From assembly GCA_001770655.1 (NCBI GenBank), contig MERQ01000101.1, positions 1 to 39,694 on the forward strand: DNA of 39,694 bases, written 5' to 3'. Each line of letters begins with the position of its first letter. The first letter of the stretch is position 1. The notes under the pieces are model-generated. The model ran no database searches and had not been told where the DNA came from. It saw only the letters and a list, made by a program, of their open reading frames with translations. This document shows, in pieces, positions 1 to 39,694 of the stretch. This stretch comes from Betaproteobacteria bacterium RIFCSPLOWO2_12_FULL_68_20. GTDB lineage: Bacteria > Pseudomonadota > Gammaproteobacteria > Burkholderiales > SG8-39. Made by a program: the position numbers and the translations under genes.

Positions 1-1
1 G

Positions 2-355
2 GACGCAATACTGGCGGAGTGGTATCGCGAGCTAATCAGGGCAGAGGTGCCCGGTCTAATCGCGAAATGGGAGCGCTTGCTTGGGGCGCAGGTGAGGGAG
101 GTCTTCGTTCAGCAGATGAAAACCAAGTGGGGTAGCTGCAATCCCCGCGCGCGCACCATTCGGCTGAACACCGAATTGGCCAAGAAACCTAAGGATTGCC
201 TCGACTACATCGTTCTGCACGAGATGGTTCACCTACTCGAGCCAAAGCATGGCGAGCGCTTCATCGCCCTGATGGATCAGTTCATGCCAACGTGGCAATT
301 CGTACGACAAAAGTTGAATCGGCTGCCCGTGCGCCACGCGGATTGGGTCTACTAA
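2..355 (+). CDS. YgjP-like metallohydrolase (DUF45), C-terminal part, cut by the window edge
   Basis: The frame is open from the first bases, so the gene begins upstream; 117 residues are visible. It has the two hallmarks of the YgjP/DUF45 zinc-hydrolase family: a W-G-S-C motif followed by N-R-type strand residues, and a zinc site H-E-M-V-H-L with a third ligand in K-H-G-E-R-F. Family knowledge: these SprT/M48-like proteins are predicted zinc peptidases of unknown substrate, and they often lie at the end of type I restriction-modification operons. That an hsd operon lies to the left is only an inference. The stretch looks less GC-rich than the genes that follow. The stop is 5 bases before the deacylase-like fragment. 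Confidence 0.85.
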   Translation, partial: DAILAEWYRELIRAEVPGLIAKWERLLGAQVREVFVQQMKTKWGSCNPRARTIRLNTELAKKPKDCLDYIVLHEMVHLLEPKHGERFIALMDQFMPTWQFVRQKLNRLPVRHADWVY

Positions 356-363
356 TAGTCTGC

Positions 364-783
364 GACTTCTTGATTAAGAGCGGACTGGTGATCGATGGCA
401 CCGGCACGCCGGCGAAGCGGTCGGACGTTGGAATAAGGGGTGGAAAGATTGTCGAGGTCGGCAAGCTGTCGGGCGCAGCGAAGAGGGTAATCAACGCCGA
501 CGGCCTGGTCGTCGCCCCCGGCTTCATCGACCCCCACACCCACTACGACGCCCAAATCTTCTGGGACGGCGCGATCACGCCTTCCTCATGGCACGGCGTC
601 ACCACGGTAGTGATGCGCAACTGCGGCGTCGGCATCGCCCCCTGCCGCCCGCAAGCCCGCGAGATCGCGATGCGCGACCTGGTGAACGTGGAAGCGATCC
701 CGTTCGAAGTCCTGGACGCCGGGATCACGCGGGACTGGGAAACCTTCCCCGAGTACATGGACGCGGCCGAGCGCCGCAGGCCC
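364..783 (+). repeat. Direct partial duplication of the deacylase 5' end (second copy 2049-2468)
   Basis: The two copies align without indels at an offset of 1685 bases. The first 120 bases differ at about a third of positions, whereas the last 120 differ at only about five. The spacer between them holds two toxin-antitoxin pairs. Confidence 0.85.
370..783 (+). pseudogene. 5' fragment of an N-acyl-D-amino-acid deacylase gene
   Basis: About 138 codons match the first quarter of the intact deacylase at 2040-3713 without any gap (offset 1685 bases). They include the metal-binding H-T-H-Y-D motif of the amidohydrolase TIM barrel. Homology stops abruptly at about 783, and the frame then runs into the reverse complement of a PIN toxin gene, so roughly three quarters of the enzyme is missing. 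The start is uncertain; TTG at 370 is the first in-frame possibility that resembles the intact copy. Two family-conserved positions are changed (G to R in the G-N-C-G motif, W to R near the break). These suggest decay, and no product activity is expected. Confidence 0.85.
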
Positions 784-798
784 CGGCCTTCCAGCGCC

Positions 799-1218
799 CT
801 ACGCCCAGGGTGCGAGCAGGGGGATGCGCTCGCGGCCGTTGCGGCGGTAGGCAGCGAAATCGCGGTCGAGCGTCAGCACGTGCGACTCCCTGTGCAGCTC
901 GGTCATTCGCACGAGACAGGCGTCCGCAAAGCTCATGGGCGTGTCGGCGTACTTGCGCAGCAGGCGCAGCACCGAGTCGCGCTCGTCCTGGAAGTCGAAG
1001 CGCGCCTCCACCACGCCGCGGTCGACAAGGGTGGCGAGCCGTTCGCCGCCGCCGCGCACTTGCCGCAGCAGGAAGAAGGCTTCGGACAGCACGGCCTCGC
1101 AGGTCGCGAGAGGCGCCGGCAGCGCCTCCAGCTGCGCCCGGGTCCATGCATGGTCGCGGTCGCGCTCGAGCAGGGCCGCGACGAGCGGCCCGGTGTCAAC
1201 GACGACGAGAGCCGCCAT
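799..1218 (-). CDS. VapC-like PIN-domain ribonuclease toxin
   Basis: The 139-residue single-domain PIN protein is of usual VapC length. The acidic metal-binding set is visible: D8 in V-V-D-T-G, E46, D99 in S-F-A-D-A and D118 in L-T-L-D-R-D. Family role: Mg-dependent RNase that cleaves tRNA or rRNA sites when freed from its antitoxin. The ribbon-helix-helix gene at 1196-1438 lies directly upstream and overlaps it by 23 bases, the normal antitoxin-first order with translational coupling. The stop is only about 15 bases from the point where the deacylase fragment on the other strand breaks off, so the pair appears to have been inserted there. The RNA target cannot be read from sequence. Confidence 0.85.
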   Translation of the reverse strand: MAALVVVDTGPLVAALLERDRDHAWTRAQLEALPAPLATCEAVLSEAFFLLRQVRGGGERLATLVDRGVVEARFDFQDERDSVLRLLRKYADTPMSFADACLVRMTELHRESHVLTLDRDFAAYRRNGRERIPLLAPWA

Positions 1219-1438
1219 AGCCCCGCAGGTGCGCCTTGCTGCCGGCGAGGTCGGGCGGCGCGGCTTCGCTGCGGATCACGAGGTCGCGCATGCCATCCCA
1301 GGCCGAGCCGCCGGACGCTGCGGCGCGCTCCAGGCGCGCCCGCACGACGGCGGAGCGCGTGGTGCGGCGCGCCCGCGCCTCGGCCTCGATCTCAGCGAGC
1401 AGGCGGTCCTTCAGCTTGACGGTCACGGTGCGCAGCAT
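1196..1438 (-). CDS. VapB-like ribbon-helix-helix antitoxin
   Basis: The 80-residue protein starts with a beta strand T-V-T-V-K-L and the two helices of a MetJ/Arc-type ribbon-helix-helix DNA-binding domain (about residues 3-45). It ends with an acidic, proline-containing tail and H-L-R-G-Y-G, a C-terminal pattern common in VapB partners that wrap the PIN groove. It would neutralise the toxin at 799-1218, whose start lies inside its last codons, and repress its own promoter. Only 12 bases separate its start from the truncated PIN gene at 1451, leaving little room for a promoter unless that lies inside the neighbouring gene. Confidence 0.8.
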   Translation of the reverse strand: MLRTVTVKLKDRLLAEIEAEARARRTTRSAVVRARLERAAASGGSAWDGMRDLVIRSEAAPPDLAGSKAHLRGYGGSRRR

Positions 1439-1450
1439 CCCGCTAGAGTA

Positions 1451-1690
1451 TTACAGAAGTGGCACAAGCGCAATACCAGCTACCGCGGCGATCTCGCCCG
1501 CGGTGCTCTGCTTCTCAGCGAGCTTTGCCGCGAACTTCGGTCGGACAAGCACGCGGGCCAACTCGGCCAGGAGTGCCTCCGAGGTCACCGCCTCGATCGT
1601 TCCTTCCGTCACCCGGTCGAGAATCTCGCCGGGCGGCCCGCCCCAAAGGAGTCCTGATACGACGGTGTTGGTATCAAGCGCTACGCGCAC
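1451..1690 (-). pseudogene. PIN-family toxin (COG1569-like), C-terminally truncated
   Basis: The 79 residues begin M-R-V-A-L-D-T-N-T-V-V-S-G, characteristic of the PIN subfamily annotated as putative toxin component, and keep the first two acidic residues (D6, E43). The usual family length is about 130-140 residues. The second half with the last two acidic ligands is missing, and the frame stops 12 bases before the next toxin-antitoxin pair. The product is probably inactive as an RNase. The antitoxin-like gene at 1674-1928 overlaps its start by 17 bases and looks intact. A functional short variant cannot be excluded but is unlikely without half of the metal site. Confidence 0.75.
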
Positions 1691-1928
1691 GCTCTAGCCG
1701 AAGCTCTGCGCGCACGGCGGCGATCTCCGCGTCGAGTTCCTGCTGGCTCATCGGCGTAAAGTTCGCGCTGCGAAGCTCCTTGGCGATCGCGCTCAGCCGG
1801 CGTCCCGCCTCGCGCTTCAGTGCCTCACGCACTAGGCGCTCGATGCCCTCGGCGGTGAGAATGCCGGCGGCCTCCGCCTGACTCGCGAGCTGATCGGGCA
1901 GAGAAAGCTTGATTTCGAGAGTAGTCAT
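1674..1928 (-). CDS. Antitoxin-like small protein, partner of the truncated PIN gene
   Basis: The protein has 84 residues from the ATG at 1928. It begins M-T-T-L-E-I-K-L-S-L-P-D, a beta strand plus helix typical of antitoxins paired with COG1569 PIN toxins. A long helical region follows, with a conserved N-F-T-P-M-S-Q-Q-E-L-D-A-E-I motif near residues 56-69 that in this family contacts the toxin. It overlaps the toxin start by 17 bases. A longer in-frame reading upstream runs over the deacylase start on the other strand and has no sensible sequence, so ATG 1928 is preferred. With its toxin truncated it may be an orphan antitoxin. Confidence 0.7.
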   Translation of the reverse strand: MTTLEIKLSLPDQLASQAEAAGILTAEGIERLVREALKREAGRRLSAIAKELRSANFTPMSQQELDAEIAAVRAELRLERARSA

Positions 1929-2039
1929 GGCAATTGCCTGCGAAGACCCGACTTCGATGATAGCGCATCGTGAACAGAGGGCCGCAACTGGTTGGCGACT
2001 ACCAACGCGGGCCAAGGGCTCCAATGGGTAAGATTCCCT

Positions 2040-3713
2040 GTGGCCTATGACACCTTGATCAAGCGCGGGTGCGTCATCGACGGCACCGGCGCGCCAGCGA
2101 GGCGAGCGGATGTGGGAATCGCGGGCGGCAAGATGGCGGAGGTCGGTCAACTCTCGGGGTCGGCCAGGAAGGTGATCAACGCCGACGGCCTCGTCGTCGC
2201 CCCCGGCTTCATCGACCCCCACACCCACTACGACGCGCAAATCTGCTGGGACGCGGCGATCACGCCCTCCTCATGGCACGGCGTCACCTCGGTGGTGATG
2301 GGCAACTGCGGCGTCGGCATCGCACCCTGCCGCCCGCAAGCCCGCGAGATCGCGATGCGCGACCTGGTGAACGTGGAAGCGATCCCGTTCGAGGTGCTCG
2401 ACGCCGGGATCACGTGGGACTGGGAAACCTTCCCCGAGTACATGGACGCGGCCGAGCGCCGCAAGCCCGCCCTCAACCTCGCCTTCCTCGCCCCGCTCAC
2501 GCCTTTCCGCCACTACGTGATGGGCGAGGCGTCGCTGGAGCGCGCCGCCACTGCCGAGGAAACCGGAAAGATCAAATCCCTGCTGGGCGACGCCCTGGAC
2601 GCCGGCGCGTTCGGCTTCTCGAGCACGCTCCTCAACCAGCACCTCGGCTACCAGGGCCGCCCGCTCGCCTGCCGCAACGCGAGCCGCGAGGAGCTGAAGG
2701 CGTACTGCAACGCGCTACGCGAGCGAGGGAAGGGCGCGATCGAGTTCGCCATGACGCGCCAGATCGCGGTGATGGAGCCGCCGGAGCTCGAGCTATTGGA
2801 TTTCATGCTCGAGGAAAGCCGCCGGCCGGTCACGTTCATCGCCATGTTCGACCGCGACGACCTGCCCGAGGCGCTGCGCGAGTCGCTCGCGAAGGTGAAG
2901 CCGATGCTCGCGCGGGGCGCGCGCCCGCAGACTTCGCCGCTCCCGCTCACGCGCGAGCTGGCGATGCGGAGCCCCTTCGCCTTCGCCGCCTTCCCGTCCT
3001 GGAAGGTCCTCTTCGAGAACACCTCCAAGGCGGCGCAGGCCGCCGTCTACCGAGACCGCGCGTGGCGCAACCGCTTCCGCGAGGACCTGAAGCGCCCGGC
3101 CTCGTTCGCCGACTGGGCGCGGATCACGGTGCACGAGGTGAGAAGCCCGGCGCTGAAAAAGCACGAAGGCCGCACGGTCGCCGAGATCGCCGCCGAGCGC
3201 GGCGTGGACGGGGTGGACGCGCTCCTCGACCTCACGCTAGAAGACGACCTGGAAAACGAATTCACGGTCCAGTCCTGGAACACGCGAGTGGACCGCATGA
3301 CCGAGCTCCTGAACGACCGCAGCGTGCTGCTGGGCCTCGGCGACGGCGGCGCGCACCTCGACATGCTGTGCGACTCGGGCTACCCGACCTACGTGCTCGG
3401 CACCTGGGTGAGAGAACGCAAGGTGCTCACGCTGGAAGAGGCGGTGCGGCGCATGACCTCCGACCCGGCCGACTTCTTCGGCATCAAGGACCGCGGACGC
3501 ATCGCCCCCGGCATGGCCGCCGACCTGGTGATTTTCGACCCCGCCACGGTGGGCATGGCCGCGCGCCCGGAGCGCATCCACGACCTGCCGGGCGGCGGCA
3601 AGCGCATGGTCAAGCGCTCGCGCGGCGTCGAGATGACGATCGTGAACGGCGAGGTGGTCTGGGAGAAAGGCGCGCTGACCGGAGCGACGGCGGGGCGCGT
3701 CCTGCGCAGCTAA
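2040..3713 (+). CDS. N-acyl-D-amino-acid deacylase family amidohydrolase
   Basis: The protein has 557 residues from GTG 2040, chosen because family members begin at this M-A-Y-D-x-L-I position. Signature features are G-T-G-A-P in the N-terminal beta sandwich, P-G-F-I-D-P-H-T-H-Y-D (metal ligands at the start of the TIM barrel), G-N-C-G-V-G-I-A-P, and a C-terminal G-D-G-G-A-H plus P-A-D-F-F-G and G-M-A-A-D-L-V-I-F-D. Family knowledge: COG3653 zinc enzymes hydrolyse N-acyl-D-amino acids or related amides in the cytoplasm; the true substrate varies. No signal peptide is seen. The gene stands alone, its 5' quarter is duplicated upstream, and its stop overlaps the convergent nucleotidyltransferase gene by three bases. 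Confidence 0.88.
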   Translation: MAYDTLIKRGCVIDGTGAPARRADVGIAGGKMAEVGQLSGSARKVINADGLVVAPGFIDPHTHYDAQICWDAAITPSSWHGVTSVVMGNCGVGIAPCRPQAREIAMRDLVNVEAIPFEVLDAGITWDWETFPEYMDAAERRKPALNLAFLAPLTPFRHYVMGEASLERAATAEETGKIKSLLGDALDAGAFGFSSTLLNQHLGYQGRPLACRNASREELKAYCNALRERGKGAIEFAMTRQIAVMEPPELELLDFMLEESRRPVTFIAMFDRDDLPEALRESLAKVKPMLARGARPQTSPLPLTRELAMRSPFAFAAFPSWKVLFENTSKAAQAAVYRDRAWRNRFREDLKRPASFADWARITVHEVRSPALKKHEGRTVAEIAAERGVDGVDALLDLTLEDDLENEFTVQSWNTRVDRMTELLNDRSVLLGLGDGGAHLDMLCDSGYPTYVLGTWVRERKVLTLEEAVRRMTSDPADFFGIKDRGRIAPGMAADLVIFDPATVGMAARPERIHDLPGGGKRMVKRSRGVEMTIVNGEVVWEKGALTGATAGRVLRS

Positions 3714-4429
3714 CCTCTCGCCGCAGCAAGGATCCGCGGCCAGCGCTCCTGGTGAAAGGCCGCGGGAAGGACGCCCTTTTTCAGCACGGGGGGCGGAACC
3801 GCCTTGAGGCATTCCAGGGCATGCTGCTCCCGCGCATAACGCGCCGGCGCGGTGGCGGCGAACCTGCCGACGGTTTCGACCGCCTTCAGCAGTTCCCGCG
3901 GTGCCGCGCGCGCAGCCATCCGGCTCTCGATGAAGGCGGCCGCGATCTCGATCGCGAGGCGGGTCTGCTCGATGCCTTCGGGCGTGCGCTTCGCCGGGAT
4001 CCGGTACAGGTTCCAGACCTTCGCCTGGAGAAGCAGCAAGGGGTGCACGACGCCGAGGCGGGCCTTGTCCACCTCGACGCTCACGGCCGAGCGCACGATG
4101 TCCTTGGAGTCGAGGCCGAGGACGCCGGAGAGGTAGTCGATCATCACCGGCTCGGGATAGCCCTCGAGGCGCACCGAAAGCACCGCGGTGTTCGGCGGCG
4201 CATCGTCGAACGTGGCAAGCTTCAGCTGGTGCGGTAGCGCGAGCCGCGCCGCAGCGCGTTTCGCGTCGTTCCTCGTACCGAGGAAATCGATGTCCTTCGT
4301 AAGAGCGGCGAGCCGGGAGCGGACGCCGAAATAGGCGATCCAGAATGCCACCGCCTGGCCGCCGACGAGGACCGTGCTTTCGGTGCAGGTCTGCGCGATC
4401 AGCCCGGCGGCGTCCTGCGGCCGCAGCAT
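3710..4429 (-). CDS. Nucleotidyltransferase-fold protein, AbiEii-like toxin candidate
   Basis: The protein has 239 residues from the ATG at 4429. The N-terminal part carries V-G-G-Q-A-V-A-F-W (residues 22-30) and T-K-D-I-D-F (44-49), the glycine pair and paired aspartates of the minimal-nucleotidyltransferase fold. Family knowledge: AbiEii/MenT-type toxins transfer nucleotides to tRNA or other targets and pair with a DNA-binding antitoxin. The start overlaps the stop of the XRE gene at 4429-4755 by one base (TGATG), so the two are translationally coupled. The long C-terminal helical part (about 130-239) shows no motif I recognise. It could also be a non-toxin nucleotidyltransferase. Confidence 0.7.
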   Translation of the reverse strand: MLRPQDAAGLIAQTCTESTVLVGGQAVAFWIAYFGVRSRLAALTKDIDFLGTRNDAKRAAARLALPHQLKLATFDDAPPNTAVLSVRLEGYPEPVMIDYLSGVLGLDSKDIVRSAVSVEVDKARLGVVHPLLLLQAKVWNLYRIPAKRTPEGIEQTRLAIEIAAAFIESRMAARAAPRELLKAVETVGRFAATAPARYAREQHALECLKAVPPPVLKKGVLPAAFHQERWPRILAAARG

Positions 4430-4755
4430 CACCTGGGAAGTTTCCCCCAGCGAATGACCTTCGCTCTGGAGCCGTCGAGGAAGGACACTTCGCGAAAGCT
4501 CTTGGGAACGAGGTAGCCGGCGGCGGGCGAATTCAGCTTTCGCGCCGCGGGCGGCTCGCGCTTGTCGCCAACCTGCAGCTCCAGGCCGAGGACGTCGAGC
4601 AGACGGCACAGCCCGTCGAGGGCGATGTCCTCGCCCCGGCTTTCAAGACGGTTGACCTTTTCGCGGCGCAGCCCGGCGCGCAGCGCAAGCTGCTGCTGGG
4701 ACAGGCCGAGCCGCTTGCGTCGTGCGGCGATCGCCGCGTAGATGTGCTGTTTCAC
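4429..4755 (-). CDS. XRE-family helix-turn-helix regulator, antitoxin candidate
   Basis: The protein has 108 residues from GTG 4755. It contains a Cro/C1-type helix-turn-helix at about residues 17-40 (L-G-L-S-Q-Q-Q-L-A-L-R-A-G-L and N-R-L-E-S-R-G). The C-terminal tail, with F-L-D-G-S-R-A-K-V-I-R-W, is a pattern found in short XRE proteins that precede AbiEii-like genes. It is coupled by a one-base overlap to the nucleotidyltransferase gene. Just upstream lie a TTGACC -35-like box and two adjacent 5-5-5 inverted repeats, consistent with autoregulation. I infer that it is the antitoxin; no family name is certain. Confidence 0.75.
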   Translation of the reverse strand: MKQHIYAAIAARRKRLGLSQQQLALRAGLRREKVNRLESRGEDIALDGLCRLLDVLGLELQVGDKREPPAARKLNSPAAGYLVPKSFREVSFLDGSRAKVIRWGKLPR

Positions 4756-4790
4756 GCACGTAGTGTGCGATATTCAGCATATCCGGTCAA
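4755..4790 (-). promoter_or_regulatory. Candidate promoter/operator of the XRE-nucleotidyltransferase pair
   Basis: Two perfect inverted repeats share base 4769: arms CGCAC/GTGCG at 4755-4769 and GATAT/ATATC at 4769-4783, each with a 5-base centre. On the minus strand a TTGACC box (4785-4790) lies just upstream, as a -35 would. The repeats cover the region where RNA polymerase would bind, as expected for XRE autorepression. Confidence 0.5.
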
Positions 4791-4854
4791 GGCGCCCTTG
4801 CGGCGCCGCGGCAGGGAGGGTGCTGCGCTCCTGAGCGCCTGCTTGAGGGAAGGA

Positions 4855-5256
4855 TCAGGCTGCGATGGCGTCGGTCAGCGATTGCGTGAGCGCGGGCGCC
4901 GCGGCCCGCAGCTTGGCGTCCTCCGTGACGAGCTTCACGCCCAGGCCGCGCGCGACGGCGAGGAACCGGGCGTCGTAGGCCGACACGCCGAGCTCGAGCG
5001 CGACCTCGAGCGCCCGCGGGTGCGGCAGGCTCACGGTCCCCGTCAAAGTGCGATCGGCGGCTGCGAGCAGCGCGGTCGCCGCCTCGGCGTCCAGCCTGCC
5101 GTTGCGCACGTAGGTCGCCAGCATGTTGGAGAACTCGACAAGCAGGAAGCTCTCGCTGCGCCAGTCGGCGTCGCGCGCGTAGAGCGCCTGCGCCGCCGCG
5201 GTGCGGTCACCCTCGATCAGCAGGTAGGCGAGGACGTTGGTGTCGACGACGACCAC
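4855..5256 (-). CDS. VapC-like PIN-domain toxin
   Basis: The 133-residue protein consists of one PIN domain. Acidic residues at the expected places are D5 (V-V-V-D-T-N-V-L-A-Y), E41, D95 in A-Y-D-A-R-F and E112/D113 in V-T-E-D-A-K-L. Family role: Mg-dependent endoribonuclease held inactive by a VapB partner. The antitoxin gene 5272-5511 lies 15 bases upstream on the same strand. This PIN subtype (V-V-V-D-T-N start) differs from the ones at 799, 1451 and 10032, so it is not a recent local duplication. Confidence 0.85.
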   Translation of the reverse strand: MVVVDTNVLAYLLIEGDRTAAAQALYARDADWRSESFLLVEFSNMLATYVRNGRLDAEAATALLAAADRTLTGTVSLPHPRALEVALELGVSAYDARFLAVARGLGVKLVTEDAKLRAAAPALTQSLTDAIAA

Positions 5257-5271
5257 GCGCGGCTCGCCCGC

Positions 5272-5511
5272 CTACTCGCGGCCGGAGCCGATCGCGGATT
5301 CGATCTCGCGCAGCGTGAGCGGCCGCCGGCCGCGCAGCCGCACCGGACGTGGCGCCTTGCGCGGCGCTTCCGCCTCCGGCGCGCTCGCCAGGCCCGCCTC
5401 GAGCAGCCGGGCGATTTCGTCCTTCAGGCGGCGGTTGCGGTGCACGGCGCGCAGCTTGACGCGCCGCATCAGGTCGTCGGGCAGCTCGAGCGTGGTCTTC
5501 ACACCGCCCAT
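5272..5511 (-). CDS. VapB-like ribbon-helix-helix antitoxin
   Basis: The 79-residue protein starts G-V-K-T-T-L-E-L-P-D-D-L, the N-terminal strand and first helix of a ribbon-helix-helix DNA-binding domain (about residues 4-45). A basic, proline-rich linker follows, with R-P-L-T-L-R-E-I-E-S-A-I near the C-terminus as a toxin-binding helix. It precedes the PIN toxin by 15 bases. A short direct repeat (ATGGG twice, 8 bases apart) overlaps the start region and could be part of an operator, but it is too short to rely on. Confidence 0.8.
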   Translation of the reverse strand: MGGVKTTLELPDDLMRRVKLRAVHRNRRLKDEIARLLEAGLASAPEAEAPRKAPRPVRLRGRRPLTLREIESAIGSGRE

Positions 5512-5551
5512 AATCCCATAAAAATGGTTCTCTGTCGAACGGGCGCGCTTC

Positions 5552-6337
5552 CTATTTCAGCTCGAGGCGCTTGCCGTTCATCCTCCCGCGATACTCGCGC
5601 CCGCCGGCCCTGAAGGCGATTTCCTCGCCGTTCACCTTGCCCTCGAGCGCGAAGGTCTTGCCCTCGCTGCGCAGCGTGCCCGAGAGCATCTGGAAGGTCT
5701 GCTTGAGGGTGAGCTCGCCCTGGGCAACCTTGTAGGTGCCGGCCACCTGCGCGGGCACGATCCACAGCAGCGCGGTGCACCAGGAGCTCTGGCAATCCGC
5801 GTTCACGGTGGCGGTCTCGTCCGCCTTCCAGTCGCCCATGGTGAAGGTGTTCGAGACGACGCGCGTGCCGGGCGCGAGGCCGAGGATCTTCGGGCGCAGC
5901 CTCAGGTTGATGTCCGGCAGCAGGAACATGGTGATCACGGTCGCCTGGGAGAAATCGCTCTCGAAGATGTCCGCCTTCACGAACGTGGCGCTGGCGGTCA
6001 CGCCCTCCTTCTCGGCGTTGCGCTTCGACAGCTCGACCATCTCGGGGTTGTACTCGATGCCCAGCGCCCGCGCGCCGCGCTTCGCGGCGGCGATGACGGT
6101 GCGGCCGTCGCCGGAGCCGAGGTCGATGACGTGGTCCTTCGCCGTCACCTTCGCCATGTCGAGCATCCTGACGACCAGCACGTCCGGGGTCGGCACCCAG
6201 ACCACGTCCTTGCCCTCCTGGCCGATCGAGGGCTCGTAGGCGGAAGGCGCCTTCTGCGCCTGTGCGAGCGCAGCCGCGCTGAACGCGGCGAGAAGGAAGG
6301 CAAAAGCGGGGCGGATCAACGCTTGCGTTGCGGGCAT
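5552..6337 (-). CDS. Exported class I SAM-dependent methyltransferase-like protein
   Basis: The protein has 261 residues. The first about 25 form a clear signal peptide (basic start, A-F-A-F-L-L-A-A-F core, A-L-A-Q cleavage region). The mature part carries the SAM-binding motif V-I-D-L-G-S-G-D-G-R (about 90-99), the acidic end of strand 2 (G-I-E-Y-N-P-E) and D at the third motif. Known methyltransferases need cytoplasmic SAM, so a Sec-exported member is odd; related periplasmic-predicted proteins are seen in many Proteobacteria without assigned function. The C-terminal third (from about 185) is a beta-rich domain with repeated short strands (R-E-Y-R-G-R-M-N-G) that I do not recognise. It is last in a likely operon behind the GFA and small membrane genes. 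Confidence 0.75.
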   Translation of the reverse strand: MPATQALIRPAFAFLLAAFSAAALAQAQKAPSAYEPSIGQEGKDVVWVPTPDVLVVRMLDMAKVTAKDHVIDLGSGDGRTVIAAAKRGARALGIEYNPEMVELSKRNAEKEGVTASATFVKADIFESDFSQATVITMFLLPDINLRLRPKILGLAPGTRVVSNTFTMGDWKADETATVNADCQSSWCTALLWIVPAQVAGTYKVAQGELTLKQTFQMLSGTLRSEGKTFALEGKVNGEEIAFRAGGREYRGRMNGKRLELK

Positions 6338-6354
6338 TGCGACTCCTCTGAGGT

Positions 6355-6783
6355 CTAGCGGGCGGGTGGCGCGTCAGGCTGCCCGGGGAACTGCTTCGTC
6401 TCCGGGCCGATGGTGGCCCACGGACGCGCGCTGCGCGTCCAGATGTTGCCGGTGATCTTCATGTCGCCGGCGTTGTCGACGGTCCCTATCCTCACCGACA
6501 CCGTCTCGGGCGTGGTGGCGCGGTGGCTGTAGATCGGCGAGCCGCAGTCGACGCAGAAATACCGGCACAGCGAGCGGCCGCTGTCGGCCTTGACGTCGAA
6601 GCGCTTCGGCGTGCCCTGGGTGATGGTGAAGGCCGAGCTCGGCATCATGGCGTTGACGCTGCCGCCGGCGCCGGAGGATTTCTGGCAGTGCTTGCAATGG
6701 CACGCGCGCAGCTCGGTGACGGGGGCGCCGATGGTGTAGCGGATGGCGCCGCACAGGCAGCTTCCGGAAAGCGGGGCGGGCAT
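6355..6783 (-). CDS. GFA/CENP-V domain zinc protein
   Basis: The protein has 142 residues and one GFA (glutathione-dependent formaldehyde-activating/CENP-V) domain. Zinc ligands are visible in order: C9-x-C11, C28-x-C30-x-x-C33 and C77-x-x-C80 (F-C-V-D-C-G-S-P-I). This is the standard length for the family. Characterised members range from S-(hydroxymethyl)glutathione synthase to proteins of unknown role, and sequence alone does not tell which. One base separates it from the small membrane protein gene upstream, and the exported methyltransferase-like gene follows 17 bases after its stop, so the three probably share a transcript. Confidence 0.85.
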   Translation of the reverse strand: MPAPLSGSCLCGAIRYTIGAPVTELRACHCKHCQKSSGAGGSVNAMMPSSAFTITQGTPKRFDVKADSGRSLCRYFCVDCGSPIYSHRATTPETVSVRIGTVDNAGDMKITGNIWTRSARPWATIGPETKQFPGQPDAPPAR

Positions 6784-6784
6784 G

Positions 6785-7006
6785 CTACAGGACGATGAGC
6801 GCGAGGTATTGCAGCACCAGCCAGGTCGCGAGCAGCCCGACGGCGATCGACCCCAGGCGCTGGTACTTCGCGTAGGCGCGCCTGCCCTCGGGGCTCTGCA
6901 GCTCCTCGACGGTGCGCGGCAGGCTGCGCAGATGCAGGAACATCAGCAGGGCGGCGATTGTCGTGGCGAGCAGCCCGGCCGCGTTGAGTACCCAGCTCGT
7001 GGTCAT
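6785..7006 (-). CDS. Small two-helix membrane protein, function unknown
   Basis: The protein has 73 residues. Two hydrophobic segments (about residues 5-27 and 50-72) flank a polar basic loop containing R-S-L-P-R-T-V-E-E-L and G-R-R-A-Y-A-K-Y-Q-R-L-G-S. I do not recognise the family. Gene spacing of one base to the GFA gene suggests co-expression. The 245-base stretch from here to the PAS gene at 7252 shows no convincing gene, only short frames without family signature. Confidence 0.65.
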   Translation of the reverse strand: MTTSWVLNAAGLLATTIAALLMFLHLRSLPRTVEELQSPEGRRAYAKYQRLGSIAVGLLATWLVLQYLALIVL

Positions 7007-7251
7007 CGTTCGCCCTTTGCGGAAAGCACGGGATCTAGCTTACACCCTCGACGATGCGCAGGTCCCGCTCGCAGGCGTCGCTGCCGAGCACGCGCAGGGC
7101 CTCCCGGTAGCCATAAGGTCCTCCCTTGTCGGTTGCACGGGAGTCTAGCCGGATTTCGCACCCGGGCCGGTCGTATCATCCCTCCCATGAGCCGGGCGCT
7201 TTTATCGTTTTGTCCAACTGCGCGCCTCTCGGCTAGGCTCTCGGCACGATC

Positions 7252-7698
7252 ATGGAAGTGGCCGATCGCAGGCTGAACAGTCGCGCCTTCGACGAATCGC
7301 CCCATCTGATGGCGGTGGTGGCGTTCGACGGCGTGCTGAAGGTCGTCAACGCGGCCTGGGAAAGGGCGCTCGGCTATCGGGCGGACGAGCTGGTCGGCCG
7401 CGCCCTGGTCCGGTTGGTGGACGACACTGATCGCGCGACTGCGCTCAGGCTGATCAACCCCCGCGCGGCCGCCGGCGATCCGGGGCCGCTCGAGCTCGCG
7501 CTGCGGTGCAAGGACGGGACGTACCGGGACTTCGAATGGGAGCGGCGCCGCGTCGCGGCCGAGCAGTCGATTTTCATCGTGGGAAAGGACGTCACCGACA
7601 GGAAGAAGCTGGAGGTGACGGACAAGCTCAAGATGTACGAGCTGTACGCGCAGGCGGCGAAAATGAGAAAGTCCCGGGAGACGGGCTCGAAGGACTAG
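7252..7698 (+). CDS. Single-domain PAS sensory protein
   Basis: The protein has 148 residues from the first in-frame ATG after a stop. It contains one PAS domain (about residues 12-120) with the typical pattern N-A-A-W-E-R-A-L-G-Y-R-A-D-E-L-V-G and the closing V-T-D-R-K-K-L-E. No output domain follows; a short helical, charged tail ends the protein. It may sense a ligand or redox state and act through protein contacts. The start has no strong Shine-Dalgarno. A cytosolic methyltransferase gene follows 35 bases after the stop. A truncated sensor kinase is an alternative, but no kinase remnant is seen. Confidence 0.8.
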   Translation: MEVADRRLNSRAFDESPHLMAVVAFDGVLKVVNAAWERALGYRADELVGRALVRLVDDTDRATALRLINPRAAAGDPGPLELALRCKDGTYRDFEWERRRVAAEQSIFIVGKDVTDRKKLEVTDKLKMYELYAQAAKMRKSRETGSKD

Positions 7699-7733
7699 GG
7701 CGGCGCCGCGCGCGATCCGCAGGAATCCCAGGC

Positions 7734-8360
7734 GTGAAGCTGAATCCGCGGCAGCTCGCGCGCATCGCGAGCGTCACGCTCGATCACTACGAGCAGCGCG
7801 CGGTCGATTTCTGGCGCGGCACGCGCGACCACGACGTCAGCCAGAATATCGATGAGCTGCTGCGCCACATCGAGGGCGCCGCGCCGTTCACCATCCTGGA
7901 TCTCGGCTGCGGGCCGGGGCGCGACCTGAAGGCTTTCGCCGCGCTCGGCCACGTCGCGGTGGGGCTGGAAGGCGCGCCGCGCTTCGTCGCCATGGCGCGC
8001 GAGTGGAGCGGCTGCGAGGTGTGGCAGCAGGACTTCCTCAGGCTCGAGCTGCCGGCGGGGCGCTTCGACGGGGTGTTCGCCAACGCGGCGCTGTTCCACG
8101 TGCCGAGCCGGGAGCTGCCGCGCGTGCTCGCGGAGCTGCGCGCGGCGCTCAAGCCGCGCGGCGTGCTCTTCAGCTCGAACCCGCACGGCCGCAACGAGGA
8201 AGGCTGGGACCGCGGGCGCTACGGCGCGTATCATGATCTTGAAACCTGGCGCCGCTACGTGACGGACGCCGGGTTCGTCGAGCTGACGCACTACTACCGG
8301 CCGCCCGGCCTGCCGCGCGAGCGGCAGCCGTGGCTGGCGAGCGCCTGGCGGAGAACCTGA
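7734..8360 (+). CDS. Class I SAM-dependent methyltransferase
   Basis: The protein has 208 residues from GTG 7734, preceded by an AGGA element about 9 bases upstream. The SAM-binding motif I is I-L-D-L-G-C-G-P-G-R-D (about residues 54-64), followed by the acidic G-L-E-G-A-P, a D at motif III and F-D-G-V-F-A-N-A-A-L-F-H-V, with P-R-G-V-L-F-S-S-N-P-H-G later. Together these are typical of the UbiE/small-molecule methyltransferase type (Methyltransf_11/25). Proteins with this N-terminal T-L-D-H-Y-E-Q-R-A-x-x-F pattern are usually annotated only as class I methyltransferases. No substrate can be inferred. Confidence 0.85.
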   Translation: MKLNPRQLARIASVTLDHYEQRAVDFWRGTRDHDVSQNIDELLRHIEGAAPFTILDLGCGPGRDLKAFAALGHVAVGLEGAPRFVAMAREWSGCEVWQQDFLRLELPAGRFDGVFANAALFHVPSRELPRVLAELRAALKPRGVLFSSNPHGRNEEGWDRGRYGAYHDLETWRRYVTDAGFVELTHYYRPPGLPRERQPWLASAWRRT

Positions 8361-8361
8361 G

Positions 8362-8538
8362 ATGGACATGACGGCGGCGGAGGTGAAGGGATACTGGCGC
8401 GATTTCTGCGAGCGCCACGGGCTGGGCGCGGACCTGATCGCGAAGGGCGAGGCGAAAATCGACGCGGACCCCGAGCAATGGGCCGACCGGACGATGCCCG
8501 AGCTGCTCGAGGCGATCGGCGGAAGGCTCGACAAATAG
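8362..8538 (+). CDS. 58-residue hypothetical protein
   Basis: The ATG at 8362 follows the methyltransferase stop by one base. The 58 codons give an acidic, helical peptide with V-K-G-Y-W-R-D-F-C-E-R-H and a W-A-D-R-T-M-P-E-L-L-E-A-I helix near the end. Good third-position GC bias, the tight junction and the lack of stops support a real gene coupled to the methyltransferase. No family is recognised. Confidence 0.55.
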   Translation: MDMTAAEVKGYWRDFCERHGLGADLIAKGEAKIDADPEQWADRTMPELLEAIGGRLDK

Positions 8539-8553
8539 CGCCGCGGAAATTTT

Positions 8554-8562
8554 TGCTACACT
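8554..8562 (+). promoter_or_regulatory. Extended -10 promoter for the small RNA
   Basis: TGCTACACT reads as an extended -10 (TG-N-TACACT). It lies directly after a T-rich run and about 7 bases before the predicted RNA start near 8569. No good -35 is seen 17 bases upstream, which extended -10 promoters tolerate. Confidence 0.5.
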
Positions 8563-8595
8563 TTCAGGCTGGCAACCACGAAAGGAGGTGATCCA

Positions 8596-8679
8596 GTGAG
8601 AGACTACCGAGGCTGCACCGGCAGGCAAGGCTCCACCAGTGGATCAGCTCGCAACGACAGGAGCTTCGCCAGCAAGTAA
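8596..8679 (+). CDS. 27-residue peptide inside the small RNA
   Basis: GTG at 8596 lies 7 bases after the GGAGG core of the extended Shine-Dalgarno and opens a 27-codon frame ending in TAA at 8677-8679. The peptide is basic and rich in Gly, Ser and Arg (M-R-D-Y-R-G-C-T-G-R start, F-A-S-K end) with no hydrophobic segment. The frame sits correctly spaced behind an ideal ribosome site and fills the RNA up to its terminator, so translation is plausible. Whether the peptide or the RNA matters is open. Confidence 0.45.
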   Translation: MRDYRGCTGRQGSTSGSARNDRSFASK

Positions 8680-8701
8680 GCCGGCAAGCCTTCGCATCAG
8701 G

Positions 8702-8732
8702 CGCCCCGGTCGGGAAATCGGCCGGGGCGTTT
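8702..8732 (+). terminator. Intrinsic terminator of the small RNA
   Basis: The 8-bp stem CGCCCCGG/CCGGGGCG (8702-8709 and 8722-8729), extended inside by TCG pairing, is followed by a short T run and a pyrimidine stretch. It separates the RNA from the reductase gene starting at 8751. Confidence 0.75.
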
Positions 8733-8750
8733 CCTTTCCGGGGTGACGAA

Positions 8751-9722
8751 ATGGGACATCTGGTCGACGGTGTCTGGAAGGACGTCCCGCGCGACACGCG
8801 CAGGACGGGCGGGGAATTCATCAGGAGCGAGTCGCAGTTCCGCGACCGGGTGAGCGCCGACGGCTCCTCCGGCTTCAAGGCCGAGGCGGGGCGCTATCAC
8901 CTGTACGCGTCGCTGGGCTGCCCGTGGGCGAGCCGCACGGTGATCTTCCGCATGCTGAAGGGGCTCGACCAGGCGATCCCGATGACCATCCTCGGCCCGG
9001 TCGGCGACAACGAGGGCTGGCCGTTCGTCGACGAGCCGCCGTGCGCGCCGGACCCGCTCGGCGGCGCGCGGCACCTGTACGAGGTCTACGCGCGCGCCAA
9101 CCCGAAGTACTCGGGCCCCGCGACGGTGCCCGCGCTGTGGGACGAGCAGAAGAAGACGATCGTCAACAACGAATCGTCCGAGATCATCCGCATGTTCAAC
9201 CGCGAGTTCGACGCCTTCGCCGCAAAGCGGCTCCCCGACATGTATCCCGAGGCGCTGCGGCCGCAGATCGACAAGTGGAACGATCTCGTCTACCGCACGG
9301 TGAACAACGGCGTGTACCGCGCGGGCTTCGCCACCAGGCAGGAGAAGTACGAAGAGGCGGTGCGCGGAATCTTTTCCACCTTCGACATCCTCGAGCAGCA
9401 CCTGGCGGATAACCGCTATCTTTGCGGGGACCGGCTGACCGAGGCCGACTGGCGGCTTTTCCCGACGCTCGCCCGCTTCGACGTGGTGTACCACTACCAC
9501 TTCAAGTGCAACCTGAAGCGGCTTCAGGACTACCCGAACCTGTGGGGCTACGCGCGCGAGCTCTACCAGGTCCCGGGAATCAACCAGACGGTGAATTTCG
9601 GCCACATCAAGGCCATGTACTACAAGAGCCAGACCTACGTGAACCCGAGCAAGATCGTCGCGCTGGGGCCGCTGGTGGACTTCGACGCGCCCCACGGTCG
9701 CGGCGCGCCGGTGCCCGGATGA
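8751..9722 (+). CDS. Glutathionyl-hydroquinone reductase (GST xi class)
   Basis: The 323-residue protein matches the usual length of YqjG/PcpF-type enzymes. The thioredoxin-fold part has Y-A-S-L-G-C-P-W-A-S-R with the catalytic Cys at residue 57, the mark of the class. Later come V-N-N-E-S-S-E-I-I-R-M (glutathione contact) and the helical domain with G-D-x-L-T-E-A-D-W-R-L-F-P-T-L and F-D-V-V-Y-H-Y-H-F-K-C-N. Family role: uses glutathione to reduce glutathionyl-hydroquinones back to hydroquinones in the cytosol, protecting against quinone adducts. It lies just downstream of the small RNA terminator with its own GGGGTGA ribosome site, so it is probably transcribed by read-through or from a promoter in the RNA region. 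Confidence 0.92.
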   Translation: MGHLVDGVWKDVPRDTRRTGGEFIRSESQFRDRVSADGSSGFKAEAGRYHLYASLGCPWASRTVIFRMLKGLDQAIPMTILGPVGDNEGWPFVDEPPCAPDPLGGARHLYEVYARANPKYSGPATVPALWDEQKKTIVNNESSEIIRMFNREFDAFAAKRLPDMYPEALRPQIDKWNDLVYRTVNNGVYRAGFATRQEKYEEAVRGIFSTFDILEQHLADNRYLCGDRLTEADWRLFPTLARFDVVYHYHFKCNLKRLQDYPNLWGYARELYQVPGINQTVNFGHIKAMYYKSQTYVNPSKIVALGPLVDFDAPHGRGAPVPG

Positions 9723-9741
9723 CAAGACGGGCGCAGCGCGC

Positions 9742-9766
9742 TACACTTAGCCAGACTTAGCTAAGT
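9742..9766 (+). promoter_or_regulatory. Operator of the Phd/PIN pair
   Basis: A perfect 12-bp palindrome, ACTTAGCTAAGT, lies at 9755-9766 with an extra ACTTAG half-site exactly 10 bases upstream (9745-9750), on the same helix face. It ends 11 bases before the antitoxin start, as expected for cooperative Phd/YefM autorepression. Confidence 0.65.
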
Positions 9767-9777
9767 CAGGATCGACG

Positions 9778-10035
9778 ATGAAGCCGGTGAACATCCACGA
9801 AGCCAAGACGCAGCTGTCCCGCCTGGTCGAGGCGGCGAGCGGGGGCGAGGAAGTGGTCCTTGCACGCGCCGGGAAGCCGGTGGCGAAGATCGTTCCGATT
9901 CGCAAACAGGCGGGCAAGCGCAAGCCGGGCGCCTTGAAGGGCAAAATCAAGTTCGGCCGGGGCTGGGATCGGCCTCTCACCAAGCGGGAAATCGCCGCTT
10001 GGGAAGCGGCGCCGCTTTTTCCCGCGGCGAAGTGA
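9778..10035 (+). CDS. Phd/YefM-family antitoxin
   Basis: The 85-residue protein begins V-N-I-H-E-A-K-T-Q-L-S-R-L-V-E-A-A, the classic Phd/YefM N-terminus, with the family's E-E-V-V-L-A-R-A-G-K-P-V-A-K-I-V-P strand pair at about residues 24-42. The C-terminal half is basic and then carries L-T-K-R-E-I-A-A-W-E as the toxin-binding helix. It overlaps the PIN gene by 4 bases (GTGA) and is preceded by a palindromic operator. Role: DNA-binding neutraliser of the PIN toxin and autorepressor. Confidence 0.9.
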   Translation: MKPVNIHEAKTQLSRLVEAASGGEEVVLARAGKPVAKIVPIRKQAGKRKPGALKGKIKFGRGWDRPLTKREIAAWEAAPLFPAAK

Positions 10036-10412
10036 ACGTCCTGCTCGACACGCACCTGGTCTTGTGGTGGATGGCGGATCACCCGCGCCTGTCGAGACAC
10101 GCGCGTGACCTGATTGCGGACGACGACAACGACGTCGCGATCAGTGTTGCGAGCCTCTGGGAGATCGCGCTCAAGGCGGCGCGTCACAGCATTCAGGCGG
10201 ATCCAGGCGAGGTGGAGCGGGCTGCGCGTGCAGGCGGGTTCGGCATTCTCGCGATCGAGGCTCGCCACGTGCACACGCTGCGCGCGTTGCCCGCGCTCCA
10301 CGGGGACCCGTTCGACAGGATGCTGGTGGCGCAGGCGCGAGCCGAGCCCCGCTACCTGCTTACCGCGGATCGCGCGCTACGCGGCTACGGCGAGAGCGTG
10401 CTCGTCGTTTGA
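10032..10412 (+). CDS. PIN-domain toxin of a Phd/PIN pair
   Basis: The protein has 126 residues from GTG 10032, coupled to the antitoxin stop. It shows the Phd-associated PIN subtype: V-L-L-D-T-H-L-V-L-W-W (D6), S-L-W-E-I-A-L-K (E44), D-P-F-D-R-M-L-V-A-Q-A (D95) and L-L-T-A-D (D113), so the metal site is complete. Family role: Mg-dependent ribonuclease. It belongs to the same broad fold as the three other PIN genes in the window but to a different subtype with a different antitoxin class. Confidence 0.9.
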   Translation: MNVLLDTHLVLWWMADHPRLSRHARDLIADDDNDVAISVASLWEIALKAARHSIQADPGEVERAARAGGFGILAIEARHVHTLRALPALHGDPFDRMLVAQARAEPRYLLTADRALRGYGESVLVV

Positions 10413-10517
10413 CGGCAATGTGCACCCGATCGGCGGCCGCCGTGGGCTGACTGTAGAATTCCAGTTGCGGTAGGGGACGGCAGCCGCAGTGCAGCGACAA
10501 TTGCGGCGCCGCACACA

Positions 10518-10529
10518 AAGGAGGGGAAG

Positions 10530-10532
<3 letters not shown>
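10518..10532 (+). promoter_or_regulatory. Strong ribosome site before a probable CTG start
   Basis: AAGGAGG (10518-10524) is a near-perfect Shine-Dalgarno. The only in-frame start-like codon at proper spacing is CTG at 10530. No ATG, GTG or TTG occurs in the kinase frame between the preceding stop (10412) and ATG 10635, which would cut into the first PAS domain. Confidence 0.5.
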
Positions 10533-12430
<1,898 letters not shown>

Positions 12431-12431
<1 letters not shown>

Positions 12432-12877
12432 TGGTCACCAACAACACCCCGGTCGACATCCTGCTGGTCGAGGACAACCCGGGCGACGAGCGCCTGACCC
12501 GCGAGGCGCTCAAGGAAGGCAAGGTCTTCAGCAACCTGTACTGGGTGAAGGACGGGGTCGAGGCGATGGAGTTTCTGCGGCGCGACGGCAAGTACTCCGG
12601 CGTGCCGCGGCCCGACATCATCCTGCTCGACCTCAACCTGCCGAAGAAGGACGGGCGCGAGGTGCTCCAGGAGATCAAGAACGACGAGCACCTGAGGCGC
12701 ATTCCCGTGGTGGTGCTGACCACCTCCAAGGCCGAGGAGGACGTGATCCGCACCTACAACCTGCACGCCAACTGCTACGTCACCAAGCCCGTCGACCTGG
12801 AGAAGTTCATCGTGGTGGTGAAGTCGATCGACATGTTCTGGCTCACGGTGGCGACCCTGCCCCGCAACGGGCACTGA
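12431..12877 (+). CDS. Rcp1-family single-domain response regulator
   Basis: The 148-residue protein is a receiver domain only. The acidic pocket is I-L-L-V-E-D-N-P-G-D, the phospho-accepting D67 lies in L-L-D-L-N-L-P, the Thr is in V-V-L-T-T-S and the Lys in V-T-K-P-V-D. The extended alpha4-beta5 region and overall length fit Rcp1-like partners of PAS/phytochrome kinases. Its ATG overlaps the kinase stop (TGATG). It probably carries phosphate from the kinase to the downstream receiver-enzyme proteins or acts by protein contact, as it lacks an output domain. Confidence 0.92.
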
Positions 12878-12895
12878 GGGCGCGGCGCGAGGCGC

Positions 12896-14608
12896 GTGAG
12901 CGAGTCCCACAACGTCCTGCTGATCGAAGACAACCCCGGCGACGCGCGCCTCATCCGCGAGATGCTCGCCGAGGACCCCGGGGCGCCGTTTGCTCTGCAC
13001 TTCGCCGACCGCCTCGCGCGCGGGCTCGAGCACCTGGCGTCGAACCAGACAGGGCTGGTGCTGCTGGATCTGTCGCTGCCCGACAGCTTCGGGCTGGACA
13101 CCTTCGCCAAGGTGTTCGCGCATTCGCCGGACGTGCCGATCATCGTGCTCACCGGCAACGACGACCAGAGAGTGGCGTTGTCGGCGGTCAAGGGGGGAGC
13201 CCAGGACTACCTGGTCAAGGGCAAGCTCGACCGCGAGCTGCTGCTGCGCTCGATGCAGTACTCGATCGAGCGCAAGCGCTACCAGGTCGAGCTCGAGCGC
13301 CAGGCGAACTACGACGCGCTCACCGGCCTGCCGAACCGCAGCCTGCTGCACGACCGCCTCAAGCAGGCGGTGTTCGCGCAGCGCACGCTGCGCGCGATCG
13401 CGGTGGTGTTCATGGACCTCGACCACTTCAAGTTCGTCAACGACAGCCTCGGCCACTCGACCGGCGACGAGCTGCTCAAGGCGATGGCCGAGCGGCTGCG
13501 CTCGGTGCTGCGCGAGGGCGACACCGTGGCGCGGCTGGGCGGCGACGAGTTCGTGCTGATCCTGAACGACCAGACCAACGAGGAGGTCATCTTCCGCGCC
13601 ATGCAGCGCATCACGGCGAAGCTCTCCGAGCCGATCCAGATCGGCGGCAAGGAGCTGTACGTCACCGCGAGCGCCGGCATCAGCCTCTATCCGCAGGACG
13701 GTCCCGACGTGGACACGCTGCTCAAGAACGCCGACGCGGCCATGTACCGCGCCAAGGAGCACGGCCGCAACAACTTCCAGTTCTACACGGCGGAGATGAA
13801 CCAGCTGGTCAACGAGCGCCTCCAGCTCGAGCACAGCCTGCGGCGCGCGCTGGAGAAGCACGAGTTCCTGCTGCACTACCAGCAGCGGGTCGACATGAGG
13901 AGCGGCGCCGTCGTCGGCGCCGAGGCGCTGGTGCGCTGGAGCCACCCCGAGTGGGGGCTGGTGCACCCGGCGCGCTTCATCCCGCTCACCGAGGAGACCG
14001 GTCTCATCGTGCAGCTCGGCGAATGGGTGCTGCACGAGGCCTGCCGCCAGACGCGCATCTGGCAGGACAAGGGGCTCGAGCCGGGCGTGGTCTCGGTGAA
14101 CCTCTCGGCGCTGCAGTTCCGCCGCGAAGGCCTGGTGAGGACGCTGTCGCGCATTCTCGCCGACACCGGGCTGGAGCCCTCGCAGCTCGAGATGGAGATC
14201 ACCGAGAGCATGGTGATGCACAACGCCGAGGCCGCGGTCGCCACGCTGCAGGGCCTGAAGTCGCTCGGCGTCGCGCTCTCGGTGGACGACTTCGGCACCG
14301 GCTACTCGAGCCTGTCGTACCTGAAGAACCTGCCGCTCGACGCGCTCAAGATCGACCGCTCGTTCGTGCGCGACATCGGCACCGGCGCCGAGGCGGACGA
14401 GGGCGTGATCGCGCAGGCCGTCATCTCGCTCGGCCACGCCCTGCACCTCAAGGTGATCGCCGAGGGCGTCGAGACCGACGCTCAGCTGCGGTTCCTGCGG
14501 CGCCACAAGTGCGACGAGCTGCAGGGCTTCTATTTCGGCGAGCCGCTCGCGCCCGAGGCGCACGCGCGGCTGCTCGCCAACGCCAAGCGCCGCGCGCGGC
14601 GCGGCTGA
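12896..14608 (+). CDS. REC-GGDEF-EAL c-di-GMP turnover protein
   Basis: The protein has 570 residues from GTG 12896, 18 bases after the previous stop. It has a receiver domain (D58 in L-L-D-L-S-L-P, K108), a GGDEF domain with intact G-G-D-E-F at 215-219, and the allosteric RxxD site (R-E-G-D, 206-209) exactly five residues before it. The EAL domain has E-A-L (343-345), D-D-F-G-T-G-Y-S-S and E-G-V-E-T. Both enzymatic motifs look complete, so it could make c-di-GMP (with product inhibition) and also degrade it, switched by phosphorylation of the receiver. Which activity dominates cannot be told from sequence. It is cytosolic, in an operon with the kinase and the HD-GYP protein. Confidence 0.92.
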   Translation: MSESHNVLLIEDNPGDARLIREMLAEDPGAPFALHFADRLARGLEHLASNQTGLVLLDLSLPDSFGLDTFAKVFAHSPDVPIIVLTGNDDQRVALSAVKGGAQDYLVKGKLDRELLLRSMQYSIERKRYQVELERQANYDALTGLPNRSLLHDRLKQAVFAQRTLRAIAVVFMDLDHFKFVNDSLGHSTGDELLKAMAERLRSVLREGDTVARLGGDEFVLILNDQTNEEVIFRAMQRITAKLSEPIQIGGKELYVTASAGISLYPQDGPDVDTLLKNADAAMYRAKEHGRNNFQFYTAEMNQLVNERLQLEHSLRRALEKHEFLLHYQQRVDMRSGAVVGAEALVRWSHPEWGLVHPARFIPLTEETGLIVQLGEWVLHEACRQTRIWQDKGLEPGVVSVNLSALQFRREGLVRTLSRILADTGLEPSQLEMEITESMVMHNAEAAVATLQGLKSLGVALSVDDFGTGYSSLSYLKNLPLDALKIDRSFVRDIGTGAEADEGVIAQAVISLGHALHLKVIAEGVETDAQLRFLRRHKCDELQGFYFGEPLAPEAHARLLANAKRRARRG

Positions 14609-14639
14609 ACTCCCGCATCGCCTGCCGTAAACTTGCGGC

Positions 14640-15776
14640 ATGGCGCAGGCAACCGATCGCCCCGTGATCCTCGCGGTCGACGACTCGACCGATCTGCTCG
14701 CCCTGATGGCGAAGGCGCTTGCGGCCGAGTACCGCGTGCTCACCGCCTCGGACGCCGGCACTGCGCTGGAGATGGCGGCGGGAGAACCGCGCCCCGACCT
14801 CATCCTGCTCGACGTGGAGATGCCCGGGGCGTCGGGTTTCGACCTGTGCCGCGTGCTCAAGTCCGAGGAGGGCACGGCCGACATACCGATCATCTTCCTC
14901 ACCGGCAAGACCGAGCCGAAGGACCAGGCCGAGGGCTTCGAGCTCGGCGCGGTCGACTACATCGCCAAGCCGATCAACAGCGCGGTGCTGAAGGCGCGCG
15001 TGCGCACCCACATCGCGCTCTCCAACCAGCGCCACGAGCTCGAGCGCCTGGTGGGGGAGCGCACCGCGCAGCTCGAGAACACCCGCCTGCAGCTGATCCG
15101 GCGCCTCGCGCGAGCGATGGAACTGCACGAAAGCACCGCGGTCGGCAACCGCGTGATGCGGCTCGGCCAGTACGCCAAGCTGCTCGCCCAGGCGGCCGGC
15201 GCCAAGCCCGAAATCTGCGATCTGATGCTGAAGGCGGCGCCGCTGCACGACGTGGGCAAGCTCGGCGTGCCCGCCGAGATCCTGCGCAAGCCGGGCGAGC
15301 TCTCCGCGCCGGACTGGGAGCGCGTGCGGCGCCATCCCAGGCTCGGCGCCGAGATCATCGGCGAGCACGACGACCCCCTGCTCAAGCTCGCGCACCAGGT
15401 GGCCCTCGCCCACCACGAGCACTGGGACGGCTCGGGCTACCCGCAGGGCCTCAAAGGCGAGGCGATCCCCTGGGGCGGCCGCGTGATGGGAATCGTCGAC
15501 GCGTTCGAGTCCATGACCACCACGCAGTTCTACCGCGACGCGCAGACGATCGAGCAGGCCGCGGCCGAGATCGCGGCCGGCGCCGGCACGAAATTCGATC
15601 CGCAGCTGGTCGAGGCGTTCAAGAAGGCGTTGCCGGTGATGCGCAAGGTGCGCGAGGCGTATTCCGACGCGCTCGGCGACATGATCGACCTGGATTTTGC
15701 GCACCGGCAGGCGCCGGCGAAGCCGGCCGCGCCGGCGCGCAAGACCCCGGCTCACCCCGCCAAGCAGGGCAAATGA
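14640..15776 (+). CDS. REC-HD-GYP c-di-GMP phosphodiesterase
   Basis: The protein has 378 residues. It has a receiver domain (D58 in L-L-D-V-E-M-P-G, K110), a helical linker, and an HD-GYP domain with H203-D204 in L-H-D-V-G-K-L-G-V-P and H-H-E-H-W-D-G-S-G-Y-P at 258-268, then G-T-K-F-D-P. The metal ligands and the GYP loop are intact. The stretch usually reading R-P-Y-R is F-Y-R here, a minor change. Family role: hydrolyses c-di-GMP to GMP. The tail (about 355-378) is Ala/Pro/Lys-rich and disordered, and its last codons overlap the start of the coiled-coil gene by 4 bases (ATGA), so the two products are made together. Confidence 0.92.
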   Translation: MAQATDRPVILAVDDSTDLLALMAKALAAEYRVLTASDAGTALEMAAGEPRPDLILLDVEMPGASGFDLCRVLKSEEGTADIPIIFLTGKTEPKDQAEGFELGAVDYIAKPINSAVLKARVRTHIALSNQRHELERLVGERTAQLENTRLQLIRRLARAMELHESTAVGNRVMRLGQYAKLLAQAAGAKPEICDLMLKAAPLHDVGKLGVPAEILRKPGELSAPDWERVRRHPRLGAEIIGEHDDPLLKLAHQVALAHHEHWDGSGYPQGLKGEAIPWGGRVMGIVDAFESMTTTQFYRDAQTIEQAAAEIAAGAGTKFDPQLVEAFKKALPVMRKVREAYSDALGDMIDLDFAHRQAPAKPAAPARKTPAHPAKQGK

Positions 15777-18163
15777 GCAGGCTGTTCGACAAGCTGAAGA
15801 ACGCGGACCGCGAGCGCAAAGCGCGCGACGGCGCGCGGCCCGCGGCCGACGAGTCGCTCGAGGAAGTGCGGCTGCGCATCGAGGCCGAGCGCAACGCCGA
15901 GGAGTCCGTGCAGGCGCGCGTGACCGAGGAGCGCCGCGCGCTGGATCTCGCGCGCGAGCGCCAGGGGGCGGAGGTCGAGCTGCGCCGCATCGCGCATACG
16001 CGCGCCGAGGCCGAGGTCAAGGCGGCGCGCCTCATGGCGGAGCGCGAGCGGGCCGAAGCGCACGCGCTCGCCGAGGCGAGGCAGCGCGAGGAGGCCGAGA
16101 GGAAAGCCGCGGCGCTCGCCGAGGGGCGGCGCCAGAAAGAGGCCGAAGCCGAGCAGCACGCGCGCGAGCGGGCCGCTTCCGAGGCGCAAGCCGCGCAGGC
16201 GATGCGCGAGCGGGCGGCGGCCGAGGGCGAGGCGCGGCGCCTGGCGCGCGAGCGCGCGCAGGCCGAGGCGCACGCGCTCGAGTCGGCGCGCGAGCGCAAG
16301 GCGGCCGAGGAGAAGCTCAGGCGCGAGGCCGAGGCGCGGGCGAGCGCGGAAGCGGGCGCGGCAGCGCTGGCGAGGGAGCGCGGGGAGAGCGAGCGCGCGG
16401 CGCTCGATCAGGCGCAGGCGAGGACCGAGACGGAGAGGCGCGCCGCGGTGCTCGCCGAGGAGCGCCGGCGCATCGAGGCGGGCGCGGCGGAGCTCGCTCG
16501 GGCGCGTGCCGCGGCGGAGGACGAGGCGCGCGTGGCGGCGGAGGAGAGGATGGCCGCCGAGCGCAGCGCCACCGCGGCCGCGCGCGAGCGCGAGGCGCAG
16601 GAGTCCCAGGTCTCGCGCCGCGCGCAGTCGCGAGCCGAGGCCGAAGCCGCGGCTCTGCAGGCGGCGGCGGAGCGCCGCCAGGCCGAGGAGCGGGCGCTTG
16701 CCGAAGCGCGGGTGCGCATCGAGGCCGAGACGCGCTCGGCGGCGCTCGCCGAGGAACGGCGCGCGCTGGAGGCGGCCGCCGAGCAGGCGGCCCGCGGGCG
16801 CGCCGACGTCGAGGCGCAGGCGCTTGCTGCGGCGAAACGCCAGGGCGAAGCCGAGGAGGCGGCGCGGCGCGCCGCCCAGGAGCGGCTCGAGGCCGAGGTC
16901 GAAGCCGCACGGCTGGCGCGCGAACGCGAAGCGGCGGACGCCGGGCTCGGGCGCGAGGCGCAGCGCCGGCTGGAGGCGGAGGCCGAAGCGGCGCAGGCCG
17001 CGCACGAAGCCGAGGACGCGAAGGCCGCGGCGCTCGAGGAAGCGCAAGCCCGCATCGCCGCCGAGCAGGCGCTCGCCGCTGCGGCAGCCGAGCGCGGGGA
17101 GGCAGAGGCCGCATTACGGGATCGGGCGCAGGCGCTCGCGGTGGCGGAAGCGGGCGCGATTGCCGCGGCGCGGGATCGCGGCGCCACCGACGCGACCGCC
17201 AGGCAGGCGGCAGAGGAGCGCGCGAGCTCCGAAGCCGAGGCTGCGCGCTTGGCGCGGGAACGCGAGCAAGCCGACGCCGGCGCGGCCGCGGCGCTGCACG
17301 CGAGGATCGAGGCGGAGCAGCGCCGGCAGGCGCAGGCGCGCGAGCGGGAGGCCGCCGAGCGCGAGGCGGCGGCGGAGCTGCAGTCGCGTCTCGAGGCCGA
17401 AGGGGCGCTCGGGCGCGAAGCCGAAGCGGCGGCCGAAGCCGATGCGCAGGCCGCGGCGGCGGCGCGCCAGCGCGAATCGCTCGACGCCGAGTTGAGACGC
17501 GCCGCGCAGGCGCGCGCCGAGGCCGACTCCGGCGCGGCGCGGCTGGCGGCCGAGCGCGAGCAGGCCGAAGCGCGGTCGGCGGCGGAGCTGCAGGCGCGGC
17601 TCGAGGCGGAACGCCGCAGCGAGACGCTCGCGCAGGAGCGCGCGGAAGCCGAGTCGCGGGCCGCGGCGACGCTGCAGTCGCGCATGGCCGCGGAAGAGGC
17701 GCTCGAGCGCCTGGCGCTCGAGCGGGCTGCGGCGGAACGCACGCGTGCGGAGGCCGAGCTCGATCGCCGCCGGGTGGAGGAGGCCCTTGCCGACCGCGCG
17801 GGCGAGCGGCGCGAAGCCGAGCGGGCGCTCGCGCGCGAGGCGAGGCGGGGCGAGCGCGCGCAGGCGGAGGCGCGGCGCATGGAAATCAGGCGGATGAAGG
17901 CCGAGCGGCGGGCGGATGCCGCCGCGCGCGCGCGTCCGGCAGCCGGAGAAGGGGAGAACGCCGGAGGGCGCCCGCGTGCGAATCTGCGGCCTTTCGCGGC
18001 GCTGCTCGGCGCGCTCCTGCTGGGCGCCTTGCTCGGGCTCTACGCGGCGGGGCGCCTCGCGCCGCAGCAGCCCGCGGCGGGCGAGCCGGCCGCCGGGCCG
18101 CCCCTCAAGCTGCGCCTGGAGGAGCGCCTCGCGTACCCGGCGCGCGCGCCTCAGAGCCCGTAG
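15773..18163 (+). CDS. Giant 14-residue-repeat helical protein with C-terminal membrane anchor
   Basis: The protein has 796 residues. Residues 1-31 are a charged leader, 32-689 are 47 consecutive 14-residue units with no insertion or deletion, and 690-736 are basic and then Gly-rich. A hydrophobic segment at about 741-758 (F-A-A-L-L-G-A-L-L-L-G-A-L-L-G-L) follows, with a Pro-rich tail of about 38 residues. The unit consensus is A-x-x-R-x-x-A-E-x-x-A-x-x-L, two heptads with small Ala-rich core positions and many Glu/Arg pairs. That fits a very long single helix or Ala-type coiled coil, like the central helix of TolA, roughly 100 nm if straight (inference from 0.15 nm per residue). It overlaps the HD-GYP gene by 4 bases and ends the signalling operon. 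Role unknown; a membrane-tethered scaffold or spacer for the c-di-GMP enzymes is my inference. Confidence 0.85.
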   Translation: MSRLFDKLKNADRERKARDGARPAADESLEEVRLRIEAERNAEESVQARVTEERRALDLARERQGAEVELRRIAHTRAEAEVKAARLMAERERAEAHALAEARQREEAERKAAALAEGRRQKEAEAEQHARERAASEAQAAQAMRERAAAEGEARRLARERAQAEAHALESARERKAAEEKLRREAEARASAEAGAAALARERGESERAALDQAQARTETERRAAVLAEERRRIEAGAAELARARAAAEDEARVAAEERMAAERSATAAAREREAQESQVSRRAQSRAEAEAAALQAAAERRQAEERALAEARVRIEAETRSAALAEERRALEAAAEQAARGRADVEAQALAAAKRQGEAEEAARRAAQERLEAEVEAARLAREREAADAGLGREAQRRLEAEAEAAQAAHEAEDAKAAALEEAQARIAAEQALAAAAAERGEAEAALRDRAQALAVAEAGAIAAARDRGATDATARQAAEERASSEAEAARLAREREQADAGAAAALHARIEAEQRRQAQAREREAAEREAAAELQSRLEAEGALGREAEAAAEADAQAAAAARQRESLDAELRRAAQARAEADSGAARLAAEREQAEARSAAELQARLEAERRSETLAQERAEAESRAAATLQSRMAAEEALERLALERAAAERTRAEAELDRRRVEEALADRAGERREAERALAREARRGERAQAEARRMEIRRMKAERRADAAARARPAAGEGENAGGRPRANLRPFAALLGALLLGALLGLYAAGRLAPQQPAAGEPAAGPPLKLRLEERLAYPARAPQSP
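15866..17839 (+). repeat. 47 tandem degenerate 42-base units in the coding sequence
   Basis: Counting in 14-codon steps from residue 32 to 689 keeps Arg at unit position 4 and Glu at position 8 in most units, and the register closes exactly with the flanks (31 + 47x14 + 107 = 796). At DNA level the units are diverged, so this is an old array, not a slippery microsatellite. Confidence 0.9.
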
Positions 18164-19020
18164 AAGCGCTCGGCGTTCTTCGAGAATACCCGCTCGCGCA
18201 TGCGCGCGTCGGGAAGCCATTCGAGCGCGACCCCGATCAGCTCCAGGTCGTCCCCCACCCCGCCCCCGTTGGACGCGAGGAGATTGGAGCCCCACATCAG
18301 GCGGTCGGAGAACTCGCCGGCGAAGCGCTTCACGACCGGCGCGACGTCGCGGAACCTCATCGCGTCGCGCGCGGAAAGCCGGTAGAAGCTGCACAGCTTG
18401 ACGCAGAAGTCGCGCCGCTTCTCGAGCAGCCGCAACACGGCACGCAGGCCTGGCGCGTCCTCGCGCGCGCCCTCGCGCACGGTGCCGAGATGCTCGAACA
18501 CCACCGGCACCGGCGAAGCGGCGAGGCGCGGCTCGAGCGCGACCCATTCGTCGCAGTCGTCCACGTTGATCTCGAGGTGCCAGCGGTGCGGCGCGCAGCG
18601 CCGCGCCAGCGCCTCGAAGGCGCCGGTGCCGAGCCCGCCGATGCGCGAGGCGGTGAGGCGCGCGCCGATGAAACCCGCGCCGGCGAGCTTCGCCAGCTCG
18701 ATTTCCTCGATCTCCGGGTGGATGGTGGCGACGCCGCGTGCCGCGATGCCGGCCGCGCGGCACTCCTCGAGCGCGTAGCGGGTCGCCGAGTTGTCGAAGC
18801 CGTAGCAGCTCGCGTTCACCTGCACGCAGCGGCCCACGCCGAGCGCCCGCAGCCAGGCGAGGTAGTACTCGAGCGGATAGGGCAGGGGATCGAACGCGCG
18901 CGAGGCGGCGAGCGGGAAGCCGCGCTCGAACACGTGTGCGTGACAATCGATCGCGCCCGCCACCGGCCAGGTATCGCCGAGTCGCGCGCGAACTTCGTCA
19001 GAGGAAGGGGCCAGGCGCAT
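18151..19020 (-). CDS. Amidohydrolase_2-family TIM-barrel metal hydrolase
   Basis: The protein has 289 residues from the ATG at 19020; an in-frame extension to 19125 reads as AT-rich intergenic DNA and is not used. The N-terminal I-D-C-H-A-H-V-F gives the first metal ligands, the strand-end H in V-V-F-E-H-L-G the next, and W-G-S-N the final part of the barrel. It resembles the 2-pyrone-4,6-dicarboxylate lactonase/COG3618 group, which hydrolyses lactones of aromatic or sugar-acid catabolism in the cytoplasm; the substrate here is unknown. Its stop overlaps the end of the repeat-protein gene by 13 bases (convergent). Kup is divergent, sharing a 107-base AT-rich intergenic region. Confidence 0.85.
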   Translation of the reverse strand: MRLAPSSDEVRARLGDTWPVAGAIDCHAHVFERGFPLAASRAFDPLPYPLEYYLAWLRALGVGRCVQVNASCYGFDNSATRYALEECRAAGIAARGVATIHPEIEEIELAKLAGAGFIGARLTASRIGGLGTGAFEALARRCAPHRWHLEINVDDCDEWVALEPRLAASPVPVVFEHLGTVREGAREDAPGLRAVLRLLEKRRDFCVKLCSFYRLSARDAMRFRDVAPVVKRFAGEFSDRLMWGSNLLASNGGGVGDDLELIGVALEWLPDARMRERVFSKNAERFYGL

Positions 19021-19127
19021 TCCCGTGAATCCTATAACAATTTGATTATGCGATAAAAATAGAGATCTCGGGAATCGGATTTGCGTTTTGTGCGGTGCGG
19101 GAGTAGCGTCCGGCGTCCCCGGCAAGA

Positions 19128-21032
19128 ATGCCCCCTTCGGGCGTGGAACGAAAACCCCAGGCGAGGAAGTCCTCCCAAGCGGCGCTGACGCTTGCGGCGC
19201 TCGGCATCGTCTATGGCGACATCGGCACCAGCCCGCTGTACGCGGTGAAGGAAACCTTCGCGCCCGAGCACGGCTTCGCGTTGAGCGTCGAGAACATTCT
19301 CGGCGGCCTGTCGGCGATCTTCTGGGCGCTGATGATCGTCGTCACTCTCAAGTACGTGGTGCTCGTGATGCGCGCGGACAATCGCGGCGAGGGCGGAACG
19401 ATGGCGCTGATTGCCCTCGCGAGCGCCGCCGTGCGCGAGCGCCCGGAGCTGCGGCTGTTCATCGTGACGCTGGGCCTGTTCGGCGCCTCGCTCTTCTACG
19501 GCGAGGCGGTCCTCACGCCCGCCATCTCGGTGGTGTCGGCGGTGGAGGGCCTCGCGGTCGGCGCCAAGGCGCTCCAGCCGTGGGTGCTGCCGGCGGCGGT
19601 CGGGGTGATCGTCGCGCTGTTCTGGTTCCAGAAACGCGGCACCGCGGCGGTCGGCGCGCTGTTCGGGCCGGTCTGCGTGCTGTGGTTCTTCTCGCTCGGC
19701 GCCGTGGGCATCTGGAATATCGCGCTGAACCCGGTGGTGCTCGAGGCGCTCGACCCGAGGCACGCGCTGAGCTTCGTCACCGGGCACGGCTTCGCCTCGT
19801 TCGTGGTGCTGGGCGCGGTGCTGCTCGCCTTCACCGGCGCGGAGGCGCTCTATGCCGACATGGGGCACTTCGGCAGGTGGCCGATCCGCATCGCCTGGTT
19901 CGGCCTGGTGCTCCCCGGCCTGGTGCTCAACTATTTCGGCCAGGGCGCGGTGCTGATCGCCAATCCCAAGGCGATCGAGAACCCATTCTATCTCGCGTAC
20001 CCGGGCTGGGCGCTCTACCCGATGGTGGCGCTTGCCACCGCGGCGACCGTGATCGCCTCGCAGGCGACGATCACCGGCGCCTACTCGCTCACGCGGCAGG
20101 CGATCCAGCTCGGGTTCCTGCCGCGCATGAACGTGGTGCAGACCTCGGCGCGCCAGTACGGCCAGATCTACATCCCGACGATCAACTGGGCGCTGCTCGT
20201 GCTCGTGCTGGCCGCGGTGCTGGGTTTCGGCAACTCCTCCAACCTCGCATCGGCCTACGGCGTGGCGGTGACAGGCACCATGACGGTCACTACGGTCCTC
20301 ACCTTCTTCGTGATCCGCTTCGGCTGGGGCTATCCGCTCGCGCTGTGCATCGTCGCGACCGCCTTCTTCCTCGTCATCGACGTCACGTTCTTCTCCTCGG
20401 CGCTGCTCAAGTTCATGCACGGCGGCTGGTTTCCCCTGATCCTGGGCCTGGGGATGTTCACGCTGATGATGACCTGGCGCCGAGGCCGCGAGATCCTGTT
20501 CGACCGGCTGCGCGCTGCCTCGGTGCCGCTCGAGGCGTTCCTGAAATCGCTGTTCCTCGAGCCGCCGCACCGCATTCCCGGCACGGCGATCTTCCTCACT
20601 GCGGCGCCCGAGGCGGTGCCGCACGCGCTGCTGCACAACCTCAACCACAACAAGGTGCTGCACGAGCAGGTGGTGTTTCTCACCGTCGAGATCCGCGACG
20701 TGCCCTGGGTGCCGTTCGAGGAGCGCGTGAAGATCCAGCGGCTCGGCCACGGCTGCTGGCGCGTGCACGTGCGCTTCGGCTTCATGAACCGGCCCGACGT
20801 GAGCCGCGCGCTCGAGGTCTGCGAATCGCTCGGCCTCGAGCTCGACCCGATGCAGACATCGTTCTTCCTGTCGCGCGAGAAGATCGTGCCGGTGCGCACC
20901 AACGGCAAGGGCATGGCGACGTGGCGCGAGCACCTGTTCGCCGCGATGGCCCGCAATGCCGGAAACGTCACCGACTACTTCAACATCCCGACCAACCGCG
21001 TGATCGAGCTCGGCACGCGCGTCGAGATCTAG
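19128..21032 (+). CDS. kup: KUP/HAK-family potassium uptake protein
   Basis: The 634-residue protein matches the normal length (about 620-640). It begins with a short basic tail, then the family hallmark G-I-V-Y-G-D-I-G-T-S-P-L-Y-A in the first helix, G-E-A-L-Y-A-D-M-G-H-F-G and I-A-S-Q-A-T-I-T-G. About 12 hydrophobic segments span residues 15-440, followed by a soluble cytoplasmic domain (about 460-634). Role: proton-coupled K+ import across the inner membrane. It stands alone, divergent from the amidohydrolase gene, and no ydaO/c-di-AMP-type riboswitch is visible upstream. Start ATG 19128 is in keeping with homologues. Confidence 0.95.
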   Translation: MPPSGVERKPQARKSSQAALTLAALGIVYGDIGTSPLYAVKETFAPEHGFALSVENILGGLSAIFWALMIVVTLKYVVLVMRADNRGEGGTMALIALASAAVRERPELRLFIVTLGLFGASLFYGEAVLTPAISVVSAVEGLAVGAKALQPWVLPAAVGVIVALFWFQKRGTAAVGALFGPVCVLWFFSLGAVGIWNIALNPVVLEALDPRHALSFVTGHGFASFVVLGAVLLAFTGAEALYADMGHFGRWPIRIAWFGLVLPGLVLNYFGQGAVLIANPKAIENPFYLAYPGWALYPMVALATAATVIASQATITGAYSLTRQAIQLGFLPRMNVVQTSARQYGQIYIPTINWALLVLVLAAVLGFGNSSNLASAYGVAVTGTMTVTTVLTFFVIRFGWGYPLALCIVATAFFLVIDVTFFSSALLKFMHGGWFPLILGLGMFTLMMTWRRGREILFDRLRAASVPLEAFLKSLFLEPPHRIPGTAIFLTAAPEAVPHALLHNLNHNKVLHEQVVFLTVEIRDVPWVPFEERVKIQRLGHGCWRVHVRFGFMNRPDVSRALEVCESLGLELDPMQTSFFLSREKIVPVRTNGKGMATWREHLFAAMARNAGNVTDYFNIPTNRVIELGTRVEI

Positions 21033-21058
21033 TCGAGGGCAGCAAGCCGCCGCATAAC

Positions 21059-21082
21059 GGTGCGCTCGCACCGCTTTGGTGC
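21059..21082 (+). promoter_or_regulatory. NtrC-type upstream activator site of the urt operon
   Basis: GCACC-N5-GGTGC at 21068-21082 is a perfect NtrC binding pattern. It overlaps a second palindrome (GGTGC at 21059-21063 facing GCACC at 21068-21072). It lies about 55-70 bases upstream of the sigma54 -24 element, a workable enhancer position. Confidence 0.7.
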
Positions 21083-21133
21083 GTCCCGGTTTCCAAGTGG
21101 TCCTCTAACTCTTTGAGTCGATGGAAAAAGAGT

Positions 21134-21151
21134 TTGGCATGGTCGTTGCCT
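21134..21151 (+). promoter_or_regulatory. Sigma54 (RpoN) promoter of urtA
   Basis: TTGGCATGGTCGTTGCCT has GG at -24 and GC at -12 with exactly 10 bases between them, close to the consensus TTGGCAC-N5-TTGCT. Transcription would start near 21161, giving a leader of about 45 bases before urtA. Combined with the NtrC-like site it predicts induction by nitrogen limitation. Confidence 0.75.
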
Positions 21152-21206
21152 AATGGTCTTCGGGGCATTTCCCAAGCTCATTTCACTGAAAGGGAAGGGG
21201 ATCGCG

Positions 21207-22493
21207 ATGAAACGTCGTTCATTCGTCAAGGCATTGACCTTGGCCGCCTCGGTCGCGGCCATCGGGCTGGGCTCGTCCGCCGCGCTCGCGCAGCAGAAGA
21301 CCGTGAAGATCGGGGTGCTGCACTCGCTCTCGGGAACAATGGCGATCAGCGAGACCGTGCTGAAGGACGTCGTCCTGATGGCGGTCGACGAGATCAACGC
21401 CAAGGGCGGCGTGATGGGCCACAAGATCGAGCCGGTGGTGGTCGATCCCGCGTCGAACTGGCCTCTGTTCGCCGAGAAAGCACGCCAGCTCCTCACCCAG
21501 GACAAGGTGGCGGCCGTGTTCGGCTGCTGGACCTCGGTGTCGAGGAAGTCGGTGCTGCCGGTGTTCGAGGAGCTGAACGGGCTGCTCTTCTACCCGGTGC
21601 AGTACGAGGGCGAGGAGATCTCGAAGAACGTGTTCTACACCGGCGCCGCGCCCAACCAGCAGGCGATCCCGGCGGTCGAGTACCTGATGTCGAAAGACGG
21701 CGGTGCCGCCAAGCGCTGGGTGCTGCTCGGCACCGACTACGTGTATCCGCGCACCACCAACAAGATCCTGCGCGCTTTCCTCAAGTCCAAGGGCGTGGCG
21801 GATTCCGACATCATGGAGGACTACACGCCCTTCGGCCACGCGGACTACCAGACCATCATCGCCAGGATCAAGAAGTTCTCTTCCGAGGGCAAGAAGACCG
21901 CGGTGGTCTCGACCATCAACGGCGACTCGAACGTGCCCTTCTACAAGGAGCTGGGCAACCAGGGCTTGAAGGCGACCGACGTTCCGGTGGTCGCGTTCTC
22001 GGTCGGCGAGGAGGAGCTGCGCGGCGTCGATACCAAGCCGCTGGTCGGCCACCTCGCGGCGTGGAACTACTTCATGTCGCTGAAGAACGCCGAGAACGAC
22101 GCGTGGAAGAAGAAGTGGGCCGCCTACACCAAGGCGAAGAAGCTCGCCTACGCCGGCAAGCCGCTCACCAACGACCCGATGGAAGCCGCGTACATCGGCG
22201 TGTACATGTGGAAGCAGGCGGTCGAGAAGGCGAAGAGCTTCGACGTGGACAAGGTGCGCGTCGCCACCTACGGTCAGACCTTCAAGGCGCCCTCGGGCAT
22301 CATGTCCAAGATGGACGAGAAGAACCACCACCTGCACAAGGCGGTGTTCATCGGCGAAGTGAAGGGAGACGGGCAGTTCAACGTGGTGTGGAAGACCAAG
22401 GGCCCGGTCAAGGCCCAGCCGTGGAGCCCGTTCATCGCCGGCAACGACAAGAAGAAGGACGAGCCCGCGCTGATGGCCGAAAAGAAGAAATAG
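21207..22493 (+). CDS. urtA: Urea ABC transporter, periplasmic urea-binding protein
   Basis: The protein has 428 residues from ATG 21207, preceded by a purine-rich AGGGAAGGGG ribosome site; an in-frame start at 21153 lies before the signal peptide and is rejected. The signal peptide (about 1-28) has a K-R-R-S-F-V-K start and ends A-L-A-Q. The mature protein is a type 1 periplasmic binding protein with I-G-V-L-H-S-L-S-G-T-M-A-I-S-E, V-F-G-C-W-T-S-V-S-R-K and F-Y-P-V-Q-Y-E-G-E-E, the UrtA/FmdD signatures that separate urea and short-chain amide receptors from LivJ. It is first gene of urtABCDE behind a sigma54 promoter. Confidence 0.95.
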   Translation: MKRRSFVKALTLAASVAAIGLGSSAALAQQKTVKIGVLHSLSGTMAISETVLKDVVLMAVDEINAKGGVMGHKIEPVVVDPASNWPLFAEKARQLLTQDKVAAVFGCWTSVSRKSVLPVFEELNGLLFYPVQYEGEEISKNVFYTGAAPNQQAIPAVEYLMSKDGGAAKRWVLLGTDYVYPRTTNKILRAFLKSKGVADSDIMEDYTPFGHADYQTIIARIKKFSSEGKKTAVVSTINGDSNVPFYKELGNQGLKATDVPVVAFSVGEEELRGVDTKPLVGHLAAWNYFMSLKNAENDAWKKKWAAYTKAKKLAYAGKPLTNDPMEAAYIGVYMWKQAVEKAKSFDVDKVRVATYGQTFKAPSGIMSKMDEKNHHLHKAVFIGEVKGDGQFNVVWKTKGPVKAQPWSPFIAGNDKKKDEPALMAEKKK

Positions 22494-22508
22494 GCGGTAA
22501 AGTTCGGA

Positions 22509-22534
22509 AAAAGGGCCGCGGGAGCGGCCCTTTT
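22509..22534 (+). terminator. Intrinsic terminator/attenuator between urtA and urtB
   Basis: An 11-bp stem (AAAAGGGCCGC/GCGGCCCTTTT) with a 4-base loop and a T run sits 15 bases after the urtA stop and 5 bases before the urtB start. Partial termination here would give more receptor than membrane components. Confidence 0.8.
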
Positions 22535-22539
22535 CACAT

Positions 22540-24102
22540 ATGCGCATCCTGCTGATCGCCCTGTGGCTCGCCGCGTCGCCGGCGTTCGCGCTCGATCCGG
22601 CGGCGGTCGAGAAGCTCGCCTTCGGCGACAGCGACGAGAAGATCGAGGCGATCGGCGCGCTCGTCGCCGGGGGCGACCCGCGGGCCGCGGAGCTTCTGCA
22701 GGCGTTCTCGGATGGGGAGGTGCAGACCTCCGGCAAGCGCGTCCTGATCGTGCGCGGCGAGGAGGGCGTGGACGCAGTGACCGGCGAGAAGGTCGCGCAA
22801 CTGCCCGCCGAGCGCGAGGACGTGGTGGCGAACAACCGGCTGCGCGGAGCCATCGCCGGCGCGCTCGCCGCGCTCAAGCTGTTCTCTGCCGAGCGCGACG
22901 AGCGGCTCGCCGCGGCGCGCGAGCTCTCGGGCGGCGCCGACGCGTCGATCCTGCCGCTGGTGAGGAAGGCGCTCGAGAAGGAAGCCGATCCCGACGTCAA
23001 GCCACTGCTCGAGATGACCGCGGCCGCGATGGAGCTGAAGGGCGGCAGCAAGGAGTCGCGCCTGGCCGCGATCCGCATGCTCGGCTCGTCGAGCCATCCG
23101 AACGCGAAGTCGCTGCTGCTCGAAGCCGCGGCCGCCGAGGCGGACGAGGATCTCAAGCTGGAGGCGCAAAAGAGCCTGCGCGCCGTGGACGGGCGGCTCG
23201 CCTGGGGCGAATGGCTCGGGCTGGGATTCGCCGGCGTCTCGCTCGGCTCGATCCTGCTGCTCGCCGCGCTGGGCCTTGCCATCACCTACGGGCTGATGGG
23301 CGTGATCAACATGGCGCACGGCGAGCTGATCATGATCGGGGCGTACACCACCTACGTGGTGCAGGGCTGGATGCGCGATGCGGGCCTGTTCGAGTGGTAC
23401 CTCGCGGCGGCCGTGCCGGCGGCGTTCCTGGTCTCGGGAGCGGTGGGAATGGCGCTCGAGCGCTCGGTGATCCGCTGGCTCTACGGCCGCCCGCTCGAGA
23501 CGCTGCTCGCCACCTGGGGCATCAGCCTGGTGCTGATGCAGGCGGTGCGCACGATCTTCGGCGCGCAGAACGTGCAGGTCGAGAACCCGGCGTTCATGTC
23601 GGGCGGCATCCAGGTGCTGGCCAACGTGGTGCTGCCCTGGAACCGCATCGCGATCATCTTCTTCGCGCTCGCCGTGCTGGCGGCGATGTGGCTGCTGCTG
23701 TCGCGCACGCGCCTCGGGCTCTACATCCGCGGCGTCACGCAGAACCGCGCCATGGCCTCCTGCGTGGGCGTGCCCACGGCACGCGTCGACACCTGGGCCT
23801 TCGGCCTGGGCTCGGGCATCGCCGGGCTCGCCGGCTGCGCGCTGACCCAGATCGGCAACGTCGGCCCCGACCTCGGCCAGGGCTACATCGTCGACTCCTT
23901 CATGGTGGTGGTGTTCGGCGGGGTCGGGCAGCTCGCCGGCACGGTGTACGCGGCGCTGGTGCTCGGCTTCGCCAACAAGCTGCTCGAGTCGTGGTCGGGC
24001 GCGGTGATCGCGAAGATCGCCGTGCTGGTGTTCATCATCTTCTTCATCCAGAGGCGGCCGCAGGGGCTGTTCGCGCTGCGCGGCCGCGCGGCGGAGACGT
24101 GA
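22540..24102 (+). CDS. urtB: Urea ABC transporter permease UrtB with N-terminal periplasmic domain
   Basis: The protein has 520 residues. A signal-like hydrophobic start (L-L-I-A-L-W-L-A-A-S-P-A-F-A) is followed by about 200 helical, Ala/Glu/Leu-rich residues with HEAT-like spacing. The LivH-type permease follows (from about 225: A-I-T-Y-G-L-M-G-V-I-N-M-A-H-G-E and A-S-C-V-G-V-P-T-A-R-V-D). This two-part build is normal for UrtB and distinguishes it from LivH. It forms the inner-membrane channel with UrtC. It starts right after the attenuator hairpin. Its stop overlaps or nearly touches the urtC start. Confidence 0.93.
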   Translation: MRILLIALWLAASPAFALDPAAVEKLAFGDSDEKIEAIGALVAGGDPRAAELLQAFSDGEVQTSGKRVLIVRGEEGVDAVTGEKVAQLPAEREDVVANNRLRGAIAGALAALKLFSAERDERLAAARELSGGADASILPLVRKALEKEADPDVKPLLEMTAAAMELKGGSKESRLAAIRMLGSSSHPNAKSLLLEAAAAEADEDLKLEAQKSLRAVDGRLAWGEWLGLGFAGVSLGSILLLAALGLAITYGLMGVINMAHGELIMIGAYTTYVVQGWMRDAGLFEWYLAAAVPAAFLVSGAVGMALERSVIRWLYGRPLETLLATWGISLVLMQAVRTIFGAQNVQVENPAFMSGGIQVLANVVLPWNRIAIIFFALAVLAAMWLLLSRTRLGLYIRGVTQNRAMASCVGVPTARVDTWAFGLGSGIAGLAGCALTQIGNVGPDLGQGYIVDSFMVVVFGGVGQLAGTVYAALVLGFANKLLESWSGAVIAKIAVLVFIIFFIQRRPQGLFALRGRAAET

Positions 24103-24119
24103 GCCTGCCTCTTAGGGTT

Positions 24120-25232
24120 ATGTCCCGTCTATACGGAGCGAGGGGCTGGGCGATCCTGGGGGCTTGCTCCCTCGTCGTCTTCGTCGTCTTCCCGCTCCTC
24201 AATCTCGCCGTGCCCCCGGAGCATCCGCTGCACCTCTCCGCGTTCTGGGTGACCCTCGCCGGCAAGATCATGTGCTACGCGATGGTCGCGGTGGCGATGG
24301 ATCTCGTGTGGGGCTACGCCGGGATCCTCTCGCTCGGGCACGGCCTGTTTTTCGCGCTCGGCGGCTACGCGATGGGCATGTACCTGATGCGCCAGATCGG
24401 CCGCGAAGGGCAGTACCAGTCCGACATGCCGGACTTCATGGTGTTCCTCGACTGGAAGGAGTTCCCCTGGCACTGGTGGATGACCGACCAGTTCTGGTGG
24501 GCACTGCTGTTGATCGTGGCTGTGCCGGGGCTGCTCGCGCTCGTGTTCGGCTACTTCGCGTTCCGCTCGCGCGTGAAGGGGGTGTACTTCTCCATCATCA
24601 CCCAGGCGCTCACCTTCGCCGCGATGCTGCTGTTCTTCCGCAACGCCACCGGCTTCGGCGGCAACAACGGCTTCACCGACTTCAAGCGCATCCTCGGCTT
24701 CCCGATCACCACCCCGGAGACGCGCATGGCGCTGTTCGCGATCACCGGCGCGGCACTGATCGGCACCCTGCTGCTCGCGCGCTGGATCGTCACCTCGAAG
24801 CTCGGACGCGTGCTCGCCGCGATCCGCGACGCCGAGCCGCGCGTGATGTTCTGCGGCTACGACACCATGCACTACAAGGTCGCGATCTTCACGCTCTCGG
24901 CGGTGCTCGCCGGCATCGCCGGGGCGCTGTACGTGCCGCAGGTGGGCATCATCAACCCGAGCGAGATGTCGCCCGCCAACTCGATCGAGATCGCCATCTG
25001 GGTCGCGGTCGGCGGGCGCGGCACGCTCGCCGGCGCGATCCTCGGCGCGGGACTGGTGAACGGCGCGAAGAGCTATTTCACCGTTGCGTTCCCGGAGTAC
25101 TGGCTGTTCGCGCTCGGCGCGATCTTCATCCTGGTGACGCTGTTCCTGCCGAGGGGCGTGATGGGGCTGCTCGAGCACCTCCCCGGCGCTTCGCGCCACC
25201 CCTCCTCGACGAGGAGGGGAAAGACGGCATGA
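24120..25232 (+). CDS. urtC: Urea ABC transporter permease UrtC
   Basis: The protein has 370 residues from ATG 24120; GTG 24099, which overlaps the urtB stop by 4 bases, would add 7 residues and is equally possible. It is a LivM-type permease with M-D-L-V-W-G-Y-A-G-I-L-S-L-G-H-G-L-F-F-A-L-G-G-Y and I-R-D-A-E-P-R-V-M-F-C-G-Y, and about eight to ten membrane segments. The last about 18 residues (from G-A-S-R-H-P-S-S-T-R-R-G) are encoded by a palindromic intergenic-type repeat, so the natural C-terminus has been replaced or lengthened. The stop overlaps the urtD start by 4 bases (ATGA). Confidence 0.93.
   Translation: MSRLYGARGWAILGACSLVVFVVFPLLNLAVPPEHPLHLSAFWVTLAGKIMCYAMVAVAMDLVWGYAGILSLGHGLFFALGGYAMGMYLMRQIGREGQYQSDMPDFMVFLDWKEFPWHWWMTDQFWWALLLIVAVPGLLALVFGYFAFRSRVKGVYFSIITQALTFAAMLLFFRNATGFGGNNGFTDFKRILGFPITTPETRMALFAITGAALIGTLLLARWIVTSKLGRVLAAIRDAEPRVMFCGYDTMHYKVAIFTLSAVLAGIAGALYVPQVGIINPSEMSPANSIEIAIWVAVGGRGTLAGAILGAGLVNGAKSYFTVAFPEYWLFALGAIFILVTLFLPRGVMGLLEHLPGASRHPSSTRRGKTA
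25180..25219 (+). repeat. REP-like palindromic element covering the urtC end and urtD ribosome site
   Basis: Arms CCCCTCCTC (25199-25207) and GAGGAGGGG (25211-25219) form a 9-bp hairpin with a 3-base loop, preceded by a second small hairpin around GGCGCTTCGCGCC. The same architecture occurs twice, inverted, at 26066-26172. The right arm is the Shine-Dalgarno of urtD. Confidence 0.8.
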
Positions 25233-26053
25233 GCGCGGCGGTGCACGCGCAATCGGGGTTCGGCGCGGGAGGCGGGAGCGCGGCGCATGTCGCGACCGGC
25301 GGGCTCGACACGACGCATGGCGTGGTCCTTTATCTCGACGGCATCACGGTGAGCTTCGACGGCTTCAAGGCGTTGAACAAGCTTTCGCTTTCGATCGACG
25401 TGGGCGAGCTGCGCTGCGTGATCGGCCCGAACGGCGCCGGCAAGACCACCATGATGGACGTGATCACCGGGCGCACGCGAGCCGACTCCGGAACGGCGTA
25501 CTTCGGCCAGACGATCGACCTCGCCAACCTCTCGGAGGCCGAGATCGCGCAGGCCGGCATCGGCCGCAAGTTCCAGATGCCGACCATCTTCGAGCGGCTG
25601 ACGGTGGCCGAGAACGTCGAGCTCGCCATGAAGGCCGACAAGCGGGTGCGCAGGACGCTGTTCCACCGGCTGTCGTCGGAAGAGCGCGACCGGATCGCCG
25701 AGTCGCTGCGCCTCATGCGCCTCGAAGCCGCCGCCGACCGCCCCGCAGGGCTGCTCTCGCACGGCGAGAAACAGTGGCTCGAGATCGGGATGCTGCTCGT
25801 GCAGGAGCCGAAGCTGCTGCTCCTCGACGAGCCGGTCGCGGGCATGAGCGACGCGGAAACCGAGCGCACCGCGGAGCTCTTCCTCTCGCTCGCCGGCAAG
25901 CATTCGCTGGTGGTGGTGGAGCACGACATGGCGTTCATCGGGAAGATCGCGCGCAAGGTGACGGTGCTGCACGAGGGAAGCGTGCTCGCCGAGGGGCCGA
26001 TGCAGCAGGTGCAGAACGACCCGCGGGTGATCGAGGTGTACCTTGGACGGTAG
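25229..26053 (+). CDS. urtD: Urea ABC transporter ATP-binding protein UrtD
   Basis: The 274-residue protein is a LivG-type ATPase: Walker A G-P-N-G-A-G-K-T-T, the Q-loop region R-K-F-Q-M-P-T-I-F-E-R-L-T-V, signature L-S-H-G-E-K-Q-W-L-E, Walker B L-L-L-L-D-E-P and switch H in V-V-E-H-D. The L-S-H-G-E-K-Q-W-L-E-I-G-M-L-L signature is typical of UrtD. An unusual Gly/Ala-rich extension of about 30 residues precedes the ATPase. The ribosome site GAGGAGGGG, 9 bases before the ATG, is the right arm of a palindromic repeat. It powers UrtBC together with UrtE in the cytoplasm. Confidence 0.95.
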   Translation: MSAAVHAQSGFGAGGGSAAHVATGGLDTTHGVVLYLDGITVSFDGFKALNKLSLSIDVGELRCVIGPNGAGKTTMMDVITGRTRADSGTAYFGQTIDLANLSEAEIAQAGIGRKFQMPTIFERLTVAENVELAMKADKRVRRTLFHRLSSEERDRIAESLRLMRLEAAADRPAGLLSHGEKQWLEIGMLLVQEPKLLLLDEPVAGMSDAETERTAELFLSLAGKHSLVVVEHDMAFIGKIARKVTVLHEGSVLAEGPMQQVQNDPRVIEVYLGR

Positions 26054-26065
26054 GCGGGCCGTTTT

Positions 26066-26172
26066 CCCCTCCTCTCCGAGGAGGGGTGGCGCGCGAAGCG
26101 CGACGGGGTGGGGCTGCGCGCGCCGACACCACCCCCCGGCCTGCGGCCGGACCCCTCCTCGAAGAGGAGGGG
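26066..26172 (+). repeat. Inverted pair of REP-like palindromes between urtD and urtE
   Basis: Two hairpins (arms 26066-26074/26078-26086 and 26152-26160/26164-26172, loops TCC and GAA) with the same arm sequence CCCCTCCTC. Each has a GC-rich tail pointing inward, so the doublet is an inverted repeat of about 107 bases. The last arm is the urtE ribosome site, 9 bases before ATG. Confidence 0.85.
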
Positions 26173-26181
26173 AATAAAAAA

Positions 26182-26874
26182 ATGCTCGCCGTCGCCAATC
26201 TCAACCAGTACTACGGCGGCAGCCACATCCTGCGCGATCTCTCGTTCGAGATCCCGGCGGGCAAGGTGACGGCGCTCCTCGGCAGGAACGGCGTCGGCAA
26301 GACCACGCTGCTGAGGACGCTGATGGGCCTGCTCCCGGCGGCGACGGGAAGCGTGAAATTCGGCGATGCCGATCTCACGCGCGCGGCGCCGTACCGGCGA
26401 GTGCGCGCTGGGATCGGCTACGTGCCGCAGGGCCGCGAGATCTTCCCGCGCCTCACGGTCGGGGAGAACCTCGAGATGGGGCTCGCGACTCGGCCGCGCG
26501 GCGCGAGGCTGCCCGAGCGCGTGTTCGAGCTCTTTCCGGTGCTGCGCCAGATGCTCGGCCGGCGCGGCGGCGACCTCTCCGGCGGCCAGCAGCAGCAGCT
26601 CGCCATCGGCCGCGCGCTCGCGATGCAGCCAAAGCTGCTGATCCTCGATGAGCCCACCGAGGGCATCCAGCCCTCGATCATCAAAGACATCGAGCGCGCG
26701 ATTCGCACGCTCGCCGGGACCGGCGAGATGGCGATCCTGCTGGTCGAGCAGTACTACGATTTCGCGCGCTCGCTCGCCGACCACTACCTCGTCATGGAGC
26801 GCGGCGAGATCGTCGCGCGCGGCGCAGGCGCCGACATGGAGCGCGACGGCGTCAAGCGGCGGCTGGCGGTATGA
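26182..26874 (+). CDS. urtE: Urea ABC transporter ATP-binding protein UrtE
   Basis: The 230-residue protein is a LivF-type ATPase: Walker A G-R-N-G-V-G-K-T-T, I-G-Y-V-P-Q-G-R-E-I-F-P-R-L-T-V, signature L-S-G-G-Q-Q-Q-Q-L-A, Walker B L-L-I-L-D-E-P-T-E-G-I-Q-P-S-I, switch region V-E-Q-Y-Y-D-F-A. The V-E-Q-Y and G-I-Q-P-S-I wording is the UrtE type. It ends M-E-R-D-G-V-K-R-R-L-A-V; the last 36 bases of the gene recur twice farther right (30015-30050 and 30333-30368), the second time just before ureD. The urease genes probably once followed it directly. Confidence 0.95.
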   Translation: MLAVANLNQYYGGSHILRDLSFEIPAGKVTALLGRNGVGKTTLLRTLMGLLPAATGSVKFGDADLTRAAPYRRVRAGIGYVPQGREIFPRLTVGENLEMGLATRPRGARLPERVFELFPVLRQMLGRRGGDLSGGQQQQLAIGRALAMQPKLLILDEPTEGIQPSIIKDIERAIRTLAGTGEMAILLVEQYYDFARSLADHYLVMERGEIVARGAGADMERDGVKRRLAV

Positions 26875-26945
26875 CGGGCAGGGCCAGCGTGCGCGGCGTT
26901 GGGGGCCGGCTTCGCCGAGAACCGTCCTGGGGACTACCCTAGCAG

Positions 26946-27923
26946 CTAATCAGCAAGCACGATTCCCGTCTTCGTGATGACCTCGCCAAGGCGTTGCCGC
27001 TCCCTGGCGATGAACGCCTCGAACGCGGCGGCCCTGTCCCCCACCGGGACGGCCCCGGTCTTGAGCACCCGGTCCTTCACCTCAGGCAGGCTCATCGCCC
27101 TGATGATCTCGTCGTTCAATCGCTTGACGACCTGCGGCGGCGTGCCGGCCGGCGCAACGATGCCCCACGTTTGCGAGATCTCGTAGCCCGGCACCGCATC
27201 GGCGATCGTCGGCAGGTTCGGCAGGCTCGGATTGCGCTCGGCGCCGGTCGTGGCGAGCGCGCGCACGCGGCCGGCGTTCATGTGCGCGCCGGCGGCGATC
27301 GGCGAGGTGATGATCAGCTGCGCGTTGCCCGCGATCACGTCGAGCAGCGCCGGTGCGGCGCCCTTGTAGGGAACGTGCATCAGCTTGATGCCCGCGAGCA
27401 AATTGAGCATTTCGCCGGCGAGGTGGGCCGGCGAGCCGACGCCGGCGGAGGCGTAGTTGAGAACTCCCGGTTTGCTCTTCGCGAGCTGCACCAGCTCGGC
27501 GACCGATTTCGCCGGCAACGAGGCGTTGACCACCAGCACGTTCGACGAGGTCGCAATGCGCGAAATCGGCACGAAGTCCCTGACCGGATCGTAGGGCAGG
27601 TTCTTCTTGAGGCTGGGCAGGATCGCGTAGATCGAGGTCGTGGTGAGCAGCAGCGTGTAGCCGTCGGCCGGCGATCGCGCTGCGATGTCCGCGCCGATCG
27701 CGCCGGCGGCGCCGGGCCGGTTGTCGACGATGACCTGCTGGCCGAGGCTGTCGGAGAGCTTTTGCGCCAGGATGCGGCCGAGCTGGTCCGGCGCGCCGCC
27801 GGCGGCGTCCGCCACGATGAGGCGGACCGGCTTCGCCGGATAGCCTTGCGCGCTCGCGCCGATGCTTGCGCAAAGCAGCGCGATCGGGAGCAGCAGCAGG
27901 CAAACGCGACGCAGCCGTTTCAT
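26946..27923 (-). CDS. Bug/TctC-family periplasmic solute receptor
   Basis: The protein has 325 residues from the ATG at 27923 with a strong GAGGAGG ribosome site. The signal peptide (about 1-26) ends A-S-A-Q. The mature protein carries Y-P-A-K-P-V-R-L-I-V, G-G-A-P-D-Q-L-G-R, V-D-N-R-P-G-A-A-G-A-I-G and P-Y-K-G-A-A-P-A-L-L-D, the tripartite tricarboxylate (TTT) receptor signatures. Such receptors are expanded to dozens per genome in Burkholderiales, and most lack adjacent TctAB, as here. It follows the sulfatase gene by 11 bases, so it probably binds the sulfatase substrate or product. The ligand is not predictable. Confidence 0.93.
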   Translation of the reverse strand: MKRLRRVCLLLLPIALLCASIGASAQGYPAKPVRLIVADAAGGAPDQLGRILAQKLSDSLGQQVIVDNRPGAAGAIGADIAARSPADGYTLLLTTTSIYAILPSLKKNLPYDPVRDFVPISRIATSSNVLVVNASLPAKSVAELVQLAKSKPGVLNYASAGVGSPAHLAGEMLNLLAGIKLMHVPYKGAAPALLDVIAGNAQLIITSPIAAGAHMNAGRVRALATTGAERNPSLPNLPTIADAVPGYEISQTWGIVAPAGTPPQVVKRLNDEIIRAMSLPEVKDRVLKTGAVPVGDRAAAFEAFIARERQRLGEVITKTGIVLAD

Positions 27924-27934
27924 GGGATTCCTCC

Positions 27935-29395
27935 TCAGTTGATGTCCGGCGCCTGGCCGGGGGCGGGCGTGTAGTTGAGGTCGCCGCGCGCGAGCGCCGC
28001 CTCCCGGCCACCGTAGCGGGCAAGCAGCCCGGCCTGCCGGCGCTTCGCGCGCGCGTCCACCTCTTCGGGGTCGCAGAAGCGGCGCAGTTCGGCCTCGAGC
28101 GCGGCCAGCGTAGCGCGGCAGGCCGGATCGCCCGCGAGATCGACCAGCTCTTCGGGGTCGTTCTCGAGATCGAAAAGCTGCGGCCGGTAGCGCACGCAGT
28201 GCACGTACTTCCAGCCGCCCTTGCGCAGCATGGCGATGCCGCCGGTCGAGCCGATGGCGTGGTACTCGCAGAGCACGGCGCGGTCTGCGTGCTCGCCTGC
28301 GGCGAGCGCGAGCGGCGAGATGCCGTGGTAGCCGTCGCTCGGCACCGGCACCCCGGCGCATTCGAGGAAAAATGGAAAGAGGTCGACGTGGCTCGCCGGA
28401 GTCGCGCATCGCGCGCCGGCGGGAACTCCGGGCCCCGCGAGGATCAGCGGCACGCCCGCGGACTCTTCGTACATCGTCGACTTTCCCCACAATCCGCGTG
28501 CGCCGACGTTGTCCCCGTGATCGCTCGTATAGACGACGCGCGTGTCGCCTGCCAGACCAGCGTCTTCGAGCGCACGCAGCACCTTGCCGACGTTGTCGTC
28601 CATGAAGCTGACCAGACCGAGATAGGCGGCGATCGCTCGGCGGACTCTTTCATGGTCTCCGCCGAAGCCGGCGTCATAGGACATGCAGGCGTCGTAATCG
28701 CGCAGGTAGGGATGCTCAGGGCGCTCCGCTGCCAGGTATTGCTTCGGCAGCGGGACGCGCTCGAGGGGATAGCGGTCGTAGAACTCCGGGGGCGCGATCA
28801 GCGGGAAATGCGGCGAGACGAAGGACACGAACAGCGCCCAGGGCCGTTCGCGATGTCGGGGCGCTTCCTCGCGCAGCCAGATCTGAGCCCGCGCCGCGAT
28901 GTCGCGGTCGTACCGCGTGTAAGGCGACTCGCCCGGCCCGGCGAGCTTGGCGAGCTTGTCGTAGCCGTTACGGCGCGGGATGTCCTGGCGGATCAGGCCC
29001 TTTACGTCGCCGATGCCTTCGACCACGTGCATTGGCAGCAGCTCCTCCGAAAAGCCGTGATCGTCCCCGGGCAGCCCGCGGAAGTGCAGCTTGCCGATCG
29101 AGACCATCCGGTGGCCGCGCGCGCGCAGCAGATGGTGCCAGCTCGCAACCGCCCCCTCGTAGGCATCGGCGTTGTCCCAGTAGCCGACCTGGTGCGGGTA
29201 CTTGCCGGTGGCGAACCCCGCGCGCGCCGGGACGCAGATCGGGGAGGTGCAGTAAGCGCTCGTGAAGCGGGTGCCGCGCGCCGCCAGGCGGTCGAGATGC
29301 GGCGTTTGCGCGAGCGCGTGCCCGGCAACGCCCATCGCGCGCGGATTGTGCTCGTCGGACATGAGGACGAGAAGATTCTTGGGCGCGAGCGGCAC
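27935..29395 (-). CDS. Type I sulfatase (choline-sulfatase/arylsulfatase-like)
   Basis: The protein has 486 residues from the GTG at 29395; a TTG at 29443 is also in frame but would place the promoter region inside the gene. N-terminal metal site: V-L-M-S-D-E-H-N-P-R. The formylglycine motif is C-V-P-A-R with C54, followed by A-G-F-A-T-G-K, so it should be activated by conversion of the Cys. Later come K-L-H-F-R-G and Y-T-S-D-H-G-D-N-V-G (second metal pair). No signal peptide is visible, suggesting a cytoplasmic enzyme acting on an imported sulfate ester, although phosphonate monoester hydrolases share the fold. It is first gene of the sulfatase-tctC operon, divergent from marR. Confidence 0.9.
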   Translation of the reverse strand: MPLAPKNLLVLMSDEHNPRAMGVAGHALAQTPHLDRLAARGTRFTSAYCTSPICVPARAGFATGKYPHQVGYWDNADAYEGAVASWHHLLRARGHRMVSIGKLHFRGLPGDDHGFSEELLPMHVVEGIGDVKGLIRQDIPRRNGYDKLAKLAGPGESPYTRYDRDIAARAQIWLREEAPRHRERPWALFVSFVSPHFPLIAPPEFYDRYPLERVPLPKQYLAAERPEHPYLRDYDACMSYDAGFGGDHERVRRAIAAYLGLVSFMDDNVGKVLRALEDAGLAGDTRVVYTSDHGDNVGARGLWGKSTMYEESAGVPLILAGPGVPAGARCATPASHVDLFPFFLECAGVPVPSDGYHGISPLALAAGEHADRAVLCEYHAIGSTGGIAMLRKGGWKYVHCVRYRPQLFDLENDPEELVDLAGDPACRATLAALEAELRRFCDPEEVDARAKRRQAGLLARYGGREAALARGDLNYTPAPGQAPDIN

Positions 29396-29420
29396 AGCGG
29401 TGACCCCGGAACGAGAATAG

Positions 29421-29443
29421 TTGTCATGACACCAATATGTCAA
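29421..29443 (-). promoter_or_regulatory. Promoter/operator between the sulfatase operon and marR
   Basis: On the minus strand TTGACA (29443-29438) is a perfect -35, with TATTCT 18 bases farther as -10. The same stretch holds an inverted repeat (TTGTCAT at 29421-29427 facing ATGTCAA at 29437-29443, one mismatch) with a 9-base centre, and an inner TGTCATGACA palindrome. A MarR dimer bound here would cover the promoter. Confidence 0.55.
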
Positions 29444-29468
29444 GGCGCCGGGCCGGTATCATGGCCGC

Positions 29469-29954
29469 ATGAAACGATCCAGCGACCCGCGCCTGCTCCG
29501 CGGCCTGCTGTCGCATCGCGTGCTGGTCCTTTCCAACACGCTCGCCCTGGCCGCGTCGCGCTACTATCCGCGGCGCTTCGGCGTTCGCCTTCCCGAGTGG
29601 CGCGTCATCGACGCCCTGCACGCGGGCCGCGGAATCAGCGCGAACCAGATCAGCCAATGGCTGCGCACGGACAAGGCGTGGGTGGGGCGCTCCGTCGAGC
29701 GACTGATCGCCGCGGGCTACGTTCGGCGCAGGCCGGACCCCGAACACGGTCGCCGGCTGCTCCTCAGCCTGACGGCCAAAGGCGAGCGTGTGCACGCCGT
29801 CATCGCGGTGGCGGCGCGGCGTCGCCACGACAACCTGCTCGACGCTCTCTCGGAAGCTGAGCGCGAAGCGCTCGAGCGCGCTCTCGGCAAGCTGCAGGCG
29901 CGCGCGGCCGCGATGCTCGCCGATTCGGACTTGGGGTTCGGAAAGCGCCGATAG
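29469..29954 (+). CDS. MarR-family transcriptional regulator
   Basis: The 161-residue protein is a winged helix: recognition region I-S-A-N-Q-I-S-Q-W-L-R-T-D-K-A-W-V-G-R (about 58-76), V-E-R-L-I-A-A-G-Y-V, and the basic wing R-R-P-D-P-E-H-G-R-R. Flanking helices serve dimerisation. It is divergent from the sulfatase-tctC operon across a region of 73 bases holding an inverted repeat and promoter, the usual set-up for a local repressor that responds to the pathway compound. It likely controls sulfatase, tctC and itself. Confidence 0.9.
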   Translation: MKRSSDPRLLRGLLSHRVLVLSNTLALAASRYYPRRFGVRLPEWRVIDALHAGRGISANQISQWLRTDKAWVGRSVERLIAAGYVRRRPDPEHGRRLLLSLTAKGERVHAVIAVAARRRHDNLLDALSEAEREALERALGKLQARAAAMLADSDLGFGKRR

Positions 29955-30014
29955 ACGGCGGCTTGCTTCCTACGTGCTCAGCATGCCGAGGACGGTGGCC
30001 GCCAACAAGAAGCC

Positions 30015-30050
30015 GAGCGCGACGGCGTCAAGCGCCGGCTGGCGGTATGA
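30015..30050 (+). repeat. Copy of the urtE 3' end (copy 2)
   Basis: 36 bases match the last 36 bases of urtE (26839-26874) with one difference, including the stop codon. It lies on the far side of the sulfatase/tctC/marR module. Confidence 0.85.
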
Positions 30051-30058
30051 GTTTCCGA

Positions 30059-30286
30059 TTAACTGCGGGCTTCGAGCGCGGCGACGCGCGCTTCGAGACT
30101 GTCCAGCCGCTCGTTCATCACGGGCACGGAACTGAGCAGGACGCCGACGTCGGCCTTGAGGCTGGCGATGGTGGCTTCAATCACATTCAAGCGATGCGAG
30201 TGCTCTGCGAGCGTCTTGCGCGTTTCAGTCCTGAACTCGCGCATCTCATCGCGAAATTCGACGATCGTCTTCAGAGTCAAATCCAT
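30059..30286 (-). CDS. 75-residue helical protein of unknown function
   Basis: The start ATG at 30286 is preceded by GGAGAG; an in-frame ATG at 30304 is an alternative. The product is almost entirely helical and charged with heptad spacing of Leu, Ile and Val (F-R-D-E-M-R-E-F-R-T-E, V-I-E-A-T-I-A-S-L-K, L-D-S-L-E-A-R-V-A-A-L-E), a short coiled coil of a type common in accessory DNA. I do not recognise a named family. It lies between two copies of the urtE 3' end, so it was probably inserted with one of them. Confidence 0.6.
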   Translation of the reverse strand: MDLTLKTIVEFRDEMREFRTETRKTLAEHSHRLNVIEATIASLKADVGVLLSSVPVMNERLDSLEARVAALEARS

Positions 30287-30332
30287 GCGCTCTCCAACCC
30301 GCATTCTACCCCGTTGCCAGCGGGGGCCAGCC

Positions 30333-30368
30333 GAGCGCGACGGCGTGAAGCGCCGGCAGGCGGTATGA
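30333..30368 (+). repeat. Copy of the urtE 3' end (copy 3), directly before ureD
   Basis: 36 bases match the urtE end with three differences, including the stop codon, and finish 7 bases before the ureD start. Copies 2 and 3 also share four bases upstream (AGCC) that urtE lacks. Confidence 0.85.
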
Positions 30369-30375
30369 TTTTCGA

Positions 30376-31200
30376 ATGCGCGTCGCCGAGCCCGTCTTCG
30401 CACCCTGGCGGGCCGAGCTGGCGCTCGGATTCGAGCGGCGCGAAGCGAGGACGGTGCTCGCCGAGCGGCGCCAGGACGGGCCGCTCGTGGTGCAGAAGCC
30501 TCTCTATCCGGAAGGCGATGAGGTCTGCCACGCGATCGTGGTGCATCCGCCGGCTGGGATCGCGGGCGGGGACGAGCTCGAGGTCGCGGCGAAAGCCGGT
30601 GCCGGAGCGCACGCGCTCCTGACGACTCCGGGCGCGGCGAAGTGGTATCGGTCCGCGGGACCCTGGGCGCGGCAGAAGCTCGCGTTCGAGGTGGCTGGAG
30701 TTCTCGAATGGCTGCCGCAGGAGACGATCGTGTTCGACGGCGCGCTCGCCGACATGGGGTGCGAGGTGAATCTCGATGCAGAGGCGTGTTACATCGGCTG
30801 GGAGATCCTCTGTCTCGGGCGCACCGGCTCGGGCGAGCGCTTCGGCCGGGGGGAAATCCGGCTGCACACGAGGGTTTCGCGCGGCGGCAGGCTTCTGTGG
30901 TACGAACGTGGTCGAATCGAGGGGGGAGGAAAGCTGATGCACTCGCCGGTCGGGCTGGACGGGAGAAGCGTTCTCGGAACGCTGCTTGCCGCGTCGGTCG
31001 GTCTCGATTCGAAGTTGATCGCTGTCTACAGGGCGGCCGCGCCGGAGACGGCGATTACGCTCCTGCCGGGACTGCTCGTTGCGCGCTACCTGGGGAATTC
31101 GAGCGAAGAAGCGAAGCACTGCCTCGCGCGCGTTTGGTCAGCCCTGCGGCCCGCGCTTACCGGGCGCGAGGCGGTCGAGCCGCGCATCTGGAGGACCTGA
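30376..31200 (+). CDS. ureD: Urease accessory protein UreD
   Basis: The 274-residue protein is of normal length (about 270-290). Signature stretches are G-D-E-V-C-H-A-I-V-V-H-P-P-A-G-I-A-G-G-D, A-L-L-T-T-P-G-A-A-K-W-Y-R-S, L-E-W-L-P-Q-E-T-I-V-F-D-G-A and G-W-E-I-L-C-L-G-R. Role: binds apo-urease first and, with UreF and UreG, channels nickel and CO2 to the active site. The stop TGA directly abuts the ureA ATG, so they are coupled. It has only a short purine-poor leader after the urtE-like copy and probably once belonged to the urt transcript. Confidence 0.95.
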   Translation: MRVAEPVFAPWRAELALGFERREARTVLAERRQDGPLVVQKPLYPEGDEVCHAIVVHPPAGIAGGDELEVAAKAGAGAHALLTTPGAAKWYRSAGPWARQKLAFEVAGVLEWLPQETIVFDGALADMGCEVNLDAEACYIGWEILCLGRTGSGERFGRGEIRLHTRVSRGGRLLWYERGRIEGGGKLMHSPVGLDGRSVLGTLLAASVGLDSKLIAVYRAAAPETAITLLPGLLVARYLGNSSEEAKHCLARVWSALRPALTGREAVEPRIWRT

Positions 31201-31503
31201 ATGGAGCTCACGCCGCGCGAGAAGGACAAGCTGCTCGTCTTCGCCGCCGGGTTGCTCGCCGAGCGGCGCAAGGCGAAGGGGCTCAAGCTCAACTACCCCG
31301 AGGCGGTCGCCTACATCAGCGCGGCGCTGCTGGAAGGCGCGCGCGAGGGGAGGAGCGTGCAGGAACTGATGAGCTGGGGCGCGACGCTGCTCAAGCGCGA
31401 CGAGGTGATGGAGGGTGTGCCGGAGATGATTCCAGAGATCCAGGTCGAGGCGACGTTTCCGGACGGAACAAAGCTTGTCACGGTGCACAACCCGATCCCG
31501 TGA
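31201..31503 (+). CDS. ureA: Urease gamma subunit
   Basis: The 100-residue protein shows the canonical gamma subunit throughout: [58 protein letters not shown]. With UreB and UreC it forms the (abg)3 enzyme that hydrolyses urea to ammonia and carbamate. The gene is intact, but its partner ureB lies 4.1 kb away beyond the cydAB insertion. A GTG overlapping its stop begins a truncated secreted-peptide gene. Confidence 0.96.
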
Positions 31504-31561
31504 GGAAACTCTTCCTTCAGATTGCTCTTCTCCTGCCCGCCGCAGCGCAGGCGCATCCCGG
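31500..31561 (+). pseudogene. Truncated exported-protein gene overlapping the ureA stop
   Basis: GTG 31500 overlaps the ureA stop by 4 bases. The frame gives a signal peptide ([17 protein letters not shown]) and then H-P-G-H-G-K-P-G, after which the sequence turns into low-quality, IS-derived reading. Small exported His-rich proteins are found next to ureA in some urease clusters; that this is one is an inference. The break marks the left edge of the insertion splitting the urease genes. Confidence 0.5.
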
Positions 31562-31598
31562 TCACGGCAAGCCCGGACAGCGTGAGCGAGCTGATGGG

Positions 31599-31681
31599 CA
31601 TCGCCTGAAGCCGCACTCCGGGGCTACACAGCACGCGGCGGCTGCGGATGCAAGCGGGGTCGATGAAGTTTTCCTATCGGT
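31599..31681 (+). mobile_element. Remnant of an IS91-type element end (copy A)
   Basis: 31631-31681 matches 34623-34672 over about 50 bases with a few substitutions and one indel. A 13-base match around the transposase stop codon of copy B is also present (31599-31611). Orientation is the same as copy B; about 130 bases between the two matched blocks are absent. It lies between the broken exported-protein gene and the cydB end. Confidence 0.6.
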
Positions 31682-31731
31682 GCTCGCGAAGAACTCCCGG
31701 TCGTTCTCGCGCCGGGACTTTGCGCCCTTCT

Positions 31732-32703
31732 TCACTGGTCGTAGGCGCTGCCGCTCACCTTGCCGCGGAACACGCGGTACGAATACACCGTGTAGCCGAT
31801 GATGAAGGGCAGCACGATGCCCGTGCCGGCGAGCACGAAGACGAGCGCGCTCGGGTGCGCCGCCGCCTCCCAGATCGTCAGGCGGTCCATGACCACGAAC
31901 GGGAACAGGCTGTAGGCGAGGCCGATGAAGGCGAGCACGTAAATCGCCACGCTGCCTGCGAAGGGCTTCCAGTCCGATTTGCCCAGGGTGACCCAGACCC
32001 AGAGCCACACCGCCAGCGTCCCGCCCGGCAAGACCATCAGCGCGAGCGTGCGCGGGAAGTCGAACCACTTGTGGCGCACCGTCTCGCTCGCGAGCGGCGT
32101 GGCGAGGCTTACCAGCGCGACGCCGAGCGCCACCCACAGCAGTCCCCAGCGTGCCCAGGCCACCGCCTTTGCCTGGAGCGGGCCGTCGGTGCGCAGCACG
32201 AGCCAGGTGGCGCCGAGCAGCACGTAGCCGCCGCACAGACCCGCCGCGACGACGAGCGCGAACAGCCAGTAGCCCACGCCGGGCGCGAAGCCGGTGACGT
32301 AGCGCCCGAGCATGAAGCCCTGCGCCAGGCTCGCAGCTGTCGAGCCCGCCCAGAACAGCCAGTTCCACAGCTCGCGGTGCCAGCCCTCGGCCTTGATGCG
32401 GAACTCGAACGCCACGCCCCGGACCATCAGCCCGACCAGCATCGCCGCCACCGGCAGGTACAGCGCGCCGAGGATCTCGCCGTGCGCGGCCGGGAACGCG
32501 ACCAGCAGGAGCCCGATGCCGAGCACGAGCCAGGTCTCGTTCGCGTCCCAGAACGGCCCGATCGAGGCCACCATGCGGTTCTGCTCGTCGCGGTCGGCCG
32601 CCGGCAGCAGCATGCCGACGCCGAGGTCGTAGCCGTCGAGCACCACGTAGGCGAGGATCGCCGCGCCCATCAGCACCGTGAACACGATCGGCAGGTCGAT
32701 CAC
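31732..32703 (-). CDS. cydB: Cytochrome bd-type quinol oxidase subunit II
   Basis: The protein has 323 residues and about eight to nine membrane segments. Signatures include A-Y-V-V-L-D-G-Y-D-L-G-V-G-M-L near the N-terminus, G-P-F-W-D-A-N-E-T-W-L-V-L-G, F-P-A-A-H-G-E-I-L and R-G-V-A-F-E-F-R. The length, shorter than E. coli CydB, fits the cyanide-insensitive (CIO) branch. It partners CydA in the inner membrane to reduce O2 with quinol at high affinity. Its start overlaps the cydA stop by 4 bases. No CydX-like small gene follows; the IS91-type remnant is only 50 bases beyond its stop. Confidence 0.93.
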   Translation of the reverse strand: MIDLPIVFTVLMGAAILAYVVLDGYDLGVGMLLPAADRDEQNRMVASIGPFWDANETWLVLGIGLLLVAFPAAHGEILGALYLPVAAMLVGLMVRGVAFEFRIKAEGWHRELWNWLFWAGSTAASLAQGFMLGRYVTGFAPGVGYWLFALVVAAGLCGGYVLLGATWLVLRTDGPLQAKAVAWARWGLLWVALGVALVSLATPLASETVRHKWFDFPRTLALMVLPGGTLAVWLWVWVTLGKSDWKPFAGSVAIYVLAFIGLAYSLFPFVVMDRLTIWEAAAHPSALVFVLAGTGIVLPFIIGYTVYSYRVFRGKVSGSAYDQ

Positions 32704-33995
32704 GACGAGCCTTTACCGGCGAGGTGCGTCAGCACGACCATGTACGAAACGAGAAGCGCGGCGTAAGTCACGACATACGCGGTCAGGCTCGCCCCCAGCT
32801 CGGCGCCGCTCGCGTCGCCGGCCGCCTCGGCGGTGCGCAGGATGCCGCTGACGAGCCACGGCTGGCGGCCGATCTCGGTGACCAGCCAGCCGGCGAGCGT
32901 CGCCACCCAGCCCGAGAAGGTGAACGCGGCAAAGCTCCACAAGAGGAACCGCGAGGGCGGGCCGGCCCTCAGTTTCCAGGCTCCGAGCCACGAAAGAAGC
33001 AGCATCAACACGCCGACGCCGACCATGACGCGAAAGGACCAGAATACCGGCGCCACCGGCGGGTAGTCGGCTCCGAACTCCTCGAGGCCCTTCACTTCGG
33101 CGTTCCGGTCGTGCTTGAGGATCAGCGACAGCGCTTTGGGAATTTCAAGCGCATATTCATTCGTCTTCTTTTCCTCGTTAACGAGCGCGAACAACGTCAA
33201 CGCCGCGCCCTTCTCGGTCTTCCACAGCGCCTCCACCGCGGCGATTTTCGCCGGCTGGTGCTCGAGCGTGTTCAGGCCGTGCAGGTCGCCGGCCACGATC
33301 TGCAGCGGCACGAGCACGGCGGCGAGGCGCGCGGCGAAGCGCAGCGTCTTGTGCGCCGATGCATCCTTCGGCGCCCTGAGGAGCCGCCACGCCGAGAGCC
33401 CGGCGACGAGGAACGCCGCGGTGATCCCCGAGGCGAGCAGCATGTGCGCGAGGCGGTAGGGAAACGAAGGATTGAAGATCACCGCGAGCCAGCTCCCCGC
33501 GATGAGCTCTCCGTGCTCCACCACGTGGCCCGCCGGGGTCTGCATCCACGAGCTGAGGGCGAGGATCCAGAACGCCGAGAGCGTGGTGCCCGCGGCGACC
33601 ACGATGCCCGATGCGATGTGCACGCGACCCGAGACGCGGTTCATGCCGAAGAGCATCACGCCGAGGAACGTCGCCTCGAGGAAGAAGGCGGTAAGCACCT
33701 CGTAGGCGAGCAGCGGCCCGGCGACGTTGCCCACCTTGTTCATGTAGCCGGGCCAGTTGGTGCCGAACTGGAAGCTCATCGTGATGCCCGACACCACGCC
33801 CATGGCGAAGGACAGCGCGAACACCTTCACCCAGAGCTTGTACGCGCCGAGCCACGCGGGATCGCGTGCGCGCTCGTAGCGCAGGCGGAACACCACCAGC
33901 AGCCAGGCGAGGCCGATGGTGATGCTGGGAAAAAGGATGTGGAACGCGATGTTCAGCCCGAACTGGATCCGGGCGAGGAGCAGGGCTTCGTCCAC
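32700..33995 (-). CDS. cydA: Cytochrome bd-type quinol oxidase subunit I (short Q-loop, CIO type)
   Basis: The protein has 431 residues from the GTG at 33995. Haem ligands are visible: H19 (F-G-L-N-I-A-F-H), H184 (Y-R-L-A-H-M-L-L) and Met in F-W-S-F-R-V-M-V-G. Acidic residues of the proton path lie in A-Y-E-V-L-T-A-F-F-L-E-A-T-F (E99, E107). The quinol region G-D-L-H-G-L-N-T-L-E-H-Q-P-A-K is present, and the Q-loop is short, as in CioA, giving predicted cyanide tolerance. G-R-Q-P-W is conserved. Only about 65 bases separate its start from the IS91-type transposase fragment, so its promoter may lie at the element border. Confidence 0.93.
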   Translation of the reverse strand: MDEALLLARIQFGLNIAFHILFPSITIGLAWLLVVFRLRYERARDPAWLGAYKLWVKVFALSFAMGVVSGITMSFQFGTNWPGYMNKVGNVAGPLLAYEVLTAFFLEATFLGVMLFGMNRVSGRVHIASGIVVAAGTTLSAFWILALSSWMQTPAGHVVEHGELIAGSWLAVIFNPSFPYRLAHMLLASGITAAFLVAGLSAWRLLRAPKDASAHKTLRFAARLAAVLVPLQIVAGDLHGLNTLEHQPAKIAAVEALWKTEKGAALTLFALVNEEKKTNEYALEIPKALSLILKHDRNAEVKGLEEFGADYPPVAPVFWSFRVMVGVGVLMLLLSWLGAWKLRAGPPSRFLLWSFAAFTFSGWVATLAGWLVTEIGRQPWLVSGILRTAEAAGDASGAELGASLTAYVVTYAALLVSYMVVLTHLAGKGSS

Positions 33996-34060
33996 CGGCG
34001 AACTATAGCCCGCCGCTAGCAGGCGAAGGAACGGGCAAATACCATGTATTTTTCCAGGTC

Positions 34061-34492
34061 ATGCCGGGCGCCGAGTGGCTGGCGCTGCTGTGCAAACACA
34101 TTCCCGACCGATACGGGCAATTGGTCCGTTACTGCGGCTGGTACTCGAGCCGCAGCCGCGGGGCGCGGGCGGCGAAAGCCTCGTCAGCGGCGGCGATGCT
34201 CTCCAGCGGCGTCGCCGAGGTTGCGGGCGAGCTCGCGAGCCGCGCCAAGGCGGCCTGGGCGCGGCTGATCCGCAAGGTCTATGAGGTCGATCCCCTCGAA
34301 TGCCCGAAGTGCAGAGGTCCGATGCGCGCCATCGCGCTGATCGAGGACCCGATCGTGGTGCGAGCGATTCTGGAGCACCTGGGCCGTTGGCAGCCGCGGG
34401 CGCTCGAGCGCGCGCCGCCCGCACCCGTGCGGGCCTGGCCCGAGCACGCGAATCTGCCGCTCACCTACCACCCGGTACCCGACATCGCCTGA
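34061..34492 (+). pseudogene. IS91-family transposase, C-terminal fragment
   Basis: 143 residues match the end of IS91-type (Y2 rolling-circle) transposases: H-I-P-D-R-Y-G-Q-L-V-R-Y-C-G-W-Y-S-S-R, K-A-A-W-A-R-L-I-R-K-V-Y-E-V-D-P-L-E-C-P-K-C, M-R-A-I-A-L-I-E-D and I-L-E-H-L-G-R-W. The zinc-finger domain and the paired catalytic tyrosines of the N-terminal two thirds are absent, so it is inactive. The fragment begins right at the cydA upstream region. Confidence 0.85.
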
Positions 34493-34672
34493 AGCTTGCC
34501 CGATCGCGGCCGGCGCAGGCAAGATGCGTCACAACGCCGATTGCGCAAGGATCGCCCCCCGGGGAACGAGCACATGATCGACCCATACCCGCCGCAAATC
34601 GGGCCCCCGCGCATGCCGCCCGGCACACGGCGGCTGCGCATGCAAGCGGGGTCGATGAGTTGTCCTATCGGT
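34061..34672 (+). mobile_element. 3' remnant of an IS91-type element (copy B)
   Basis: The transposase fragment plus about 180 bases of non-coding end, finishing at 34672 where an unrelated gene fragment begins. The last 50 bases recur at 31631-31681 in the same orientation, so cydBA lies between two like-oriented element ends. Confidence 0.7.
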
Positions 34673-34938
34673 CATGTTGACGATGAGCGGCTTCGGCACG
34701 CCCTTCGCGACCTTGGCGATGTCTTCCCGGGAGAGCAGCGCGTCGGCATACATGCAGTCCGCGCCGGCTTCCGCATACAGATTGAGCCGGCGGATCGCTT
34801 CGTCCACGCCGTGCGTGCCGGCAGAGTCGGTGCGCGCGATGATGATGAAATCGGGATCGAGGCGCGCGTCCACCGCGGCTTTCACTTTCTGCACCATTTC
34901 ATTTGCGGGAATCACGCTCTTTCCGGCCATATGCCCTG
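34673..34938 (-). pseudogene. Internal fragment of an isocitrate lyase/PEP mutase-family gene
   Basis: About 88 codons with family motifs: G-H-M-A-G-K-S-V-I-P-A-N-E-M-V, D-F-I-I-I-A-R-T-D-S-A-G-T-H-G, Y-A-E-A-G-A-D-C-M-Y and V-P-K-P-L-I-V-N-M. Both ends are broken: the 3' side exactly at the IS91-type end (34672) and the 5' side near 34938. The catalytic loop upstream is missing, so no function is expected. Members of the family cleave C-C or C-P bonds of 2-substituted dicarboxylates. Confidence 0.8.
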
Positions 34939-35000
34939 GATGAGGAGCTGGTTCGGGCTCGGTGCCGCAGCGCCAGCGTCACGACGTCCAAATCGCTTTC

Positions 35001-35030
35001 TGGTGCATTCTGGTGCAAGATGGTGTAATC
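35001..35030 (+). promoter_or_regulatory. Three 10-bp-phased TGGTG repeats before the gene pair
   Basis: TGGTG begins at 35001, 35011 and 35021, one helical turn apart, followed by a degenerate fourth unit that runs into the ATG at 35038. A TGTAAT -10-like box (35024-35029) sits inside. This phasing is what ribbon-helix-helix repressors bind cooperatively. Confidence 0.6.
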
Positions 35031-35037
35031 TGATTCT

Positions 35038-35295
35038 ATGTCGATCTCCGAAAAGCCCGTCCGTCAGAGCGTAAGTCTCCCCGCGCGCGTCGCCAGCCGG
35101 GTGAAATCCCTGGCGAAGACCAGCAGCACGAGCGCTAACCGCATCATTGTCGAACTCATAGAGTCCGGTATCGAAGCCCGGGAGCAGGAAAGGAAACGCT
35201 TCTTCGAGCTGGCCGACCGCCTGGCGCATTCCCGCGATGCGGAAGATCAGAAACGTCTTAAGGCAGAGTTGGCCCGCATGACCTTTGGCGAGTAA
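35038..35295 (+). CDS. Ribbon-helix-helix-like small protein, antitoxin candidate
   Basis: The 85-residue protein begins with a strand-forming Q-S-V-S-L-P-A-R-V-A-S-R-V and helices with S-T-S-A-N-R-I-I-V-E-L-I-E-S-G-I, a ribbon-helix-helix/CopG-like N-terminal half (about residues 9-46). A charged C-terminal helix (E-R-K-R-F-F-E-L-A-D-R-L) follows. The codon composition is less GC-rich than the surrounding urease genes, suggesting transfer. Its stop overlaps the next ATG by one base (TAATG). Three phased TGGTG repeats lie directly upstream, consistent with autoregulation. No specific family name is known to me. Confidence 0.65.
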   Translation: MSISEKPVRQSVSLPARVASRVKSLAKTSSTSANRIIVELIESGIEAREQERKRFFELADRLAHSRDAEDQKRLKAELARMTFGE

Positions 35296-35537
35296 TGCCC
35301 AGGATCCAATGGACTGGGCTGCCTCCCGCGCTCCGCGATCATCTGTTTGACCGGCTGCGCGAACGCAAGATCACCGTGGAAGACCTTTACCAGCTCAAGA
35401 CGTGGAGAGAATCCGCTCCCGATGCCCCCGACGGGCTCTGGTACAAGGACTTCGGTTCGTTCAAAATCTGTGGCGAAGGAAAATACCCGAAGACCTTCCT
35501 GCTCGCGGGCCAACCTGCCAAAGGTCAGCAACTCTGA
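35295..35537 (+). CDS. 80-residue protein, candidate toxin of a new-type pair
   Basis: The protein is small and slightly basic with I-Q-W-T-G-L-P-P-A-L-R-D-H-L-F-D-R-L-R-E-R-K-I near the N-terminus and a likely two-strand C-terminal half W-Y-K-D-F-G-S-F-K-I-C-G-E-G-K-Y-P-K-T-F-L. It is coupled by a one-base overlap to the ribbon-helix-helix gene, the order and size typical of toxin-antitoxin operons. It shows no PIN, RelE/ParE, MazF, HigB or Fic motif that I can recognise. The toxin role is inference from context only. It ends 78 bases before ureB. Confidence 0.6.
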   Translation: MPRIQWTGLPPALRDHLFDRLRERKITVEDLYQLKTWRESAPDAPDGLWYKDFGSFKICGEGKYPKTFLLAGQPAKGQQL

Positions 35538-35615
35538 GGGCTCTCGCCCCTGAGCGCGTTCGTGCTTGCCTGAACGGGGCCAGCGCGGGCAGCATTCACC
35601 AGAAAGTGAGGCGCG

Positions 35616-35927
35616 ATGATCCCGGGTGAGCTGAAGATCGTCTCCGGCAGCATCGAGCTGAACAAGGGCCGCAAGACGGTGACGGTCCAGGTCACGAACG
35701 CCGGCGACCGGCCGATCCAGGTCGGCTCGCATTACCACTTCTACGAGACGAACGACGCGCTGAAATTCGAGCGCAAGAAGGCCTACGGCTGCCGTCTCAA
35801 CATCGCCGCCGGCACGGCGGTGCGCTTCGAGCCGGGGCAGTCGCGCACGGTGGAGCTGGTGGCGCTCGCGGGCGAAAGAAAGGTCTACGGCTTCGCCGGG
35901 AAGGTAATGGGAGCGCTGAAGAAATGA
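35616..35927 (+). CDS. ureB: Urease beta subunit
   Basis: The protein has 103 residues: [40 protein letters not shown] and [19 protein letters not shown], the full normal beta subunit. It is separated from ureA by the cydAB/IS insertion, so its original promoter or read-through is gone; the nearest upstream promoter-like sequence is that of the small gene pair at 35038. A GTGAGG-type ribosome site precedes the ATG. It overlaps ureC by 4 bases. Confidence 0.96.
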
Positions 35928-37621
35928 AAATCTCGCGCCAGGCCTACGCGGAAATGTTCGGCCCGACGGTCGGCGACCGGGTGCGGCTTGCCGACACCGA
36001 GCTATGGATCGAGGTGGAGAAGGACTTCACGATCTACGGCGAGGAGGTGAAGTTCGGCGGCGGCAAGGTGATCCGCGACGGGATGGGACAGAGCCAGCTG
36101 GTCTCGGCGAAGGTCGCCGACACCGTGATCACCAACGCGCTGATCGTGGACCACTGGGGCATCGTCAAGGCGGACATCGGCTTGAAGGATGGGAAGATCT
36201 GGAAGATCGGGAAAGCGGGCAATCCCGACATCCAGCCCGCGATTACCATCCCGATCGGCGCCGGCACCGAGGCGATCGCGGGCGAGGGCATGATCGTCAC
36301 CGCGGGCGGCATCGACGCGCACATCCATTTCATCTCGCCGCAGCAGATCGAGGAGGCGCTGATGTCGGGCGTCACCACCATGATCGGCGGCGGCACCGGG
36401 CCGGCGGCGGGCACCAACGCGACCACCTGCACGCCGGGGCCGTGGCACATCCTCTCGATGCTCGCCGCGGCCGAGGCGTTCCCGATGAACCTCGGCTTTC
36501 TGGGAAAAGGCAACGCGAGCCTTCCAGGCCCTTTACGAGAGCAGGTGAAGGCGGGAGCGATCGGGCTCAAGCTGCACGAGGACTGGGGCACCACGCCCGC
36601 TGCGATCGACAACTGCCTCGCGGTGGGCGACGAGATGGACGTGCAGGTCGCGATCCACACCGACACGCTGAACGAGTCGGGGTTCGTGGAGACTTCGATC
36701 AAGGCCTTCAAGGGCCGGACCATCCACACGTATCACACCGAGGGCGCGGGCGGCGGGCACGCGCCCGACATCATCAGGATGTGCGGCGAGCCGAACGTGC
36801 TGCCGTCCTCGACCAACCCTACGCGCCCCTATACCGTGAACACCATCGCCGAGCACCTCGACATGCTGATGGTGTGCCACCACCTCGATTCCGCGATCGC
36901 GGAGGACGTGGCGTTCGCCGAGTCGAGGATCCGCAAGGAGACCATCGCCGCCGAGGACATCCTGCACGACCTGGGCGCGTTCTCGATGATGTCGTCGGAC
37001 TCGCAGGCGATGGGGCGCGTAGGCGAGGTCGTCATCCGCACCTGGCAGACCGCGCACAAGATGAAATTGCAGCGCGGATCGCTCAAGGGCGACCCGAAGA
37101 CCCACGACAACGCACGCGTCAAGCGCTACGTCGCCAAGTACACGATCAACCCGGCGATCGCGCACGGCATCTCGCACGCCGTGGGCTCGGTGGAGGACGG
37201 CAAGCTCGCCGACCTCGTGCTGTGGAAGCCGGCCTTCTTCGGCGCGAAGCCATCGATGGTGCTGAAGGGCGGCATGATCGCCGCGGCGGCGATGGGCGAT
37301 CCGAACGCCTCGATCCCGACCCCGCAGCCGGTGCACTACCGGCCGATGTTCGGCTCGTTCGGAAAGGCGCTGCGCAGCTCGGTGACGTTCGTCTCGAAAG
37401 CTGCGCTGAAGAATCCGGCGCTGCGCAAGCTCAAGCTGGATCGGCCGCTGGTCGCGGTGAAGAACACGAGAAGGCTCGGGAAGAAGGACATGGTGCACAA
37501 CGACTACCTGCCGAGAATCCAGGTCGACGCGGAGACTTACGAGGTGCGTGCGGACGGCGAGTTGCTGGTTTGCGAGCCGGCGAAGGTGCTGCCGTTGGCG
37601 CAGCGGTATTTCCTGTTCTGA
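35924..37621 (+). CDS. ureC: Urease alpha (catalytic) subunit
   Basis: The 565-residue protein is of normal length. All nickel-site residues are present: H133-x-H135 (D-A-H-I-H-F), the lysine to be carbamylated K216 in G-L-K-L-H-E-D, H245, H271 and D359. The flap region has V-C-H-H-L-D (H319/H320). It hydrolyses urea at the dinuclear nickel centre in the cytosol. ATG overlaps the ureB stop; the stop overlaps the ureE start (TGATG). It is fully intact, suggesting continued selection despite the disrupted cluster. Confidence 0.97.
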
Positions 37622-38145
37622 TGCTCGAGATCAAATCCAAGCTGAAGATCCGCAAGAGCGCGTACAAGCTCGAGATCCGCGGCCGGCTCGAGCTGCCGTT
37701 CGAGTCGCGGCAGAAAAGCCGGCTGCACGCGAAGCTCGAATCGGGGGAGGAGGTCGCGCTCATGCTTCCGCGCGGCGAGTTGCTGCGCGGCGGCGACCTC
37801 GTTACCGCCTCCGACGGGCGCGTCATCGAGATCGTCGCCGAGTCCGAGAAGCTCCTGCACGTCGAATGCGTGAATCCGACCGAGCTCGCGCGCGCCGCGT
37901 TCCATCTCGGCAACCGGCACGTGCCGGTGCAAGTGGGCGAGGGGTTCCTCCGCCTCGCCGCCGATCACGTCCTCGAGGAAATGCTGAAGGGGCTCGGAGC
38001 GAAGGTCACGCCTACGCAGGCGCCTTTCGAACCCGAGGCCGGCGCATACGGCGGCGGCCATCAACACGGCGGCGAGCACGCGCACGATTCCAGGATCCAC
38101 GAGTACGGCGAGCAGCACCACCACGGCCATGACCATAAGCACTGA
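37621..38145 (+). CDS. ureE: Urease nickel metallochaperone UreE
   Basis: The protein has 174 residues. The N-terminal peptide-binding domain contains [11 protein letters not shown] and [12 protein letters not shown]. The C-terminal metal-binding domain has [10 protein letters not shown] and D-H-V-L-E-E-M-L. The last 30 residues hold about a dozen histidines ([19 protein letters not shown]), a nickel-storing tail of the kind found in Klebsiella UreE but not in all species. The gene overlaps ureF by 17 bases. Confidence 0.95.
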
Positions 38146-38779
38146 GAAGCTCGCGCTGCTGCTGCAGCTCGCGAGTCCGGCGCTCCCGGTGGGTGCCTAC
38201 AGCTATTCGGGCGGCCTGGAGGCTGCGATCGAGGCGGGCGTCGTCACGAATGCCGCAAGCGCGCAGCGCTGGATCGGTGACGTGCTGGAACACAGCATCG
38301 CGCGGATGGAAGCCCCGTTATTCCTGCGGCTCTGCTCGCAGGATGCGGACATCGAGCGATGGAACGAGCTGTTTCTCGCCAGCCGGGAAACCGCGGAGCT
38401 GCGCGCCGAGACCGTTCAGATGGGCTATTCGCTCAACCTGCTGCTGCCCGAGCTGGGAGTGGAAAACGTTGCGCTCGAAGAGCCCGCGTTTCCGACCGTG
38501 TTCGCGCGCGCGGCGATCACCTGGGGCATCGAGCCGCGGGAGGCGCTCCTCGCCTACCTCTGGGCATGGCTCGAGAACCAGGTCATGGCGGCGCTGAAGG
38601 CCGTGCCGCTCGGCCAGACCGAGGGGCAGAAGATGCTGCTTGCCCTCGGAGAGAAATTGCTCGGGATCGTCGAGGAAGCAGCTCGGATGGATGACGAGGA
38701 GCTGGGAAATCTTGCGCCGGGGCTCGCGCTCGCATCCGCGCGCCACGAGACCCAGTACTCGAGGTTGTTCCGCTCATGA
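38129..38779 (+). CDS. ureF: Urease accessory protein UreF
   Basis: The 216-residue, all-helical protein is of normal length. Signatures: [58 protein letters not shown] and [15 protein letters not shown] at the very end. It bridges UreD and the GTPase UreG during nickel insertion. UreG would be expected immediately downstream, but only a possible start codon remains. Confidence 0.95.
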
Positions 38780-38799
38780 CCCCAAAAGTGCGGGTTATT
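38776..38799 (+). pseudogene. Possible ureG start remnant
   Basis: ATG 38776 overlaps the ureF stop by 4 bases, the usual ureF/ureG junction, and encodes M-T-P-K-V-R-V, which could be the first residues of UreG before its G-G-P-V-G-S-G-K-T loop. After about seven codons the reading becomes unrelated and no P-loop follows. Interpretation rests on position and a few residues only. Confidence 0.3.
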
Positions 38800-38843
38800 C
38801 CAGATTCAATCCACCGTCGCCCCGGTCTGCCCGCGCGCAGGCC

Positions 38844-39404
38844 TCATTTCTTCTTGAAGGTCTCCGCGAAGCTGACGATGCTCGACGCCTTCCCGGCAGT
38901 GAACGTGGCCACGCCCTCGCTCACCCGGATGGCGTAGGCGAAGTCGCCGATCGTCTCCCACCACATCTTGACCAGATCGGGCGCCTTTACATTCAACTGC
39001 GCCATCGTGAACCCTTGAGTCACGGCGAGCGTCGACGGCACGATCGCCGAGTCGAGCACGCTCACCACGCGCACCTGGTTGGTCGCCCTGGGCGGGATGG
39101 AGTGCAGGTCATAGACTGCGGGCGAGTTGAGCGTGAAGAACTGGCCCTTGGCCTCGAAGGCGTAGGCGAAGCGCAGCTCCTCCAGCGTGACCGCGTGGTC
39201 GTTGGGGTTCGTCACGTTGAACACGAACGCCAGGACCAAGGGCACGCGCGCAGGCGGCGCAGCGTACGGGAAGTAGCTCGCAACCTCCACCCGGTCGAGC
39301 TTGACCTGCGGGCTCGCCCCGATCGAGGATGGCTCCATGGTGGCACAGCCGGCCACAGCGAGCCCGGTGAAAATCGCGGCAGCGTTGGCGAAAAGTCTTT
39401 TCAT
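38844..39404 (-). CDS. LEA/WHy-domain outer- or inner-membrane lipoprotein
   Basis: The protein has 186 residues from the ATG at 39404, preceded by AAGGAGAG; a GTG at 39422 would add 6 residues. The lipoprotein signal has a lipobox L-A-V-A-G-C with Cys near residue 19. The mature part is a single beta-sandwich domain with V-K-L-D-R-V-E-V-A-S-Y, the F-N-V-T-N-P-N-D-H-A-V-T-L pattern typical of LEA-14/WHy domains, and a partner strand L-R-F-A-Y-A-F-E. The function of bacterial members is poorly defined, with links to stress and desiccation proposed. Its start lies 14 bases after the stop of the ABC ATPase gene on the same strand. Confidence 0.85.
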   Translation of the reverse strand: MKRLFANAAAIFTGLAVAGCATMEPSSIGASPQVKLDRVEVASYFPYAAPPARVPLVLAFVFNVTNPNDHAVTLEELRFAYAFEAKGQFFTLNSPAVYDLHSIPPRATNQVRVVSVLDSAIVPSTLAVTQGFTMAQLNVKAPDLVKMWWETIGDFAYAIRVSEGVATFTAGKASSIVSFAETFKKK

Positions 39405-39418
39405 AGGTCTCTCCTTTT

Positions 39419-39694
39419 TCACGACACCCAGCGTTTACGTCGTTTGTAGTGCTTGATGGAACGGAAGCTCTTGCGCGTCCCCAGGTCGGTGAGCCCCAGG
39501 TAGAAGTCGCGGATGTCGGGGTTCTCGCGCAGCTTCCCTGCGTCGCCGTCCATCACCACGCGGCCGGTCTCGAGCACGTACGCGTACTGCGCGACCGAGA
39601 GCGCGAGCTTGGCGTTCTGCTCGACGAGCAGGATCGGGATGCGTTCCTGGCGATTGAGCTGCGTGACGATCTCGAAGATCTCCTTGATGAGCAG
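39419..39694 (-). CDS. LivF-type branched-chain ABC transporter ATPase, C-terminal part
   Basis: 91 residues are visible; the gene continues past the window end, so Walker motifs are outside. Seen are I-L-L-V-E-Q-N-A-K-L-A-L-S-V-A (switch-histidine region of LivF-like ATPases, with Gln-Asn as usual), Y-V-L-E-T-G-R-V-V-M-D-G and F-Y-L-G-L-T-D. A basic C-terminal extension K-H-Y-K-R-R-K-R-W follows, typical of LivF proteins associated with aromatic-acid or acyl-CoA ligase operons. It differs from UrtE, which lacks this tail. The lipoprotein gene follows on the same strand and may be co-transcribed. Confidence 0.88.
   Translation of the reverse strand: MLIKEIFEIVTQLNRQERIPILLVEQNAKLALSVAQYAYVLETGRVVMDGDAGKLRENPDIRDFYLGLTDLGTRKSFRSIKHYKRRKRWVS

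Follow-up and report, generated by a model that had tools for sequence, protein, structure and literature searches.

Response regulators of the RpfG type (PDB 4r8z, 4mcw) share the Response_reg and HD_5 domains and the HD, HHE and GYP signatures with a predicted enzyme of the locus analysed here. RpfG relocates to the cell pole, the site of its kinase, and contacts GGDEF/PilZ proteins and thereby acts on the pilus motor, whereas an anchoring rod is not described for it in the parts of the report available to us (PMC3749722). Long Ala-rich helices in single-pass inner-membrane proteins are known from TolA and TonB. According to the accessible passages of PMC12204202, TolA has an N-terminal membrane helix followed by a periplasmic middle part, which is helical mainly in the gamma-proteobacterial TolA proteins. 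HubP, one of the polar landmark proteins of the HubP/FimV type, is a single-pass membrane protein with a large repetitive cytoplasmic part, a periplasmic LysM domain and a cytoplasmic TPR region, as described in the available portion of PMC8789113. Further points of comparison are the GspB (T2SSB) proteins of type II secretion and proteins forming single alpha-helices or two-heptad coiled coils. No paper on a rod protein of the kind described below was found in the open literature searched (titles, beginnings of abstracts and passages), and no rod-tethered HD-GYP enzyme was met in the literature passages.

The window, i.e. the whole stretch of 39,694 nucleotides analysed (contig MERQ01000101.1 of Betaproteobacteria bacterium RIFCSPLOWO2_12_FULL_68_20), encodes an HD-GYP enzyme of a known kind next to a rod protein, and we file the rod-tethered layout as a new architecture. 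The helical rod that this soil bacterium appears to produce is very long and very regular, with one end fixed in the inner membrane. The resemblance to TolA suggested by the first-pass annotation did not hold, since the array precedes the membrane helix and the charge distribution places it in the cytoplasm, the reverse of the arrangement in TolA; the exact 14-residue register is a further difference. A Pfam search of eight members at an E-value of 0.5 detected none of the TolA/TonB C-terminal, LysM, TPR and T2SSB domains in the rod. It also differs from HubP/FimV in lacking repeats composed of Asp and Glu only and in its helix preceding the membrane segment. With single alpha-helices and two-heptad coiled coils it has in common a unit of 14 residues (two heptads), K/R-D/E pairs and the absence of Pro, but its hydrophobic pattern does not look like that of a plain a/d heptad.

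The rod protein and its 14-residue array

The rod gene (15773..18163, forward strand) starts with an ATG at 15773, ends with a TAG stop codon at 18161-18163 and encodes 796 aa comprising an N-terminal motif, the array, a membrane helix and a predicted periplasmic tail; homologues of this protein were found. The first-pass annotation had described 47 uninterrupted units of 14 residues (residues 32-689, 15866-17839, forward strand), and the array proved to be real. Self-matches of the rod peaked at lags of 14, 28, 42 and 56 residues (z 10.0, 14.3, 10.2 and 9.6, respectively), every remaining lag from 1 to 59 reaching at most 2.6 in comparison to 300 shuffles. A 14-state register model, which took the window units as its seed and was retrained in four rounds on 27 other proteins, the window protein being left out (the training set counted 28 proteins including three from family f15), assigned residues 27-721 (15851..17935, forward strand) to one single segment of 695 residues or 49.6 units. 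The longest segment in 30 shuffles of the array had a mean length of 63 and a maximum of 137 residues, and planted deletions of one to seven residues were detected in 30/30 cases.

The unit pattern A-x-x-R-x-x-A-E-x-x-A-x-x-L given in the annotation stands at five positions, namely at position 1 (A in 38/47 units), 4 (R, 43/47), 7 (A, 34/47), 8 (E in 40/47 and D in a further six) and 11 (A, 31/47). The final L is weak because the residue at position 14 varies (A 15, L 13, E 9). The array consists of 34.5% Ala, 20.1% Glu and 17.6% Arg, and no Pro, Cys or aromatic residue occurs in its 658 residues.

At the DNA level the units have diverged, as had been noted before, with a weak likeness of 72-76% extending over only two to three copies of 42 or 84 bp. 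Since these tandem repeats are short and weak, a recent DNA amplification is not needed to explain the array. A comparison with shuffled unit order, going beyond the first-pass annotation, showed an excess likeness at distances of two units (28 aa, P 0.0018) and seven units (98 aa, P 0.0004); among the 12 lags tested, lags 5 and 8 gave values of 0.016 and 0.015, and directly neighbouring units were less alike than expected by chance (0.019). Together with the absence of exactly 98 residues in the relative L031, the likeness at seven units is a hint that an older block duplication may have occurred in the array.

The proposal of a very long Ala/Glu/Arg helix is supported by this composition and by the AlphaFold model, which is of low confidence (mean pLDDT 67.7, pTM 0.22) and has oligomers outside its scope. 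It predicts helices for residues 2-18, 26-439 and 443-717 with a break at 440-442 and weak regions at 245-250 and 435-445, while residues 718-796, including the membrane segment, are left without structure (pLDDT about 30). The 658 array residues contain 70 K/R(i)-D/E(i+4) pairs versus 64.1 (sd 3.1) in column shuffles. In the hydrophobic pattern a period of 14/3 exceeds that of 3.5, which is detectable without being the strongest, and Ala is common at most unit positions.

The ends of the rod protein

The N-terminus carries the motif MSRLFDKLKNADR (15773..15811, forward strand; family pattern MS(K/R)L.D.LK.A(E/D)), which looks amphipathic and was detected by pattern in 21 of the 34 members tabulated, the three intact fused proteins of the table lacking it. 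It resembles the N-termini of GspB proteins: MSYILDALRKSDQQRQR, for example, from GspB loci of the same bacterial family is similar to MSRLLDQLKKADQQR of the G018 rod. The pattern MS.(I/L)LD.L(K/R) was present in six of 12 T2SSB loci, with three frames lacking it and three loci giving no frame, and the window's MSRLFDKLK fits this GspB-type motif only loosely (F in place of L). GspB differs from the rod protein in its T2SSB domain, and rod and tail differ as well. A docking of the HD-GYP enzyme through the N-terminal motif alone is weakened as an explanation, given that GspB proteins carry a similar motif.

According to the hydropathy analysis the rod contains one membrane helix only, which is located near the C-terminus (residues 741-759, 17993..18049, forward strand; Kyte-Doolittle 19-residue mean 2.18) and agrees with the single C-terminal anchor of the first-pass annotation, the AlphaFold model leaving this part unstructured. 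Across the 34-member table the membrane segment was taken as the most hydrophobic 19-residue stretch within the final 110 residues, a procedure that always yields some segment; the mean hydropathy of the segment is at least 1.6 in 31/34 members, and the three weak segments are those of G076 (1.24), G014 (L084, 1.39) and G077 (1.54). The membrane segment is followed by a tail of 27-78 residues with the conserved motif LKLRLE in the window (18104..18121, forward strand). A loose pattern built around the family motif L.L(K/R)L(D/E) matched 34/34 tails versus a mean of 2.3/34 and a maximum of eight in shuffled tails, and the strict pattern 26/34 versus 0.3, both patterns having been composed after inspection of the tails.

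Positive charges mark the cytoplasmic side of a membrane protein (positive-inside rule). In 32/34 members K and R are commoner before than after the membrane segment, the exceptions being G090 and G384, and this excess on the array side places the array in the cytoplasm. Excluded from the table are members truncated at a contig end (among them L028, L033, L035, L036, L070, L078, L145 and L147), arrays lacking a membrane helix (the f15 loci, L153, L158 and L159) and the second, short gene of L083. L157 (G417) was likewise excluded; it does have a membrane helix, but its tail matches poorly by eye.

The HD-GYP partner and the gene run

The rod gene is the last of a run of four genes on the forward strand. 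It is preceded by genes for a PAS-rich histidine kinase (598 aa, 10635..12431), a receiver-GGDEF-EAL protein (570 aa, 12896..14608) and a receiver-HD-GYP response regulator (378 aa, 14640..15776), as assigned by Pfam. The response regulator contains Response_reg and HD_5 domains with the HD, HHE and GYP residues, and among solved structures 4mcw and 4r8z are the nearest to its HD part. Based on the sequence it is a predicted c-di-GMP phosphodiesterase, that is, a member of a known enzyme class. Its stop codon overlaps the start codon of the rod gene in an ATGA (15773..15776, forward strand), which suggests translational coupling. The kinase and the GGDEF-EAL protein have no membrane helix by hydropathy, and the rod is the sole product of the run with such a helix.

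Eleven rod loci were detected in the named genome collection, all of them in metagenome-assembled genomes and all but one in genomes titled Betaproteobacteria or Burkholderiales. The HD-GYP gene is located directly upstream of the rod in seven of the 11 (L026, L029, L031, L032, L033, L034 and L036), and all three upstream genes are present in five (L029, L031, L032, L033 and L036). The HD-GYP gene is not next door in L027, L028, L030 and L035; in L030 (= G071) the distance is about 6.4 kb. A window gene at 26946-28490, which was matched near several rods, was rejected as a shared signalling gene since it encodes a TctC-type transporter receptor.

Fusion and linkage of the HD-GYP enzyme to the rod

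The main point beyond the view of the first-pass annotation is that other genomes join this array to the HD-GYP enzyme in one gene. Six receiver-HD-GYP proteins run in frame into the array. Three of these are intact from the receiver through the HD-GYP domain, array and membrane helix to the tail: G051 (742 aa, L118:6600-8828), G405 (968 aa, L146:6241-9147) and G220 (1332 aa, L155:6256-10254), with fused arrays of 18, 36 and 61 units among the fusions. A fourth, G252 (L147), is intact as far as the contig end, and the remaining two are interrupted by one in-frame TGA (G078, L085) or a frameshift (G108, L079). The fusions are spread over three genera within the family of the window (g15, g16, g21) and one genus of another family (f46, g104).

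To assess linkage, the sequence following each of 34 distinct HD-GYP genes was searched for a rod over a distance of up to 1.5 kb, G078 and G108 being judged by eye. Twenty-two of these genes share at least 58% identity with that of the window, a line set after viewing the list: 11 adjoin a rod, one (G091) adjoins an array-less partner of 142 aa with motif, membrane helix and tail, six are fused and four (G101, G017, G071, G002) have neither. By eye, a kup-like gene was seen downstream of the HD-GYP gene in G101, G002 and G071. None of the 12 more distant genes leads into an array within 1.5 kb downstream or up to the contig end, which for some of them lies 0.75-1.5 kb downstream.

The midpoint-rooted HD-GYP tree places all 16 split-type and rod-less genes in a single group (96/96) and divides the six fused genes into two groups of three (100/100 and 99/90). 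This separation of split and fused forms indicates that the link to the rod holds in separate lineages. The fused groups join with G097 and G096 at 94/91, which is just under the mark for firm forks. G097 and G096 are paralogous receiver-HD-GYP proteins whose chain continues into another type of coiled coil, after which a membrane helix is seen in G097 (by eye) and the contig ends in G096; the layout thus seems to survive an exchange of the rod. With regard to a proposed family of array-tethered HD-GYP enzymes, the window shows a one-register array, a C-terminal membrane helix and the tail pattern, and is linked to the enzyme by adjacency, the link being present for 18/22 genes of its clade.

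Since relatives combine the array and the HD-GYP enzyme in a fusion, the rod probably keeps the enzyme on a long leash. Taking together the fusions, the gene overlap and the position of the rod as the only membrane protein of the operon, we consider it as a membrane tether for a response-regulated c-di-GMP phosphodiesterase, and assign this reading a probability of roughly 0.6.

Distribution and conservation of the array

Including the window's own genome, the rod was matched in eight of 41 near genomes (E 0.001), in 37/98 genomes and 12/26 genera of the same bacterial family (E 1e-10) and in 24/399 genomes and 10/165 genera of an order-wide sample (E 1e-15). In agreement with the earlier remark that no such family was known, the rod had no match in Pfam, NCBIfam, PHROGs or PDB, and a family seen in 37/98 genomes of one bacterial family therefore seems to be unannotated.

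Three of seven relatives (L029, L032 and L027 (= L019)) align without gaps to window residues 50-640 (591 residues). In another two the gaps add up to whole units, L031 lacking exactly 14 and 98 residues and L022 having 14, 6 and 8 additional residues (28 in total), and in the last two they do not, with 54 (L026 (= L018)) and 36 residues (L030) missing. The dN/dS values over the array were 0.42, 0.47, 0.38 and 0.31 in four pairs. The 28 proteins analysed with the register model contain 1318 whole units, and an unbroken run of 40-68 units was found in 14 of them. As G017 is broken into 17 segments and one G022 protein (L021) into eight, a strict register is not universal. The frame is thus kept in the nearest relatives, while some arrays break the register and the gaps of L026 and L030 are not multiples of 14. 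The annotation had further held that both length and register were kept by selection; the alignments and dN/dS values bear this out for the register, whereas the length is not conserved. The arrays range from 0 (G091) and 259 (G051) up to about 1035 residues (G022, L021). A fixed-length ruler was dropped on account of this range, and the varying length points to a spacer instead.

Rods in other settings and alternative explanations

An HD-GYP gene of the window's clade adjoins, or is fused to, 14 of the 34 rods in the table. In G076 the rod is preceded at a distance of 87 bases by a GAF-HD_5 gene, which is a different kind of HD-GYP; such other kinds were looked for only among the neighbours analysed with Pfam. 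On the stretches fetched, 19/34 rods, that of G071 among them, adjoin neither kind. The L084 rod lies within a chemotaxis run (CheR, CheB and HDOD by Pfam) and the L021 rod adjoins fliR. Furthermore, genus g39 of family f15 showed array matches in 12 genomes; in nine of the 10 loci fetched (not in L149) array proteins without a membrane helix are located beside fliR and flagellar export and switch genes, according to Pfam for five loci and by eye for the remainder.

These settings, together with the 19 rods that stand apart from HD-GYP genes of the window's clade (G076 not included), would fit a general membrane-bound scaffold or organiser of the cell pole, for which HubP/FimV and TipN are precedents and which would have the HD-GYP enzyme as one of several clients. 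We regard this as possible at a low probability. The HD-GYP partner is mostly kept in the closest relatives, even if many other relatives carry the rod elsewhere, so that the expectation of a conserved HD-GYP neighbour was confirmed in part; a fusion to another kind of client was not seen among the loci read, and the rod lacks the LysM and TPR domains of HubP.

Even less probable is a transmembrane sensor, in which the periplasmic tail would sense a signal and the helix relay it to the HD-GYP enzyme. The conserved tail pattern and the combination of enzyme, helix and membrane helix in one chain of the fused forms would be in line with it. However, the tail is short and contains no known domain (Pfam, eight members), and a signal input is already supplied by the receiver domain. 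In addition, a rod length varying from 0 to about 1035 residues and the several register breaks of some members make conformational signalling awkward.

A periplasm-spanning helix similar to TolA/TonB, suggested by the long Ala/Glu-rich helix and the single membrane helix, appears very improbable, since the membrane helix is C-terminal with none at the N-terminus by hydropathy, the positive charges lie on the array side in 32/34 members and the fusion sets a cytoplasmic enzyme on that same side. An open frame that is merely GC-rich, and spurious or without function, might be suspected from the low-complexity composition and from the long frames that overlap on the two strands. This reading is already refuted by the conservation of the sequence, unless all of it were a shared error, considering the dN/dS values, the gap-free alignments, the conserved ends, the gene overlap and the fusions.

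Proposed function of the rod protein

The reading as a membrane tether has its observed basis in the co-directional overlapping genes, the natural fusions, the conserved register, the C-terminal membrane helix and the short conserved tail. Since rods also occur without an HD-GYP partner, the role as tether is one that we infer. The rise of an alpha-helix is 0.15 nm per residue, and the 695 residues of the window array would thus form a continuous cytoplasmic helix, either single or in a coiled coil, of roughly 100 nm. The tail would be located in the periplasm and fix or localise the rod. At its cytoplasmic end the rod would hold the receiver-HD-GYP protein, as part of one covalent chain where the genes are fused and through binding where they are split. 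The soluble PAS kinase of the operon may phosphorylate the receiver and thereby switch the enzyme, which would remove c-di-GMP around one membrane-fixed site.

Among 18 genomes with a linked or fused pair, FliM is present in 3/18 versus PilO in 16/18, and a pilus- or surface-related target is therefore the better guess. The window's genome encodes PilO and no FliM; with FliM missing from a genome that is 96% complete, the idea that the window protein acts in flagella was abandoned, and type IV pili are preferred to flagella as the putative target in the source organism.

More tentatively, the rod may be envisaged as a molecular leash. A rigid helix, adjustable in steps of 14 residues over a length of about 40-150 nm and pinned in the inner membrane, would hold the phosphodiesterase inside the cell at a set reach, resulting in a c-di-GMP zone private to one membrane machine; elsewhere in this bacterial order the rod module would have been taken up again with partners from chemotaxis and flagella. 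For the question of how one of many c-di-GMP enzymes is kept acting locally, the relatives provide a natural test set, in which the same enzyme occurs with a separate rod, with a repeat-less partner, fused to arrays of different length or to another coiled coil, and without a rod.

Internal repeats in the window

Within the array of the rod protein (15866-17839) the likeness between 14-residue units exceeds that expected from chance order at distances of two units (28 aa) and seven units (98 aa), and in the array of the related locus L031 exactly 98 residues are absent. The gene encoding the PAS-rich kinase of the same operon carries an internal near-tandem duplication (10946-11727) with a period of 381 bp and a match of 81%.

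Related architectures in other genomes

Directly 3' of fliR, in the fliMNOPQR run of another family of the same order, nine loci (L025, L148, L150, L151, L152, L160, L161, L162, L163) encode a protein that contains a 14-residue array and measures roughly 600-700 aa; it lacks a C-terminal membrane helix and begins with MTFKSRL or MLFKSHL. A chemotaxis run (L084:7110-17021), in which CheR, CheB and HDOD were identified by Pfam and MCP- and CheD-like genes were judged by eye, ends with a further array protein whose membrane helix is weak.

Two consecutive rod-like genes were detected in genome G078 (L083:7915-12037) downstream of apparent 2-oxoacid oxidoreductase genes; the second is short, at about 250 aa, and carries the N-terminal motif.

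In L116:2060-4945 (G097) and L117 (G096) receiver-HD-GYP proteins are continued by a VKELE-type coiled coil unlike the rod array, followed in L116 by a membrane helix; this is the layout of the rod-fused enzymes with another rod.

The contig of locus L027 (CAMAWC010000063.1, genome G022) is titled Bordetella parapertussis, yet was placed in the family of the window, and the title is probably wrong.

The N-terminal motif

The rod motif MS(K/R)L.D.LK.A(E/D) resembles N-termini of the type II secretion protein GspB (T2SSB) at six loci (L164, L165, L166, L167, L169, L171), e.g. MSYILDALRKSDQQRQR. The motif common to both may represent a helix of general use, either for docking in the cytoplasm or for binding to membranes.
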